Shown in pieces: positions 1 to 64,000 of a DNA stretch of 64,000 bases. The DNA is from Symmachiella dynata (GTDB lineage Bacteria; Planctomycetota; Planctomycetia; Planctomycetales; Planctomycetaceae). The notes beneath the pieces were generated by a model, which saw only the letters and a program-made list of their open reading frames with translations, did not search any database and had not been told where the DNA came from. Both the position numbers and the translations under genes were made by a program. The DNA is taken from NCBI RefSeq assembly GCF_007747995.1, contig NZ_CP036276.1, forward strand, positions 1,727,001 to 1,791,000, in the 5' to 3' direction. Numbering within the stretch: position 1 is the first letter of the stretch; the number at the start of each line of letters is the position of its first letter.

Positions 1-353
1 TCGATCAGTTGCGCATGCGCGGCTGTGCCGCCGGCGGCTTGAGGTTTGCCGTGTTGGTTGCGGGCGAAGTCGCGGATTTTGTTGCGGGTGATCGTCCACA
101 GCCAACCGCGAAAGGTGTCGCCGTCGCGATCGTCGTGGAAACTTTCGATCGCCAATGAAACGGCGCGAAACACCTCTTGCACCACGTCAGCGGAATCTTC
201 AGCGGCCAGGCCTGTGCGGCGGCACCAATGATAGACCAGCGGGCCGTACAATTCCGACAGCCGTGCCCACGCCGCCGGTTCCTGTCGCCGCACGCGCGAG
301 ATCAGACTGGACGACGTTGAGTGCGCGTCTTTCGCCGGAGTCCGTGTCGACAT
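1..353 (-). CDS. ECF-type RNA polymerase sigma factor (N-terminal part, cut by window edge)
   Basis: The minus strand encodes 117 codons that run off the left edge, starting with MSTRTPAKDAHSTSSSLISR. The visible part is sigma region 2: a helix around RRQEPAAWARLSELYGPLVY, then DVVQEVFRAVS, which fits the conserved region 2.2 core-binding helix of ECF factors, then FRGWLWTITRNKIRDF, which fits regions 2.3/2.4 (-10 recognition). The N-terminus resembles the Rhodopirellula/Verrucomicrobium class of small sigma factors. Region 4 lies outside the window, so target and partner cannot be judged. The ATG at 353 is the only in-frame start that keeps the whole region 2. Confidence 0.85.
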   Translation of the reverse strand, partial: MSTRTPAKDAHSTSSSLISRVRRQEPAAWARLSELYGPLVYHWCRRTGLAAEDSADVVQEVFRAVSLAIESFHDDRDGDTFRGWLWTITRNKIRDFARNQHGKPQAAGGTAAHAQLI

Positions 354-416
354 ATTTCAGGTGCGCCTTTGTGGTCGATGTGTGGCAAGTGAGACAATAC
401 ACAGGTCCGCGACAAC

Positions 417-1682
417 TTATCGGGCAGGCGGAGGGCTGGGTGTTCCATGGTCGCGATTGATGGCTTCGATATCGAGAGATAATTCCTTGGGGTCCGTGAA
501 TAGCCGGAAGGGAATCCTCCCCAACCCCTTGGTCACATTCAGAAAACGGGTGTCGCTGAGTTGGTCGTTGGTCACGTTGCGAATAAAAATCCCGACGACC
601 TGCTCGGGATGCGATTGGGCTGTGGCACTATAAATCTCCGGATCTTTTTCGCCCGAATCACCGATCAGCAAAAAACGCCGCTGGGGGTAGGCGGCCAGGA
701 TTTGTTCGATTGCGTTGAGTTTAGCCTCTTGGGGAGACTGGAGCATGTCCGCCGCGGTGCTGGGCTTCTTGAGACGAAAATGTTTCAACGCGAACGAGCC
801 GCGCGGCAATTTCTCGGCATCAAAAAATTCCAGCAAGGGGAGATAGAGTTGCCAAGGGCTGCCAGAGACATAGTGAAAGGCGAACCCCTTGCGGGCGCAG
901 GCCTGGTACAACTCCGGCATGCCGGGAGCGGATTGGAATTTGAACAAAAACGTGTTTTCCAAGACGGCTTCCGCATCGGTGACTTCGCTATGTTTGATCG
1001 TGTCGTCGATGTCGGAGATGATCGACAACCCCGTCGGCGGGACCAGATACGCGCGGCCCACGAATCTTCGCAGGTCAGATGTTCGAGTGACCGCTTCAAA
1101 CGGGAGGAACGCAGTTTGGCCATGTCGGACGATCAGGTTCTGGATGTCGGCATCGCGCAGGCGGATGGTGTTTTCGAAATGTCCGTTCGCTTCGGATTTG
1201 CCGATATTCACCACGCGATTGCCGATTCGAATCGAGATGTCCTGTCCCCGTTCATTGTCGACGAGAAAGTGGTCTAAAATACGGATTAGGTTCAGCGATT
1301 TGCGAGCATCCTCGTCCGAATCGGCCAAGCGGCTGATGGCAATGGCCATCGCGCTGCGCCGCAGCGGATTGACGGTGGGCTCATAAACCACGCCATGGAT
1401 GGGAATGACCCAGGTCGCGCCGTCGTTGTCGAGATGGGCTGACGTTTCATAAAAGACGACGACTTCGTCTCGATTGATGTCTGAAGCCTTTGCCGCTTCC
1501 TTGATCTGGCGGGCCTGAGCGGCGTTGGGTCGTGGCAGCTCCTGCCCCCAGCCGGTGCTGATCGCAATTTGGGCAAATAACAAATTCGCCGTAGCAAACG
1601 TCACGACGTAGCGTGGGAATCGCGCGCAATTCCGGTTCTCGGATGAGGCCGGTCGTCGATTTTGACGAGGTTCAAATTGCAT
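417..1682 (-). CDS. App1-family (DUF2183) phosphatase, secreted
   Basis: The protein is about 421 aa. The C-terminal half carries the DUF2183/App1 catalytic signature: SIISDIDDTIKHSEV (a DxDxT HAD-type motif), YVSGSPWQLY, and LIGDSGEKDPEIY. In yeast, App1 is a Mg-dependent phosphatidate phosphatase; bacterial members have unknown substrates, so lipid phosphatase activity is inferred from family. The frame is open to 1814, but the ATG at 1682 has GGAGG eight bases upstream and begins a basic stretch followed by a hydrophobic segment (YVVTFATANLLFAQIAIS) that looks like a signal peptide, so export is likely. It is transcribed divergently from zwf and ends 64 bp from the sigma gene. Confidence 0.85.
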   Translation of the reverse strand: MQFEPRQNRRPASSENRNCARFPRYVVTFATANLLFAQIAISTGWGQELPRPNAAQARQIKEAAKASDINRDEVVVFYETSAHLDNDGATWVIPIHGVVYEPTVNPLRRSAMAIAISRLADSDEDARKSLNLIRILDHFLVDNERGQDISIRIGNRVVNIGKSEANGHFENTIRLRDADIQNLIVRHGQTAFLPFEAVTRTSDLRRFVGRAYLVPPTGLSIISDIDDTIKHSEVTDAEAVLENTFLFKFQSAPGMPELYQACARKGFAFHYVSGSPWQLYLPLLEFFDAEKLPRGSFALKHFRLKKPSTAADMLQSPQEAKLNAIEQILAAYPQRRFLLIGDSGEKDPEIYSATAQSHPEQVVGIFIRNVTNDQLSDTRFLNVTKGLGRIPFRLFTDPKELSLDIEAINRDHGTPSPPPAR

Positions 1683-1997
1683 ACAAAAATCCTCCAGCAA
1701 TACGTGGCATCCGTGGAGCGTCTTGCTGAGTTGTCTTCGCGAAAGCCGGAGCGTCTTGGTTCGCTTTCGCGGGGTTGCCGCCTTCATTCTTCGGCACTGC
1801 GGCGCGAATCGCAAGGCTGGTTGGGTTCATCGATTAAAAAACATCTGTGGTCGTCATCGCTCGACTGATTCCTATTTGGTTCGACCGTTGCGCGGCTTAG
1901 TCTTTTACTTGTAAGCGGAACCGATACAATATCCAAACCAACGCAAGGTGAGTAACGAACGGACAAACGGTTTTTGCCATTAAAGGTACCCTCTGCC
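1683..1997. other. Intergenic region between divergent App1-like gene and zwf
   Basis: No gene is supported in these 315 bp. They must carry both promoters. A TACAAT hexamer at 1925-1930 is a possible -10 element for zwf, but no good -35 sits at the right distance. No hairpin or repeat was noticed. Confidence 0.4.
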
Positions 1998-3452
1998 ATG
2001 TCGCATACGATTGTCATTTTTGGAGCTTCGGGGGACCTGACCACCCGCAAGTTGATTCCCGCACTGTATCGCCTGTGGGTCAAGCGACGCCTGCCGGCCG
2101 ACACAAAGGTGTTGGGGGTCTCGCGGACGGAGTTTAGTCACGACGCTTGGCGCAAATCGCTGTCCGAGTCGACAGCCAAGTTTGCGGGGAAGGACTTTGA
2201 CGAGCAGGAATGGCAGTCGTTTGCCAAATCTGTGTTTTACATGCAGGGCGACATCGGCAAATCGGAAGACTTCCAGCGGTTGTCAGACGTGTTGGATGAG
2301 ATTGAGCAAGGCAGCGAAGGTACACGCGTGTTTTACCTTTCCACAACGCCGCGCCTGTACGCCACAGCTGTCGCCAACTTGGGAGCCGCCGGGCTTGCCG
2401 ATGAGAGCAACGGTCCGCGGCGGATTGTGATCGAAAAACCATTCGGCTACGACGCGGCCACGGCCCGGCAACTGAATGACGATTTGCATCAAGTGTTTGC
2501 CGAAAACCAGGTCTATCGCATCGATCACTACCTGGGTAAGGAAACGGTGCAAAACCTGTTTGTGCTGCGCTTTGCGAACAGCATTTTTGAACCGATCTGG
2601 AACCGGCAATATGTTGATCATGTGCAGATCACCGTCGCCGAGGAGTTGGCTGTCGGACGTCGCGGGGATTACTACGACACGTCGGGCATCTTGCGAGACA
2701 TGTTTCAAAATCATCTGCTGCAATTGATGATGATTACGGCGATGGAAGCCCCGGCGCGGATGAGCGCGGATCTGATTCGCGACGAAAAGGCCAAAGTGTT
2801 GCAATCGGTGCGGCCGATTACAGCCGAGATGGTCAAGCAAGACACAATCCGCGGCCAGTACGAAGGCTATCGACAGGAGAAAGGGGTCGCCACCGACAGT
2901 CAGACAGCAACCTTCGCCGCTCTGAAGCTGCACGTTGACAATTGGCGGTGGAGCAATGTCCCCTTTTACCTCCGCAGCGGTAAAGCTCTGTCGTGCCGCA
3001 CGACGCAGATCGTGATTCAATTTCGAGAACCGCCGCAGCCACTCTTTTCCGACCAAAGCAGCCAGTCTCCCGGAGCGAATCGGCTGGTGATTCAAGTCCA
3101 ACCGGCCGAGGGCATTCAACTGCATTTCCATACCAAGGTTCCTGATGCGGGTATGAACTTGCGGATGACCGATCTGGATTTTAGTTTCCAACGCGAATTC
3201 TCATTTGCACTGCCCGACGCCTATCAGCGCCTGCTGCTGGATGTGCTCAACGGCGACGCCAGTCTCTTCGCCCGCAGCGACGAGGTGGAACTCTCCTGGG
3301 ACATCATTGATCCGGTGATCGAGGCTTGGAAGAACCAAACAGAGCCGAATCTGGATATCTATCCGCCGGCGCTCTGGGGTCCGGCGGAATCGATGCAGTG
3401 GATGGAGGAGCAAGGCCGCGAGTGGTTCGACGTCTGTCCGCTGATTACGTAG
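1998..3452 (+). CDS. zwf: Glucose-6-phosphate dehydrogenase
   Basis: Oxidises glucose-6-phosphate to 6-phosphogluconolactone with NADP(H) production, the entry to the oxidative pentose phosphate and Entner-Doudoroff routes. The 484-aa product has the Rossmann motif IFGASGDLTTRKLIPALYRLW at the N-terminus, the EKPFGYD segment, and the active-site signature YRIDHYLGKETVQN, and it spans the usual family length. The frame is open from a TTG at 1974, but the ATG at 1998 (MSHTIVIFGASG) matches the normal start of the family. KDPG aldolase, another enzyme of the route, is encoded 7 kb away on the same strand; 6-phosphogluconate dehydratase was not seen. Confidence 0.96.
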   Translation: MSHTIVIFGASGDLTTRKLIPALYRLWVKRRLPADTKVLGVSRTEFSHDAWRKSLSESTAKFAGKDFDEQEWQSFAKSVFYMQGDIGKSEDFQRLSDVLDEIEQGSEGTRVFYLSTTPRLYATAVANLGAAGLADESNGPRRIVIEKPFGYDAATARQLNDDLHQVFAENQVYRIDHYLGKETVQNLFVLRFANSIFEPIWNRQYVDHVQITVAEELAVGRRGDYYDTSGILRDMFQNHLLQLMMITAMEAPARMSADLIRDEKAKVLQSVRPITAEMVKQDTIRGQYEGYRQEKGVATDSQTATFAALKLHVDNWRWSNVPFYLRSGKALSCRTTQIVIQFREPPQPLFSDQSSQSPGANRLVIQVQPAEGIQLHFHTKVPDAGMNLRMTDLDFSFQREFSFALPDAYQRLLLDVLNGDASLFARSDEVELSWDIIDPVIEAWKNQTEPNLDIYPPALWGPAESMQWMEEQGREWFDVCPLIT

Positions 3453-3492
3453 CGCGGGCGTGGTCTAGGCGCACACCGAACGCGCTGGATCG

Positions 3493-4677
3493 CTAATCAT
3501 CAGAGACCGAGTTCGCAATAATTTCACAGTTGGGTAGCGCCTCGCGCAGGGCGGCTAAGTCAGCGGCACGTGCCTCGCCGACTCTTAACATTTTTAATGC
3601 CGGCATACGCTTGATCGCTGACAGGCCGCGCTCGGAGACTTCGAGGGAATACGCACGGACATAGGCTAACTGTTTGAATTCAGCCAATACTTCTGCGACA
3701 TCATCGTCGATGACGAAGTCCTTCTGCAACGTTTTCGTCTCAGGAAATCTATCCGCCACCCGCCGTATATCCTCAGCATTCAGCGCGCGTTCCGGAGTGA
3801 CTTTCATTTCTGGACGAAAATAGACAGAGTGTGCGTGGTCATCCGTATCGATGGACGCGACCGCGCACCAACTCTCGTCTTCGTGCTCGTCAAGATCAAG
3901 AAGTTCGTTACTCCAATCCTCGGTTGAATACTCGAACTGCCGCGGCGGAACAGCGATTTGATCCGCATTGGCCACCGGAGGCGCAGCGACGTAGTCCGCC
4001 AAGATACTCTCTTCGACTTTATTGGAAATCCACTGCACGCTGCCATCGGCCATCAACAGAAAGGCACCATCTCCCGAAGGTCGCCCGTAGCTGTCCGGCC
4101 CGTCATTGAGTCGCTTCCCCAACGGTCGCCAATTGAACGGGTAGGCCCATGGCTGATAGTTGCCGGCTGTTTCTCCCGCCATCCAGGTGTGCGTGACTCC
4201 GGCGGTCATGTCGTCGAACTTCACGCTGCTGTTACGGTGCAGCAAGTTCGGATTGCCCAAGTAGCACATCAATCCATAATGACCATTAGTGCGAGTTTCG
4301 TCGACGCCGGGCATTTGGTAGGCGGGTTCCTGTTGGCAATAGGCTAACAAGTTGATGTCATGATCCCAGGGGAGATTATTGTCGATGTATTGGAAAATCC
4401 CATTTGCGGACATGTAAGAAACTAAGCGCGACGGCCAACCATGCAGCGCCACGCCATCCTCTCGAACGATCGCTCCGGGCGGCAGGCATTGGTAAAGGTC
4501 GTAATAATTGTGAAATGCCAATCCGATTTGTTTGAGGTTATTCCGGGAATAGGTCTTGCGCGCCTCAGTCCGCGCCCGCAGCATGGCCGGAACGAGCAGC
4601 GCGAGTAAGAAGCAAACCACGGCCACCGGAATCGCCACCGCTGCCCAGCGTTGCCAGGGAAGACCGCGCAGGTTCAT
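3493..4677 (-). CDS. DUF1559-domain membrane protein with LRR-like tail
   Basis: 394 aa. The N-terminus is a plain transmembrane segment (AAVAIPVAVVCFLLALLVPAM) followed by RNNLKQIGLAFHNYYDLYQCLPPGAI, the start of the DUF1559 (SBP_bac_10-like) fold, and later by GDGAFLLMADGSVQWIS, the usual C-terminal DUF1559 motif. Unlike the normal planctomycete family members it lacks the prepilin leader [15 protein letters not shown], so it should stay as an anchored membrane protein rather than be processed like a pseudopilin. The last roughly 100 residues (AEVLAEFKQLAYVRAYSLEVSERGLSA onwards) resemble leucine-rich repeats. Function is unknown. It is convergent with zwf. Confidence 0.85.
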   Translation of the reverse strand: MNLRGLPWQRWAAVAIPVAVVCFLLALLVPAMLRARTEARKTYSRNNLKQIGLAFHNYYDLYQCLPPGAIVREDGVALHGWPSRLVSYMSANGIFQYIDNNLPWDHDINLLAYCQQEPAYQMPGVDETRTNGHYGLMCYLGNPNLLHRNSSVKFDDMTAGVTHTWMAGETAGNYQPWAYPFNWRPLGKRLNDGPDSYGRPSGDGAFLLMADGSVQWISNKVEESILADYVAAPPVANADQIAVPPRQFEYSTEDWSNELLDLDEHEDESWCAVASIDTDDHAHSVYFRPEMKVTPERALNAEDIRRVADRFPETKTLQKDFVIDDDVAEVLAEFKQLAYVRAYSLEVSERGLSAIKRMPALKMLRVGEARAADLAALREALPNCEIIANSVSDD

Positions 4678-4897
4678 TGGTCTTGACCGTTCGTTTAGGG
4701 TGCAGTTTATGGTCCTCTCCTCGCTCAGCCCGGGGACATTCGTGCCATGGGCATGAGTGGGGAATCATTGTACCAAACTCTCGCCGAGTACCACCTGCTG
4801 GCTTGTCCAGGAGTGCGTCGTATGGTTCGGTGTTGAGAAAGGAACAAACGGATCAAAAGCGGGCAAAGGATTTCCATGAACTCACCACTTCGAAGAA

Positions 4898-6079
4898 TCA
4901 CTTTTTTCCAGTCGCCTCGCTAATTAGCTGATCGGCATCCAGTAATTGAACATTTGCCTCCTTATTTCCCGTAGCCAGAGTCTTTCCATCGGGGGAAAAT
5001 GTGAGCGAATTAATCGAAGTGTCTTGGTTCCCAATCTTGTAAATCTTATCTGGACTCGAAACCTGAATCATTTTCAGCCCCCCGGAACAAAACAAAAGGT
5101 TCTCGCCTTTTAGATCCCATGCCAAGGCTGTGACTCCATAAGATGTGCCAAAAACGATAGGCTCAATTTCTACGGTCTTGCACAACAGCTTTTTTTTCGC
5201 CACGTCCCAAAGCTGCACTCCGGAGGAGGGGCCAACGCAGGCCAAGGTTTTTCCGTCAGGCGAAAATACCATCGGGCCTGGTGCCCCCCATGATGAACCC
5301 CACTTCGATGGAGCGGTTACGTCCAAAATGGCTTCAAAGTGCGAACCATTTTTGGGTTTGCTGCGGTACAAGATGATGTCCATTTCGATGGACTTATCTC
5401 GGGTGTTCCTGCCAAACGCCACTCGATTGCCATCCGGTGAAAATGCAACGCTTATCGGATTTAAGAATCGAGTGAATTCATTACTAAGATTTACAAGTGA
5501 CAATCGATCGCCGTCAAATACGCGTTCTTTGGCGTTCACATCAATGACTGCGCCAATATTACTGGCCACCGCAAGCCATTTACGATTTGGCGCGAAGGAA
5601 AGACCTCTGCAGTTCTTTGTTCTGAATTGAGTGTTTAATGAGACTTCGACCGGATTTGTAGCAATGTTCCACAGTTTGATTTCGCCCATCGAATCGCCAA
5701 GTATTTTGTCAAAAGGTTCACTTCCTGTAGCAAGGCTCAATCTGTCCGAAGACAACGCAATTTGGAGATTACGAGGGTTCAATTTACGATCACGATCGTG
5801 TGGATGACCGTATATATTTCCTTCGATTGGGTTAATCGTGGTTTCCAAGTGACCGCGTGTTGTGTTCCAAAAATGAAGCATGCAATCGCGGTCAACAGTT
5901 AGGAGCACCTTGCCGTCTGCAGTAAAACCAATGACCTTTTCTCCAACGGAATCGGCTTTAAGACTGGGTGTTTTTTTCGAATCTTCGAGACGGTTCCCAG
6001 CGAACGTGTCCTCCGTGGAGAAAAAAAATATGGCTGCACAGAGAATCCACACATCATATCGATCAGTGACAGCGCGCAT
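4898..6079 (-). CDS. Secreted WD40-repeat protein
   Basis: 393 aa with a hydrophobic N-terminal segment (VWILCAAIFFFS) that suggests export. Repeated WD40 signatures are visible: ADGKVLLTVDRDCMLHFWNT, GEIKLWNIA, ISVAFSPDGNRVAFGR, MVFSPDGKTLACVGPSSGVQLWD and LTFSPDGKTLATGNKEANVQLLD. These would form one beta-propeller used for protein contacts; no enzymatic domain is seen. The ATG at 6079 was preferred over an upstream frame extension to 6157 because it is preceded by AAGGA with 7-base spacing and gives a signal-like N-terminus. The gene stands alone, and its partner is unknown. Confidence 0.85.
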   Translation of the reverse strand: MRAVTDRYDVWILCAAIFFFSTEDTFAGNRLEDSKKTPSLKADSVGEKVIGFTADGKVLLTVDRDCMLHFWNTTRGHLETTINPIEGNIYGHPHDRDRKLNPRNLQIALSSDRLSLATGSEPFDKILGDSMGEIKLWNIATNPVEVSLNTQFRTKNCRGLSFAPNRKWLAVASNIGAVIDVNAKERVFDGDRLSLVNLSNEFTRFLNPISVAFSPDGNRVAFGRNTRDKSIEMDIILYRSKPKNGSHFEAILDVTAPSKWGSSWGAPGPMVFSPDGKTLACVGPSSGVQLWDVAKKKLLCKTVEIEPIVFGTSYGVTALAWDLKGENLLFCSGGLKMIQVSSPDKIYKIGNQDTSINSLTFSPDGKTLATGNKEANVQLLDADQLISEATGKK

Positions 6080-6373
6080 AGGAATTTCCTTTTCCTCTGA
6101 GGCAAGCCTCAAACACCTAGTCGGACATTTTCCAGGTGCGGTCTGAATCAACTGCACCGGCGGCCAGTTGATTCGATGATACCGGTCGACAGCGTTTCAT
6201 TCCACGACTTAGCATCATTTCCGACCCTTTTACAACACATTTCTATATGCCGGTAATGTCGTTTGGTGATACTTGGAACGCACCGCCTCGGCATACTATC
6301 ACTTGCCCCCACCACCAATTCACACCACAATGAATCGCACCCCACTTCCACTACCAAAGAAGGAGCGACCAAG

Positions 6374-7099
6374 ATGCCATTTCGCCTTGTCTGCCTGCTG
6401 CTCGTCACGTTCATCACTGCCGCCCCATTGGCTGCTAAAGAGAAATCGGCTGCTAAGAAGAAGCGGGCGAAGCGGAAACAGAATCCGGCGCTGCAGGCGA
6501 TCCAAGACGATCCGAAGCTGCCGCGAGTGTTGCTGATCGGCGATTCGATCTCCATCGGTTATACGCTGCCGACGCGGGAACTTCTCAAAGGGAAGGCGAA
6601 CGTGCATCGCATTTTGACCAACGGGGGTCCGACAACGCGGGGAGTGGCACAGATCGACCGTTGGTTGGGAGAGAAACCGTGGGATGTGATCCATTTCAAT
6701 TGGGGCCTGCACGACTTGAAATACATGGGGCCCAACGGCAAAAACCTGGCCGACCCCGCTGCCGCCGACAGCCATCAACAAGTGCCCCCCGAGGAGTACG
6801 AAAAGAACCTCCGCAAATTGGTGGCGCGGCTCAAGGAGACGGGGGCGACGCTGATTTGGTGTTCCACCACCCCGGTGCCCGCCGGTGCCGGCGGACGAGT
6901 CGTGGGGGATGCGGTGAAGTACAATGCCGTCGCCGCTAAGATCATGCAGGAAAATGACATCGCTATCGACGATCTCTACACGTTCGCCAAGCCGCGGCTC
7001 AAAGAGATCCAACTACCGGCGAATGTACATTTCAGCAAACCGGGGTCTAAGGCGTTGGCGGAACAAGTGGCGGGGGCGATCGAGAAAACGTTGGACTAG
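6374..7099 (+). CDS. SGNH/GDSL-family hydrolase, secreted
   Basis: 241 aa starting [21 protein letters not shown], a clear signal peptide, followed by a Lys/Arg-rich stretch. Block I of the SGNH fold is [14 protein letters not shown] (nucleophile Ser in GDS), the Gly block is around [10 protein letters not shown], Asn of block III is in [11 protein letters not shown], and block V is [17 protein letters not shown] (catalytic His in VHFS). Members hydrolyse esters or acetyl groups, often on polysaccharides; the substrate here is unknown. GGAG eight bases before the ATG at 6374 supports the start. Confidence 0.88.
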
Positions 7100-7121
7100 T
7101 GCGGCAGAGAACGCACAATGC

Positions 7122-7143
7122 GACGGCAAGCCGTCGGTTTGGG
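7122..7143. repeat. Short dispersed hairpin repeat, copy 1 (GACGGC/GCCGTC)
   Basis: The hairpin GACGGC-AA-GCCGTC is followed by GGTTTGG. The same stem plus the same downstream GGTTTGG occurs at 30736-30757, also just behind a gene end. It may act as a terminator-like 3' hairpin, but no T-run follows. Confidence 0.5.
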
Positions 7144-7178
7144 GATGAACGAGCCGCCCCCCGGAAATCTGTGTTTTT

Positions 7179-7200
7179 ATCCGTGTTTAATCTGTGGCTA
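7179..7200 (+). repeat. Dispersed intergenic repeat, copy 1 (TAATCTGTGGCTA)
   Basis: The 22-bp string ATCCGTGTTTAATCTGTGGC plus TA recurs with one base less at 16802-16822. Both copies are intergenic and on the same strand. Function is unknown. Confidence 0.5.
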
Positions 7201-7227
7201 AAAATAATCGTCGTTTGGATTGCGGCT

Positions 7228-7297
7228 CCACCATGCTAAGTTTTTAGTGCGTTCGCTCGCAAATTGACGAAACCCGTTGGCGGCGTTAGCATGGTGG
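7228..7297. repeat. 12-bp perfect inverted repeat upstream of dcd
   Basis: CCACCATGCTAA at 7228-7239 is matched by TTAGCATGGTGG at 7286-7297, separated by 46 bp. It could be a stem-loop in the dcd leader or the remains of a small insertion; no ORF lies between the arms. Confidence 0.55.
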
Positions 7298-7359
7298 CGG
7301 TTGATGGTCACAGCGGTGTGGGCGTCCCTGGTTTTCGGTGCCTTAATTCGTCCCTGCCC

Positions 7360-7929
7360 ATGATTCTATCCGGCAATGAAATCAAACGGGAATTGGGCAA
7401 CAACATCGTCATCGAGCCGTTTGACGACCACCTGCTCAATCCGAATAGCTACAATCTTTGCCTACACGACGAATTGATCGTGTATGAGGAGATCGTGCTA
7501 GATATGAAGCGGCCCAATCGCTTTCGCCGCTTCACCATCCCCGCCGAAGGCTTTGTGCTCAATCCGCACCAACTCTATTTGGGGCGGACAATGGAGCGAA
7601 CCGAGACGCACAATTTTGTGCCGATGCTCGAAGGACGTTCCTCGATTGGGCGGATGGGGCTGTTTGTGCACATCACCGCCGGATTCGGCGATGTCGGTTT
7701 CCGCGGGTTTTGGACGCTGGAGATGTTCGCCGTCCAGCCCATTCGCATTTATCCGGGCGTGCCGATTTGCCAGATTTTTTACCATCAGCTCCACGGCGAC
7801 GTCACGGAATACAACAGCGAAAAATACCAGAACAACACGGATATTCAGCCGAGCATGTTGTTTAAGGAATGGGAAAAAAAGACCGACCCGCAAAAACGGT
7901 TGGCATTCGGCCAGGAAGTGGCAGAATAA
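7360..7929 (+). CDS. dcd: dCTP deaminase
   Basis: Deaminates dCTP to dUTP, supplying dUMP for dTTP synthesis. 189 aa, the normal length. Visible signatures are LNPNSYNLCLHDEL, the trimer/active-site segment EGRSSIGRMGLFVHITAGFGD and FWTLEM. By spacing, S94, R98 and E121 correspond to the E. coli residues S111, R115 and E138. A bifunctional deaminase/dUTPase cannot be ruled out from sequence alone. The open frame extends to 7264, but the family start MILSGNEIK is at 7360. An inverted repeat lies just upstream. Confidence 0.93.
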   Translation: MILSGNEIKRELGNNIVIEPFDDHLLNPNSYNLCLHDELIVYEEIVLDMKRPNRFRRFTIPAEGFVLNPHQLYLGRTMERTETHNFVPMLEGRSSIGRMGLFVHITAGFGDVGFRGFWTLEMFAVQPIRIYPGVPICQIFYHQLHGDVTEYNSEKYQNNTDIQPSMLFKEWEKKTDPQKRLAFGQEVAE

Positions 7930-8109
7930 CCGCCGCCGGCGACGACCCTGTTTTTTGCCAGCGGCACGTCAATGAACCCGCGGGTGGGCGTTGTTGCCAA
8001 CCACCCGGCTGTCGGGTTTGCCTTCCGCTCAGGCAGCGAATCTGAGATAGTTGACGAAACGCCGGGACTGCACCGGAGTCGAATCGTATCTAGATGAGGA
8101 CCTTGAGGA

Positions 8110-9108
8110 ATGGCTGTGTTTGCGATCCGTCGAGTTTTGAATCAATTGCCGCTCTGCGTGGCGGTCTTGTTGTTGCTGGGGCTAATGACTGTTGGCTCAG
8201 TTCAGGCCGAAGAGAACGTCACGCTGGTCGAGGTGTTGGAAAAACATCGTCAGGCTACATTCATCGATGTCGGCAAGTATGTCGATGAGCATCCCGATGC
8301 AGACGACCTTGAGAGTGCTTATTTTCATCTGTTCCGCGAGGGCTTGATGCACGATATGGAAGTGCAGGCTGCGCCGTATGCGGAGTCTTATCTAAAACGC
8401 AAAGACCAAAACCCGGCCATGTCAAATTTGGCGCAACGGGTCCGGTGTATGAGTTTTGCGACCGAGGGAGATTTTGAAGAGGCGTTCGCCGTCTTCGAAT
8501 CGCTGCTCTCTCAGGCCAGACCGCAATCAGCCGATGCGATGCTCAGCCTCGGGTTTGTTTTGGCCAGCAAAGCACGGTTTGCCAACAAAGTCGGAATTTC
8601 ACGGGACATCTATGAGCAATTGTCGGCCAAATTTCCCTTCAATCAAAAAGTCACCCGAATGGTGCAGACGGGATTGATCAAGCACGACCTGCTGGACAAG
8701 CCCGCCCCCAAAATCGGCGTACGAGACATGGAAGGCAAGCTGGTTGAATGGGAGCAGTATAAGGGCAAGGTGGTGTTGGTCGATTTTTGGGCCACGTGGT
8801 GCGGACCCTGCATTGAGGAAATGCCGAATCTGAAAAAAACCTATGCCGACCTGCATGACAAAGGCTTTGAAATCATCGGCATCAACCGGGATGAGGATTC
8901 GGAGCAAGTGAAAGCCTTTCTGAAAACAGCCGGGATGAAATGGCCGCAAATCTTGGACAAGATTGACGAGTTCGATTTGGATAAAAAATTCGATGCGGTG
9001 ATGCTCCCCTCGACATATCTGGTCGACCGCAACGGCATTCTGGTTCAATTCGACATGCGGGGTGCTGAGATTCGTACGCAAGTGGAACAGTTGCTGAAGA
9101 AAAAATAA
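8110..9108 (+). CDS. Secreted thioredoxin-like (TlpA/ResA family) protein
   Basis: 332 aa with a signal peptide (LCVAVLLLLGLMTVGSVQA). Residues about 30-190 are helical and TPR-like (for example EGDFEEAFAVFESLLSQARP). The C-terminal AhpC/TSA-thioredoxin domain holds the redox motif DFWATWCGPCIEEMPN around residue 230 and the cis-Pro segment MLPSTYLVDRNG. Family members reduce disulfides or deliver thiol electrons outside the cytoplasm; the partner is unknown. GAGG lies about ten bases upstream of the ATG. It is followed after 52 bp by an alpha/beta hydrolase on the same strand. Confidence 0.9.
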   Translation: MAVFAIRRVLNQLPLCVAVLLLLGLMTVGSVQAEENVTLVEVLEKHRQATFIDVGKYVDEHPDADDLESAYFHLFREGLMHDMEVQAAPYAESYLKRKDQNPAMSNLAQRVRCMSFATEGDFEEAFAVFESLLSQARPQSADAMLSLGFVLASKARFANKVGISRDIYEQLSAKFPFNQKVTRMVQTGLIKHDLLDKPAPKIGVRDMEGKLVEWEQYKGKVVLVDFWATWCGPCIEEMPNLKKTYADLHDKGFEIIGINRDEDSEQVKAFLKTAGMKWPQILDKIDEFDLDKKFDAVMLPSTYLVDRNGILVQFDMRGAEIRTQVEQLLKKK

Positions 9109-9160
9109 CAGTCCTACCAGCCGGACGTTTGTATCAAGACATTTGTCACAGGACGTGGCG

Positions 9161-10030
9161 ATGGAAAAAACTGCTTCGAAGAAGCGTGTCGAAACTCCGA
9201 CATGCGATGAGCGACGCATCGTGACCAGCGACGGGATCGAATTACACGTCCGTCACTATGCGCCCTCTCTGGTCCCCGCGCGCCGTACGCTGCTAATTGT
9301 CCACGGTGTTTGCGAACATGGGGGGCGATATGATCACGTGGCGACGGCTGCGGCTCAGCAGGGATGGCAGACGATCATTCCCGATCTGCGTGGACATGGG
9401 CGCTCCAGCGGGCCGCGGGCTCACGTTAGCCGGTTCGCCGATTATGTCGACGACATCGAAACCGTGCGGAGCGCGTTTCAAACCGATCCTCAAAAAACAG
9501 CCATGCTGGGGCATAGCATGGGGGGCTTGGTGGCGATTCGCTATGCGCAGCGTCATTCCGAGCAGCTTTCGGCATTGGCGTTGAGCGCGCCGTTTTTGCG
9601 ACCGGGAAAACCGCCGCATCCCCTCACCACGGCGTTCGGACGCGTGATGTCGTTTATTGCTCCCCGGACTCGTTTTGCCACCCGGATCGAACCGCACGAA
9701 GTTTGTCGGGACCCGTTGATGCTCAAACGGCGAGCTGAGGACCCATTGATGCAAACCTCGGTCACGGCGGGGTGGTTCTTTGAGGCCCGTTTCGCGATCG
9801 GCAAAGCTTGGAAGAGGGCAGAGCGGATGCAGATGCCGTTGTTGGTGCTGCAAGGGGCGATGGACTGCGTTGTCGACCCACTCTCAAGCGAACGGTGGGC
9901 GGAGTCGTCCGGCAGTACCGACAAGACGTTCGAATTGTTTCCCGATCACATGCATGAACTGCTCAACGAACCGGACCGCGACGAGACGATCGACTCATTG
10001 TTGGGCTGGTTGGATGCCCGTGTGGCGTAA
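9161..10030 (+). CDS. Alpha/beta hydrolase, lysophospholipase/monoacylglycerol-lipase type
   Basis: 289 aa. Motifs are RTLLIVHGVCEHGGRYDHVA (HG oxyanion region of the Hydrolase_4 family), IPDLRGHGRSSG, the nucleophile elbow GHSMGG, VLQGAMDCVVDP (acid region) and FPDHMHELLNEP (catalytic His). This arrangement is typical of bacterial monoglyceride lipases and lysophospholipases (PldB-like); the true substrate is unknown. No signal peptide, so cytoplasmic. An upstream TTG at 9143 is in frame, but the ATG at 9161 has AGGA seven bases before it. Confidence 0.88.
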   Translation: MEKTASKKRVETPTCDERRIVTSDGIELHVRHYAPSLVPARRTLLIVHGVCEHGGRYDHVATAAAQQGWQTIIPDLRGHGRSSGPRAHVSRFADYVDDIETVRSAFQTDPQKTAMLGHSMGGLVAIRYAQRHSEQLSALALSAPFLRPGKPPHPLTTAFGRVMSFIAPRTRFATRIEPHEVCRDPLMLKRRAEDPLMQTSVTAGWFFEARFAIGKAWKRAERMQMPLLVLQGAMDCVVDPLSSERWAESSGSTDKTFELFPDHMHELLNEPDRDETIDSLLGWLDARVA

Positions 10031-10131
10031 ACGACTCGCCAAACACGAATCCGCCGGTGAGGTTTGACAGCATTGGGGGCAGCGAATTATGGTGAACCGC
10101 CGCGCTAGCGCTATCAGCCTGTTGAAAAAGG

Positions 10132-10158
10132 GTGCCACTGGCGGCTTGTCCGCCAGTG
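10132..10158. repeat. Dispersed GTGCCACTGGC hairpin repeat, copy 1
   Basis: The hairpin CACTGGCGG-CTTGT-CCGCCAGTG is perfect over 9 bp and preceded by GTGC. Related copies occur at 11011-11046 and 34685-34748. It lies in the 291-bp gap before the KDPG aldolase gene, which otherwise shows nothing. Confidence 0.55.
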
Positions 10159-10321
10159 CGTTGAAAGGGCAAGTGTTCCATCTGAATCGACGACAAACGA
10201 CGAGCGGACTGCTGGGACAAGCAGGCAGAGACACACAGAATGTGAACGAAGAACACAATCACCCTGCGTTGTCGTACTATTTTTACCCCCTCCCTAATGT
10301 TTGACGAAGCCAAGTACCCCC

Positions 10322-10969
10322 ATGAGCAAGCAGGATGATCTGAACCGCGTTCTCGATTCGGCGATTGTCGCCATCATTCGCGCCCCCTCGGGCGAATTGT
10401 TGGTCGATGTGGCGATGACGCTGTATGAAGCGGGCATCGACGTGATCGAAGTCACCTTCACCGTACCGGGGGTGTTGGACATCATCTCGCAGGTTCATCG
10501 TGAGTTAGGAGACCGGATCTTGTTAGGCGCCGGGACCGTGCTGGACCCCGAAACCGCCCGGGCTGCCTTTCTGGCCGGCGCACAATTCCTAGTGACCCCT
10601 TGCGTGAACACCGACGTGATCCGCATGGCGAATCGCTACGATAAATTGGTGATGAGCGGCGCATTCACGCCCACGGAAGTCCTGACCGCTTGGGAAGCCG
10701 GAGCGGATATTGTCAAAGTCTTTCCCGCCGATATCGGTGGCCCAAGTTACCTCAAATCGTTGCACGGTCCCTTGCCACAAATCAAGCTGCTCCCCACCGG
10801 CGGCGTGAATTTGGAAACGCTGCCTGACTTTTTGAATGCGGGCGCGTGTGCGGTTGGTTTGGGGAGTTCGCTCGTCGAGAAACAAGCGGTGATCGATGGA
10901 GATTTGGGGCGGATTCGCGACTTGGCGAGCCAGTATGTGGCGTTGGTCAAATCAACTCGCAACGGGTAG
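10322..10969 (+). CDS. eda: KDPG/KHG aldolase
   Basis: Cleaves 2-keto-3-deoxy-6-phosphogluconate to pyruvate and glyceraldehyde-3-phosphate in the Entner-Doudoroff pathway; many members also accept 4-hydroxy-2-oxoglutarate. 215 aa. Family markers are VAIIRAPSGE, E43 in VIEVTFTVPG, LLGAGTVLDPETA, the Schiff-base lysine K132 in ADIVKVFPAD and the phosphate-binding LLPTGGVNLE. The preferred start is the ATG at 10322 (MSKQDDL) rather than the in-frame TTG-type start at 10301. It is a single gene, and a related ketose or sugar-acid pathway use cannot be excluded. Confidence 0.92.
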   Translation: MSKQDDLNRVLDSAIVAIIRAPSGELLVDVAMTLYEAGIDVIEVTFTVPGVLDIISQVHRELGDRILLGAGTVLDPETARAAFLAGAQFLVTPCVNTDVIRMANRYDKLVMSGAFTPTEVLTAWEAGADIVKVFPADIGGPSYLKSLHGPLPQIKLLPTGGVNLETLPDFLNAGACAVGLGSSLVEKQAVIDGDLGRIRDLASQYVALVKSTRNG

Positions 10970-11010
10970 GAGCAATGTTTTTCGCAGCGGATTAGTTCTT
11001 CGATGCGTGG

Positions 11011-11046
11011 TGCTTGCCACTAGCGACTTGTCCGCCAGCGGCACCC
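11011..11046. repeat. Dispersed GTGCCACTGGC-type repeat, copy 2 (diverged)
   Basis: TTGCCACTAGCGACTTGTCC followed by GCCAGCGGCACCC matches the copy at 10132 with several changes that weaken the stem. It lies in the gap between convergent eda and the response regulator gene. Confidence 0.4.
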
Positions 11047-11101
11047 TAAATCGGGGTGGCCTGAAGACCCAATGGAGCCGCACTAGCGCTAAAATGTAGC
11101 G

Positions 11102-11551
11102 CTAAGATGTAGCCCACGGCGAGCGATTCCAGAGCAGCCAGTAATCTCCGAGGTCATTGATCATTTGCGAAAACTGCCCGAAGTCGGTCGGTTTGACTAA
11201 ATAACTGCTCGCGCCCAATTCATAGGCGCGGGTGACATCGGTGGTGGCGTTGCTCGTGGAAAGAATGATGACTGGCAGGCGGCGCAGTTCGTCGGTTTCT
11301 CTGATCGATTTCAGCACGCTGAGCCCGTCGATTCTGGGCAGTTTCAAATCCAAAAGAAGAGCGTCCGGCAGTCGATAGTCCAGAGCATTTTTGAAATCGC
11401 GGCGTTGGCTCAGGTAGTTCAGCGTTGCTTCGCCATCGGCAACATGCTCTACGGTGTTGGCAAGACGATGATCTGCAAAGATGCGCATCACCAACCTAGC
11501 GTGGGATGCATCGTCATCGGCGATTAAGATTCGCAATGGCATGCTATTCAT
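11102..11551 (-). CDS. Single-domain response regulator (Rcp1/CheY-like)
   Basis: 149 aa consisting of one receiver domain. The acidic pocket is ADDD near residue 12, the phospho-acceptor is D68 in LLLDLKLPRIDG, the switch residue lies in ILSTSN and the conserved lysine is K120 in YLVKP. No output domain exists, so it must act by protein contact, as Rcp1 does for cyanobacterial phytochrome. It lies 61 bp downstream of the histidine kinase gene on the same strand, which makes that kinase the likely phosphate donor. GGAG upstream of 11551 supports this start. Confidence 0.92.
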   Translation of the reverse strand: MNSMPLRILIADDDASHARLVMRIFADHRLANTVEHVADGEATLNYLSQRRDFKNALDYRLPDALLLDLKLPRIDGLSVLKSIRETDELRRLPVIILSTSNATTDVTRAYELGASSYLVKPTDFGQFSQMINDLGDYWLLWNRSPWATS

Positions 11552-11612
11552 CGGCGGATTTCTCCGGTGAAGTGACGTGAGCCGACTTTGAAGTTGCGCG
11601 AGCCTACGCTGA

Positions 11613-14543
11613 TCAACTCTTTATTATGTCGTGTTGACTGAGCCAAGGCAATGAAAAAATGAACGAACAACCATTCTGTGTTCCTGTTGATTCCACCCAG
11701 ATCTCACCTCCATGCACATCGATGATCCGTTTCACGATGGCAAGTCCGATGCCCGATCCTGCGTTGCTAGCATTGAGTTGCTCAAAGAGTTTGAAAACGT
11801 TGTCATGATATTTGGGGTCGATGCCGGTTCCGTTATTCCGCACGTAACACACCAACTCTTTTGCGTCATCCCGCATACCGATTTCGATGCAAGGATCGGT
11901 TGGTGAACAATACTGGACGGCGTTGTCAATTAAATTCTGCATGACTTCCAATAAACGCAGCCGATCTCCGTAGACGTTCGGAAACTCAGGGGCGACCGTT
12001 ACCTGCACCCCTTTTTGGCTAATACCGCCTGCCGATGTCCGTAATGCCTGGGCGACAATTTCACCGAAGTTGACATGTTCCGACGGATTAGCAACTCGTC
12101 CTACGCGGGAGAGTTCCAGCAGCCCGTCTAATAGATTTGTCATTTTGTCCGCGGCATTGCTAATTTCGCAGCAGTCTTCCTCAACAGCGGACAGGTTCTC
12201 AGCTGCGAGGTCTCTTTTCAGCAACCCTAAAAATCCTTTGATCGTGACCAAGGGACTTTTGAGGTCGTGCGACACGGTATACGTAAAGCTTTCTAACTCG
12301 GTGTTTTTGGACTCCAATTCTTGAATCAACGTTTCGCGTTCAAGTTCCGCTTCTTTACGTGCAGTGATGTCACTTGTGATTGATAAGATGACAGGGTCGC
12401 GGTCGCTCATATTCAACAGGACGGCCTGCGTTTCCATAAACCGTCGCGTTCCCTGCAATGCCACGATTTCGAATTCGAAGGTTTCTTTTTTTCCTTGCCA
12501 CACGCGGTTAATGAATTCACGATAGGCTTCGTGGTACTCCTTGGTGATCAGATCGTAAACACACAAGTTGCGGACATCGTCAGTATGTTTTGCTTCGATT
12601 AAGGCCAAACCGGCGGCATTCATTTCCAACAGAATCCCATCCCGGGTATGCAATTTGACGCAGGCCGGGGTGGTGTCGATGATTGCCCGTAAATGTTGTT
12701 TGCTGGCATGCATCGCATGTTCGGCTCGCTTGCGATCCGAGATGTCCTGGACCAGCGCCGTTAAGTATTCCACGGAACCGTCGGCAGTTCGCGCGCAATT
12801 CACGGCGATTGACACATGAATCGATTCGCCTTTTTTCGTGATGTAACGTTTTTCCAGTGCGTATCCGTCAATCTCACCCGCCAGTACCCGCTGAAATTGT
12901 GCTAAGTCGGCATCAACATCGTCGGGATGGGAGATGTCGACCCAAGTGAGCTTAGAGAGTTCCTCGGGGGTGTAGCCCAGAATTTCATACATGCGATCGT
13001 TGACCTCAACCCACCCCTTTTCTGGGGAGGTGATCGCCATGCCGATCACGCCGAGATCCAAGATGCGGCTAATCCATTGTTCGCTGCTCCGCAATGCGTC
13101 GGTTGCTTGATTACGTTCCAGTTCGGCGGAAATATGCCCGGCGACAATTTTTAGCGTCGATTTTAACGTCTGGGTCTCTGCGAGCGGACGACGAAATAAA
13201 AGCGACACCAATCCTTGTGGCTGACCGCGAGAGTCAAAAATCGTCGTGCCCACGTAGGCTTCCACCCCCATTGTTGACAGCATCTCATCTTGGGGAAATT
13301 GTTGCTGGACGCCGCTGGAATAAACGCAGGTCTGCTGCTGGACAACTTGCGCGCAGGGTGTGCCTTTCATTTCGTATGTGAAATTCTCGATAATCTTGCC
13401 ATCGGCATAAGCGGCGTTCGTCTGCACGACATCATGGTCGTCACTATTTATTGTGCCGATGAAGGCATATTCGGCGTCCAGTGACTCGGCTAGGTGTATG
13501 AGCAAGGATTGAAATAATTCCTCACCCTTGACTGAGACAAACTGCTTGGCCGCGTTGACTAACGCCGCCTCGGCCTGTTTGCGGGCGTCGATGTCTTGAA
13601 TGGAGCCTGCCATCCGCAGCGCGCGGCCTTCGTCGTTCCAAATTGCTTGTCCTCGTGCGTGAAACCAGCGATATTTGCCCGATTGAGTGCGCAAGCGATA
13701 TTCGACGTCGTAGGGAACGCGGTCTTTCAAGTGACGTTTGATGGCTTCGCGGTTTTGTTTTGCGTCGTCGGGGTGGATGTGATTGATAAATGTATTGATG
13801 GAGGAGACGAGATCATCCTTTCGGAAATCGGCCAACTCAATACATCGATCCGAGTAAAATAACTCGCCCGTTTCAAAATTTAAGTCCCAAATCCCGTCGG
13901 TCGAGCCGGTGACTGCTAGCGAAAATCGCGTTTTTGCAGCAGCGAGTTCCTTTGCAGTCTGTGTGCGGGAGAGCGTATTGGCGATGATGTTGCCCAGGAG
14001 TTGCAGACGTCGTATCACATACGGTTGCCACCGCACCGGCTCACCGGACATGTGGCATCCTAATGCGCCGCTGGGGACTCCACTAACTTGAATGGGAATC
14101 AACAGTTGCTGTAACTGCGGCGCGGATTCGTCGTCGGCGGGCGAACCGTTCAATTCGACAATGTCATCCGTACACAGCTGCGTAAGCAGTTCGGGGGGGA
14201 ATTCCAATTCACGCGGGGGAACATTGTTTTCGAAACCCGAGCGACAATAAACATGAGTGGCACACAATAGATCCTCGTTGGGGGACAATATGAGCAGAGA
14301 GAAGATGTCGATGCCCAATGGGGCGGCGACTTGTCGCAAAATGTCAGAGATCGTATCGTCCACAGCCTCTGCCGCTGAATTGACAATCGCGGCCGACATG
14401 TCGGAAATCAGGACTTCAAATTCCAGGCGTTCTTCGAGCGAGCGAATCGCGTCATCCGCTGTGGCTGTCACCTGAGCGGAAAGTGGATCACTCGGTGCGG
14501 GGGGAAATGTTGCCGGTTTGCCAACTGGGCTCGATGGCTTCAT
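11613..14543 (-). CDS. Multi-sensor histidine kinase (GAF-PAS-GAF-PAS-PAS-HisKA-HATPase)
   Basis: 976 aa, no transmembrane segment seen, so probably cytosolic. Domain order: GAF-like about 30-200, PAS/PAC about 205-325 (GIWDLNFETGELFYSD; FHARGQAIWNDEG), GAF about 335-485, PAS about 490-610 (GWVEVNDRMYEILGYTPEEL), PAS about 615-735, then the HisKA H-box FTYTVSHDLKSPLVTIKGFL near residue 755 and an HATPase_c domain (N box LIDNAVQY, G boxes GTGIDPK and GSGIGLAIVKRI). The layout resembles phytochrome-type kinases, but no conserved bilin-binding Cys context was recognised. The ligand is unknown. It is followed by its probable partner, the single-domain response regulator. Confidence 0.93.
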   Translation of the reverse strand: MKPSSPVGKPATFPPAPSDPLSAQVTATADDAIRSLEERLEFEVLISDMSAAIVNSAAEAVDDTISDILRQVAAPLGIDIFSLLILSPNEDLLCATHVYCRSGFENNVPPRELEFPPELLTQLCTDDIVELNGSPADDESAPQLQQLLIPIQVSGVPSGALGCHMSGEPVRWQPYVIRRLQLLGNIIANTLSRTQTAKELAAAKTRFSLAVTGSTDGIWDLNFETGELFYSDRCIELADFRKDDLVSSINTFINHIHPDDAKQNREAIKRHLKDRVPYDVEYRLRTQSGKYRWFHARGQAIWNDEGRALRMAGSIQDIDARKQAEAALVNAAKQFVSVKGEELFQSLLIHLAESLDAEYAFIGTINSDDHDVVQTNAAYADGKIIENFTYEMKGTPCAQVVQQQTCVYSSGVQQQFPQDEMLSTMGVEAYVGTTIFDSRGQPQGLVSLLFRRPLAETQTLKSTLKIVAGHISAELERNQATDALRSSEQWISRILDLGVIGMAITSPEKGWVEVNDRMYEILGYTPEELSKLTWVDISHPDDVDADLAQFQRVLAGEIDGYALEKRYITKKGESIHVSIAVNCARTADGSVEYLTALVQDISDRKRAEHAMHASKQHLRAIIDTTPACVKLHTRDGILLEMNAAGLALIEAKHTDDVRNLCVYDLITKEYHEAYREFINRVWQGKKETFEFEIVALQGTRRFMETQAVLLNMSDRDPVILSITSDITARKEAELERETLIQELESKNTELESFTYTVSHDLKSPLVTIKGFLGLLKRDLAAENLSAVEEDCCEISNAADKMTNLLDGLLELSRVGRVANPSEHVNFGEIVAQALRTSAGGISQKGVQVTVAPEFPNVYGDRLRLLEVMQNLIDNAVQYCSPTDPCIEIGMRDDAKELVCYVRNNGTGIDPKYHDNVFKLFEQLNASNAGSGIGLAIVKRIIDVHGGEIWVESTGTQNGCSFIFSLPWLSQHDIIKS

Positions 14544-14738
14544 AAGAATCCGTTTATTTCAATGCAAAGTGACTAGATTCGTTTATTTGGCGCAGAAGCA
14601 GTCAGAGTAACGCAATCGCGGACGATTAACTATATCAGTCAACTTCGATCGGCCAACCTGGGGTTCTCCCCAGGACGCGTTTTTTTGATAGACTAGTCCC
14701 AGAAGAGCAAACCGAGACAACATTTAAGGGCATCGACA

Positions 14739-15194
14739 TTGGACTGGCAATTAGAATCCTTGTATGCGATCCGTGCGGTCGTCGCTGCGGTCCTGGGCGG
14801 ATTTATTGGTTGGGAACGGGGGTGGCACGGACGTGAAGCGGGGATGCGGACCTATGCCTCTGTCGCACTCGGCTCATGCGTGTTCGCTCTCATCTCATCG
14901 CACATCCCCGGAGCAGAGCCGTCACGACTAGCGGCCAACATCGTCACCGGCGTCGGTTTTCTGGGAGCCGGCATCATCCTCCGCGAACGCGGCCGCACCG
15001 TGGGTCTGACCACCGCCGCCACAATCTGGTCCACCGCCGCCGTCGGCACCGCTGTCGGTTTTGGTATGTACCTGCTAGCGACGCTCACTTCGTTGATCGT
15101 GTTCGGAATCCTGGCGTTGCATCACCTGCCGGGCTGGAAGCGACTCTCCGGCCAACAAGATCACTCCACGGAAACGCCCGACGAACAGAACTGA
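14739..15194 (+). CDS. MgtC/SapB-family membrane protein
   Basis: 151 aa with four hydrophobic segments and the family signatures GGFIGWERGWHGREAGMRTYASVALGS (split across the first two helices) and NIVTGVGFLGAGIILRERG, then GLTTAATIWSTAAVG. MgtC proteins affect magnesium homeostasis and F-ATPase activity in pathogens; in free-living bacteria the role is unclear. The start is a TTG at 14739, supported by AAGGG eight bases upstream and by the absence of a suitable ATG before the first helix. Confidence 0.9.
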   Translation: MDWQLESLYAIRAVVAAVLGGFIGWERGWHGREAGMRTYASVALGSCVFALISSHIPGAEPSRLAANIVTGVGFLGAGIILRERGRTVGLTTAATIWSTAAVGTAVGFGMYLLATLTSLIVFGILALHHLPGWKRLSGQQDHSTETPDEQN

Positions 15195-15226
15195 CCGACG
15201 CCTCTGAGTGAGTGCAAGAATTCGTG

Positions 15227-15781
15227 ATGACCGATGGAAAACCGAAGAGCCGACTGCCGCGCACGGGCGCGCTGGTGCTGATTGCGGTGGTGTTGCTGAT
15301 TGGCAGTGGCGTGCTGTCGGTATGGGAATCGTATCATCGCAATCAAACGGCGATCGCTGCAATTAAGGATTTAGAAGGCACAGTCGAGTCGCAATTTGTT
15401 TACCCCGCTTGGTTTCCAGAGGCACTAAAGACGAAGCATTGGGCGGCGTTCGAGAGAGTCACCTCAGTGGATTTAACAATCACGCCCATCACTGATGCAG
15501 ACCTTGGACAACTGCAGGGACTCGCCGAGCTTGAATACCTATCGCTGGACTACAACGAAATTGGGGATGCTGGAATGGAGCATCTCTATGGGCTGACCAA
15601 CCTGGAATACCTATCACTGGATAGTACCCAAGTCAGTGACATGGGGATTGAACATTTTGCTGGTTTTACCCAGTTAAAAACGCTGTGGATTAAAAATACC
15701 CAAGTCACAAGCACAGGTGTAGAAAAACTCCAGAAAGCTCTACCCAATTGCGCAATATTTTGGATACCACCAGCAGAATAA
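15227..15781 (+). CDS. Membrane-anchored leucine-rich-repeat protein
   Basis: 184 aa with an N-terminal transmembrane helix (GALVLIAVVLLIGSGVLSVW) and then LRR units: TDADLGQLQGLAELEYLSLD, GDAGMEHLYGLTNLEYLSLD and SDMGIEHFAGFTQLKTLWIK. The repeats should sit outside the membrane and bind a protein. A protein of the same build is encoded at 29330-29863. A GTG at 15212 is an alternative start. It follows the MgtC-like gene by 32 bp and may be co-transcribed. Confidence 0.8.
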   Translation: MTDGKPKSRLPRTGALVLIAVVLLIGSGVLSVWESYHRNQTAIAAIKDLEGTVESQFVYPAWFPEALKTKHWAAFERVTSVDLTITPITDADLGQLQGLAELEYLSLDYNEIGDAGMEHLYGLTNLEYLSLDSTQVSDMGIEHFAGFTQLKTLWIKNTQVTSTGVEKLQKALPNCAIFWIPPAE

Positions 15782-15796
15782 CACCGCCCCCTCCCA

Positions 15797-16384
15797 TCAC
15801 TGCATCCCCAACGCCATCACAAACACTCCCAGAATTACCATCCACACCACGCCCAAAGCGTGCCAGAAGTACGTACAGAGGGTGATTCCTAGGTAGTATT
15901 CGTGGTCGTAGCGCCCCGCGAAGGTCCGTACGGCGATGTAACAGACAAACAGCATTGCCACGCAAAAGTGCATTGCGTGCAGACCAGCGAATACGATGAG
16001 GAAGGCGTTGGCATCGGCTTGGGCGGTTGCCGGGGTTTGGTTTTGGATCAGGCAGTACAACGCATAACTTTGCACGCCGCAAAAGAGCGTCCCGGCCAGC
16101 ATGGCTTGGCATAGATGGCGGCGGCAGAGGCGTTGACGCTCGCGGCGGATCGCGAGCAAAGCTCGCTGCATCGCCGTGCTGCCACAGGCCAGTAATGCCG
16201 TGCTGGCGAACAGTGCGACGGGAAACACGACACGTCCCGGGTGGGGTGTTGTGCCGATGAAGTGGATCAGCACCCAAGCCAACGCCCCGGCCGTCAGCGC
16301 CACGCCCATCACGGTCGCGGCGAAACGCAATAGAAACCGGGCATCGGTGCGGTGAGTCGCAGATCTGTCGGAGAGAGCGGGCAT
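15797..16384 (-). CDS. Heme-copper oxidase subunit III-like protein
   Basis: 195 aa with five predicted transmembrane helices. The segments ANAFLIVFAGLHAMHFCVAMLF and YYLGITLCTYFWHALGVVWMVILGVFV match the last helices of cytochrome c/quinol oxidase subunit III (CyoC/CtaE type), and the length fits the five-helix form. Subunits I and II are not nearby, so a role in a terminal oxidase is inferred from family. The open frame continues into a repeat element to 16636, but the ATG at 16384 (MPALSDRSA) lies outside the repeat and is preferred. Confidence 0.8.
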   Translation of the reverse strand: MPALSDRSATHRTDARFLLRFAATVMGVALTAGALAWVLIHFIGTTPHPGRVVFPVALFASTALLACGSTAMQRALLAIRRERQRLCRRHLCQAMLAGTLFCGVQSYALYCLIQNQTPATAQADANAFLIVFAGLHAMHFCVAMLFVCYIAVRTFAGRYDHEYYLGITLCTYFWHALGVVWMVILGVFVMALGMQ

Positions 16385-16513
16385 ATCGAGGGTGTCACGA
16401 GTTATGTTTCCTTGCCGCAACGGATGCGATTCGCGCGCGACGAGGTTATTATAGTTTGTTGGTGCCGCAAGGCGAAGTTTCCTTGCTTCCGACGCGCCTT
16501 GGTTTCGCGTACT

Positions 16514-16652
16514 GGTTCCCAAACTCCGTTTGGGAACCCAATTGCCCGAAGCTCTGCTTCGGTGGGGGGCAGGGTGATTGGCTAGACGATTGTGTTTTCG
16601 GCAGCGAAGCAGAGCTTCGCGAAGGAGCGTTCCCAAACAGAGTTTGGGAACG
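16514..16652. repeat. 139-bp double-hairpin intergenic element, copy 1
   Basis: Each end is a perfect hairpin: GTTCCCAAAC-TCC-GTTTGGGAAC on the left and GTTCCCAAAC-AGA-GTTTGGGAAC on the right. Inside each is a second shorter palindrome, GAAGC-TCT-GCTTC and GAAGC-AGA-GCTTC. The ends are inverted relative to each other, so the whole unit can fold back. A second copy occupies 28353-28484. No ORF is inside. Confidence 0.8.
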
Positions 16653-16751
16653 AGTGAAACAGTAAAAAATTACCCCCTCTCCCTCTGGGAGAGGGCCGGG
16701 GTGAGGGTTTTCGCACGACGGTTGTCGGCCGTGAGTGTTTTGAGTTGGGAT

Positions 16752-16795
16752 GATCATTCGTCCTGCATAGAAAGGTGCGTCGCGACGCACCCTAC
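16752..16795 (+). repeat. GGTGCGTC-palindrome repeat, copy 1
   Basis: The 18-bp perfect palindrome GGTGCGTCGCGACGCACC at 16774-16791 has a conserved left flank (GATCATTCGTCCTGCATAG). The same unit, palindrome plus flank, is found inverted at 32141-32182. Confidence 0.65.
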
Positions 16796-16801
16796 ATTTT
16801 G

Positions 16802-16822
16802 ATCCGTGTTAATCTGTGGCTA
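16802..16822 (+). repeat. Dispersed intergenic repeat, copy 2 (TAATCTGTGGCTA)
   Basis: It matches 7179-7200 except for one missing T. It directly follows the GGTGCGTC-palindrome repeat, so different repeat families nest in this gap upstream of the sulfatase gene. Confidence 0.5.
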
Positions 16823-16878
16823 GTTTATTTGTTCGAGTAAACGGAGGCTCGGCCTCGCCTTCCCGGGGGATGAATTTC

Positions 16879-18324
16879 ATGGTGGATCGTTTCGTGCGGC
16901 TGCGTTTTTTTGTGGGGTTGTTGGTGTTGCTTTCGGCGGAGCAGGGGATGGCGGCAGAGGCTGCGCCCGCGCGGCCGAATTTTGTGTTTATCATGGCTGA
17001 TGACCTGGGGTATGCCGGGCTGAGCTGTTATGGCCAAAAGAAATACAGCACGCCGCGGATTGATCAAATGGCGCGGGAGGGGATGCGGTTTACACAGGTG
17101 TACGCCGGTTGCACTGTCTGTGCGTCTTCACGCAGTGTGTTGATGACCGGCCTGCACACCGGACATACGCCGGTTCGCGGAAACACCGGTGGCATTGCCT
17201 TGGCTGATTCCGATATCACTGTGGCTGAAGTCCTCAAGGGAGTCGGGTATCGCACCGCTTGTATTGGCAAGTGGGGACTCGGCGAACATGGCACAACTGG
17301 CATTCCCAACAAGCAAGGTTTCGATCGGTTCTTCGGCTATCTGCATCAAATCCATGCTCACTTTTACTATCCCAAATTCTTGTGGGACCAAGATGAGAAG
17401 TTTGTCTTAGAGGGGAACGACGGCTTCAGCGGGCAATACACGCACGATGTGATCGTCGATCGCGCAATGCAGTTTCTCCGCGAACAAGCGAAGGAAGATG
17501 ATCCCTTCTTCTTGTATCTGCCACTCACGATTCCCCACTACGAACTGTTGGTGCCCGAGGATTCTCTAGAGGAGTTTCGCGGCAAGTATCCGGAAACGCC
17601 GTACACCGGCCGTCGTAAGAAAGTTGGCTTTCCAGACGACTATGCCGCCCAGTCGCATCCCAAGGCAGCGACAGCGGCGATGATCACGCGCATGGACCGC
17701 GACGTGGGGCGGATTCTGGATCTGTTGCAGGAACTGAAATTGGATGAGAACACGTTGGTGTTTTTCACCAGCGACAACGGCGCCACCGGAGGCCCTTCGG
17801 ATCCTGACTTCTTTCAGGCTTGCGGCCCGCTGCGGGGGTATAAGCGTGATTTGTATGAAGGGGGAATTCGTGTGCCGATGATCGCCCGCTGGCCGGGACA
17901 TATCAAAGCCGGTAGCGTGAATGATCATGTTTGGTATTTCGCCGATGTGTTGCCAACATTATCCGAGCTTGCGAAAACCGATGCGCCGAAAACGACCGAT
18001 GGTCTGTCGGTAGTGCCGGCGCTGTTGGGTGAAAAAGCGGCAGGTCGCGCGCAGGCAAAGCATGACTATTTGTATTGGGAACATCCCAACCACTACGAGC
18101 GGTTGTTACAAGCGGTACGCCTGGGAGATTGGAAAGCGATTCGCCTGGATGCCGGGCTGCCGTTGGAGCTGTACAACTTGCGAGCCGATGTCGGTGAAAA
18201 AACGAATGTGGCGGCCGACCACCCAAGTGTCGTGCAACAGATGGAGCAGATCATCAAATCCGCGCACAAGGAACCACCGCCGCAAATCGAGCCCAAGCCC
18301 CCCGCAGGACGGCAATATCAATAG
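16879..18324 (+). CDS. Sulfatase (arylsulfatase family, secreted)
   Basis: 481 aa. A signal peptide (LRFFVGLLVLLSAEQGMAAEA) precedes NFVFIMADDLGYAGLSCYG, whose DD pair binds the metal. The formylglycine site is C81 in CTVCASSRSVLMTG. GKWGLGEHG supplies Lys/His ligands, FFTSDNGATGGP supplies metal-binding Asp-Asn, and GGIRVPMIARWPG is a further family motif. It hydrolyses sulfate esters, probably on sulfated polysaccharides. The site reads C-A-S-S-R rather than the common C-x-P-S-R. The ATG at 16879 has GGGGGA at good spacing; the ATG at 16870 is too close to it. Confidence 0.93.
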   Translation: MVDRFVRLRFFVGLLVLLSAEQGMAAEAAPARPNFVFIMADDLGYAGLSCYGQKKYSTPRIDQMAREGMRFTQVYAGCTVCASSRSVLMTGLHTGHTPVRGNTGGIALADSDITVAEVLKGVGYRTACIGKWGLGEHGTTGIPNKQGFDRFFGYLHQIHAHFYYPKFLWDQDEKFVLEGNDGFSGQYTHDVIVDRAMQFLREQAKEDDPFFLYLPLTIPHYELLVPEDSLEEFRGKYPETPYTGRRKKVGFPDDYAAQSHPKAATAAMITRMDRDVGRILDLLQELKLDENTLVFFTSDNGATGGPSDPDFFQACGPLRGYKRDLYEGGIRVPMIARWPGHIKAGSVNDHVWYFADVLPTLSELAKTDAPKTTDGLSVVPALLGEKAAGRAQAKHDYLYWEHPNHYERLLQAVRLGDWKAIRLDAGLPLELYNLRADVGEKTNVAADHPSVVQQMEQIIKSAHKEPPPQIEPKPPAGRQYQ

Positions 18325-18752
18325 GGCCGCATTGCACGACACGAAGCTGCAATTACGACAGAAGGGCGATGTCGCAGTGCGCGGAATCGCCTGTTTTGCC
18401 CGATTACTACGATGCGATCGGTTTTGTTGACTGTCGGTGCAAAATGAATTTCTGGGCTTGTTTACTTCGTCATCCGGCGCCTAGAATTCAGATATGTGTA
18501 TACCCACGTGACGGTTATCAAGCGTGATGTGACCGACGTGGTTTTGTGGGTGCACACATTCGGCGACACGCAGCCACAGAGACAAACGCCGCGCGTTGGC
18601 CGATACGTGATCCCACAAAATGGTCGAGAACGAGGCACAAACGCCGAGGCGTGATTGTGATTGCCATGCAATCTTGCAGGCATTTGCGGCATACCAACAG
18701 GTGTTGTGCTTGGTTTTCACAGAGTCTTCCTTTTTTGTGAAAGGTGTTGGGG
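18325..18752. other. Gene-poor gap before HTH regulator
   Basis: Open frames on both strands are short and composition-driven, and none is recognisable. The only structure noticed is an imperfectly spaced inverted repeat, TTTCACA at 18715-18721 and TGTGAAA at 18736-18742, ten bases before the HTH gene start. It could be an operator. Confidence 0.35.
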
Positions 18753-18995
18753 ATGGCGTACGTCGAAGCGGGCGATATCCAAGAAATCCTCGACTCGCTC
18801 AAAATTCGAGCAGCCGAACTTGCACGTCGCACCCATGTAAGTCGGTCTTACCTCAGCCACTTGCTGAGCGGTCGCAAATCGAACCCAAGCAAACTTTGGG
18901 CGCTGCAAGTCCTTCAGCTATGCCGCGAGGAACATCTCGAGGGCATCGCTGAACGAATCCAGCAACGGGTCGAACCAGCTAAATCCGAAAACTGA
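18753..18995 (+). CDS. Small XRE-family helix-turn-helix protein
   Basis: 80 aa. ILDSLKIRAAELARRTHVSRSYLSHLLSGRKSNPSKLWALQVL is a Cro/C1-type HTH with the recognition helix SRSYLSHLLSGR. Such small regulators are often autoregulated, and TTTCACA/TGTGAAA immediately upstream is a candidate site. No toxin gene lies next to it, so it is not clearly part of a toxin-antitoxin pair. AAGG eight bases before the ATG at 18753 supports this start. Confidence 0.75.
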   Translation: MAYVEAGDIQEILDSLKIRAAELARRTHVSRSYLSHLLSGRKSNPSKLWALQVLQLCREEHLEGIAERIQQRVEPAKSEN

Positions 18996-19138
18996 CGGAT
19001 TCTTGCGACGAGTTGACATAACTGTGCGATGCGGGGCAGCCGGTCGTATTTGAAGTAAAAACGCGCAAAGTGCGTGTTGGCTACCGGTGTTGACTTGCGT
19101 CAGCGACTGCGGTCGTCCATCGCCGACTGCTATTGGGG

Positions 19139-19651
19139 CTATTTCAGCGGACGCAATCCGCGCAACTTTCGATTGGCGTTCACGCCACTCCAAGCCCGCG
19201 GTTCGCGTTTCAGGAATTTCGTCAACTGCGAACCGGTGCAGCCCAGTTTCTCCGCGGCTGCCTTGAGATCAAACTCACGGTTTTTGATCCAATCCAGCGC
19301 CTCAGCCAGCATCGTCGGAAAGTCCTCATGCGCTGGATTGATGCTAATGCGGCCGCCAATCAATCGGGATGTCCAGACTCGATCGACCTCGTCGTCAGCC
19401 ATTTTTTCTGTGCGCACCGCGAGCGCCAAATTGACCCGCAGCCGAAACAGGGCAACGGTCTGGTTCTCGGCTTGGCTGCGGCGCTCGGAGGCTTCGCCGT
19501 GAGTCCCGGTCGGCCGATGCAACAGAATGATGGCCGTTTCGACTTTGTTGCGATGTTGTCCTCCCGGTCCGCTGCCGCGGGTGCGCGTGACTTCACATTG
19601 CGGCAGTAATTCCGCAACCGGCAAAGCTGCGGGATGGATCGCACTCTCCAT
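19139..19651 (-). CDS. Peptide chain release factor-like (GGQ domain) protein
   Basis: 170 aa. Residues about 18-45 (CEVTRTRGSGPGGQHRNKVET) are the class I release factor domain 3, with GGQ at 30-32, the motif that triggers peptidyl-tRNA hydrolysis. The codon-recognition domains of RF1/RF2 are absent, as in the ribosome-rescue factor ArfB and related proteins. The C-terminal half (LDWIKNREFDLKAAAEKLGCTGSQLTKFLKREPRAW) is helical with a possible HTH-like end and differs from the basic ArfB tail. It lies 18 bp behind the sialidase gene and is probably co-transcribed. Rescue function is inferred. Confidence 0.85.
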   Translation of the reverse strand: MESAIHPAALPVAELLPQCEVTRTRGSGPGGQHRNKVETAIILLHRPTGTHGEASERRSQAENQTVALFRLRVNLALAVRTEKMADDEVDRVWTSRLIGGRISINPAHEDFPTMLAEALDWIKNREFDLKAAAEKLGCTGSQLTKFLKREPRAWSGVNANRKLRGLRPLK

Positions 19652-19669
19652 GATGAACTCGCAAACCTT

Positions 19670-21367
19670 CTATGGGGCGGTCACATCGGCGCGAACCGAT
19701 TCAACCAGAAAGCCGGCTTCGTCAAGTTCATCGGCTGTTGAGGCCAAGCAGAGATAGCTCACCGCACCGCTCTGGGGATTAACAAGTGGAAGTTCAGTCG
19801 TTGACGTTCCATCGATCTTCACCCGGCAGACATGCTGGTCGAGATTCCATGACAGTTCCATCGTATGCCAATCATGATCCGCGATGTCTCCCTCAGTCGA
19901 CAGCGGCATCACGAAGGCTGCGAGTTTGTCTGTGACCGGATCTCCCGGCGGAATGAAACGATCCGCCAAGACAATTCGTCCTCCCTGAAATCCGGGCTGT
20001 TGCTTCAATCGCAATGTTAAGCGTCCTGTGCGTCCGGCGGGGAAATTCCAAACCGCCTCATCCGCTGGTTTTTCATCAGGCCGCCGCACGTGTAACACCT
20101 GTTTGCCGGACTGCGACGGATGCTCGATCAGCACCGGGCCGGTGGTGCGGTCGCGCCAATAGCGCGCCGCTGGACCAAAGGGTTTGAACGTGCACCAACC
20201 CTCCAGTCCGTCTGAAAAATCATCCGCCGCGGTTGTTGCGGTTATCCAATCCGGATCAATGCGCATCAACGAAATCCGCCCGCCCCCTTGCCCGGTCGCT
20301 AGGATGATATCCCCCTCAGGCGTTTCCGCGGAGTAGGGATACGCCGTGCCGCGGTCCCCTTGTTTGGGGGGCGATTCATTTCTGAGCGGGTCCCGAACCA
20401 CTTCGCGAAAACCTTGCCAGGTTTGGCCCTCATCTTCCGAAATGGCCACATGGAGCGCATCGCGCGAGGTGTAGATCGGAGCCCCATCGACGCGGGAAGG
20501 ATTCTCGCAGTTATTCCAAAACACCACGATACGACCATCGGTCAGCCGCAGCAAACTGGCCGGTGAATTGGACGCGATAAACGGCGAAGCGACTGCCGGT
20601 GTCCAGTCGGCGCCGTCGGGCGAAAACGATTGATACATGTAGCCGGTTTGGCTACGCATCAACATCCACGCGCGACCATCTTTGAGCGGCAACATGCAAG
20701 GCTCGCAGGCACCGTAATTGCTGCCGATATAATTCGCCTCGCAGGGAGCCGTCAATTCGGCAGGCGACTGTGTCCAGGTTTTTCCCCCGTCGTCGGTATA
20801 CGTGGTCGTCACGATATGACTCCCCGTCGGCGGCGTCGATTTTCTTCCGGGAACCCAATACTGGTGCGGCAGCACGATCCGCCCGCTGGGCAATTGCGTG
20901 ATGCCGTTCAGTGAGCCGACATAACCGGCAAAAATTCGCTGCGGCTCACTCCACTCGGTCCGCTTTTTCGAGGTACGGCAGTGCCAAATGTCGATGAAAT
21001 AATCGACCGTCGGTTTTCTACCGTCACCGCGACGGACGGTGAGAATGGCATGCAGTTCGCCATCACGATCAACAAGTGTGACCGGAATCCCCGCCCCCGA
21101 TTTGGTAAATGGAAATTCCGCGTGCGGCTGACTCCAAGTTTTGCCGCCATCGGTCGAACGAATCGAAACGCACTGCTTCCCCCGCTGCAAATACAAAATC
21201 TCCAACGACCCGTCCGGCAGGCTGAGAATATTCTTGCTCGGGGGAGACGCATCCAACAATTGCGGCGGTGTCGGAGGAGAATCGGCATGGGCAACCGTTG
21301 TGATCATGGCCACAGCAGCAATAATGATCGCTATCAGTCGGGAGTAAATGTAGGGCGAACGGGACAT
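19670..21367 (-). CDS. BNR-repeat sialidase-family protein, secreted
   Basis: 565 aa with a signal peptide (LIAIIIAAVAMITTVAHA). The six-bladed sialidase fold is shown by Asp-boxes: STDGGKTWSQPH, TDDGGKTWTQSP and SEDEGQTWQGF. The C-terminal part, from about residue 390 (DDFSDGLEGWCTFKPFGPAARYWRD), looks like a beta-sandwich/LamG-like carbohydrate-binding module. Many planctomycete members are not true sialidases, so exo-glycosidase specificity is unknown. The ATG at 21367 has GGAG eight bases upstream. The downstream GGQ gene begins 18 bp after the stop. Confidence 0.88.
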   Translation of the reverse strand: MSRSPYIYSRLIAIIIAAVAMITTVAHADSPPTPPQLLDASPPSKNILSLPDGSLEILYLQRGKQCVSIRSTDGGKTWSQPHAEFPFTKSGAGIPVTLVDRDGELHAILTVRRGDGRKPTVDYFIDIWHCRTSKKRTEWSEPQRIFAGYVGSLNGITQLPSGRIVLPHQYWVPGRKSTPPTGSHIVTTTYTDDGGKTWTQSPAELTAPCEANYIGSNYGACEPCMLPLKDGRAWMLMRSQTGYMYQSFSPDGADWTPAVASPFIASNSPASLLRLTDGRIVVFWNNCENPSRVDGAPIYTSRDALHVAISEDEGQTWQGFREVVRDPLRNESPPKQGDRGTAYPYSAETPEGDIILATGQGGGRISLMRIDPDWITATTAADDFSDGLEGWCTFKPFGPAARYWRDRTTGPVLIEHPSQSGKQVLHVRRPDEKPADEAVWNFPAGRTGRLTLRLKQQPGFQGGRIVLADRFIPPGDPVTDKLAAFVMPLSTEGDIADHDWHTMELSWNLDQHVCRVKIDGTSTTELPLVNPQSGAVSYLCLASTADELDEAGFLVESVRADVTAP

Positions 21368-21766
21368 AAATCGTGCTCCGCAATCTGCGATTGAAAATGA
21401 CAATGGACGTATCGCATTGATTGTAAGCAATTCCCGCACGGTTTTCTTGGTCCAATGGCAAACCGGTTATTGCTGCACCGGCTGGCAATTCTGAGCGATT
21501 ACAATCAGAAGGAGGAGAGGGGGCATTCCTTGCAATTGACTCCGCTGAAATTCAGGCCATATTGCGTGAATAATTGCATCGATTCGCGATCATTCTACTC
21601 TGCCTGTGCGGATATGAGATCACCTCATCGCCGTGTGGAGGCCAAGGGGGAGACCCGTTTCCTTCGTCTGGATTCGAGTAACCAGGGATGCTGATCACAA
21701 TGGGTAACGGCGCAGCGGCACTCTTATCGATCAGCGTCATCGATCGAAAACAGGGGAGTTGACGCC
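21368..21766. other. Gap upstream of the sialidase gene
   Basis: No gene or RNA is supported here. The promoter of the sialidase/GGQ pair should lie at its left end. Confidence 0.4.
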
Positions 21767-21994
21767 GTGTTGCCCGGCGGAATGCGTGTCGAGGTCCGGA
21801 CAGGCTTGGAGTACCAGCCTGTGACGCTCGGCAGAACCACTGCTGTGAGAAAAATCGAGGTGGCCGATGTGAAACTTGACCGCATGTTCAAAATACCCAA
21901 AGCGGGTTGCTCTGCGGGCGATTCACACATTCACTGTCAGCGCGGTGATGAAGGCGCTGGATTTGCGCAGCAGCGCAGTACCACAAGTGCCTGA
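21767..21994 (+). pseudogene. Remnant of CehA/McbA-family metallohydrolase (PHP domain)
   Basis: The frame reads LPGGMRVEVRTGLEYQPVT, then VADVKLDRMFKIPKAGCSAGDSHIH. This matches the junction found in planctomycete CehA/McbA metallohydrolases, where an Ig-like part (VEVxRGxEYxPV) leads into the metal-binding SGDxHxH of the PHP domain. The frame then loses similarity and stops within 20 codons. Neither a full N-terminus nor the rest of the PHP domain is present, so it is a decayed fragment. Confidence 0.6.
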
Positions 21995-22099
21995 GCCATT
22001 GGATCAACGAGCGGGAAACAAAGCCTGCATCCCACTGATTAGACCTTTACCTACCATCAATTGTCGCGGCTGAGTGTCTTGACTGATCGAGCAGCAGCT

Positions 22100-22513
22100 T
22101 TATTCCTCTAAGTGGAAATCAAACACGTTGTTTCCCGGCTCCAACGTGACTTCCAACTCGCTTTCGCTGTTATATTTTGGCGGAAAGGCTTCTTTCATTT
22201 CATCGATATCCGGTCCCTTCCCCCCGGGACCCAGGTGAATCACCTTGCCGGTTTTACGTGACCAGGAGAGCTGGACGCGATTCACGCCAGCCGTGGCGCC
22301 GGGCGGCTGCGAGATGGAATACTTACCATTAGTAATTCGCGTTCCTGAGCCCTCGCCATGCTCGGGAAAGAAGAAGATAGTTCCATCTTCGACATCTTCT
22401 CCTTGGTAGGAAACGTCACCATTGACCCAGACTGACGTGTTGTCACCACAACCTGCTAGACCAAGTAGTAAGGTGCATGCCAGAAGTTTCGGCCAGGATC
22501 GGAAGAAAACCAT
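22100..22513 (-). CDS. Small lipoprotein paired with DUF1559 gene
   Basis: 137 aa. A lipoprotein signal MVFFRSWPKLLACTLLLGLAGC ends in the lipobox LAGC. The mature part, WVNGDVSYQGEDVEDGTIFFFPEHGEG, is the usual start of planctomycete beta-sandwich lipoproteins (carboxypeptidase-regulatory-like) that follow DUF1559 genes, and it ends VTLEPGNNVFDFHLEE. Function is unknown; the constant pairing suggests a shared surface assembly. A GTG at 22519 has a better-placed AAAGGA and is an alternative start. It lies 129 bp behind the DUF1559 gene. Confidence 0.82.
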   Translation of the reverse strand: MVFFRSWPKLLACTLLLGLAGCGDNTSVWVNGDVSYQGEDVEDGTIFFFPEHGEGSGTRITNGKYSISQPPGATAGVNRVQLSWSRKTGKVIHLGPGGKGPDIDEMKEAFPPKYNSESELEVTLEPGNNVFDFHLEE

Positions 22514-22642
22514 TGTCACGAACTTTGTTCCTTTGAATTCAATTGCACTCTCACACGACAAGGCCCAAAGCTGGGCCTTTTGTAAGAAGTCTGGACTGCT
22601 GGCAGCCTGGAAGGGCCACCAGCAGTCTTTGAAACTTTTAAC

Positions 22643-23740
22643 TTAGAACTCGCCCAGGACATTCCCGTCAGACATCCAGGACAGGTTCCGCCACGTCTGC
22701 AGATCGATGCTATCGCTGACGAACCGGACGGATCCGTCGCACAGCGTGACTTGCACCCCGCCTGTATGCTGACTGCGCGACCCTGCAGTATTATTTCCAT
22801 TCCCGGTCGGGGCGCAAGGCAGGTTTTGGTCCGGTAGGTCCTGGCCAGAGCCGGCTCGGCAGCTTTGATCCGATCCCAGCAGACCATCGCGGAGACGGCT
22901 ATTGGGACCGTACATGGCATGAAGCACTTTGCCCGATGACCGTGTGGTGATGAACGCACCGCGGAAATCCCCGAGTGTCCCCGTCAGATACTCCGCCACA
23001 CAAATTGTGTTGCTGCTGCCATCCGTGATGTTTTTCATGCTCGTTCCGCGGCTAGCACCGAAAACCCCCTTCATTTGCGAGAGGGTGAGGGTTGGCTCTG
23101 GCAGAGGATTGATCGGTTCCGTCGTACTCGTCGCCAGCGTCGAGATGCTGCCGGACGAGGAAGCTTCAGCCCAGATGTCATTGTCGCTGAACGCGCTCCA
23201 CATGCCAAGATAGTTCGAGCAGGGAACTATGCCTGAATCGGACAAGACTTTCACGTTGTTGGGAGCACCTGGGTCCGTGGGGCAACGAAAGACCGGCATG
23301 CCCACCCGCAGATAATCCGGCCATTCTGGTACGCTCGGGTAGTAAATGTGATCCCAAGGTGGACGCCTTCCCCAGTCCTCTGCGTAACGTTCATAGATCG
23401 CCGATTGTTCCAACTGGGGTAATATCAGATGATGGAATGAGACCCACTCTGGATATTGCCAACGATTGCCGGAAAGCGGCGAATTGATCGAACCGGGGGG
23501 AAACATGCGAAAACTGTCGTGATAGTTATGCAGCGCCAGTCCGATCTGCTTCAAGTTGTTCCTGCACTGTGTTCGTCTCGCCGCCTCTCGCGCTTGCTGC
23601 ACAGCGGGCAGCAGAAGAGCGATCAATATGGCAATGATCGCAATTACAACCAATAGTTCGATCAGTGTGAACCCACTCTGTCTCGCACCTCTATGCAAAC
23701 TGATCTGTTTCCTGCTACTACGCAAACTGAATTGTGGCAT
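22643..23740 (-). CDS. DUF1559 prepilin-like protein
   Basis: 365 aa. The leader ends in [20 protein letters not shown], a classic type IV prepilin/pseudopilin cleavage site and hydrophobic stalk, followed by [33 protein letters not shown], the DUF1559 signature. The C-terminus has HTGGVQVTLCDGSVRFVSDSID, the 'H-x-G-G' block that gives the family its other name. These proteins are expanded in planctomycetes and are thought to form surface fibres; their exact role is not established. GGGGAG eight bases before the ATG at 23740 decides the start. Confidence 0.93.
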   Translation of the reverse strand: MPQFSLRSSRKQISLHRGARQSGFTLIELLVVIAIIAILIALLLPAVQQAREAARRTQCRNNLKQIGLALHNYHDSFRMFPPGSINSPLSGNRWQYPEWVSFHHLILPQLEQSAIYERYAEDWGRRPPWDHIYYPSVPEWPDYLRVGMPVFRCPTDPGAPNNVKVLSDSGIVPCSNYLGMWSAFSDNDIWAEASSSGSISTLATSTTEPINPLPEPTLTLSQMKGVFGASRGTSMKNITDGSSNTICVAEYLTGTLGDFRGAFITTRSSGKVLHAMYGPNSRLRDGLLGSDQSCRAGSGQDLPDQNLPCAPTGNGNNTAGSRSQHTGGVQVTLCDGSVRFVSDSIDLQTWRNLSWMSDGNVLGEF

Positions 23741-24162
23741 TCGCAAGGCTCCCCAAAAGATATAATCCGAAGATGAAAAAGAAGGCAATAGGTTGTCGTT
23801 TACGCGATGCTCCGGGCGAAGACACGTCCCACAGTTACCGCAATAACAACCTTCACATCTTAAAACTCGATTTAAAGGAAAGAAGAGGCAGCAAGCAGCC
23901 GAGCAGCTAATGGTTGGCCGCAGTGGCATTAGTAATCCCCGGCTGCAGGCCCAATTCCCCCCTTGAATTGAGAGGTTTCTTTTCAGTGATTCCGGAAAGA
24001 GGATCCTCTTCCCTTGCTGGAATTGCCTCAAGTCGCTTGGGAGACTACTCTTATCGCGATCAATTTAATTTTATCACGAATTTGGGGCGGGGAATTTGGG
24101 GGCCAGGTGGGGATATCATATGGAAAGATCCAGACTACTCGGACTTAGCCGGTCAGCAGCAC
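23741..24162. other. Divergent promoter region between DUF1559 and ECF sigma genes
   Basis: These 422 bp separate the two divergent transcription units. The sigma frame is open back to 23914, but the translated sequence before 24163 does not look like a sigma factor. No repeat or hairpin was recognised. Confidence 0.4.
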
Positions 24163-24711
24163 ATGTCGCACACTCCCACGATCGACCCTGGTGATGACTT
24201 TGCACGATTGCTGGTTCAGCACGATCGAGCGTTGTTCAGGTATATCATGACATTCGTTGCCCGCCATGACGATGCAGAGGAGATTCTGCAGCGGGTTGCG
24301 ATCGTCTTGTGGAGAAAATTCTCGGAGTACGATCCAACGCGTGACTTTCTCCCGTGGGCGTACCGGGTCGCCTACTTTGAGATCCTGAAGTTTCGCACGG
24401 AGGCCGGCCGCAGTCGTCTCATTTTCCGGGAAGATGTTCTCGAAGCATTGGCTGAAACAAGGCATACTCTGAGTCCGGTTCTCGAAGCACAACATCAGGC
24501 ATTAGATGCGTGCCTGGAAAAATTGAACGCGGAATCTGCCGCTCTGCTGCGACGTCGCTACGGCGAGTCGGAGACAGTCGCGGCGTTGGCGACAGAGAAG
24601 GGCACCACAGCCAAGGCTCTGTACCGCAAACTTGATCGACTGCGCGACCTGATCGCCGACTGCGTCGAACGACGAGTTGGCTTCAAGGGAGTGGTGTCGA
24701 ATTGCGAATAG
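24163..24711 (+). CDS. ECF-type sigma factor (Rhodopirellula/Verrucomicrobium family)
   Basis: 182 aa. Region 2 is FARLLVQHDRALFRYIMTFVARHDDAEEILQRVAIVLWRKFSEY and FLPWAYRVAYFEILKFR. Region 4 is LDACLEKLNAESAALLRRRYGESETVAALATEKGTTAKALYRKLDRLRDLI, with the HTH in VAALATEKGTTAKALYRKL. It binds core polymerase and directs it to a dedicated promoter set. The FecR/LamG membrane gene 81 bp downstream is the likely anti-sigma partner. Start at 24163 is chosen by homology; no strong ribosome site is visible. Confidence 0.9.
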   Translation: MSHTPTIDPGDDFARLLVQHDRALFRYIMTFVARHDDAEEILQRVAIVLWRKFSEYDPTRDFLPWAYRVAYFEILKFRTEAGRSRLIFREDVLEALAETRHTLSPVLEAQHQALDACLEKLNAESAALLRRRYGESETVAALATEKGTTAKALYRKLDRLRDLIADCVERRVGFKGVVSNCE

Positions 24712-24792
24712 AGGGGCAATGCTAGTTGGAACGCGTGTGCACGCTGTAACACGAGTTGGAATTTATGCGATGAGGATGATCAAGGTGGAGCG

Positions 24793-26364
24793 GTGACGAA
24801 GAGCGAAAAGACTAATGAGCGAAAGATGTTCCGTCGGCTTGCCGATGGCGACATGACGGCTGATGAGTTTGCAGCAGTGGAAGAGCGGTTGCTGGCAGAT
24901 TCAGGTTTCCGGGAGCGTTACGTTCGTGCGATGGGAATCGAAGCCGGCTTGCATGAAGCCCTCCGGTTTCCCGGCACTTTTCAGCTTCCGAAGCCGAGAA
25001 GACTGTCGTCTGTAAGAGTGTTTGTCTTCGGCAGCGTTTGCTCCATGCTCCTTTTGGGGCTTGCGGTTTGGGCCTACTGGGCGTTTGTTCCGGGGCGTTC
25101 GGGTGTGATTTACCATGCCAGTGCGTCTCCGGGGGCGAAGCCTGTTGCCATCGTCACGAGGGCCGAAGCCGCGTCAGATGACGTCAGGCCGGGCATGCGA
25201 ATTAAACCAGGCGTACTGCTGGTCGGAGAGGGTCAGCTGCAACTTGAATTCATGAATGGGGCACAGATCAATCTTGAAGGACCGGCAGAACTGCACATCC
25301 TGTCAGTCGAAGCAGCCAAGCTAATTTCCGGCAAGGCGGCCGTCCGCATTCCACCGGGTGCGCGTGGATTCATTTTGAATACGCCGGACGCCGCCGTCGT
25401 CGATCTGGGAACAGAGTTCGCCGTTTCAGTTGAAAAGAACGGGGAGAGTGAGATACACGTGGTCGACGGGGAAGTCGACGTCTCTTTGTTGGGGAGTGAT
25501 GGGAATACGCTGACGAACCAGAGAGTGACTCAGACGGGCGCTTACCGTCTGAGCGGATGGCCGTTGTCATTCAAACGCATCGACTCTCCGAGCGTGCCAT
25601 TGCCCGGAATTCAGGCACAGGACTCGTCACCACTTCGCGTCAGGGACTCCTATGTGCAATCGGTTCTGGCATCGCAGCCAGATATTTACTGGCGGTTTGA
25701 ACAACTGGTCGACGGCCAAGTGCCAAACGAGGTCGGTGAGCGGTGGGCTGGGAAAATCCATACCGTTGCCGAAGATTCGTCAGCAATCATCATCCGAGAC
25801 GGTGTCGCTTGGTTTACTCCAAGTGATCACCCCCATCGACTCGAAGCGGATGAACCGATTCAGGGATTCAATCGCGATTCGTTTACCATCGAGTTGTGGG
25901 TTAGTCCTGACAGTTTTCATTGGGCTACGCTCGCCGCCGTGGTCCCCATCGAAGCGCCGCACCTGCATCTGAGTTTATTTGAATTACCTTATAAGTGCGG
26001 ACTGGTCTACACGCCAGGTTCATTTCGGTTTCTTCATCGCCATCCACCCGGGAAACACGGTGGCACAAATGTGTTTACCAACGGAGATTGCACCCCCGGC
26101 CAATGGCATCATCTTGTCGCCGTCAAAACGCCCGCCGGAATTAAGCTCTATCTCAACGGAGAATTGATCCGCGATATCGTCGCGGCGGCAGCTTCCGATG
26201 ATTCGCTCTACCGTCTGTATGTCGGCCAACTCCATATCGAGGGGACGGATCGGCAGCTGTCCGGAGCAATCGACGAGTATGCCGTGTACCTGCGGGAACT
26301 GAGCAGCGAGGAAATCCGGGGGCATTACCGCGCGATGATCCTTGAACAAAACACCGCACAATGA
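24793..26364 (+). CDS. FecR-domain / LamG-domain transmembrane protein (probable anti-sigma regulator)
   Basis: 523 aa. The cytoplasmic N-terminus (FRRLADGDMTADEFAAVEERLLADSGFRERYV) is the anti-sigma-like helical part. One transmembrane helix spans about 73-98 (FVFGSVCSMLLLGLAVWAYWAFV). The FecR domain covers about 130-235, with LPPGARGF-like IPPGARGFILNTPDAAVVDLGTEFAVSV split over its core strands. Residues about 300-515 form a LamG/concanavalin-like domain (FTIELWVSP; GQWHHLVAVKTPAGIKLYLNGELI). Known FecR proteins pass an outside signal to an ECF sigma; the LamG part suggests a glycan ligand. Start is a GTG at 24793 behind AAGGTGGAG. Confidence 0.88.
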   Translation: MTKSEKTNERKMFRRLADGDMTADEFAAVEERLLADSGFRERYVRAMGIEAGLHEALRFPGTFQLPKPRRLSSVRVFVFGSVCSMLLLGLAVWAYWAFVPGRSGVIYHASASPGAKPVAIVTRAEAASDDVRPGMRIKPGVLLVGEGQLQLEFMNGAQINLEGPAELHILSVEAAKLISGKAAVRIPPGARGFILNTPDAAVVDLGTEFAVSVEKNGESEIHVVDGEVDVSLLGSDGNTLTNQRVTQTGAYRLSGWPLSFKRIDSPSVPLPGIQAQDSSPLRVRDSYVQSVLASQPDIYWRFEQLVDGQVPNEVGERWAGKIHTVAEDSSAIIIRDGVAWFTPSDHPHRLEADEPIQGFNRDSFTIELWVSPDSFHWATLAAVVPIEAPHLHLSLFELPYKCGLVYTPGSFRFLHRHPPGKHGGTNVFTNGDCTPGQWHHLVAVKTPAGIKLYLNGELIRDIVAAAASDDSLYRLYVGQLHIEGTDRQLSGAIDEYAVYLRELSSEEIRGHYRAMILEQNTAQ

Positions 26365-26619
26365 ATCACTGTCAGGATTGTGGTCGGAACGTGTTGTTCC
26401 AGTTCAGGAGAATCTCGTCCAAGCGGATAACGGATTCGAGGCGATCCGTAATTTCGCGAGTGACACCCCATCGGCGTTCGTAGAACCTTCAGTTGCACTT
26501 GACGAAACGTCAAGGCTGTCCCGCGTAGAGACGATCTGGTTTCTGGGTTGCCTGGAACTGCCGCAGGTTGCCTTTACGCTGGAGGAATGACTCTGTCAGC
26601 CGTGATTCGTTTAAGGCGC
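26365..26619. other. Gap after FecR/LamG gene
   Basis: An 82-codon frame runs through part of this stretch, but its translation has no recognisable motif and no ribosome site. I see nothing else here. Confidence 0.35.
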
Positions 26620-26850
26620 ACTCTTCCGCACTCGATACCGCCGGTCGGATTCACATGGGGATGATTGCGGCGCAAAGGGCGACGAGGATCATTCTCAAAC
26701 GGGAAAAGAACGAGACCGAGACGATTCCGCGCGGAAACTATCGGCGAGATGTCCGCGACCGGGACATCCTTGATGCCCGAAGGCTTGGAGAAAACCTCAC
26801 TCACCAACACCTGGCCGACCTGCTCGCTTTTCTCCGATCGGTGCAGGAAA
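26620..26850 (+). pseudogene. Remnant of PVC heme-binding/membrane-bound dehydrogenase C-terminus, two frameshifts
   Basis: The first frame reads GRIHMGMIAAQRATRIILKREKNETETIPRGN. A shift near 26739 moves the match to the next frame, IGEMSATGTSLMPEGLEKT. A second shift near 26795 returns it to LTHQHLADLLAFLRS. Joined, this is the typical end of planctomycete putative membrane-bound dehydrogenases and their heme-binding domains (SLMPEGLE...LADLLAFL). Two compensating indels and the missing upstream part indicate decay. Confidence 0.65.
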
Positions 26851-27103
26851 AAACCGCTGCCGAGCCGACCCGCTGGTTGGATGACGGTACCGAACCGGGC
26901 CTCGTGGAGCCGAAGAAAGAGTCACGGCGAACAGAATATCGGTAGAGTGTGTCCCTTCACAGGTTGGCCTCGGCGAGGTGGCAGTCCGCTTTTTCACGCC
27001 GCTGACTGGATGCGCGCCGGAGGGCGTGATATATCAGAGTGCCCCGCAGCAATCTGGGGGCTGAGAGGATGTTTGTCCATTTTTGTTGCTTGAAAGCCGT
27101 GTT

Positions 27104-28324
27104 ATGTCGTTTCCTGCCGTTGAAGAACAAATGGCCGTGATTGGCCGTGGTGTCGAGAAAATCGTTCCGGAAGAGGAACTTGCAGCCAAACTCGAAAAGA
27201 GCCGCAAGACGAACACGCCGTTGCGGATTAAATATGGTATCGACCCTACGGGAATTGACGTGCATTTGGGGCATACGGTCCCGCTCCGGAAAATGCGGCA
27301 GTTTCAGGAACTGGGGCATCAAGCGGTCATCATCATCGGCAATTACACCGCTTTGGTGGGCGATCCCAGCGGCCGCGACGAAACCCGCGCCCGGTTGACG
27401 CAAGACCAAGTCGAAGCCAATGCTAAGGATTACCTCGAACAGGTCGGAAAGGTTGTTGATCTTTCGCAGGCGGAAGTGGTCCGCAACGGTGATTGGTTTG
27501 CGAAGATGGATTTTTCCGACGTATTGGACCTGTGCGGCAAGGTGACTATTGCGCAGTTGCTCACGCGCGATGATTTCAGCAAGCGATTCAAGTCCGAGCA
27601 GCCGATCTTTTTACACGAATGCCTGTACCCGGTGATGCAGGCGTGGGATTCGGTCGAAATTCGCGCCGACATTGAACTGGGCGGCACCGAACAGCTTTAT
27701 AGTTTCATGTTGGCTCGCGATCTGCAAAAGGATGCGAATCTGGCGCCGCAGGTGAGTGTGATGTCGCCGATTCTGGTCGGCACCGATGGCGTCCGGCGGA
27801 TGGGCAAAAGCTTGGGCAATTACATCGGCATCTCCGAACCCGCCTACGAGATGATGAAAAAGTTCATGCAGTTGCCTGACACATGCATGCAAATGTTTTA
27901 CGAATTGCTCACAGAAATCCCACTTGATGAAATCAACACGCTTCTCGCCGGACATCCCAAAGAAGCGAAATTAACATTGGGTAAAACGGTGATCGCTCAG
28001 TACCACGGTGCTGACGCGGGAGTCGAAGCGGCCGAGCGTTGGGAACGCGAGATCAGCCAAGGTGCCCTGAACGAGGACATCCCCACCGCTCCCATTGCCG
28101 CCGCTGACTTGCAGGAGGGGCAACTGCCGGCGGCGCGGCTGTTGGTCACCGCCGGTCTGTGCAAATCCACCAGTGATGCGCGGCGTTCGATCCAACAGGG
28201 AGGAGCCTATGTCGGTGAGGAAAAGCAGCGTCTGGACGATCCCAACGCAATGATCACAGTCACCGACGGAATGTTACTGCGTGTCGGCAAAAAACGAATC
28301 TGCCGCGTGCAAATCGACGGCTGA
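27104..28324 (+). CDS. tyrS: Tyrosyl-tRNA synthetase
   Basis: Charges tRNA-Tyr. 406 aa with a class I catalytic domain: IKYGIDPTGIDVHLGHTVPL holds the HIGH motif (HLGH), GGTEQLYSFMLARDLQ belongs to the tyrosine site, and RMGKSLGNYIGIS holds the KMSKS motif as MGKS. The C-terminal S4 RNA-binding domain is visible at LLVTAGLCKSTSDARRSIQQGGAYV. The upstream gap carries no T-box-like element that I could recognise. The ATG at 27104 (MSFPAVEEQMAVIGRGVEKI) starts the family-typical N-terminus. Confidence 0.96.
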   Translation: MSFPAVEEQMAVIGRGVEKIVPEEELAAKLEKSRKTNTPLRIKYGIDPTGIDVHLGHTVPLRKMRQFQELGHQAVIIIGNYTALVGDPSGRDETRARLTQDQVEANAKDYLEQVGKVVDLSQAEVVRNGDWFAKMDFSDVLDLCGKVTIAQLLTRDDFSKRFKSEQPIFLHECLYPVMQAWDSVEIRADIELGGTEQLYSFMLARDLQKDANLAPQVSVMSPILVGTDGVRRMGKSLGNYIGISEPAYEMMKKFMQLPDTCMQMFYELLTEIPLDEINTLLAGHPKEAKLTLGKTVIAQYHGADAGVEAAERWEREISQGALNEDIPTAPIAAADLQEGQLPAARLLVTAGLCKSTSDARRSIQQGGAYVGEEKQRLDDPNAMITVTDGMLLRVGKKRICRVQIDG

Positions 28325-28352
28325 TTCGACAGAATGCCGTTGGGTCTATCCT

Positions 28353-28484
28353 CGTTCCCAAACTCCGTTTGGGAACGCCAATTCCCGAAGCTCTGCTTCG
28401 GTTCATGGAGTTGGGACTGGTCTCATGTTCGGCGTGCGAAGCGGAGCTTCGCTTGAGTGCGTTCCCAAACGGAGTTTGGGAACG
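28353..28484. repeat. 132-bp double-hairpin intergenic element, copy 2
   Basis: Same build as 16514-16652: end hairpins GTTCCCAAAC-TCC-GTTTGGGAAC and GTTCCCAAAC-GGA-GTTTGGGAAC, with inner palindromes GAAGC-TCT-GCTTC and GAAGC-GGA-GCTTC. The two copies differ mainly in the central spacer. It lies between tyrS and the creatininase-family gene. Confidence 0.8.
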
Positions 28485-28546
28485 AGGATCATTTAATAAT
28501 AAACTCACCCCGATTTGGTCGGGTTTTTTCACAGCGAGGTTTTTCC

Positions 28547-29269
28547 ATGCCGGCTCCTGATGACAATAAACTCTTGCTCGCTAAACATACCCGCCGGGAA
28601 TTCCGCGAACGCATGCAGGCGGGCGAATTAAAGGTCTGCATCATTCCCGTGGCGGCGACGGAGCAACATCTGGAGCATCTGGCGATGGAGCATGATTATC
28701 GGAGTGTGATGCATGTCGCCACCGAAGTCGCCCGGCGGACGCAACCTTATACGCTCGTCGCCCCGTCGATGAATATCGGCATCAGCGAACACCATATGCG
28801 GCACATTGGCACGATGACCGCCATGCCGGGGAGTTGGTTGGGCGTGCTGTTCGATACGATTCGCAGCATGCATCACGCTGGTTTTGAAAACATTTTGGTG
28901 CTCAACGGCCACGGCGGCAACGTCGCCCCCTGCAACGGCATCTGGGGGCAATTTCAACAACGGCTCGAAATCAACTTGCAGTTTCATCCCTACTGGGACT
29001 TTCTACCCAAAGAAGTTGCGGAAGCGAATTTGAAAACCAAAAGCTGGCCCGGCCACGCGCAGGAATTCGAAACCGCCTTCGCGCTGCACGCCTTCCCCGA
29101 AAATGTCCGGCACGATGCGATGCAAGACCAAGAGGACAAAGAACCGCTCGAAGCTACGGCCGAAGCGGGAGCGGCGATGATCGAAGCAATCGTCGCAAAC
29201 ATCGCCACGCACGTGCAGGGCATGGCTGATGGGACGAATGTTTGGGAGATCCCCGAATTCCATCCGTAG
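28547..29269 (+). CDS. Creatininase-family amidohydrolase
   Basis: 240 aa. Metal-site motifs are VAATEQHLEHLAMEHDYRS (Glu/His/Asp ligands), SMNIGISEHHMRHIGTMT and LVLNGHGGN, then WPGHAQEFETAFALHAFPE, whose HAxEFET segment holds the last ligands. Family members hydrolyse cyclic amides such as creatinine, or act on pterin and peptide precursors; the substrate cannot be told. No signal peptide. GAGG seven bases upstream of the ATG at 28547 sets the start. Confidence 0.87.
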   Translation: MPAPDDNKLLLAKHTRREFRERMQAGELKVCIIPVAATEQHLEHLAMEHDYRSVMHVATEVARRTQPYTLVAPSMNIGISEHHMRHIGTMTAMPGSWLGVLFDTIRSMHHAGFENILVLNGHGGNVAPCNGIWGQFQQRLEINLQFHPYWDFLPKEVAEANLKTKSWPGHAQEFETAFALHAFPENVRHDAMQDQEDKEPLEATAEAGAAMIEAIVANIATHVQGMADGTNVWEIPEFHP

Positions 29270-29329
29270 GCGACAGAACTTTTGAGTGTCACCCCGCGGA
29301 ATCGCTGGCCGAGGGGACGGTAGGGGTGT

Positions 29330-29863
29330 TCACCATTGAATATCCACGTGCGACAATCGCTTGCGCAGCGTGGTGATCCCCGCCTCGGTCACGCGCGTGC
29401 CGTCTAAATAAAAGAGCACCAATTTCGGCAAGCCCTGTAGCGACGGCAGCCCAGCATCGCTGACCGCTGTGTTGGACAACCAGAGCACCTGCAGATGGGG
29501 CATGTCGGACAAATGTACCAGTCCCGCATCGGTGACGTTTGTGTCGGCCAGCCCCAGCATTTCAAGGCTAGGGTAATCGCGCAAATTGGCCAACCAGCCA
29601 TCGTCGACTGTAGTGTTGCCCAAATGGATCTCCCGTGGCGTATCGAAACAGTATGTCAATTCGCGCGGCAACCTACTTCGCAACCATATCGGCCCCCCCG
29701 GCTCCATCACCACCGATCCGCCGAAGCCTTCGACGTCGGTGATCAGTGACCGTTGGACGTAATAATGGTGCGCAAAGGGCAGTGCGACCGCCGCCAACAG
29801 CAGCGCGATGGCAATCGCGGAGTAATAAAACGTTCGCGGGGGGCGTTTGAGGAATGTCATCAT
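29330..29863 (-). CDS. Membrane-anchored leucine-rich-repeat protein
   Basis: 177 aa. One N-terminal transmembrane helix (YYSAIAIALLLAAVALPFA) is followed by GFGGSVVMEPGGPIWL and three LRR units with the pattern LxxLxxLxLxxTxVTDAGL (LEMLGLADTNVTDAGLVHL, LQVLWLSNTAVSDAGL, LVLFYLDGTRVTEAGI). It is built like 15227-15781 and probably belongs to the same paralogous family; ligands are unknown. Confidence 0.82.
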   Translation of the reverse strand: MMTFLKRPPRTFYYSAIAIALLLAAVALPFAHHYYVQRSLITDVEGFGGSVVMEPGGPIWLRSRLPRELTYCFDTPREIHLGNTTVDDGWLANLRDYPSLEMLGLADTNVTDAGLVHLSDMPHLQVLWLSNTAVSDAGLPSLQGLPKLVLFYLDGTRVTEAGITTLRKRLSHVDIQW

Positions 29864-30070
29864 TCATAGCATCTGGGGGGACGGAACTGCGCCAGACTAC
29901 GATAAAATCCACCTGTGGGGAAACCGTGACGGCTTTTTTCGACGCTTGCAAAAAACAGGGTGATCCACAGATTCTGCGTTGCGATTTCGCTCGTCACGCT
30001 ATAATCGGGACTAATTACGACTCTCACAACCACAGCCAGCAGAATAACGACTTGCGGATGGAACCGAGCG

Positions 30071-30727
30071 ATGATTGATTCACGACGAACAGGCCAGCAC
30101 CGCGTCTATTGCGCCGGGCCGCTGTTCAATCAGGCGGAGCGGGACGAAATGACCGCCATCGCCGATTGTCTGTGCGACTTCGGTTGCGAAGTCTATCTGC
30201 CGCACCGCGACGGGATGGAATTTCGGTTCATTCACGCCGAATTGATCGACCGGGGCTGGGCCGCGCCGCAAGCCGCTCAGTTTTTGCACGCCGCCATCTT
30301 CGCGCTGGATGTTTATCAGTTGGTCGAAGAATGCGACTGCATGGTCTGGAACCTCAACGGCCGCACGCCCGATGAAGGGGCCGTTTCCGAAGCAGCCATG
30401 GCCTGGACGCTGGGCAAACCACTCGTCGCCTTCAAAGAAGACGTTCGCACCTTGATCGCCGGTCGCGACAACCCGCTGCTGGTCGGCATGGTCGATTTTC
30501 AAACCGTCGAGACGATTGCCAAAATCCCCGGCGGCTTGTCACGAGCCATCCAAAACGCCGAATCCAAACCGCTGTCGCTGGAACAGATCTCCAAGCCGAT
30601 GCAACGCGCCGTCGGCCAAGGAAGCTTGCTGTGGTCGGCAATGCAGGAGGCCTCCGCGCAGGGGAACGACAGTGTGTTGGCGGATATTGTGTCGGAGTTG
30701 TTCGCGCCGCAGGAGGGGAGTGTATAG
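30071..30727 (+). CDS. Nucleoside 2-deoxyribosyltransferase-family protein
   Basis: 218 aa. RVYCAGPLFNQAERDEM is the opening motif of the family, the YLPHRDGMEF segment follows, and MVWNLNGRTPDEGAVSEAAMAWTLGKPLVAF holds the Asp and the catalytic Glu (E107 by alignment). The family transfers deoxyribose between bases or hydrolyses nucleoside monophosphates (DNPH1-like). The tail from residue about 150 (IPGGLSRAIQNAESKPLS) is outside the core. It lies 70 bp upstream of the HD phosphohydrolase gene, which suggests joint nucleotide metabolism. Confidence 0.87.
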   Translation: MIDSRRTGQHRVYCAGPLFNQAERDEMTAIADCLCDFGCEVYLPHRDGMEFRFIHAELIDRGWAAPQAAQFLHAAIFALDVYQLVEECDCMVWNLNGRTPDEGAVSEAAMAWTLGKPLVAFKEDVRTLIAGRDNPLLVGMVDFQTVETIAKIPGGLSRAIQNAESKPLSLEQISKPMQRAVGQGSLLWSAMQEASAQGNDSVLADIVSELFAPQEGSV

Positions 30728-30735
30728 TCTAAGAC

Positions 30736-30757
30736 GACGGCATAGCCGTCGGTTTGG
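30736..30757. repeat. Short dispersed hairpin repeat, copy 2 (GACGGC/GCCGTC)
   Basis: GACGGC-ATA-GCCGTC followed by GGTTTGG matches 7122-7143. It lies nine bases behind a stop codon in both cases or close to it, consistent with a 3' hairpin. Confidence 0.5.
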
Positions 30758-30797
30758 AAATTGAGAATTGAACGCAGTTAAGATATTGACCCCGCCC

Positions 30798-32141
30798 ATG
30801 AAACACCCCCTCCTAGAAATCCCCGAACTTGTTGGCCTGGATGCCGGTTCTGGGTTGATACGGATTCCTACTGAGCAGGACGTGCCGATCACGCGGCGGG
30901 TGAAGGCGATTATCGATACCGCCGAGTTTCGCCGGTTGGCGACGATCACGCAGCTGGGGTTGGTCAATCGCGTCTATCCCGGGGCGATGCATACGCGGTT
31001 CGAGCATGCTCTAGGCGTGTTCCACAACGCGCTGCGGTACCTGTGGCAGTTGGGCCGCGATGAGCGGTTTTGCGCGCTAGTCGATTCGCACTCCGCCGAA
31101 GTGTTGATGGTGGCGGCGCTGTTGCATGATTTGGGGCATTGGCCGTTTTGTCATCCCATCGAAGACATGCTGCTCTCCGACCTGCCGCCGCACGAGGACT
31201 TTGCCGCTGAGTTTCTCGCCGAGGGGAGTGAACTGGCAACGGTGCTGCGCGAGGTGTGGAACATTGACCCAGAGGAGGTGTTAGACGTATTGGTCGCCCG
31301 CACCGATTCGCCCCGCTTGCGGTTATTACGGTCGATTCTCTCCGGGCCGATCGACATCGACAAGATGGATTACCTGGAGCGCGACAGCCTGCATGTGGGG
31401 GTGCCGTACGGTCGCAACTTTGACAAAAGCCGGTTGATTCAATCGCTGCTGTTGAACGAGGCGGGGGATGGTTTAGCGATCAGTTTTAAGGGCAAGGCGG
31501 CGGCGGAGTTGATGGTGTTTGCTCGTTACATCATGTTCTCGGAGGTGTATTGGCATCACACGGTTCGTTCGGCAACGTCGATGTTTGCCCGCGCGTTTTA
31601 TGATTTGCATCGCGACTTGGATTTGAAGCAGATCTTTCGCAAAAGCGAAGCCGACACCATTCATCTGCTGCAAGACAAGGCGACCGGATTGCCGTGTGAG
31701 AAATTGTTGGATGGAATTTTCGGACCGCAACGACGAATCTATAAACGCGTGGCCGAATTCAGCCTGTATCAATCACCAGAATTGTACGAGCAACTCGCAC
31801 GGCGGCCGTTTGATTTTCTGGTGCGCTGTACCGAGCATTTGGCGGCCATCCTCAACGAGGCGGCCGGGTTGTCGGTGTCGGCGACCGACATGATCATTGA
31901 TGCTCCGCCCCCGCACCGCGAAGTTGAATTCAACATCGAAATCTATTTCCCCAAAGAAGATGTCTACCGTCCATTGAGCCAAGTCTCACCGGTGGTGGCC
32001 TCGTTGGCCAAAACGCAATTCGACGACTACGTCAAACGCGTACGCCTGTTCGCCGACCGGGAAGTCGCCATCAAGCTCGCCGAGATTCCCGACCTGCCGG
32101 AACATCTACAAACAGCTCTCGATCGTTCCACTAAAACTTAG
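30798..32141 (+). CDS. HD-superfamily phosphohydrolase (dGTPase-like)
   Basis: 447 aa. The HD metal site is spread over MHTRFEHALGVFHNAL (H70), VAALLHDLGHWPFCHPIE (H110/D111) and GPIDIDKMDYLERDSLHVG (last Asp). This pattern is that of the YwfO/SAMHD1-like branch, several members of which hydrolyse dNTPs. Substrate is not proven. A TTG at 30768 is in frame, but the ATG at 30798 (MKHPLLEIPEL) is preferred. It follows the deoxyribosyltransferase gene on the same strand. Confidence 0.88.
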   Translation: MKHPLLEIPELVGLDAGSGLIRIPTEQDVPITRRVKAIIDTAEFRRLATITQLGLVNRVYPGAMHTRFEHALGVFHNALRYLWQLGRDERFCALVDSHSAEVLMVAALLHDLGHWPFCHPIEDMLLSDLPPHEDFAAEFLAEGSELATVLREVWNIDPEEVLDVLVARTDSPRLRLLRSILSGPIDIDKMDYLERDSLHVGVPYGRNFDKSRLIQSLLLNEAGDGLAISFKGKAAAELMVFARYIMFSEVYWHHTVRSATSMFARAFYDLHRDLDLKQIFRKSEADTIHLLQDKATGLPCEKLLDGIFGPQRRIYKRVAEFSLYQSPELYEQLARRPFDFLVRCTEHLAAILNEAAGLSVSATDMIIDAPPPHREVEFNIEIYFPKEDVYRPLSQVSPVVASLAKTQFDDYVKRVRLFADREVAIKLAEIPDLPEHLQTALDRSTKT

Positions 32142-32182
32142 GGTGCGTCGCGGCGCACCTTTCTCGCATAGGACGAACGATC
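32141..32182 (-). repeat. GGTGCGTC-palindrome repeat, copy 2 (inverted)
   Basis: GGTGCGTCGCGGCGCACC followed by TTTCTCGCATAGGACGAAC, the reverse complement of the unit at 16752-16795. The first base overlaps the stop of the HD gene. Confidence 0.65.
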
Positions 32183-32545
32183 TTCCTTACAAAAAGGACC
32201 TCACGCGAAGGCGCCAAGTCCGCAAAGATCAAGCAAGATGCGCACTTGCTCATTCGACAGCGAAAAGTGAAATCGTAAAAATACCGAGAATATCCGATCG
32301 CTTATCCTATGACGGCACCCCCAATCGGGGCGATCTATTATAAAACGGGTTGCTGTCGTACTAATCCTCGTGTCTGTGCGAGTCCCGAGGTCCCGAAGTT
32401 CATTAGCGACACCGCAGGCTGGAATCGGACTTGTTTTCCGCCGTTGACCGGTTGAGAATAGAGGCTGTTTGAGAGTCGAGGCCAGTTGTCGTTTTCGAGT
32501 CTGATCCAACTTTCCCAGCGCCGCATTTTCCGTAAAGGAGTCTTC
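32183..32545. other. Gap before SUMF1 lipoprotein gene
   Basis: No gene is supported. CACGCGAAGGCGCCAAGTCC near 32203 resembles short GC-rich repeats common in bacterial intergenic regions. Nothing else was recognised. Confidence 0.35.
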
Positions 32546-33847
32546 GTGGAGACATTGCCGTTCAGCTCCGTCGATGGTTACGGGAGGCGCGCGCAACGAT
32601 TGAACCTTCGCCGGTTTCTGAGTGTTTTGTGCGTGGGATTGTTGTGGGGGTGTGGAGGGGGTGACGAAGCGACTCCGCCGCCCGCTGTTGAAGAAAAACC
32701 GCTACTCACCGGCGGTGAGGTGAAACCGCGGCCAAAAGTGGTTAAGAAGTCCAACACCAAGCGTCGTTCGACTTCGAAGCCGACTCGCCGTCGGAAAAAG
32801 CCGCCGGGGATCCCCATCACGCCGATGCCGGAAGAAGAGTTCGCCAGCAGTGGAAATGCGGATGAGTTTGAAATTGCTGACGAACCGTTTGCTGTTGGCG
32901 AGTCCTTTAGCGTCAATAGGCAAGAACAGCCGCTCTCCTCAACACAGTATGCTCCCGCCAACACCGGGGCGAGTGACGGCACAAGCCACGAATCGCGGGT
33001 GCGACTTCCCAAGGGATTCGCAGCCGTTCCCGGGACGGGGATCAGCGAGGAGGGATGGCCGCAGCGGATTGTCAGTTTGCAGGACGAGGCGGAAATGGTT
33101 CTGATTCCAGCGGGGCTGTTCACCCGCGGAGTGGACGGGGGACCGGAAGATGCCGGGCCACAGCATCAGGTGCAATTGGATTCGTATTACATCGACCTGC
33201 ATGAAGTGACGTTCGCCCAATATCGGCGTTACCGCCGTGACCTGAGCGCGAATAATCAGCGGTTGCCCAAGGAGTTGGATTCGGACGCCGACGGAGCATT
33301 ACCCGCCACCGGGGTGCGTTGGGGAGAAGCGGGCCAATATGCACGGTGGGCCGGCAAGGAGTTGCCGACCGAAGCAGAGTGGGAAAAAGCAGCACGGGGC
33401 AATGTGCCTTATGCCTATCCCTGGGGAGATGGCAAGCCGATTTGGCATCGGCCGCGCGAGCTCTCGCAGATTGACCCGGTCGAATCTTTCCGTGGAGACC
33501 GCAGCCCATTCGGTGTGATGGATCTAGCGGGCAATGCGCGCGAGTGGTGCCAAGACTGGTATTCCGCCCAGAGTTATCAAATGGCCCTCGATCAGTCCAA
33601 CGCCGCCACGTTGCTCAATCCGCCGGGACCGCGGGCCGCCGTCGGTTCTAAGGACCGCACGGTGCGTGTGGTCCGCGGCAGTGAGGAGGGTTGGGAGATC
33701 TGGCGGAGAAGTGGCATCCCCATGGGAACTCGTTCACCCACAATCGGATTCCGCTGCGTTTGGCGGCTGGGCCAGGGCGAAAGTGGGAGGGAGGACAAAC
33801 AGGAAGAGAAACAGCAGCAGAGGATGAGGAAAAAGGGCGGATTTTGA
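32546..33847 (+). CDS. SUMF1/FGE-domain lipoprotein
   Basis: 433 aa. A lipoprotein signal LRRFLSVLCVGLLWGC is followed by a strongly basic linker (VVKKSNTKRRSTSKPTRRRK), a low-complexity region, and from about residue 205 the formylglycine-generating-enzyme-like domain: EMVLIPAGLFTRGVDGG, YYIDLHEVTFAQYRRY, LPTEAEWEKAARG, GVMDLAGNAREWCQDWY and TIGFRCVW. In planctomycetes most SUMF1 proteins are not sulfatase-activating enzymes, so the function is open. Start is a GTG at 32546 with AAAGGAG five bases upstream; the longer frame from 32486 has no site. Confidence 0.86.
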   Translation: METLPFSSVDGYGRRAQRLNLRRFLSVLCVGLLWGCGGGDEATPPPAVEEKPLLTGGEVKPRPKVVKKSNTKRRSTSKPTRRRKKPPGIPITPMPEEEFASSGNADEFEIADEPFAVGESFSVNRQEQPLSSTQYAPANTGASDGTSHESRVRLPKGFAAVPGTGISEEGWPQRIVSLQDEAEMVLIPAGLFTRGVDGGPEDAGPQHQVQLDSYYIDLHEVTFAQYRRYRRDLSANNQRLPKELDSDADGALPATGVRWGEAGQYARWAGKELPTEAEWEKAARGNVPYAYPWGDGKPIWHRPRELSQIDPVESFRGDRSPFGVMDLAGNAREWCQDWYSAQSYQMALDQSNAATLLNPPGPRAAVGSKDRTVRVVRGSEEGWEIWRRSGIPMGTRSPTIGFRCVWRLGQGESGREDKQEEKQQQRMRKKGGF

Positions 33848-34101
33848 AATATCTGCCGGGTTTCACTCACTAGAACCGCTGGCCGGAGTTTGGTATTTTA
33901 AGGTCTTGATCTGAGCTGATTTCGCAAATGAACTGCGTTGGCTTCGCATCGTTGATGCCATTGGCCGGATTTTGGCCCCGTTTTTAGAGTTTTGGTGATT
34001 TTTACGCTCCGCTCACAGTCTAAGTCGCTGCGATCCCGCTGTGGGGGCGACCTTCCTGTGGCAATCGCGGACCCTGTGACAATCGCGGACAAGGACCAGA
34101 G

Positions 34102-34629
34102 ATGACGACAGTTGCCGCCTACAGACGCCCCCCGATTTCCGGCGTGAATACCGACGCTGAAACGCCGGTCATGACGGTTTATCCCTCGATCGCCTGTACA
34201 GGACTGGGCCGATTGCATGGGAAACTGTATGAATCGATGCCGGTGAAACTGTTCGGCGTGAAATTATCGCATTGGCTCTTCCCGCTCCCCTCGGCGCCGG
34301 GGGCGATTATGCTTTACTTTTACCTGAAGCTGTTCGGCGTCCGCTACACCGTCACGAATCGCTCAGTACAAGTTTGGAAGTCGTTGGGCAATCGGATGCT
34401 CAAACAGGTGTCGCTCAACGAAATTGACGACATCGCCATCGCTCAGGACCCCGGCCAGGTGTTTTACCGTGCGGCCGACCTGCAGTTGCTGAACGCTGCC
34501 GGCGAAGTCATTTTGCGGTTGGAAGGAATTCCTTTTCCCGAAACCTTCCGCAATCTGATCCTGGAAACACGCGACGCCCGGCGACAAACCGACGCGTCGC
34601 ACGCAGTGATCGCCGCCCGCCACAGCTAA
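34102..34629 (+). CDS. Bacterial PH-domain membrane protein
   Basis: 175 aa. A hydrophobic stretch (HWLFPLPSAPGAIMLYFYLKLF) is followed by RYTVTNRSVQVWKSLGNRMLKQVSLNEIDDIAI, the pattern of the bacterial PH (bPH2/YdbS-like) fold: strand, 'TNxR' turn, 'V.L..I..I'. Function of such domains is largely unknown. AAGGA six bases before the ATG supports the start. A near-duplicate CAATCGCGGAC occurs twice just upstream. Confidence 0.7.
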   Translation: MTTVAAYRRPPISGVNTDAETPVMTVYPSIACTGLGRLHGKLYESMPVKLFGVKLSHWLFPLPSAPGAIMLYFYLKLFGVRYTVTNRSVQVWKSLGNRMLKQVSLNEIDDIAIAQDPGQVFYRAADLQLLNAAGEVILRLEGIPFPETFRNLILETRDARRQTDASHAVIAARHS

Positions 34630-34684
34630 ACCGAAACGTTGAGCGCTGCTAACTACGCGTGCAAAGTGACCGCATAAAAAATGC

Positions 34685-34748
34685 GGGTGCCACTGGCTTT
34701 GCCAGTATCGCACTCATTTGAACTTGCACTGGCACAGCCAGTAGCACA
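34685..34748. repeat. Dispersed GTGCCACTGGC repeat, copy 3
   Basis: GGTGCCACTGGC-TTT-GCCAGT is followed 20 bases later by a second hairpin CTGGC-ACA-GCCAG. It is related to the copies at 10132 and 11011 and lies between the convergent PH-domain and alaS genes. Confidence 0.55.
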
Positions 34749-34793
34749 CTACGCTCTATTTGAAATGTGGCAGCGCACGGCGGATAACGCCGC

Positions 34794-34822
34794 GCATCGC
34801 TCACTCGGTCGTTGAGCGATGC
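34794..34822. terminator. Hairpin downstream of alaS
   Basis: GCATCGCTCA and TGAGCGATGC form a perfect 10-bp stem with a 9-base loop, 14 bases past the alaS stop. No T-run follows on either strand, so an intrinsic terminator is only possible. Confidence 0.4.
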
Positions 34823-34836
34823 GTCTGTCGGTCGCG

Positions 34837-37464
<2,628 letters not shown>

Positions 37465-37660
37465 TGTGGTGTTGTATATCGCAGAAAAATGGGAGTATTC
37501 TCAATTCGGAGATCGTGGCGATGGACGGACGTTGTGTGCCCCAACCGTCCCATCATTAGGCGGATGCCCCGCGAGGTGTTTTCGAGGGGAATCACGCGTT
37601 TGGTGGTCTCTGAGGGCCGTAGTCAATGCACCAAACCATAGCGTAAGAGACAGCCGTTGA

Positions 37661-39292
37661 TCAATGGGGTTCGATCACGATTTGCTGCGACTCTTTGTCG
37701 CGGAGCCGCACGAGGCGGACCGCTGCGGGGTGTCTGGCGGCGAGTCGATGGAATTCTTGCGGATTCTGCACGTCATCGTCGTCGATTTTGGTGATGAAAT
37801 CACCCGGTTTGAATTGTGCCCGTTCGGCAGGCGATTCAGGGAGAACTTCCGTAACGAGCACGCCGTGGGGAACCTCATCCGTGAGGCCGAGAGGGAAATA
37901 CCGACTTCTGCCGGAGGGGAAATCGACCACCAGTCCCCGCCAAGGTCCGCCATAACGATCTACCGGGGCAATGATTTCGTCCACATTTTTGGCCGGCCAT
38001 TTCCCCAAGACTACGTTTTTGTATTCCGAGTTCCGATTATTGCGGTAGATCTGTAATCGGACGTTCGTTCCTGGTGCCCGTCGTCCAATTTCAAGCATCA
38101 AATCGTTGCGGTTACGGATTTGTGTGCCATCGATTTCAGTAATGAAGTCGTCCCCCCTCAGCCCGCCGTCGCTGGCCGGCAGATTTTCCAACACCCTAGA
38201 AATCCGCGCCCCTTCCAGTTTGGAATTTATCAAAAAGTCCCGCGACTCGTGAGTGTCGAAGCTCACCCCCAGAAATCCGTACTCCACCTCGTACCCTTTG
38301 AGCAACGTTTCAATCACTCGCTGTGTCGTATCGTCCACAGGAATGGCATATCCGGCAGATTTTTCGTACCCGGCCAGTGCGGCCAATGATGTTGTGATGC
38401 CAATCAATTCACCGTCGATATTGAGCAAGGCTCCGCCGCTCATGCCGAGATTCAGTTTGGCATCGATCTGCAGCAGGCGGCCGAAATGGTACAAACGTTC
38501 GTTGCCCTCACCCTGCGGATCTGGAACCGTGCCGTCGGGATTGGCGACCTGAGAGTTGGCACGACGGCTGATGTTGCTGATGATTCCCCAACTGACACTA
38601 GCCGATCCGCCATCGTTTGCCACGGCTAACGGATTGCCCAAAGCTATGACGAATTGCCCTTTTTTGAATGTGTGCGACTTGGCAATTTTGATCGGCTGTA
38701 GGCCGCGGGCTTCGATCGTGATGATAGCCAAGTCGCTGCGTGGATCGGCCGCCCAGATTTGGGCCTGCTGCCCTCGCTGTTTTCCCTGAAAACGAACCGA
38801 CAACACCGTCACCACAGGGGAGTCTGGCGTCGAGGTCTCAGCCCCCTTGACGACGTGATAATTGGTCAATATCGCTGTGCGTCTTTTACCTTTGACTGTG
38901 ATTTCGCCCAGCACCACACCCGATCCGAAATCGTTGGGGATATAGTCGGGATCGTTGATGTCGACAGTTTCTTGGTTACGCATCCGCCTGGCCCGAATGC
39001 GCTCCAATCTCAGTTGCTCAACGGGAGTCATATTCTTGACCTTCTCCCGTGCGATTGAAACCACCGATTGCTCCGATGCCTCAACAGCCTTCACAATGGA
39101 TTGTTCCAAGGCGCGCAGCAACACCGACGTATCGACATCCTGGGCCGTGGCGTGCGGCAAAAAGAAACAGAAGCTCGCGATCAACGTTATGGCGATCACA
39201 GAACCGGAATAGACCACTCGACGCCTGCGCGACAAGAGACGGCCTGTCGGTGTGTAAGGCCGCACGGGGGAGTTGTGCGGGTTTTGTTCCAT
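37661..39292 (-). CDS. HtrA/DegP-like serine protease with two PDZ domains
   Basis: 543 aa. After a basic N-terminus and one hydrophobic segment (VIAITLIASFCFFLPHATA, a signal or anchor) comes a trypsin-like domain with H146 (TNYHVVKG), D187 (DPRSDLAII) and S285 (NLGMSGGALL). The nucleophile motif is GMSGG rather than GNSGG. Two PDZ-like domains follow (GFLGVSF...LPASDGGLRGDDFITEIDG and VTEVLPESPAERAQFKPGDFITKIDD). It should degrade or protect misfolded envelope proteins. The ATG at 39292 has GGAG ten bases upstream; a longer frame to 39409 is less likely. Confidence 0.9.
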   Translation of the reverse strand: MEQNPHNSPVRPYTPTGRLLSRRRRVVYSGSVIAITLIASFCFFLPHATAQDVDTSVLLRALEQSIVKAVEASEQSVVSIAREKVKNMTPVEQLRLERIRARRMRNQETVDINDPDYIPNDFGSGVVLGEITVKGKRRTAILTNYHVVKGAETSTPDSPVVTVLSVRFQGKQRGQQAQIWAADPRSDLAIITIEARGLQPIKIAKSHTFKKGQFVIALGNPLAVANDGGSASVSWGIISNISRRANSQVANPDGTVPDPQGEGNERLYHFGRLLQIDAKLNLGMSGGALLNIDGELIGITTSLAALAGYEKSAGYAIPVDDTTQRVIETLLKGYEVEYGFLGVSFDTHESRDFLINSKLEGARISRVLENLPASDGGLRGDDFITEIDGTQIRNRNDLMLEIGRRAPGTNVRLQIYRNNRNSEYKNVVLGKWPAKNVDEIIAPVDRYGGPWRGLVVDFPSGRSRYFPLGLTDEVPHGVLVTEVLPESPAERAQFKPGDFITKIDDDDVQNPQEFHRLAARHPAAVRLVRLRDKESQQIVIEPH

Positions 39293-39538
39293 GGTAATAC
39301 GTCTCCAACGAATCTCCGCTGAGGAATCCCAAAGCGGCCTTGGGGCCGTTTTGTTGGTTCCGAGACCTCCCTCAATGGTATCGGCGAACGGGCAGCGGCG
39401 CAAGTCCAACCGGTCCTGGGGGAATCATTTCAGGGAATAGCGGGGGAGACAAGAGGTAGAATCGTCGCTTTTGCTGGAAAATACGCGGAAAGGGGCCAGA
39501 TGCGCGAAATGCGTACCGGCCCCCCACGGCTGACAGAA

Positions 39539-40636
39539 TTAATCTTCCGCGGCTGTCTCCTCGGTCTCTTCCACACCACCGTCCAGCACGGATTGCGGCG
39601 GGAATCCACGATGGATGAGGACTTTGTCGCGAAGCTCGACCGTCAATTCGGGGTTTTCCTTGAAGAATTGCCGCGCGCGATCGCGGCCTTGCCCCAATTT
39701 TACGTCGCCGTAGCTGTACCAAGTCCCACTGCGGGCAATCAGCCGGTCTTCCAAAGCCAAATCGACAAGATCCCCTTCGGCACAGATACCGCACTCGGTG
39801 AGCATGTCGAATTCCGCAATCCGGAACGGCGGGGCGACCTTGTTTTTGACAATCTTGGCACGCATGCGGATACCGGTGACGGTGTCCCCATCCTTGAGCG
39901 TACTGATGCGACGGACGTCGACCCGGCAAGAGCTGTAGAATTTTAGCGCTCGTCCGCCGGGTGTGGTTTCCGGACTTCCGAACATCACACCGATTTTTTC
40001 GCGGATTTGATTGATGAAAATGACGCAGGTCTTGGATTTGGCAATCGCACCGGTCAACTTGCGCATCGCCTGACTCATCATGCGGGCCTGCAAACCGACA
40101 TGCCGGTCACCGATTTCGCCGTCCAGTTCCGCCTTGGGCACCAAAGCCGCCACCGAGTCCACAACAATCACGTCGACAGCGTTGGACTTAATCAGCATCT
40201 CGGCGATTTGTAACGCCTCTTCACCGTACGATGGTTGACTGACCAACAGATCCTCCAAGTCGACCCCCAATCGCTTGGCCCACGAGGGATCCAGCGCGTG
40301 TTCCGCATCGATAAACGCAGCGATCCCACCCCGCTTTTGGGCACTGGCGATCACATGCAGGGCCAAGGTTGTTTTACCACTGGATTCGGGACCGAACAGT
40401 TCAATAATGCGACCGCGTGGGAACCCCCGGCCTCCCAAGGCAAGATCCAACGACAAAGCTCCGGTCGGAATGCCGGCAATGCGCGTTGCCGCATTGTCCG
40501 ACAGTTTCATGATCGAGCCTTTGCCAAATTGCTTCTCAATTTGGGAGACGGCATTGTCAAGGATTTTGGGATCGCCGTGGCTATTGCCGTTGCCGTTTCG
40601 TGAAGCCGCCTTTTTTGCCGCTGCTTTGGTCGCCAT
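39539..40636 (-). CDS. recA: Recombinase A
   Basis: DNA strand exchange and SOS co-protease. 365 aa. Walker A is [14 protein letters not shown], Walker B is [10 protein letters not shown], and other signatures are [25 protein letters not shown], the L1/L2 region [29 protein letters not shown] and an acidic C-terminus ([10 protein letters not shown]). The ATG at 40636 follows AGGA at 8 bases and begins a Lys/Ala-rich tail typical of planctomycete RecA. A LexA box could not be identified upstream with confidence. Confidence 0.97.
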
Positions 40637-40796
40637 GTCGATCGTCCTTCTACTTTCGGGGAACGCGTAGTCGCATCCGTGAGGCCTGATTCGCACTCCT
40701 GTGCGTTAAATGACCAATACTGAACAAACAGACACTATATCGAGCGCCCGCCTAGATTGGCAAGAGTAAAATTGGAAAAAATTCAGAATGGGAACA

Positions 40797-40828
40797 AGGC
40801 TTGAGGCTTGAGGGGACAGGCTTGAGGG
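40797..40828 (+). repeat. GGCTTGAGG repeat, copy 1
   Basis: The tandem AGGCTTGAGGCTTGAGGG is followed by ACAGGCTTGAGGG. Related strings occur at 41580-41628 and, inverted, at 47721-47755. All are intergenic. Confidence 0.45.
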
Positions 40829-40880
40829 CTCTTTGGGGGAACAAGGGAATGGTTAGGACGTCATTTCTGTTGCCTTATGC

Positions 40881-41447
40881 CTATTCTCTTGGGATCCCCT
40901 TCTGTTCCAGCAGCATCGTGAGGTACGACCTTCGTTCCGGGGCGCTCAAGCCCAACTTTGCTGCTAATTTCAAGATGGTCTCTTTGGCGTCGCCCAGCGC
41001 CGCCTCTTCAGCCAACGTTTCGACTTCCATAAAGGTGCCCAGAGCTTCGATGTGGTCGACACAGATCTCGCAATCTCGGTCCTGCCAGGTGAGAGCGTAG
41101 GTCTCCCGCGTTTTGACGACGGAGTGCACGGGAGTAAATCCGAGGATCTCCAAAAGTTCTCGTAGACTCTGCCCGGCCGCTGCACCGGTTTGAAAGGGAA
41201 GTTCGATTTCGCGACGCATCTTGGTTTCTTGATCGATGATCGGCCCTTTGTAGGTGATGCGATTTTCATCCCCCACCTGACGAATCCGCAAAGCTTCATT
41301 CGACTCGGCAAACGAGCGTTGCGGATGAGCGAAGTACGTATCCCGCTGCTGGATCGTGCGCTGCTTCACGGCGCCCAGTTCCAGCAATTTCGACAACGGC
41401 CCCTGCGGATCGGCCACGGGGAATTTCAATTCGACTTCGTAACTCAT
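40881..41447 (-). CDS. CYTH-domain protein (class IV adenylate cyclase-like)
   Basis: 188 aa. Starts MSYEVELKF, the ExExK signature that binds triphosphate in the CYTH tunnel (E4, E6, K8), and continues with ALRIRQVGDENRITYKGP, KMRREIELPF, VKTRETYAL and CEICVDHIEALGTFMEVET. The best-known relatives are CyaB-type class IV adenylate cyclases and thiamine triphosphatases; the activity here is not settled by sequence. A stand-alone gene between recA and a thioredoxin-like gene. Confidence 0.87.
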   Translation of the reverse strand: MSYEVELKFPVADPQGPLSKLLELGAVKQRTIQQRDTYFAHPQRSFAESNEALRIRQVGDENRITYKGPIIDQETKMRREIELPFQTGAAAGQSLRELLEILGFTPVHSVVKTRETYALTWQDRDCEICVDHIEALGTFMEVETLAEEAALGDAKETILKLAAKLGLSAPERRSYLTMLLEQKGIPRE

Positions 41448-41579
41448 CGTAGCACTCGCCCCAATTTTTTTAACGCACCCATTTTCAACGCTGCTGATAT
41501 TCAGTGACTGGTGATATCAGTCACAAGGCAATCAGCCCGCCGCGCTCATCCTATCGCCCACTGCGGCGGGCGGACAAGC

Positions 41580-41628
41580 GTAGGCGTGGGATCGGTGTGA
41601 GGCGTGCGGAGACAGGCTTGAGGGGGGG
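41580..41628 (+). repeat. GGCTTGAGG repeat, copy 2
   Basis: GTAGGCGTGGGATCGGTGTG leads to AGGCGTGCGGAGACAGGCTTGAGGG, related in order to the inverted copy at 47721-47755 (GTAGGCATGAGGC...ACAGGCGTGAG). It lies in the 276-bp gap upstream of the CYTH gene. Confidence 0.4.
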
Positions 41629-41723
41629 CTTTCGGGATGACCGGTGCGAATCTTGATTCCCGCGAGGACCAATCGATAAGTCCTATAACGTTTGGCCGCC
41701 GGGGACTTTTTCTGCTGTTCGCA

Positions 41724-42794
41724 TCATTTGTCCAGCAACCGGGCGACCTCGCGGCCGAGCCTGCGGCCGCGACAGTTCAAGGATGCAACATTGCCCTCTT
41801 TGTCCAACAGAAGGAACGTTGGATATCTGCTGATACCGTATCGATCACCCATGGTGTTTCGATTCCCGGGAAAATTGTCAGCCACCACAGTCCAGGGAAT
41901 TGGTTGTTTTTGCAGAAACGATTTGAGTTCCTGCATGTTGTCGTCGACGCTGATGGCGATCACGTCAAAGCCATCGTCGTGGTATTTTTTGTAATTCTCC
42001 ATAATATTGGGTATCTCCTCACGGCAAGGACCGCACCAGGTGGCCCAGAAGTCGACCAGCACGACACGCCCTTCGAAGTTCGCCATGTTGAGTGGAGTGC
42101 CGTTGGTCGTCATGCCTGCCAGTTCCAAGGGCTTGCCCAACAGTGCCTCCAACGGGTTGCCGCCATCCCGCGAGACCGCTTCGACTTCAAAATTGATTGA
42201 TTTCTCTCCGTCTGGGTAGGTGGCGCTGATCGCGAACACTTGCCATTTTTCCGTGAGGTAACGCAGGTGCAATTTCGTTTTATGGTTCCGGCCGCCGGCC
42301 TGGACACGGACGGGGATGGCTGCGACGGAGCCTTCGAGTTCCACCTTGCCCGTCCTGATCGATCGAGCCCCCGGTGCTGGCGTGGGCAAATGTGTCAGTG
42401 GCGAATTCTTGCCTTGAGCCACCTTTTTCGCTTTTTCCGTGAGTAGCTCTCGGGCGACTTGCCTCTCGGTATTGCGCAGGTCGCTGAAGAACTCGTCAGC
42501 GGTTTTGGCGATTTCTTTGGCCGCCGCTTTCCGGTCAATTTTGGGAGCTTTGGCTTGCTGTTCTTCGATAAACGCCCGGTCCGCATCGCTTAATCGTGAC
42601 AACGGAACCTTAATCTGCTTGCCGTCCTTGCGGCGCAACACTGCATTGGCCCCTTGGACGGAGACAAACTCTGCTGTGATATTGAACTTGCCATTGCTTC
42701 CCGTCCACTCACGTTCGGCGGCCAAAGTCACGCCCGAGAGCGCGGCGAGAAGGATCGCGAATACCGGCCAACGGCGATGTGAATTCGTGCGCAT
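41724..42794 (-). CDS. SHD1-domain / thioredoxin (TlpA-type) fusion, secreted
   Basis: 356 aa. Signal peptide (WPVFAILLAALSGVTLAA), then REWTGSNGKFNITAEFVSVQ and LRRKDGKQIKVPLSRLSDADRAFIEEQ, the SLA1-homology domain SHD1 found mostly in planctomycete surface proteins. A middle region follows, then a thioredoxin domain with LVDFWATWCGPCREEIPN near residue 250 and cis-Pro in ISRYPTFLLLDKEG. In yeast Sla1, SHD1 binds NPFxD peptides; the bacterial role is unknown. It probably reduces disulfides outside the cytoplasm. Confidence 0.9.
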   Translation of the reverse strand: MRTNSHRRWPVFAILLAALSGVTLAAEREWTGSNGKFNITAEFVSVQGANAVLRRKDGKQIKVPLSRLSDADRAFIEEQQAKAPKIDRKAAAKEIAKTADEFFSDLRNTERQVARELLTEKAKKVAQGKNSPLTHLPTPAPGARSIRTGKVELEGSVAAIPVRVQAGGRNHKTKLHLRYLTEKWQVFAISATYPDGEKSINFEVEAVSRDGGNPLEALLGKPLELAGMTTNGTPLNMANFEGRVVLVDFWATWCGPCREEIPNIMENYKKYHDDGFDVIAISVDDNMQELKSFLQKQPIPWTVVADNFPGNRNTMGDRYGISRYPTFLLLDKEGNVASLNCRGRRLGREVARLLDK

Positions 42795-42944
42795 CGATAT
42801 GAGATTCCAAAAGTGTTGGGAAGAGTGTAAACGACCTCGGGTTGCATCGAATTCAGTCTAAATGACCAGTTCAGCTGTGTCCAATCCTGGACGATTGGGG
42901 GCAATGGCAATGCGTCAACCTGTCAGTTGGGCAATAAAGCATGA

Positions 42945-44468
42945 TTATCGTAGATCCTGTAGTGCACGCGCTAACGCAGCGGCGGATGCGTAACGATCGG
43001 CTGGTGATTTTTGGAGGCAACGCAAACAGATCGCGCGCAGGGTAGCGTCGGTCGTGATGGGAAATTGGTCATGCAATTCATGCGGTCGCGTGCGTACGAT
43101 CTGAGCGAGAATATCGGCTACGCGCTTTCCGTTCGCCGGTGGCGCGCCGGTGAGCAGGTGAAACAACACGGCGCCTAGACCATAGACGTCGGTGCGCGGA
43201 CTGATATTACCCCAGTAAGAATCGATTTGCTCCGGCGCCATATATGCCGCCGTTCCCGCCATGCCACGCAAATTGACCGCCTCGGTGTGCAGTGTGCGAG
43301 CAAAACCGAAGTCGACGACGCGTATACAGCCGTCGGGCGCTAACAATAGGTTGCTGGGCTTTAAGTCGCAATGAATCACGCCGTGTTGGTGTGCGTGATC
43401 AATGGCCAGCGCCGCTTGGGCAATCCAACGTGTTGCATCAAGAGATTGCGGTCGTGCGGCGGAGGTGACCGTCTCCAAATTCGGGCCGTCGACCAGATCC
43501 ATGACAAAAAAGAATCTACCGTGCGGCGTGCGCCCCAATCCTTGAGTGGCGACAATACCAGTGTGCTCTAACCCAGCGACTATGCGGGCCTCTGCGATGA
43601 ACCGCTCGACGATGGACGGAGTCTGGACGAATTGCTTTTTCAGATATTTGACGGCCACGGTCGCTGCCGTCGGTTGGTGTACCGCCCGATAAACCTTGCC
43701 GACGCCGCCGCTGCCCAATAACCGTTGCAACAGATAATCGCCATAGAGCAACGGAGCGTCCACATCGCCGCAGGGTTTTGCGTTCTCATCTCGTAGCGTT
43801 TGCTGCGCGGGTTCATTTGAAAGGGGAGCCTTTTGTAATTCGTGGTCCACAGTGTGGAGTCTACGGGCGGGAGGTTCCGCAGTTTCGTCGTCGAACTCAC
43901 GTTGTCGCCGTGTCATTCGTTCGCGGGCCTGGGTGAGCATGCGGCGGACGGTGCGTTCGGAGTGCTCGATCTCAGCGGCAATCTCGGCTAATGTTTCGCC
44001 TTGCAGACGCAATTCGAGAACACGTCGCCCCAGCGGCGGCAATTCGGCAAACAGCCATTCCATCTCATCGGCCAGCGCTACGGCTTCATCGGGCGTCGGT
44101 TCGCGAACGGTGAACTGCGTATCGATTGCATTCGCATCGCCCGGCGATTGTTCACGATCGACTGAGCGCATCTCAGCAGTGTGGTGGGCAGCGGAGCGGT
44201 AGAGCTTGTGCAGCGTGATTCGCACGAGCAACCGCCACAAGTCGCCGCTACGTTCCAGCGAAAACCGGCCTTGCCCGGCAGCAACAAAAAAACTGCGGTA
44301 GGCCGAGTGCACAACATCCTCGGGATCAATCCGGCTCGACAGCTTGGGCGACAACCGCGTCCGCGCCAAGCGGGTCAGACGCTCGACGTACCGCGCAAAC
44401 AATTCGTCAGCGGCGCGCTGGTCGCCGTTTTCGAATTGCTCCAAGAGTTCGGCAGATGTCAGATCCAT
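42945..44468 (-). CDS. ECF sigma factor fused to Ser/Thr protein kinase
   Basis: 507 aa in one open frame. Residues 1-190 are a full ECF sigma factor: region 2 includes DPEDVVHSAYRSFF (48-61) and DLWRLLVRITLHKLYR; region 4 includes LGRRVLELRLQGETLAEIAAEIEHSERTVRRMLTQAR (146-181), an HTH. Residues about 191-241 are a polar linker. Residues 242-507 are a protein kinase: G-loop LGSGGVGKVY (251-260), K274 in VAVK, E293 in the alpha-C helix, HCDLKPSN (366-373), DFG (386-388) and APE (411-413). No transmembrane or extra sensor domain is present. A kinase acting on its own sigma half is inferred. The catalytic loop is HCD rather than HRD. Confidence 0.93.
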   Translation of the reverse strand: MDLTSAELLEQFENGDQRAADELFARYVERLTRLARTRLSPKLSSRIDPEDVVHSAYRSFFVAAGQGRFSLERSGDLWRLLVRITLHKLYRSAAHHTAEMRSVDREQSPGDANAIDTQFTVREPTPDEAVALADEMEWLFAELPPLGRRVLELRLQGETLAEIAAEIEHSERTVRRMLTQARERMTRRQREFDDETAEPPARRLHTVDHELQKAPLSNEPAQQTLRDENAKPCGDVDAPLLYGDYLLQRLLGSGGVGKVYRAVHQPTAATVAVKYLKKQFVQTPSIVERFIAEARIVAGLEHTGIVATQGLGRTPHGRFFFVMDLVDGPNLETVTSAARPQSLDATRWIAQAALAIDHAHQHGVIHCDLKPSNLLLAPDGCIRVVDFGFARTLHTEAVNLRGMAGTAAYMAPEQIDSYWGNISPRTDVYGLGAVLFHLLTGAPPANGKRVADILAQIVRTRPHELHDQFPITTDATLRAICLRCLQKSPADRYASAAALARALQDLR

Positions 44469-44649
44469 AGATTGATCGGGCCTCGGTAAGGAAAGACCGT
44501 CGCGATGACAGCCACGTTCGCTGAATTCTACCCGGTTTTTGAGAAAACGGAAAATTTCAGATTTTACGTGTCCGGTTTCGCGGCGGCATCTGCATTCGCA
44601 GTTGTACGAAACCCATATTGATCTGTAGTGGTCCGTCTATCCTAAAATG

Positions 44650-45266
44650 TCAGGTATGTGGGTAAAGGTGTTGCAGTTTAATTCTTGCTGCTCGTGTTTT
44701 GAAACGCCAGCGTGCTGGTGTGGCGATTCGGTTGCGTCTTCGCTGCCAAGCGTCGATCTCTGCCGTCATCTGTTTTGCGCTGTCGAAGCGACGGCCGATG
44801 CATTGACGCGTCAAGACGCTCAGCTCCATCTCGGCCATGTTCAGCCAACTGCCATTGACCGGCGTGTGCACGATTCGCAAACGACGCGCCAGGCGATGCG
44901 CTCGCTCTGCATCGAAGGCACAGTACAGACTTGCAATGTCGTGCGTGTTCAGATTGTCGCACACCAGCGTGACGCGCTGGGCATGGGGATAATCCTCTTC
45001 CAACAGCTGCGCGATTTCTTCGCCCCAGTCGATGCGTGTCCGGCTCGCACGGCTGCTGACGCGTCGCCAACCGGCCAGAGGATTGTAAAACATAAACAAG
45101 GCGCGCACCCCTTGACGCTGGTAATGATGATCTTCCCGTCGCACGCAGCCGGGGCTCATCGGCAAAGCCGGATTGACATCGCTGACGATTTGCTTGGATG
45201 CTTCATCCATGCAAATCAACGGATGCGTTTCGTTGTACGTTTCGCAGTAGACGTCAAGAACTTTTT
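44650..45266 (-). CDS. IS630-family transposase, DDE catalytic part (second frame)
   Basis: This frame is read after a probable -1 shift. It contains the DDE triad blocks ICMDEASKQIV, VTLVCDNLNTHDIAS and VHTPVNGSWLNMAEMELSVL, then the C-terminal QCIGRRFDSAKQM. The stop lies inside the left inverted end. The frame is open to 45630, but upstream of the slip site its translation does not resemble a transposase. Confidence 0.85.
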
Positions 45267-45794
45267 CCAGATGGGCCACGAATCGCGGGCGGTCCCGTTC
45301 TGGGATACAAAAGCGTTTACTTTGCCAGGGCTTGAGGCGATTTTTTTCAGACAACGGCGCACGGTCTCTGGGCAGACGGAAGTGACAACCTGCAACCGCC
45401 CCAATTCGTCTGCCAGCAATTTCAAAGTCCAACGCTGGTGTCCTTCCGGCGGATCGCTGCAACACAGCGTGATCAATTTGGCTTCTGCGGCGCCGTCCAG
45501 CTTCGGGGACACCGGCGGTGTGGTCCGCTGCTTGCGTTTCAAGGTTGGCAGCAAACCATCTTCGACAAATTTCTGCCGTACACGTCCTACTTGTTTTTCG
45601 GACAAGCCGACCGTCTGGGCGATATACCAATCTGGATTCCGGTCTTCTCCGCGTCGATCTTCATCAGCCATCAACAAGATCCGCGCACGCCGCAATTGGG
45701 CAGCGGGTACAGATCCACTACGAACTAAACGCTCCATTTCGCGACGTTCGGTCTCACTTAAACAAACTTCCCGTTTCCGATTCGAAGCTGGCAT
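45216..45794 (-). CDS. IS630-family transposase, DNA-binding N-terminal part (first frame)
   Basis: 192 aa. The N-terminal HTH region includes IAQTVGLSEKQVGRVRQKFVEDGLLPTL and the second HTH TLKLLADELGRLQVVTSVCPETVRRCLKK. Overlap with the catalytic frame includes the slippery run GGAAAAAG (45261-45268), where a -1 shift would join WKK to EKVLDVYCE. Such programmed frameshifting is common in this IS family. Confidence 0.85.
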   Translation of the reverse strand: MPASNRKREVCLSETERREMERLVRSGSVPAAQLRRARILLMADEDRRGEDRNPDWYIAQTVGLSEKQVGRVRQKFVEDGLLPTLKRKQRTTPPVSPKLDGAAEAKLITLCCSDPPEGHQRWTLKLLADELGRLQVVTSVCPETVRRCLKKIASSPGKVNAFVSQNGTARDSWPIWKKFLTSTAKRTTKRIR

Positions 45795-45881
45795 CCTTGC
45801 CTCCTAGAGTTCAGTATGAAATTCAAAGTCAACGAATGACACTTATAGCAGATAATGGACATTTTAGAATAGACGGACCAG

Positions 45882-45953
45882 TAGGTCATGCTGTGCATGA
45901 CGTTTCTCGAAATGGCGTCAACAATCTTGCTTCGTCATGCACAGCATGACCTA
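45882..45953. repeat. REP-like palindromic repeat, copy 1 (IS630 target)
   Basis: Two perfect 21-bp inverted arms, TA plus GGTCATGCTGTGCATGACG at 45882-45902 and its complement at 45933-45953. Each arm is itself a hairpin (GTCATGC-TGT-GCATGAC). A second copy is at 48579-48655. Confidence 0.8.
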
Positions 45954-45985
45954 CGATTCGAAATCCCAACCGGAGAACTCAGAGC

Positions 45986-46273
45986 ATGACTTTCGTCGTC
46001 ACCGAGCCTTGTTTTGGCTGCAAATACACCGATTGCATTGTCGTCTGCCCAGCGGAGTGCTTCCATGAAGGGGAGCAAATGCTGTACATCGATCCAGACG
46101 ATTGCCTCGATTGCGATGCTTGTCGCCCGGAATGTCCGGTCGATGCGATTTTCTATGAAGATGATGTCCCGCCGCAGTGGGCGGAGTATATTGAGCTGAA
46201 CGCCGAAATGGTTGCGAAGTGCCCGTCGATCACAGAGCGCAAAACGCCGCTGGCGGATGGAGGAGACAACTGA
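45986..46273 (+). CDS. fdxA: 7Fe ferredoxin (FdxA type)
   Basis: 95 aa. Cysteines 9, 12, 17, 21, 25 and 40, 43, 46, 50 follow CFGCKYTDCIVVCPAECF and CLDCDACRPECPVDAI, matching Azotobacter ferredoxin I, which holds one [3Fe-4S] and one [4Fe-4S] cluster. It is a small soluble electron carrier. GGAG about ten bases upstream supports the start. It lies about 100 bp upstream of bioA; a direct link between the two is not shown. Confidence 0.92.
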   Translation: MTFVVTEPCFGCKYTDCIVVCPAECFHEGEQMLYIDPDDCLDCDACRPECPVDAIFYEDDVPPQWAEYIELNAEMVAKCPSITERKTPLADGGDN

Positions 46274-46370
46274 GGCCGTAATGCGTGAGTTGATTGCACG
46301 GCAATTGTCGCGTTGTAGAATGCGCATGCACCCGCTCCCAACAAAACACGTTCAGCAGAATACACCGATC

Positions 46371-47648
46371 ATGCCCACCCCCGCCTGGCAACATACCGGC
46401 TACCAACACATCTGGATGCCCTACACGCAAATGCAGACCGCGCCGCTGCCGGTGCCGGTGGTGGGGACCGACGGGGTGCGGCTGATTCTTGCCGATGGGC
46501 GGCGGGTGATTGATGGGTTGGCTTCTTGGTGGTCGGCTTGCCATGGGTATCGGCATCCGCATATCGAGGCGGCGGTCGAGCGGCAGTTGAAGACGATGCC
46601 GCACGTGATGTTTGGCGGGATCAATCACGAACCGGCGCTGCGATTGGCCCAGCGGTTGGCGGCGCTGTTGCCGGGGGATTTGAATCGCGTGTTCTTTAGT
46701 GAATCAGGTTCGGTCTCGGTCGAGGTCGCTATGAAAATGGCGGCGCAGTATTGGCTGAACCGTGGTGTGCGCGGGCGGACGAAGTTTGTCAGTTTTTTGC
46801 ATGCTTATCACGGCGACACAATCACAGCGATGTCGGTCTGCGATCCGGTGAACGGCATGCACGCGCACTTTCGCGGGTTTCTGCCGGAGCAATTCAACAC
46901 CGACTTGCCGGTGGACGAGGAATCAACAGCGGCGCTCGATCGGTTGTTGGGCGAGCATCGCGACGAAATCGCTGCCGTGATACTCGAACCGATCGTCCAA
47001 GGGGCAGGGGGGATGCGATTCCATCCACCCGAAACGGTGACCACAATTCGCCGGTTGTGTGATGCGCATGATATGTTGTTGATCGCCGACGAAATTGCCA
47101 CGGGCTTTGCGCGGACGGGGACGATGTTCGCCTGCGAGCAGGCCGACGTGGTGCCGGATATCATGTGCGTTTCTAAAGCACTCACCGGTGGCACAATGCC
47201 GATGGCGGCGACGGCGGCGACGGATCGTGTGTTCGAGGCATTTCTCTCCGACGATCCGGCGCATGCACTGATGCATGGTCCGACCTTTATGGCGAATCCG
47301 TTGGCGTGTGCGGCGGCGCATGCGTCGTTGGATTTGTTTGAGCGCGAGCCGCGACTTGAACAAGCACGGGCGATTGAAACAGCGATTGCTGAGCAATTGG
47401 CTCCCTGTCGAGAGTTGCCGGGCGTGGTTGATATCCGCGCGAAAGGCGCGATTGGGGTGATTCAGGTCGACCAGCTGCGGCACGTCGGTTGGCTGCGCGA
47501 GCGGTTTTTGGAAGAGGGCGTTTGGATCCGCCCATTCGGGGATGCGATTTATATCACACCGTCGCTGGTGATATCGCCAGAGGATTTAAGCACTTTGTGT
47601 GCGGCGATGGTGATGGTTGTTACGCAGTGGTCGGAGCTCGGGGAGTGA
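46371..47648 (+). CDS. bioA: Adenosylmethionine-8-amino-7-oxononanoate aminotransferase
   Basis: Transfers the amino group of SAM to KAPA to make DAPA in biotin synthesis. 425 aa, PLP fold type I class III. Motifs: HIWMPYTQMQTAPLPVPV and LASWWSACHGYRHPHI (BioA-specific N-terminus), FFSESGSVSVEVAMKMA, LLIADEIATGFARTGTMFACE and the PLP lysine in MCVSKALTGGTMPMAA. The ATG at 46371 (MPTPAWQHTGYQHIW) is chosen by homology; the frame stays open to 46212, overlapping fdxA. No other biotin genes are in the window. Confidence 0.94.
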   Translation: MPTPAWQHTGYQHIWMPYTQMQTAPLPVPVVGTDGVRLILADGRRVIDGLASWWSACHGYRHPHIEAAVERQLKTMPHVMFGGINHEPALRLAQRLAALLPGDLNRVFFSESGSVSVEVAMKMAAQYWLNRGVRGRTKFVSFLHAYHGDTITAMSVCDPVNGMHAHFRGFLPEQFNTDLPVDEESTAALDRLLGEHRDEIAAVILEPIVQGAGGMRFHPPETVTTIRRLCDAHDMLLIADEIATGFARTGTMFACEQADVVPDIMCVSKALTGGTMPMAATAATDRVFEAFLSDDPAHALMHGPTFMANPLACAAAHASLDLFEREPRLEQARAIETAIAEQLAPCRELPGVVDIRAKGAIGVIQVDQLRHVGWLRERFLEEGVWIRPFGDAIYITPSLVISPEDLSTLCAAMVMVVTQWSELGE

Positions 47649-47659
47649 GGGTGGTGGGG

Positions 47660-47840
47660 GTTGGGGGAGACCTTCGCACAACAAGTGTTGGGGTTGAGGC
47701 TCGTTTGATTATGTGTGCACGTCTCACGCCTGTTCCCTCAAGCCTCATGCCTACGTTGGGAGACCTTCGGTCAGGGCTTGTGCGGGGTCGGGAGACCCGC
47801 GCACAACATCGCTGAAGACTTGCGCACAACAGTGTTGGAG
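47660..47840 (+). repeat. Cluster of degenerate GGGAGACC / CGCACAACA repeats
   Basis: GGGAGACC followed by CGCACAACA occurs near 47665 and 47790, with partial copies near 47759, 47820 and 47835, and AGTGTTGG near 47679 and 47831. The inverted GGCTTGAGG repeat is embedded at 47721-47755. No ORF is convincing here. Confidence 0.5.
47721..47755 (-). repeat. GGCTTGAGG repeat, copy 3 (inverted)
   Basis: CTCACGCCTGTTCCCTCAAG followed by CCTCATGCCTACG, the reverse complement of the pattern at 40797 and 41580. Confidence 0.45.
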
Positions 47841-47923
47841 ACCCGTTGCGTTTGGTGGGTGGTTTGGGAAAATGCGGTTTGCAATGTTCTTCTGTTTCAA
47901 GTGATACCAGTCAGCCAGTTCCT

Positions 47924-48577
47924 ATGTCATTCCCTGAACCACAATTGAAACAAGCGCGTTTGCATCTGCGGCGAGTTGATCCGGTGATGCGTTCGTTGAT
48001 CGATGCGGTTGGGCCGCCGGTGTTGAAGTTGCGGCCGCAGCGGTTTCAGATGTTGGTGCGTTCGATCATTGCGCAGCAGATTTCGACCATGGCGGCGCGG
48101 AGTATTCGCCGGCGGTTTGATCAACTTGTTGGCCCCGGCACCACTACGGCGGAAAAGGTGGCGCGGCTTTCGCCTGCTGAAATGCGGACGGCGGGGATTT
48201 CGCTGCAGAAGGCGATGTACCTGCATGATTTGGCGGCCAAGGTGCTCGACGGTACGGTGCGATTGCGGACCGTGGGGCGGATGAGCGATGACGAGGTGAT
48301 TGCCGAATTGGTGCAGGTCAAGGGGATCGGCATCTGGACGTCGCAGATGTTTTTGATGTTCTGCCTGGGGCGGCCGGATGTCTTTCCGCACGGCGATTTG
48401 GGAATTCGCAATGCGATGAAAAGTCTGTATCGTCTTGAGGATTTACCCGACCGGACGACCAGCGAAGAACTCTCCGCCCCCTGGCGACCGCATGCGACGA
48501 TAGCCAGTTGGTACTTGTGGCGGAGTCACGACCTCAAAACAGGCGCAGCGGACGGGCCGGATATTTTTCCCTGTTAG
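47924..48577 (+). CDS. DNA-3-methyladenine glycosylase (AlkA-like, HhH-GPD)
   Basis: 217 aa. Removes alkylated purines in base excision repair. FQMLVRSIIAQQISTMAARSI is the substrate-domain helix, LVQVKGIGIWTSQMFLMFCLGRPDVFPHGDLGIR is the helix-hairpin-helix with the catalytic Asp in HGDLGI. The N-terminal extra domain of E. coli AlkA is missing, as in shorter MagIII/AlkA2-type enzymes. Start ATG at 47924 (MSFPEPQLKQARLHLRRVDP) fits the family; the longer frame overlaps repeats. Confidence 0.92.
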   Translation: MSFPEPQLKQARLHLRRVDPVMRSLIDAVGPPVLKLRPQRFQMLVRSIIAQQISTMAARSIRRRFDQLVGPGTTTAEKVARLSPAEMRTAGISLQKAMYLHDLAAKVLDGTVRLRTVGRMSDDEVIAELVQVKGIGIWTSQMFLMFCLGRPDVFPHGDLGIRNAMKSLYRLEDLPDRTTSEELSAPWRPHATIASWYLWRSHDLKTGAADGPDIFPC

Positions 48578-48578
48578 C

Positions 48579-48655
48579 CGTAGGTCATGCTGTGCATGAC
48601 GTTGCTTCGACGAATTTCTATCCCTTGCGCTTCGTCATGCACAGCATGACCTACG
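48579..48655. repeat. REP-like palindromic repeat, copy 2
   Basis: Two perfect 23-bp inverted arms at 48579-48601 and 48633-48655, built on GGTCATGCTGTGCATGACG, with a 31-bp centre that differs from copy 1. This copy is uninterrupted. Confidence 0.8.
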
Positions 48656-48774
48656 AATACTTTGCATTCTCGAAAAATCTGGGGAATAAAACGGCTTGTC
48701 GGTGGATCTTATTTAGCGTGGATGACATCCGGCCCCTTCTGGGCCGGCGGCCCCAATGCCTCAAAGGGATCACC

Positions 48775-51129
48775 ATGCGCCGACACCTCTCCTTGCTCAC
48801 GTTGACCGGTTGGTTGGTACTCCCTTTTTTAATGGGAGGCTGCAGCGAGCAAGTGCGGGAAGACCGTACGATCACGTTTTCCGACAACGGAAAGGCGGCC
48901 GGTTTCCAACATGGAGGCGAGGGGGTGTTTGTCACCAACTCGCAAACCGGTGCGTTGGAGAAAGTCTTCCAACCAGACGAATTCACGCTCGCGACCAGCA
49001 CGCCGTTGTGGGCGCCCGACAATAAACGGATGTTGTTCACGACAGCCGTTGAGCGGCAAACCGACCCCGACGCGCCGCCTCCCGGTCCGGTCGCCGCCAT
49101 TCCGTGGGACATCGCACCAGAAGGCCGCGCGTTTTTAAAACAGCCGATTCGTTACACCTGTTGGTTGCGCACGGAAACTGCCGATGCGGACACGTCGAAA
49201 CCAGTCGCCTTGTTCGAGGCCGATTGCCTGCACACGGGATACGTCGCTGCAAATCTGGCAGTCCGTTGGCATCCCGGCGGGCAGAAGGTGTTGTACGTCA
49301 AACAGGTCGATGAACATCATCACGGAGTCTATGAATTTGACCTCGAAACCCGTGCGTCGCGGCGCGTCTTTCCGCATGCGGCTTCCGCGGTCATTTTTGA
49401 TTATTCTCCTGATGGAAAATATCTCGTCTGTCTGGCGGCGGCGAATGAAGAACCACCGTCGCGGCATGGGATGTGGATCAGCGAAACCGACGGCGCGAAT
49501 TGGTGGCGCGTGCCGCAGACTGCCATTGGAGAGGATCAAGATGGGTTGGTCTCGATTGAAAAACTCCGTGCCGCTCGCCCAGCTTGGTCCCGGCAAGCAG
49601 CGCAGTTTGCGTTTATCACCTCTTCGACGCCGGACGAAAACCAAACGGAGTATGTGCTGTACGTTGGCAACGCCGAGTCGCGTGAAGTGCGTCCCCTCCT
49701 GACCGACTCCAAACGACTGGCTCAATTGCATTGGGCGCCCGACGGTAAGCGATTGGGAATCGTGACTGGTGAGAAATCGCCCTCATTGCAGTTTGTTGCG
49801 TTGGACGGCACGCGATCAATGCCGATTAACGTCCGCCCGGTGCGAAAATTTGCTGGCTGGAATGCAGCGGGGGATCAATTGGCCTATGTTGCTCCAGAAG
49901 CATTCTCACGCACGCTGGGTGACAGCTATTGGGCGATGGCGTTTTTCCCTCAGCCGTTGGCGCGCGATGTGATCTATGTTGCTCCCGGGAATGGAAGCGC
50001 AACAGGCGATGCGGTCTTTTCCGGCATGCGGGTCACGTTTCCGCATTGGTCGCCGACCGAAGAAAAACTTTCGGTGTGGTTCACGTACACACCGACGTAT
50101 CGCTCGTTGCTCACAGAGTTTCTCAGGTGGGGACTGCAACAGGGCGATCCGGCAGCGATTTTTGATGTTGAAACTGGCGACATCGAGTGGATGACGGTCA
50201 ATGCTGCTGAGAAAGCACAGGTGGGACACTATCACCTGTTGCAAAAAAATTATGACGAAGCACTGAAGTGGTACGAACAAGCGGCGGCGGAACTTCCTCC
50301 TGAAATTCCGCCCGAATCGGACTCGATGTTTCGGCCGTTTGTTGGACTACAGAATTTTGCGTTCTTTCATTACTACTGTCTCGACAAATTGGGCCGCACC
50401 GAGGAGGCGGCGGCGAAGTTGGCGGATTTTGAACGCACGTTTTTCCCGCCCCCTGCTGAAATCTCTGCAACAGCAACGCCCGAAGAGCAGCAACTGGTGG
50501 CGGATCAAAATCAGTGGTTGGAGGAACAGACGTCGATGCCGCGCTTGCTGCGCAATTTGTACATCGCCGAAGTCTTCTTGAGTCTAGAGGCCGCTGCTGA
50601 CGCCGAAACGTTTTTCCGCGCCGCTCTGGAAACTGCTCCGCACAAAAATGCCGGGCTGGCCGATGCGATCGTGCTGTCGCAAATCTTGCTGGTGCGTCAA
50701 AAGACGGCGGAGTATGCTGACTTTGCCACAAACACCTTAGCTCCGCTGGTCCAACAGACGTTCCATTTTGAACAGTATGGCCCCGCGGCCGAAGACCGTG
50801 CCCTGATGCTATTGCCGGAGCATCTCGCGGTGACATCGCTCGTGCCGATGTTCTCTACTGAGTTTGTCGCAGGGCTGACCGCTGAACAGGTGGGCGCGCT
50901 CGTGCCCCAATGGGAAACGCTTCGCGAACAGTCTGATCACGACACGGCAAAAATGGGGTGCGACTTATTTCTAAAAGCGGCCTATCAACGATTGGACCGC
51001 CCCGCGGATCAGCGGCGCGTCGAACAGGATCTTGCGAAGAATCCCCAGCGGGAGAAATTGCTCCCCGAAGGTGGGATTGATGAACTCGTAAGCGAGTTCC
51101 GCAAAGTGATCGCTAGGCAAACCCCTTAA
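48775..51129 (+). CDS. Beta-propeller (TolB/WD40-like) lipoprotein with C-terminal TPR region
   Basis: 784 aa. Lipoprotein signal LLTLTGWLVLPFLMGGC. Residues about 25-470 show repeated propeller strands: STPLWAPDNKRMLFTT, LAVRWHPGGQKVLYVK, VIFDYSPDGKYLVCLAAANE and LAQLHWAPDGKRLGIVTGEK. From about 475, AEKAQVGHYHLLQKNYDEALKWYEQAAAELPP starts a helical TPR-like region that runs to the end. Probably a surface-bound scaffold; no enzyme motif is seen. AAAGGG before the ATG at 48775 decides the start, since the frame extends upstream through the REP repeat. Confidence 0.83.
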   Translation: MRRHLSLLTLTGWLVLPFLMGGCSEQVREDRTITFSDNGKAAGFQHGGEGVFVTNSQTGALEKVFQPDEFTLATSTPLWAPDNKRMLFTTAVERQTDPDAPPPGPVAAIPWDIAPEGRAFLKQPIRYTCWLRTETADADTSKPVALFEADCLHTGYVAANLAVRWHPGGQKVLYVKQVDEHHHGVYEFDLETRASRRVFPHAASAVIFDYSPDGKYLVCLAAANEEPPSRHGMWISETDGANWWRVPQTAIGEDQDGLVSIEKLRAARPAWSRQAAQFAFITSSTPDENQTEYVLYVGNAESREVRPLLTDSKRLAQLHWAPDGKRLGIVTGEKSPSLQFVALDGTRSMPINVRPVRKFAGWNAAGDQLAYVAPEAFSRTLGDSYWAMAFFPQPLARDVIYVAPGNGSATGDAVFSGMRVTFPHWSPTEEKLSVWFTYTPTYRSLLTEFLRWGLQQGDPAAIFDVETGDIEWMTVNAAEKAQVGHYHLLQKNYDEALKWYEQAAAELPPEIPPESDSMFRPFVGLQNFAFFHYYCLDKLGRTEEAAAKLADFERTFFPPPAEISATATPEEQQLVADQNQWLEEQTSMPRLLRNLYIAEVFLSLEAAADAETFFRAALETAPHKNAGLADAIVLSQILLVRQKTAEYADFATNTLAPLVQQTFHFEQYGPAAEDRALMLLPEHLAVTSLVPMFSTEFVAGLTAEQVGALVPQWETLREQSDHDTAKMGCDLFLKAAYQRLDRPADQRRVEQDLAKNPQREKLLPEGGIDELVSEFRKVIARQTP

Positions 51130-51335
51130 AATGTGTTGCGATGTTGCGTTTAGCGATGACTTCTATTGATTCGTGCTTTGACGCCTCTTGGTTTCGCGCG
51201 GCTCGGCGGGAGCCTCGCCCTCCCTGGACGTTCGATTTGATCGTGGACACGGGTGATTGACGGGTTGGTCTGGGTGGTTTAGATTGAGCTATCAGAATCA
51301 CTCTATCCCTTTCTCGATGTTTTCACGGTGACGCT

Positions 51336-52121
51336 ATGCTGGCCAAACGGATTATTCCCTGTCTCGACGTGCATGGCGGACGCGTGGTCAAAGGGACCAA
51401 CTTTGTCAATCTGCGCGATGCGGGCGATCCTGTTGCCGTAGCGGCGCGGTATGAAGAGGAGGGGGCCGACGAGTTGGTGTTTTTGGATATCACCGCCAGC
51501 CACGAGGAACGCGATATTCTGGTCGATATCGTACAGCGGACTGCGGAGGTGATTTTCATGCCGTTGACCGTCGGCGGCGGAATTCGCAATTTGGACGACA
51601 TTCGCACGCTGCTCAATGCGGGATGTGATAAAGTTTCGATCAATTCCATGGCGGTCAAAGATCCGGAATTCATTCGCCAAGCAGCTCGGCGATTCGGCAG
51701 CCAGTGCATTGTGGTGAACATTGATCCCAAGCGAGTCGATCGGGAGGGTGAGGAGTTTTGGGAAGTGTTCATCAACGGCGGACGCGTACCAACCGGCTTG
51801 CAGGCGGTCGAATGGGCGCGTGAAGTCGAGGCGCTTGGGGCGGGGGAAATCGTGTTGACGTCGATGGATGCCGACGGAACCAAGGATGGCTACGACTTGC
51901 CGATCACCCGAGCCGTAGCTGAAGCAGTGAAGATTCCGATTGTTGCCAGTGGGGGCGCGGGTTGTCCTGAACATCTTTTTCGTGCGGTAACCGACGGCAA
52001 AGCAGATGCGGCATTGGCGGCCAGTATCTTTCACTATGGGGAATATTCGATTCCGGAAACCAAGGCCTATTTGGCCGAACGTGGTGTTATTGTGCGGCCC
52101 AATCCGGTTTTGCCGGGTTAG
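51336..52121 (+). CDS. hisF: Imidazole glycerol phosphate synthase cyclase subunit
   Basis: Works with HisH to convert PRFAR and ammonia to imidazole glycerol phosphate and AICAR. 261 aa, a (beta/alpha)8 barrel. [23 protein letters not shown] holds the catalytic D11, LVFLDITAS, the phosphate sites [14 protein letters not shown] and [11 protein letters not shown], and [12 protein letters not shown] with the second catalytic Asp. hisH is not adjacent; the glutamine amidotransferase at 57762 is not HisH. Confidence 0.96.
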
Positions 52122-52314
52122 AATCGCATCGCGAGCTGCCATTTGAGGCTGCGTGTCGGCGAGAAATCGTGGTCCTGGGAAATTCGCGCTAGCGAATCGC
52201 CGCTTGTGCACGTTAGAATATGAAGACCCGGTGTGCCCTGCCGGTTTCGTGGGCGCAGGTGCGGCGGGATGTTGTGTTTTTGAGTGATTTCGCAGTTGAT
52301 TCGGAGCAAAGTTG

Positions 52315-53484
52315 ATGGCGACCGCTACTGAAGCTACCACAGATTCATCAGATCCGGCGATGCCTTCGGTCACCGGTCCTGCCGGCGATTTAGAAGTCAA
52401 TAAGCTTTTTCGTCAGTTGATCAAATTTGAGGGGTCGGACTTGCACCTCAAGGTGGGCAAGCCGCCGATCTTGCGGATCAAGGGAACGCTCCGCGAATTG
52501 CAGATGGACATTCTGACGAAGGAGAAGATGGAGCAACTCTGCTTCGCCATGATGGACGATCGGGCCAAGCGGATTTTCGACGTCGACGGCGGTGCGGACT
52601 TTGCCCATATCGTGGAATACGAAGGGGAAGACTGGCGTTTCCGTGTGAACCTGTTTATTCAAATGGGTCATGTGGGCATGGTTTCGCGGAAAGTCGAGCG
52701 GTTTATTCCCAACTTCGCGGGCTTGAACCTGCCCCCGATTATGGAAAAGCTGTGTCAATACGACCAAGGCATGGTGCTGCTGGCCGGTGTGACGGGAAGT
52801 GGCAAAAGTACGACGATCGCCTCGATGTTGGACTGGATCAACGAGCGGAAACGCAAACACATTTTAACGATCGAAGACCCGATCGAATTTGTGTATACGG
52901 AAAATAAAAGTTTGATCAACCAGCGCGAAGTGGGGATCGACGTCAAGGACTTTGAGATCGCCATGAAACATGCTGTCCGGCAAGATCCGGACATCATGCT
53001 AGTGGGCGAAATGCGGGACAAGGAAACTTTCTCGACCGCTATGCACGCGGCCGAAACGGGTCACTTGGTCTTTGGAACCATCCACGCCTCGACCGCTCCC
53101 AGTACCATTGGCCGGATTTTGGATCTATTTCCACAGGACATGCATACGGCCTTGCGTAGTAGTATGGGGTTCAACCTCAACGCGATCGTCGCTCAGAAGT
53201 TATTGCCGACCATTCGCGAGAATCCCAAGCGAGTCCCGACTGTGGAAATCATGACCATGAATCCCACAATTCGCAAATTGGTGATCGAAGAGATGGATGA
53301 AAAGCTGCCCGATGCCATCATCATCGGCCGTCAAGAAGGCATGCAGACCTTCAACGACAGTTTGAAATATTTCATCGACCATGAATTCATCAGCCGTGCC
53401 ACCGCCTTTGAAGTCTCGCCCAACGTGGAACAATTGAAGATGATCCTCAAAGGCATCGAAGTCAAATCGCGGGGGATTTTGTAA
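52315..53484 (+). CDS. pilT: Twitching-motility retraction ATPase PilT
   Basis: Hexameric cytoplasmic ATPase that powers pilus retraction. 389 aa. N-terminal PilT PAS-like part: LFRQLIKFEGSDLHLKVGKPPILRIKGTL. Walker A GVTGSGKSTTIASML, Asp box LTIEDPIEFV, Walker B DIMLVGEMRDKETF and His box GHLVFGTIHASTAPSTIGRILDLF are all present. The ATG at 52315 has GGAG at 8 bases. It is followed after 46 bp by a PilB-like gene on the same strand. Confidence 0.92.
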   Translation: MATATEATTDSSDPAMPSVTGPAGDLEVNKLFRQLIKFEGSDLHLKVGKPPILRIKGTLRELQMDILTKEKMEQLCFAMMDDRAKRIFDVDGGADFAHIVEYEGEDWRFRVNLFIQMGHVGMVSRKVERFIPNFAGLNLPPIMEKLCQYDQGMVLLAGVTGSGKSTTIASMLDWINERKRKHILTIEDPIEFVYTENKSLINQREVGIDVKDFEIAMKHAVRQDPDIMLVGEMRDKETFSTAMHAAETGHLVFGTIHASTAPSTIGRILDLFPQDMHTALRSSMGFNLNAIVAQKLLPTIRENPKRVPTVEIMTMNPTIRKLVIEEMDEKLPDAIIIGRQEGMQTFNDSLKYFIDHEFISRATAFEVSPNVEQLKMILKGIEVKSRGIL

Positions 53485-53530
53485 GTTTCGTCACTTCACG
53501 GTGGGCGGTCCACGGTCGCCTCTCAAATCT

Positions 53531-55411
53531 ATGCGCAGGATTCGTCGCCAACCTATCGCGGGAGCCATCGTGTTCAAATCCCTTTTCGTTAGCTGTCTCA
53601 TCTGCATGGGGATGTGGGCCAGCCTACCTGCGGTCGCCCAGGCTGAGCCTGCCGATTCGTTCATTGCAACAGCCCCCATCGCTCCCGTCATTGCCCAGTT
53701 GCCCACGACGCCGACCAAACTGACCGGACCAACTGCCTATCCGGTCGTTCCCGGTCGACGGTTTTATCGCGGCAATAATCCCATTCGCCCGGAGGTCGGG
53801 GGATACCTCAACCTGCTGCGGCTGATTCCGATTGTAGGACTATTGGTCCTTTGGGTCTGGTCGACCTATTGGATCGACCAGGACAGTCGTGGATTGAAAC
53901 TGGATGCCGCGCAGTGGAACGCGATTGCGCTCTTGTCCGGTGTGGCCGCCTTTTTGTTGGTCTTAGTGCTGCCGCATTTTGGGATCGGTTTTTTGGCGAT
54001 GTCGCTGTTGTATGCGGTTCCGCTGGGGTTATACATCCGCGAACGCAATGGCCGCGTTCCGGAAAACTCAAAAGTGATGACGCCCCGCCACATTGAAAAA
54101 GTGGTCCGTCGGCAACTGGGGCGGCTCGGTATCGACATGGGCAACCGCAACACCCGCGAAGAATCGATCGGCCCGCCGATTGAATTCATGGGCAAATCGG
54201 TGTCCGGGTTGGGGGGAGACGAAGGTCGTTCCCGGCAGGTCGAAAACTCCAAAGGCTATTTGGCCGCCAAAGAGCTGGTCTACGACGCCATCTTGCGGCG
54301 CTCGACCGACATTCACCTGGAACCGATGAAAGATCAAGTCGCCACCCGGTATCGCGTCGACGGGGTCATGTACCCCGCTGAACCGTTCGATCGCGCGGTG
54401 GGCGATGCCGTGATTAACATCTTTAAGGTGTTGGGCGCCATGGATATCACCGAGCGTCGCCGCCCGCAAGACGGTAGTTTTTCCGCCGATTTAGAAGGGC
54501 GGCAAATTGACTTTCGTGTGGCAACACAAGGCACGCAAGCCGGCGAAAAGCTCAGTTTGCGGATTCTCGATCAAGCCAACTCCGTCAGTCAACTGGCCCA
54601 TCTGGGACTACGCAAACAGGTCCAAAAAAGCCTCGCAAATATCATTCATCAACCGCACGGTTTGCTGCTGAGTTGCGGTCCCACGGGAGCAGGGAAGTCG
54701 ACCACGCTGTTCGCTGCCCTGAACGAGATTGATTCCTATCAGCGAAACATCATCACCGTCGAGGACCCGGTGGAATACCGTTTGGAAAACGTCTCACAGA
54801 TTGAGATTAACAGTAAATCGGGACAGAACTTCGCCACGTCCTTACGGAGCATCCTCAGGCAGGACCCCGATGTGTTGATGGTGGGGGAAATCCGTGATGG
54901 CGAAACGGCGAAAATCGCCTGCCAAGCAGCCAATACCGGGCACATGGTTTTTTCCACGATCCACGCCAACGATACCTTCACTGCGTTATTTCGACTGCTG
55001 GACTTGGGAGTGGAGCCGTTCGTTGTTTCGACGTCGATCACGGCGATCCTGGGGCAACGTCTCGTGCGGAAATTGTGCCCCGACTGCAAAGAAGCTTATA
55101 AGCCCAGCACAGAATTGCTCAAAAAAGCAAACCTGGCTCCCGGTAAAATCGAAGCCTTTTATCGCCCCCCCACAAATCCGCAATACGAATGCCCTTCGTG
55201 CAACGGCCTAGGATTTCGTGGCCGGATTGGGGTGTTCGAATTGTTGGTGATCACTGATCGCATCCGAGACATGATTCGCGAAAATCCTTCGATGTCCGCC
55301 ATCAAAGCCGAGGCGCGCAAAGAGGGGATACTCTACATGCAGGAAGAAGGACTGCGACTGGTGGTCCATGGTGCAACCTCGATGCAAGAATTACTGCGCG
55401 TCATCAAATAG
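53531..55411 (+). CDS. Membrane-anchored GspE/PilB-like secretion ATPase
   Basis: 626 aa. Starts with a signal-like segment (IVFKSLFVSCLICMGMWASLPAVAQA), a Pro-rich stretch, and three hydrophobic segments about 93-113, 130-149 and 151-169, in place of the usual soluble N-terminal MshEN domain. From about residue 225 it is a standard GspE/PilB ATPase: KGYLAAKELVYDAILRRSTDIHLEP, Walker A GPTGAGKST near 383, Asp box TVEDPVEYRLE, Walker B DVLMVGEIRDGETA, His box HMVFSTIHANDT and a tetra-Cys zinc site (CPDC...CPSC, about 515 and 553). Start could also be GTG at 53570, which has GGAG close upstream. Confidence 0.88.
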   Translation: MRRIRRQPIAGAIVFKSLFVSCLICMGMWASLPAVAQAEPADSFIATAPIAPVIAQLPTTPTKLTGPTAYPVVPGRRFYRGNNPIRPEVGGYLNLLRLIPIVGLLVLWVWSTYWIDQDSRGLKLDAAQWNAIALLSGVAAFLLVLVLPHFGIGFLAMSLLYAVPLGLYIRERNGRVPENSKVMTPRHIEKVVRRQLGRLGIDMGNRNTREESIGPPIEFMGKSVSGLGGDEGRSRQVENSKGYLAAKELVYDAILRRSTDIHLEPMKDQVATRYRVDGVMYPAEPFDRAVGDAVINIFKVLGAMDITERRRPQDGSFSADLEGRQIDFRVATQGTQAGEKLSLRILDQANSVSQLAHLGLRKQVQKSLANIIHQPHGLLLSCGPTGAGKSTTLFAALNEIDSYQRNIITVEDPVEYRLENVSQIEINSKSGQNFATSLRSILRQDPDVLMVGEIRDGETAKIACQAANTGHMVFSTIHANDTFTALFRLLDLGVEPFVVSTSITAILGQRLVRKLCPDCKEAYKPSTELLKKANLAPGKIEAFYRPPTNPQYECPSCNGLGFRGRIGVFELLVITDRIRDMIRENPSMSAIKAEARKEGILYMQEEGLRLVVHGATSMQELLRVIK

Positions 55412-55487
55412 TCATTTCATCCACGCGTAGCTGTCGTCGCTCACAGCGGGCTGCGATACGATCGCTTAAACAGGCTGACCAATCGTC

Positions 55488-56201
55488 ATGGAATTGTTGT
55501 TCAACGGACTACTGTTGTTGGTCTTCGGCATCGTCACTTGGTGCGTCGCCAGTGAAGGCGCCTGGGGCGCCGGCATTATCCTGCTGTGCGTCGTCTTTTC
55601 CGGACTGCTGGCGATGAACTTCTTCGAACCGCTGGCCATCGGCCTGGATGGCATGTTGCCGGCCGGTTATGCCGATATCGTGGCTCTGTGTCTGCTGTTT
55701 ACCGGCTTTGTTTCGCTGCTGCGCGTGGCTACCGAATGGATTGCCCCCATCGATATCGAACTTCCCGCGCCAGTCTATCAAGCGGGGCGGTGGGGCTTCG
55801 CGGTCATCACCGGTTATGTGACGATGGCCTTTCTACTGACCGCCTTGCACACAGCGCCGTTGCCGCGGGAGTTTGCCGGATTCAAACCGGAGCGAAAAAA
55901 CCTGCTCAATATGGCTGCCCCCGACCGTCAATGGTTGGGATTTACGCAATATGTCTCTGAGCACGCATTGCGTAACAGCGTCGCGGGTCGCCGCCGCGTG
56001 TTCGACGGCTTGGAATTACGCCGTTTCGGACGTCCCAACGATACCCTGTGGGCCGCATTTCCGATCCGCTATGCCACCCGCCGCGAACTGATTTCCGGCG
56101 CCGCGTCTAGCAGTTCATCGGGCAACACCCTGAGCGCCGGCGGCGGTTCAAGCGGGGGAGGCAGCAGTAGCGGCCCCCCCAAACGCGGCACCGGGATGTA
56201 A
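55488..56201 (+). CDS. CvpA-family-like membrane protein
   Basis: 237 aa. Four hydrophobic segments at the N-terminus (LLFNGLLLLVFGIVTWCVA, AGIILLCVVFSGLLAM, ADIVALCLLFTGFVSLL and FAVITGYVTMAFLLTAL) resemble the CvpA colicin V production fold, followed by a soluble part and a low-complexity Ser/Gly C-terminus. Role unknown. It follows the PilB-like gene by 76 bp in the same direction, so co-transcription is likely. Confidence 0.75.
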   Translation: MELLFNGLLLLVFGIVTWCVASEGAWGAGIILLCVVFSGLLAMNFFEPLAIGLDGMLPAGYADIVALCLLFTGFVSLLRVATEWIAPIDIELPAPVYQAGRWGFAVITGYVTMAFLLTALHTAPLPREFAGFKPERKNLLNMAAPDRQWLGFTQYVSEHALRNSVAGRRRVFDGLELRRFGRPNDTLWAAFPIRYATRRELISGAASSSSSGNTLSAGGGSSGGGSSSGPPKRGTGM

Positions 56202-56295
56202 GTCACTGCGCCATCGCATTCACCCACCGCCGAAACCATGCTCAATGAATCGCGGCAGGTTTTTGTGTTTCGTACAGACCGGGAATGCAACATGG

Positions 56296-57555
56296 TTACT
56301 TCGGTGACGAGGTCTTGGTTTGCTGCTCCTTGCTAAGCATGGTTTCAAGCGTTGACTGATCGCCTTGAACCAAACGGCCTTTCGGATCAATCAACAGCAT
56401 CGTCCCAAAATATTCCACTCCAAAACGTTTCATTGTCTCGTAGGAATTGTCCAACAGCACGGGAAACGGCAGAGCTTTTCCGTTCCAGACTGCCTTCACG
56501 ATCGGTTTCATCAGGAGATCGAAATCGGCCATCGATTTCAACTTGCCTTCCATGTCGACGCAGATGGAAACGATTTCGAAGCGGTCACGTTGTTTTTGGT
56601 GGGCCTCGTAAAACTTGTGGAGTTTGGGAAGCGTTCTCCCCATACAAGGCGCGCATGATGGCGACCAGAAATAGACCAGCACCCATTTGCCGCGAAAATG
56701 TTCCGCCTGCGCGTCTTTGGGTATTCCCCGTGCATCGACAACATGCCAAGTGGGGCATTGCTGACCGTACTTTTGTGTGAAATCGTGCCATTCTCCTGCC
56801 TGTTTGGCTTTCTCGATCTCATTATTCCTCCTTGGTTTTGGAATAAGATCGAACACTCCACAGTCAAACTCACGCTGGTCTTCCGTCAGTTTGATCGCGT
56901 GGGGCTTGGCTAATTCCAGACCCGGCGGATCGAGACCGAAAACCTCGAACCCATACGCGCCAGGTGGAAACCAAAACTCAAAACGAGATTCCCTCGAAGA
57001 ACACATACCGAGCGCAAAGTTCCCCAAGGGAGAATCTTCGTTGGATGGAATGCTAGCCCTGACCGAGAGTTCACGAACCTTCTCACCTGTCGCCGCCACG
57101 CGGACTCGACCATGCACACGGACCAACGGAACGAGTTGGCCTTCAATGCGAGACGGGAGATTGCGCTGATCAAAAGTAATCAGAGCGCCTCGTTTCCGCT
57201 CTTTGTCGACAGCCATGAGCTTGCATTCCCGAAAGGATCGCAATTCGATCGCAAAATTGCCATCCGCATCCGTTAGCGCGGGAGCAGCACCCCAGGGTTC
57301 CATTCTCCCTTCATTCATCGCGAGTTCCGGATGATCTTCGTCGTCTTTCATGAAGTGTTGGAGCTGTTTCAGAGTCACACCATTGGAACCCCAAACGGTA
57401 GCAACGGAGACATTTGCAACGGGACGCCCCGCTTGATCGACAATTCGGCCGCGCAAAATCCGCGTTTCCTCGGCACCACGAGCTTGCTGAACATCGACAC
57501 ACGCAAGGACCAGCAGACAGCCATATAACAATATGCGATACACTCGTTTCGACAT
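56296..57555 (-). CDS. Carboxypeptidase-regulatory-like / thioredoxin (TlpA-type) secreted protein
   Basis: 419 aa. Signal peptide (ILLYGCLLVLACVDVQQARGA), then ILRGRIVDQAGRPVANVSVATVWG, a CarboxypepD_reg-like beta-sandwich, a middle beta-rich region (VHGRVRVAATGEKVRELSVRA), and from about residue 280 a thioredoxin domain with WVLVYFWSPSCAPCMGRTLPKL near 298. The CAPC pair would be the redox site. Such planctomycete proteins are thought to act on extracytoplasmic disulfides. GGAGG six bases before the ATG at 57555 fixes the start. Confidence 0.88.
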   Translation of the reverse strand: MSKRVYRILLYGCLLVLACVDVQQARGAEETRILRGRIVDQAGRPVANVSVATVWGSNGVTLKQLQHFMKDDEDHPELAMNEGRMEPWGAAPALTDADGNFAIELRSFRECKLMAVDKERKRGALITFDQRNLPSRIEGQLVPLVRVHGRVRVAATGEKVRELSVRASIPSNEDSPLGNFALGMCSSRESRFEFWFPPGAYGFEVFGLDPPGLELAKPHAIKLTEDQREFDCGVFDLIPKPRRNNEIEKAKQAGEWHDFTQKYGQQCPTWHVVDARGIPKDAQAEHFRGKWVLVYFWSPSCAPCMGRTLPKLHKFYEAHQKQRDRFEIVSICVDMEGKLKSMADFDLLMKPIVKAVWNGKALPFPVLLDNSYETMKRFGVEYFGTMLLIDPKGRLVQGDQSTLETMLSKEQQTKTSSPK

Positions 57556-57761
57556 TCTGCTCCTCCGGCGACAAGCTGATGGCGTTAATGCAAGTTCGTA
57601 GCGGAAGTCCATCAATTTCGAGTCGACAACACAGATGAACTGCGTTTGATCGACTTGCCGTTCTCGAATCGGCGTTTGTCTACAACGACGTGTGATATTT
57701 CGATATCGAACCTAGACATCGTTGCACAAATATCAACGAAAGTACAATTTTTCCGTCGCAT

Positions 57762-58499
57762 TCACCCACCGCCGAAGACATGCTCGACAAATCGTGGCAG
57801 CAGTTGTTCGGTTTCCAACGTGTCGCGGCACAATTCGCCGAAATGTTCCGGCGGAATGTTTTCGATCCGTTCGACGTATTCCGGATAGGTTTTGACGCGG
57901 GCCAACAGGTCGTTGCGATTCAGTTCCGGGTGAAACTGCGTGCAATAAATCGGCGCATCCGCAAAACAGTATGCCTGATTCTCCACCCGCCTGGATGAGG
58001 CCAACAGCACGGCGTTTGCGGGCAAACGCGTCACACAATCTTCGTGCCCCATCTGGCCATAGAATGTTTCCCCCAGCGGACCAAAAATCGGATCGGCCCG
58101 GCCTGCTGCGGTCAATGTTAGGGTGTGCGTACCGACCTCGGCCCGCTGCAGGTCCTTGATCACTTCTCCCCCCATAGCACGAGCCATGGCCTGAAATCCC
58201 CAACAGGAGGCGAAGGTCGGCTTGCCCGCGGCATGCAATTGGCGGAGATAATCCAAGGCCCGCATCAGCCATTCCCCTTCGCCGGCGGCCGAATAATGCC
58301 CGCTACCCCCCAACAGAACCATATCCGCTTGCTCGGTGGTTGAAGGCGACGGACGGCTGTTGAGCATGTCGTGCACGGAAATCCGTTCCGGTGAGACCCC
58401 CAGGACCCGCGAAAAACTTTCGACTTCGTGGGTCTGCATCGGATCATTCGCATTCCGGACCTGGAGCAACAGATAGCGAAGGTTTTCGGCAAGGTTCAT
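57762..58499 (-). CDS. Class I glutamine amidotransferase-like protein
   Basis: 245 aa. Gln-amidotransferase triad: C99 in FASCWGFQAMARAMGG, H190 and E192 in YCTQFHPELN. QADMVLLGGSGHYSAAGEG and YGQMGHEDCV are further family motifs. No synthetase domain is fused, as in GuaA-related stand-alone amidotransferases (YfeJ-like). Glutaminase partner and product are unknown. The ATG at 58499 (MNLAENLRYLLLQVRNAND) is preferred over an upstream frame extension. Confidence 0.88.
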   Translation of the reverse strand: MNLAENLRYLLLQVRNANDPMQTHEVESFSRVLGVSPERISVHDMLNSRPSPSTTEQADMVLLGGSGHYSAAGEGEWLMRALDYLRQLHAAGKPTFASCWGFQAMARAMGGEVIKDLQRAEVGTHTLTLTAAGRADPIFGPLGETFYGQMGHEDCVTRLPANAVLLASSRRVENQAYCFADAPIYCTQFHPELNRNDLLARVKTYPEYVERIENIPPEHFGELCRDTLETEQLLPRFVEHVFGGG

Positions 58500-58726
58500 A
58501 GAATGATCAGTCGGTGGAACGGGGCAAGATAGCCTTACAAATGAAGCGCCCAGCTTAGAAAGCCCCACCCAGTTGTTCAACCGGTCCCGGGTGGCACGAA
58601 GGGCAGGGCGGACGCGAAATCGGAACAATCGGTCCCCCCGGAAGTCGCGATTCCCAAAACCAGGTCTACCAACCGGTTCGCTGACTTGACGATCAAGTCA
58701 AAGGCCATATATTAGGAACACGCCCA

Positions 58727-58811
58727 GCCGAAGTGGCGGAATTGGCAGACGCGCTGGATTCAAAATCCAGTGAGGGTAAACCTCGTGTGGGTTCAAGTCC
58801 CACCTTCGGCA
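58727..58811 (+). tRNA. tRNA-Leu (anticodon CAA)
   Basis: 85 nt. Acceptor GCCGAAG pairs with CTTCGGC, followed by discriminator A. The anticodon stem-loop is CTGGA-TT-CAA-AA-TCCAG with CAA at 58761-58763. A long variable arm (GAGG/CCTC) marks a class II tRNA, and the T arm is GTGGG-TTCAAGT-CCCAC. CCA is not encoded. It reads UUG codons. Confidence 0.97.
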
Positions 58812-58822
58812 CTCTACAAATC

Positions 58823-58883
58823 AACCCCAACGAACCCCATAGGCCCCCAAGAGACGGGACCGAAGGGGTTCGTTGGGGTTTTT
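58823..58883 (+). terminator. Rho-independent terminator after tRNA-Leu
   Basis: AACCCCAACGAACCCC (58823-58838) and GGGGTTCGTTGGGGTT (58865-58880) form a perfect 16-bp stem with a 26-base loop, followed by TTT and a T-rich stretch. It ends tRNA transcription. Confidence 0.85.
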
Positions 58884-59258
58884 GTGTTTCTCGGAGCCCG
58901 CAGGCCCAAAACCCAACGGACCCCAGTTCGCGTTGCAACCAGCGTTGCAACGAATTACACGAGTTTCCGCGCCGTCGCCGGGCAAACATACAAGTGGAGA
59001 CGTGGCATCGGTCCCGCAGTGCTCTTTCACCGGGGGGGACGCGCGTGCGACTCTCTCTCGCATTGATAATATGATGTCGAAATCATAAGCAGGCAAAACG
59101 TCCCAATTTGAAATCACCTTCATCGCTCGCTACCATGATCTCCACCGACTGTGCCCCCAAACGATTTTCAGGTGAACCTCGTTCTGGCGTTCGACTTGAG
59201 TGCGTCATTGTTTTTGAACCACGCGAGCGTCTTGATTCCACCATCTACGAGGCCAGTG
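58884..59258. other. Gap between tRNA terminator and unknown ORF
   Basis: Frames here are short and none is recognisable. No integrase or repeat of the tRNA 3' end was found. Confidence 0.35.
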
Positions 59259-59867
59259 ATGAACATGTTGCACTTGGTGTGGATGACACTCCCCTCCGGA
59301 GATGCACCCGGGCGTGGGGATCGTATCCGCCAAGCACTGCACAAGTTCGGTGTCGAGACGCAGACGGCGGTAGCCCTTGTCAATGACGGCGCCGACGGCG
59401 TGTCGCTATGCGAGACGGACGCCACCCTCGTCGACGCAGTTCGTTCGCTTGACAAAGGGGGCGGCGGTGAGGATGTCGGTTGGCGAGCGCGAGCAGGAGA
59501 AGCGAGCTTGGCTATCGGGCCCTTCACCTTCGGGCAACGTCGGGGGTTGTTGTTGCGGTTCCAGCAAAGTGATTTTGAGGAGCTCGACAGCGCCGTTCGC
59601 GGAGGACGGCTGCTCGACCTGATTGCAGCGGTCCAGGAGGTCTGCGGAGCACGGGAGGTGATCTGGGCACGCGACATGAACGTTGCAGATCTCATCGAGA
59701 TGCTCGAGGCCGACGGAACCGAGATTTATCCTGGTGACCTCGAGCATGTCGCGGCAGTAGCGGAGGTTGGTGAGGACCTGACGGAATTCATGGAGATTGT
59801 CGGCTCCACAATATCGGCGGGCAGCCTATCATTTGTGGCACGTAGATGGGCAAAGCCTAATCGGTGA
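59259..59867 (+). CDS. Unrecognised protein
   Basis: 202 aa from an ATG preceded by GAGG. It begins MNMLHLVWMTLPSGDAPGRGDRIRQALHKFGVE, has alternating strands and helices in the middle (RRGLLLRFQQSDFEELDSAV), and ends with LIEMLEADGTEIYPGDLEHVAAVAEVGEDLTEFM. No known motif, no signal peptide or membrane helix. Its codon use is more GC-rich at third positions than its neighbours. The position just downstream of a tRNA gene fits acquired DNA, but no integrase is present. A longer GTG start at 59151 is possible. Confidence 0.55.
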   Translation: MNMLHLVWMTLPSGDAPGRGDRIRQALHKFGVETQTAVALVNDGADGVSLCETDATLVDAVRSLDKGGGGEDVGWRARAGEASLAIGPFTFGQRRGLLLRFQQSDFEELDSAVRGGRLLDLIAAVQEVCGAREVIWARDMNVADLIEMLEADGTEIYPGDLEHVAAVAEVGEDLTEFMEIVGSTISAGSLSFVARRWAKPNR

Positions 59868-60163
59868 TGGAAAAATGAACTCGCCGCGAAACGTCTTGTA
59901 AGCACGACCTGCTCCCTTTGTTTCGGAGTCATGTTCCGCAGAGGCTCAATGACGCGGGCGATGGCAAGGCGTTTCCGTTCCAGAGGTGTGCTTTGACCTC
60001 AATCGAGCGATAGTTCGACTGATTCCAATTCCAGTCTGCCCTCGGAAGAGATCACGTAAACTGTGGTGAGTCTCATCAGCGTTGGCTATTCCCCCCTGTT
60101 GTTGGTGAATTGGAAATTCCGGGGATTGGCCTTACCTCAATGTTTGTACCAGCATCGGGGGGT
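59868..60163. other. Gap after unrecognised ORF
   Basis: On the minus strand, RKRLAIARVIEPLRNMTPKQREQVVL is translated but has no start or family I can name; it may be a gene fragment. Nothing else is visible. Confidence 0.3.
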
Positions 60164-61171
60164 TTAGCTGATTGTAATCCATTCCTGAAACGACTCTTCG
60201 TCAAGGTTTCGCCCACTGAGGACAATGACGATATCACCTTCACCATCCAGTCTGACGTTTCCTGAAAGCAGCGCCGCTGTTGTGATTGCCCCGGACGGCT
60301 CAGTTCGTAAACCGTGAACTTTATACAGCCACTTCATCGCCTGCTGTGTCGCAGCATCGGGGATAGAGACTGCTTGGGGGACGTGCTGCTGTAAGATTGG
60401 CCAGTTGTGCTCTCCGACATCGTAGGAGAGCAAGCCATCGCAAATACTGGTCGGCCGTTCGACGCGTATGCGGTGGCCGGCTTTGAGTGATTGGCAGAAA
60501 TCGTCGGCTCCTTCGGGCTCCACGCCTATGATTTTTGCTTGCGGAAAACCGTCGGCGATTGCTAATGCATGGCCAGCCATCAGTCCGCCTCCACTGACTT
60601 GGCAGAAAAATTGCGAGACATCGCGCCCCACTGCGCGCAGTTCGTTAACGATTTCAAGCCCCCCCACTCCGTTTCCGGCAATCACATAGGGATCGTCATA
60701 CGGCGAGGCTTGGATCGCCCCTTCTTCCTCTGCGATCTCGCGGGTCAGCCGGTCGCGTTCACCCGTTAGGTGGTCCTGGGAAATATCATAGGTGCGGATT
60801 TCCGCGCCAAAAGAACGTGTCAGGTCAAACTTCACACGTGCGGCGCTGTCCGGCATGATCACCACGACTCGTTTTTCAAATCGCATTCCAGCAAACGAAA
60901 TGCCCGATGCAAAATTTCCCGAAGAGTGAGCGACAACGGAGCGTTGGCCGATGCGTTCCAGGTTGTTCGACATCCAATTCAGGGCACCGAGCAGTTTGAA
61001 TGATCCCACTGGAGTCCACCCATAATCCTTCAACCAAACGCGGCGACTACTTGGTAGCCCAAGCTTCTTCTCCAGTGCGTAAGAACGAATGAGCGGGACG
61101 GGAGAAACATGGTTGCGGATCACATCTTCCGCTTCGCGGACGTCGTTGATCGTTGCGATTCGGATAGACAT
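60164..61171 (-). CDS. PLP-dependent threonine dehydratase-like enzyme
   Basis: 335 aa, fold type II. K59 in WTPVGSFKLLGALN is the PLP lysine (SxKxxGA pattern), AHSSGNFASGISFAG holds the substrate-binding SSGN, and VSGGGLMAGHALA is the phosphate loop. Members deaminate threonine or serine, or act on related amino acids. Without the C-terminal ACT regulatory domain it fits the catabolic or short anabolic type. AAGGAG at 8 bases supports the start. Confidence 0.87.
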   Translation of the reverse strand: MSIRIATINDVREAEDVIRNHVSPVPLIRSYALEKKLGLPSSRRVWLKDYGWTPVGSFKLLGALNWMSNNLERIGQRSVVAHSSGNFASGISFAGMRFEKRVVVIMPDSAARVKFDLTRSFGAEIRTYDISQDHLTGERDRLTREIAEEEGAIQASPYDDPYVIAGNGVGGLEIVNELRAVGRDVSQFFCQVSGGGLMAGHALAIADGFPQAKIIGVEPEGADDFCQSLKAGHRIRVERPTSICDGLLSYDVGEHNWPILQQHVPQAVSIPDAATQQAMKWLYKVHGLRTEPSGAITTAALLSGNVRLDGEGDIVIVLSGRNLDEESFQEWITIS

Positions 61172-61376
61172 CGCCTTCTCCTTGCTTCTCGCGCAATCAG
61201 TAGGACAAGTTTAGGATTTGCCTGAGGTGGGTAGAACCGGTTACCAAACTGCTAACTCACCGCATCTTTCCGCAGAACTTCGGCGCTGTGACCGGGGTGA
61301 AAAGAAGCCTCGGGTGATGAGTCGCCCAGCGAATCGTTGTGCGGCAATTTCTTAAGTTGAAAGCCGAGGGCAGGTG

Positions 61377-62345
61377 TTAGACCGCGATCCATTGTTGGAA
61401 TAGTTCGTTCAGCTTGGCTTCTTGGGGTGTGCCGACATGCAGGACGACGCGATAGCGCAGGTCGAGCGTTTCTCCTTCCGACATCGTCCAAGGCGACTTG
61501 AGGAAAGCCAACGGTGACGGAGAAAGATGACCGTAGTCCCGCGTGAACCAGGGGCAGTTGCCTCCGAAATTGTCTGGGTGATTCATGATGCAAATCCCTT
61601 CGACCAAATCCGGCCGCAACTTTCGCTTGCCGAAATAACCACACCAATCCGCGGTTTTTCCATAGGTGCCTTTGGCGTTGATGTCTCCGTGGGAGTTCAT
61701 CAGCGTTCCGCCATAGGCGGGCGAGATGTCCGAGGCGGCCCGCATGGCAAAGAACGAGTGTTTCGCCCGCTTGATGGAGATATCTTCTATGGCGGTGATG
61801 CCAAACTCGCAATCGATCCAGATTTGTGAATCATGGGGACGCGTAACTGTGTATTGACGCACATCTTTGAGCGGAGTGCTGCCGGGGCGAGTCCATTCGC
61901 ATTTTTCGTTGAAGGTCACCGAGGTATCGGTCTGATTCTCGGTGTCCAATGCCAATTCGACAGAACGAATTTGACCTGTCTTCAAGGCATTGTCCCCCCA
62001 GTAGTTCCCTCCGTTGAGTGGGTCGCAGCCTAACCACAAACTGCGATGATGCGGGTAGGGGAGAGCGCTCTCTGTAGTTAACGGCAACCCTGACTTGGGG
62101 CCGTTTAATGGATAAAAGTAGGGATACTTCAAATTCGACTGCGCGCGATATGAGAGGATTGGCAAATTGTCATAGCGCACAATGAGATTCGAATGATTGC
62201 AATACGCCGTGAGTCCATTGGCTTCGGGAACCGGTTGCGGGTAATCGATGGCCAACAGTTCCGGTGAAAACATACCGGCCAGCGCAATTCCTGATACGGA
62301 AGCGGCCCCGAGTGATTTAGCAATCATTTTTCGTCGAGTTAACAT
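61377..62345 (-). CDS. DUF6807 (PmoA-family) protein with Tat-like signal
   Basis: 322 aa. A TRRKMIAKSLGAASVSGIALAG leader (split: TRRK, then a hydrophobic run) resembles a Tat signal. The mature part has PYPHHRSLWLGCDPLNGGNYW, HSFFAMRAASDISPAYGGTLMNS and WCGYFG, typical of the DUF6807/PmoA-like beta-sandwich proteins that are abundant in planctomycetes and linked to carbohydrate use. Catalytic role unproven. AAGGA eight bases upstream of the ATG fixes the start. It lies downstream of the divergent-looking LysR gene on the same strand. Confidence 0.85.
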   Translation of the reverse strand: MLTRRKMIAKSLGAASVSGIALAGMFSPELLAIDYPQPVPEANGLTAYCNHSNLIVRYDNLPILSYRAQSNLKYPYFYPLNGPKSGLPLTTESALPYPHHRSLWLGCDPLNGGNYWGDNALKTGQIRSVELALDTENQTDTSVTFNEKCEWTRPGSTPLKDVRQYTVTRPHDSQIWIDCEFGITAIEDISIKRAKHSFFAMRAASDISPAYGGTLMNSHGDINAKGTYGKTADWCGYFGKRKLRPDLVEGICIMNHPDNFGGNCPWFTRDYGHLSPSPLAFLKSPWTMSEGETLDLRYRVVLHVGTPQEAKLNELFQQWIAV

Positions 62346-62685
62346 CAGATGATCCTTTTATAAAAAATCGGTTCGTCGCGAAATGTCTCGTTTAGATTCA
62401 GCGGCACTTGGGCCTGCCGACCCATCTGGTCAACCAGTGTGATGCTGCGGTTGTCAGTGATTGGTTACGCTATGTCATGCAAACACAACCGTCTTGCAGA
62501 GACAGTAGCAAGTCCACAGACGCGCAGTGCGAGACAACGAATGTATCGCAAACAATGAGCGATTACCATTTGGTCATTGACAGATTTCGCGCATGCAATG
62601 GTCTCGACGTGCAGCCATTCGTGAGCCACACCGCACAGTATTACTTGGTCCCCTGCCATCACGGCTTCGGGGGAGGCTGCAAGTT
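62346..62685. other. Gap between LysR and DUF6807 genes
   Basis: Open frames on both strands are short and unrecognised; a 65-codon frame on the minus strand (62465-62662) lacks support. The DUF6807 promoter should lie at the left end. Confidence 0.35.
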
Positions 62686-63618
62686 TTAATTCGATAACCT
62701 CGCTTTGATCAAATCAATCAAAAGACGTTGGCTTGGGTTTTCTGACATACGCGGGCTGCTGTAGGCATAGGTGATATTTGGCTTCAAGCAATGCTTGAGT
62801 GTTCGCTGAACGATCTCTGGATCGGACGAAGGGACTCCCCCGATACTGCCGACGAGACCGATGCCTTCTCCTTGTTTCACGCAACTTCGAATCGAAGAGG
62901 CTAAGAGCAAATTGAAACGCCGGTCCGGGTGATCGAACACCCCGGCCCTTTTCAAAATCGCGTTGGATTCTTCGTCAGGATAGCCGTCTGGATGATTTAA
63001 AACCGGATATTTGGCGAGATCAGACGGATTGATGCGGCGTCGCTTGGCGAGCGGGTGACCGACGGGCATGATCACCATGGCTTCGATTTCGAACAGAACC
63101 TCAACAAGAAATTTTTGCGGATTTAGGCAGCAACGAGAATCGCCAATCACGAGATCGACTTCCCCAGATTGCAGCATTGCATCCCCATGGTGCTCGAACG
63201 ATTCGCGGTAAGTGACGTGAATGTCTGGATGAGTTTGACGGAATTCACAAATGACCGGCATCAAGTCATCGGTGAAGCTTCGCGGGGGTGTCGCCACCGA
63301 AAGATGTTTTGGGGTCAAGTCGCAGAGCTCTTGAAATCGGTTGAGAAGGCCTTCGAATTCCTTCACCACCGGTGTTGCGAGAGAAGCTAATAGCTGTCCG
63401 GCCTCCGTGACTTCACTACGCCTTCCATCTGATTCCAAGAGCGTGACACCAACGATGTGCTCCAGCGCACGGATCTGCTTCCAGACGGTTGGGTTAGATA
63501 AATCCAAAGACTCTGCCGCTGCCGACATGTTTCCCAGCCGGACCGCCTCGCAATAGCTGCGCAGTTGTGAGTACGAAAGGTCTTTGTAGATTGGTGTTGT
63601 TCGTTTGGTCCGCGGCAT
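62686..63618 (-). CDS. LysR-family transcriptional regulator
   Basis: 310 aa. N-terminal winged HTH: LSYSQLRSYCEAVRLGNMSAAAESLDLSNPTVWKQIRALEHIVG. The effector domain begins near residue 100 (HLSVATPPRSFTDDLMPVICEFRQTHPDIHVTYRE; VDLVIGDSR; AMVIMPVGHPLA) and is CysB/BenM-like. Effector unknown. It may control the DUF6807 gene or other nearby genes. GAGGG before the ATG at 63618 supports the start. Confidence 0.92.
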   Translation of the reverse strand: MPRTKRTTPIYKDLSYSQLRSYCEAVRLGNMSAAAESLDLSNPTVWKQIRALEHIVGVTLLESDGRRSEVTEAGQLLASLATPVVKEFEGLLNRFQELCDLTPKHLSVATPPRSFTDDLMPVICEFRQTHPDIHVTYRESFEHHGDAMLQSGEVDLVIGDSRCCLNPQKFLVEVLFEIEAMVIMPVGHPLAKRRRINPSDLAKYPVLNHPDGYPDEESNAILKRAGVFDHPDRRFNLLLASSIRSCVKQGEGIGLVGSIGGVPSSDPEIVQRTLKHCLKPNITYAYSSPRMSENPSQRLLIDLIKARLSN

Positions 63619-63802
63619 CGAAGTCCCTCACGCCACTTGGTTTCATTTTGTCTAATCCCGATTTGCATATTATTGTACGTAATCTAGTCTGGCGATTGCA
63701 AATGTTAAGGCGTAGGATGAATTGAGTCGGGATTGGATGCAACATAGACGTTGCAGCATTCCGCTTCCTCGTTTCCCTTTCTATATTTGCGGAGTCAATT
63801 CT

Positions 63803-64000
63803 ATGAAACTCTCAACGGGACAACGGCAAAGCTTTCCCTCTCACAAGAATGATGTGAGTAAGTTAGCCCGCAAATCCTCTGGATTTACACTAATCGAGCT
63901 GCTAGTTGTGATTGCTATTATCGCAATCCTCATTGCACTCTTGTTGCCCGCTGTTCAACAAGCCCGCGAAGCGGCCCGGCGGACTCAATGCAAAAACAAC
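63803..64000 (+). CDS. DUF1559 prepilin-like protein (cut by window edge)
   Basis: 66 codons are visible. After a 26-residue leader comes [19 protein letters not shown], the prepilin-type processing site and hydrophobic stalk, then [20 protein letters not shown], the DUF1559 signature start. GGAG eight bases before the ATG decides the start. The rest lies outside the window. Confidence 0.93.

Follow-up and report, generated by a model that had tools for sequence, protein, structure and literature searches.

A single gene on the minus strand of the 64,000-nucleotide stretch of DNA analysed here (the window) encodes an ECF sigma factor joined to a Hanks-type Ser/Thr kinase, and we propose that its product is probably a one-component ECF sigma factor that is gated by its own kinase and serves chiefly a second ferredoxin gene, fdxA, lying divergently to it. 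RNA polymerase would be brought by the sigma half to the sequence TGTCCG-N16-TGCATT between the two genes, with the tethered kinase deciding whether the sigma half can act at this promoter. The divergent ferredoxin gene, with its promoter-like element, supplies the likely output of the fused sigma-kinase. The preliminary description of this locus had correctly recognised a single soluble chain with a complete kinase but had overlooked that the gene lies on the minus strand, that the fusion is recurrent, that an N-terminal kinase module is absent, and that a divergent ferredoxin gene with a promoter-like element adjoins it. ECFs under the control of a kinase, and ECFs that carry a C-terminal control domain, are kinds already known from the parts of the literature available to us; what is new here is the divergent FdxA-type ferredoxin partner and the shared promoter-like element of the sigma-kinase family.

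An ECF sigma factor and a kinase in one chain

The fused gene occupies positions 42945-44468 of the window on the minus strand (507 residues plus the stop codon), where the frame opens with ATG and has no internal stop; frame 1 of the plus strand has many stops across the same interval. That one 507-codon chain carries an ECF sigma factor, then a linker, then a complete kinase, as had been described, is borne out by the open reading frame, by Pfam, and by an AlphaFold model. The sigma part (residues 1-195; 43884-44468, minus strand) is matched by the Sigma70_ECF profile at residues 6-189 (PF07638; E = 1.5e-21, 77.6 bits against a cut-off of 21.1) and by Sigma70_r4_2 at residues 140-185, scores 47.7 bits with TIGR02937 (cut-off 42.9), is related to E. 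coli sigma-E in a phmmer comparison (E = 0.0014), and is helical in the model, while the Pfam profile Sigma70_r3 reaches only E = 0.31, under its cut-off. With regions 2 and 4 present and regions 1 and 3 absent, the sigma half is an ECF (group 4 sigma-70) factor. It is followed by a flexible linker of ∼45 residues (196-240; 43749-43883, minus strand) and by the kinase part (residues 241-507; 42948-43748, minus strand), in which the Pkinase profile covers residues 247-499 (PF00069; E = 1.4e-46, 159.5 bits). The domain is complete and has all catalytic residues, and the kinase half thus belongs to the Hanks type. Its best Foldseek match is PknB (1o6y; E = 4.9e-21) and it matches PknA in phmmer (E = 4.2e-41); it resembles PknA/PknB-type kinases in fold and catalytic residues but differs from them in having no membrane part, in being non-RD, and in being fused to a sigma factor.

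The AlphaFold model, computed from an alignment of 58 fused chains that includes the window chain, has a mean pLDDT of 86, with sigma2 (helices up to ∼residue 100), sigma4 (residues 126-195), and the kinase (from ∼residue 241) all folded; confidence is low at residues 105-121 and 198-229, with pLDDT below 50 throughout the latter segment. Because the pTM is 0.60, an interface between sigma factor and kinase cannot be claimed. As the preliminary description also held, the chain has neither a membrane helix nor a sensor domain: the highest 19-residue Kyte-Doolittle mean is 0.99, which suggests no membrane helix, and Pfam recognises no sensor domain. We considered an iron-sulphur or cysteine (redox) sensor within the chain and dropped it, since no conserved set of cysteines was found and the best cysteine column is kept in only 52 of 73 rows.

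All 64 fused chains compared share the five catalytic residues Lys274, Glu293, Asp368, Asn373, and Asp386 without exception, and the kinase half appears to be under selection. In place of HRD the window kinase has HCD, and an initial alignment of 15 chains shows H[ACGS]D; the kinase is of the non-RD type. The missing HRD arginine would fit a reading in which the kinase half is mainly a folded inhibitory or nucleotide-sensing cap, similar to an anti-sigma factor, with phosphotransfer secondary, and C-terminal extensions do act as switches in other ECF groups, according to the available parts of two papers (PMC8103513, PMC8999054); a mere cap would have no need of the invariant catalytic residues, and we regard this reading as improbable. 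A tethered kinase that controls the sigma half as a kinase is, judging from the conservation pattern, the reading we favour, and we consider it fairly probable.

Two further features of the surroundings may be mentioned. On the minus strand as well, the fused gene is followed after 150 bp by a gene for a protein with SHD1 and thioredoxin/TlpA-like parts (41724-42794), and the two are possibly co-transcribed. The window also contains two more ECF sigma factor matches to TIGR02937, at 24196-24654 (plus strand) and at the left edge (1-272, minus strand).

Recurrence of the fusion and the kinase module of split relatives

The survey of the fused architecture across planctomycetes that the preliminary description had called for covered 99 relatives first and then, by profile search followed by frame-by-frame checks, 397 genomes of the class; an uninterrupted fused gene is present in at least 64 of these 397 sampled genomes, a lower bound drawn from among the matches listed. 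Counted as genes over all searches, the uninterrupted fused frames number 68, the window gene among them: 64 from the main round of checks and four added later. Some frames are shortened at the sigma end (by ∼36 profile positions in G096 and by about 20 in G308 and G100), and the linker measured between profile envelopes ranges from 12 to 61 residues in 64 chains, with a median of 23. Beyond the class, no uninterrupted full-length fused frame was found among the matches listed for a sample of 294 genomes of the phylum, in which one match (G533) spans both halves with two stops.

In the closest homologue found, from the same genus (G002), sigma factor and kinase are encoded by two overlapping genes, 67% and 61% identical, respectively, to the two halves of the fused chain, and two other homologues, G025 (L119) and G084 (L342), each contain one in-frame TAG; these last may be pseudogenes, sequencing errors, or young fissions. 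Both observations could be taken to mean that the window frame itself is an artefact, i.e., two genes joined by a sequencing error or a pseudogene. A hidden stop of this kind, which had been raised as a possible objection, is made implausible by the 67 further uninterrupted fused homologues with their conserved catalytic residues, which already refute the artefact and leave it practically no chance of being correct; the companion objection, that the halves might be separate genes in all relatives, does not hold either, though they are separate in the nearest one found.

We placed fused and split genes on a tree of joined sigma and kinase alignments (81 rows). The window protein is the sister of the split G002 pair (SH-aLRT 100), the fused G074 and G156 are nested within split genes, and, counting just the starred branches, the labels fused and split must have changed at least four times. 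A topology with all fused rows in one clade is rejected (AU test, p = 4.5e-56; p = 0.006 when G074 and G156 are left out; these values are rough, as they come from quick trees), and fusion therefore recurred.

The split kinases (L188, L232-L239) carry an additional N-terminal module of ∼130 residues that is homologous among them and also to kinases of more distant ECF pairs. The module is predicted to be all-helical (residues 2-145 of the G002 kinase) and, in the two examples tested, has no Pfam match. An HMM of the module matches nine of nine split kinases (E = 1e-34 to 7e-52, eight of these nine having been used to build it) as well as the split kinases found later in G348 and G404 (E = 2e-14 and 6.5e-19). 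The module is missing from the fused chains examined: the best value across 65 fused frames is E = 0.059, and four more gave nothing at 0.01. A remnant of the module in the linker of the window chain was also considered and rejected, there being no significant local alignment to any of nine modules (72 of 500 shuffles reached the best case). Across this genome, module-bearing kinases have an ECF gene upstream in 5 of 9 cases, compared with 8 of 51 for the other kinase matches (p = 0.018; the fused gene is itself one of the 8, and a few genes account for two each of the 60 kinase matches). Kinases of the module type are found at G000:C1:4080886, 4610719, 4133067, 5903889, and 6631070.

Since fission could not recreate a homologous module, the simpler direction would be from split to fused, with loss of the module. 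In the split relatives the ∼130-residue helical module on the kinase may serve docking or regulation, and its absence from fused chains would follow if, as we propose, physical fusion makes docking unnecessary; a docking role remains a tentative suggestion, somewhat short of an even chance. Repeated fusion together with the absence of the same kinase module provides a natural experiment on what the module does.

These data also bear on whether the kinase acts on its own chain. The kinase half could instead work in trans, on the sigma halves of sister chains or on other proteins, with the fusion merely fixing stoichiometry and expression and the sigma half still serving as the fdxA sigma factor. 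The disordered interdomain linker, whose length varies widely among the 64 chains, would permit this, and the split relatives do use separate chains, made from overlapping genes (the kinase ATG precedes the sigma stop in eight of nine pairs and overlaps that stop in the remaining one). Recurrent fusion and absence of the module in the fused chains examined nevertheless fit a tethered substrate better than mere co-expression, and we rate action in trans as rather unlikely.

The divergent ferredoxin gene and its promoter-like element

Upstream of the fused gene and on the opposite strand lies a gene for a 95-residue FdxA-type ferredoxin (45986-46273, plus strand); FdxA ferredoxins are of the seven-iron type, after the pattern of Azotobacter FdI. 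Its best NCBIfam match is an FdxA model (FdxA_Protbact; E = 2.2e-35), although its score of 121.1 bits falls below the cut-off of 135, and all 51 linked ferredoxins compared retain eight cysteines. A divergent FdxA-type gene is found in 78 of 81 loci of the sigma-kinase family, whether fused or split, as against 0 of 87 other ECF loci (counted within the DNA fetched for these controls; part of the orientations at family loci were read by eye). The three family loci in which no ferredoxin was seen are G385 and G349, where enough upstream DNA is present, and G206, which lies at a contig edge. In the first set of loci, 51 of 53 have the divergent ferredoxin; measured from where the sigma profile match begins, the gap is 104-333 bp in all of them but the window, where it is 1511 bp.

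The linked gene is not the only fdxA of its genomes. Two or more FdxA genes are present in 16 of 16 family-positive genomes but in only 6 of 43 others among 59 genomes (p = 7e-10; G081 is counted here as positive, the figures otherwise being 15 of 15 and 7 of 44, with copy numbers read by eye at E < 1e-20), and the linked fdxA is therefore an additional copy. It resembles FdxA ferredoxins in its best NCBIfam match and its eight cysteines and differs from them in being an extra copy tied to a sigma-kinase gene, with a score under the cut-off.

A candidate promoter directed toward the ferredoxin gene, TGTCCG-N16-TGCATT, is located at 44569-44596 (plus strand) and agrees with the consensus at 12 of 12 positions; similar elements precede the linked ferredoxin gene in relatives. 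With the spacing fixed at 16, the element scores at least 10 of 12 in 25 of 77 upstream regions of linked fdxA genes, a score reached by none of 19 unlinked fdxA copies, by none of the 77 regions read on the reverse strand, and by 0.6% of base shuffles; the consensus was drawn from the same upstream set, so the argument is carried by these controls, by the fixed spacing, and by the distance to the start codon, which is 39-59 nt in 21 of the 25 regions scoring at least 10. In 34 of the 77 the element is weak or unrecognisable (score 8 or less). In ten genomes the extended form TGTCCGG-N15-TGCATTC is matched exactly at five places, all of them in this intergenic region and one of them in the present genome (a single contig of 7.77 Mb). 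When one mismatch is allowed, the locus is found in 9 of 10 genomes (all but G043), together with 31 other places as against 9 matches for a backwards control; other targets beyond fdxA are possible. We also considered whether the sigma factor activates its own gene through this promoter read in reverse, and set the idea aside, none of the 77 regions scoring 10 or more in that orientation.

From its form and position we infer that the element is likely the one with which the sigma half pairs. It could alternatively serve another regulator, with the ferredoxin feeding a redox signal to the kinase and the back-to-back layout reflecting shared physiology. The eight cysteines kept in every linked ferredoxin would suit such a role, as would the upstream regions in which the promoter cannot be recognised, but the constant spacing and the narrow range of distances to the fdxA start form an ECF-like layout that the 19 unlinked copies do not have, and the ferredoxin is unlikely to be the signal rather than the output.

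The unusual width of the intergenic region in the window coincides with an IS630-family element at 44626-45883, between the promoter and the ferredoxin gene, with transposase frames (NF033545) on the minus strand and inverted ends at 44626-44660 and 45849-45883. The insertion point lies ∼30 nt beyond the -10 element. The genome contains three identical copies of this IS630 element, the window copy and two at other places, and given their identity the window copy probably arrived recently. Output of fdxA in this genome is probably weakened or lost through this copy. Just ahead of the ferredoxin gene, at 45881-45954, there is also a perfect inverted repeat of 22 nt (GTAGGTCATGCTGTGCATGACG) around a 30-nt loop, which may be a small mobile or terminator-like element.

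Candidate phosphosites and comparison with known kinase-linked ECFs

In canonical ECFs, the motif DxxDxxQE forms a polar core-binding surface of region 2.2, according to the part of the source available (PMC13147305). Region 2.2 of the window sigma half reads DPEDVVHSAYRSFF, and within it Ser55 (codon at 44304-44306, minus strand; DPEDVVHS) takes the position of the Glu of the canonical motif, where it aligns with the E of DVVQE in sigma-E. All 64 fused and all 9 split chains have Ser at position 55; at position 59, Ser is present in 63 of the 64 fused chains and again in all 9 split ones. The acids of DxxD are mostly kept in the fused chains (D48 in 56 of 64, E/D50 in 63 of 64, and D/E51 in 61 of 64), and the unphosphorylated sigma half may, given these acids, already bind core.

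A phospho-switch in cis is plausible on this pattern of conservation. In response to a cytoplasmic cue, the kinase would phosphorylate the sigma half of its own chain at Ser55 and/or Ser59 in region 2.2, and a phosphate on Ser55 would give the core-binding surface of DxxDxxQE its negative charge back; cis phosphorylation at these two residues is a candidate to which we would give somewhat less than an even chance. A fuller account, in which several lineages independently fused an ECF to its overlapping kinase and lost the module, the kinase came to charge its own invariant Ser, and the protein was dedicated to the promoter of a second ferredoxin, is possible but doubtful as a whole. With its target promoter predicted and two phosphosites proposed, a soluble phospho-sigma factor of one chain would lend itself to a single-tube test together with core RNA polymerase.

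We also asked whether Ser at position 55 predicts a kinase in other planctomycete ECFs. A same-strand downstream kinase accompanies 15 of 24 ECFs with Ser at this position, 10 of 13 of an xxTA type, and 8 of 20 of the rest (read by eye, leaving out ∼5 loci per set with no usable motif and loci of the present genome under the profile cut-off). As a general marker of kinase-linked ECFs, Ser55 is therefore weak (15 of 24 versus 8 of 20), and it is a candidate, not a proof. Ser/Thr residues of the segment between sigma2 and sigma4 are poorly conserved (S/T in 36 of 64 chains at position 102 and in 41 of 64 at position 125); further phosphosites there, as in EcfK, are possible by analogy.

The best comparison is with the ECF43 pairs EcfP-PknT of Vibrio parahaemolyticus and EcfK-PknS of Xanthomonas citri, in which, as the accessible parts of two papers describe, an ECF stands under a Hanks-type kinase and the phosphosite in region 2.2 lies beside core-binding residues (PMC13147305, PMC8999054). 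EcfP is described there as having no acidic DAED motif (PMC8999054), whereas EcfK keeps one acid and has more working phosphosites between sigma2 and sigma4 (PMC13147305). PknS is described as a transmembrane kinase. The window protein is like these pairs in combining an ECF sigma factor with a Hanks-type kinase and in having a region 2.2 site, which in the fused chain is a candidate only. It differs in being one soluble chain rather than separate proteins, in keeping most of DxxD where ECF43 has a phospho-Thr motif for DAED, in placing Ser at the Glu of QE, and in its ferredoxin neighbour. The ECF43 consensus QTTA, with Thr replacing DAED, is not found (the window protein reads DPED), nor is the kinase encoded by a separate neighbouring gene, and the mostly kept DxxD rules out an unchanged EcfP-type restoration of charge at DAED.

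Other kinase-linked ECFs offer partial parallels. In the sections available, the planctomycete groups ECF59, ECF61, ECF62, and ECF217 (named after the 2021 classification) are tabulated as regulated by phosphorylation with a Ser/Thr kinase (PMC8999054), and the mode of action of kinase-linked groups other than ECF43 is called open (PMC8999054). Compared by description alone, these groups have the kinase nearby, according to what is available of those descriptions, whereas here it is fused; an ECF encoded with a Ser/Thr kinase is what we find in this family too, fused in the window and in overlapping genes in nine of nine split pairs. SigH of M. tuberculosis is phosphorylated by PknB, these being separate proteins as in the ECF43 pairs, as reported in the part of the paper seen (PMC13147305). 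One-component ECFs with a C-terminal control domain, such as ECF41 (SnoaL_2), ECF42, ECF57 (WD40), and CorE, are likewise described in the parts available (PMC8103513, PMC8999054); they share with the window protein a C-terminal control extension, which here is a complete and conserved protein kinase. Neither a fused ECF-kinase nor an adjoining ferredoxin is described in those parts of the work examined, and a prior description is possible, the main ECF classification papers having lain outside the search.

A second type of planctomycete ECF, often linked to a kinase, reads xxTAxx[HN]E in region 2.2 (L168, L172, L173, L240-L243, L246, L249, L252, L257). In this type a Thr-bearing motif replaces the DxxD acids, as in ECF43, and the Glu is kept, a mirror image of the type in which Ser stands in for Glu.
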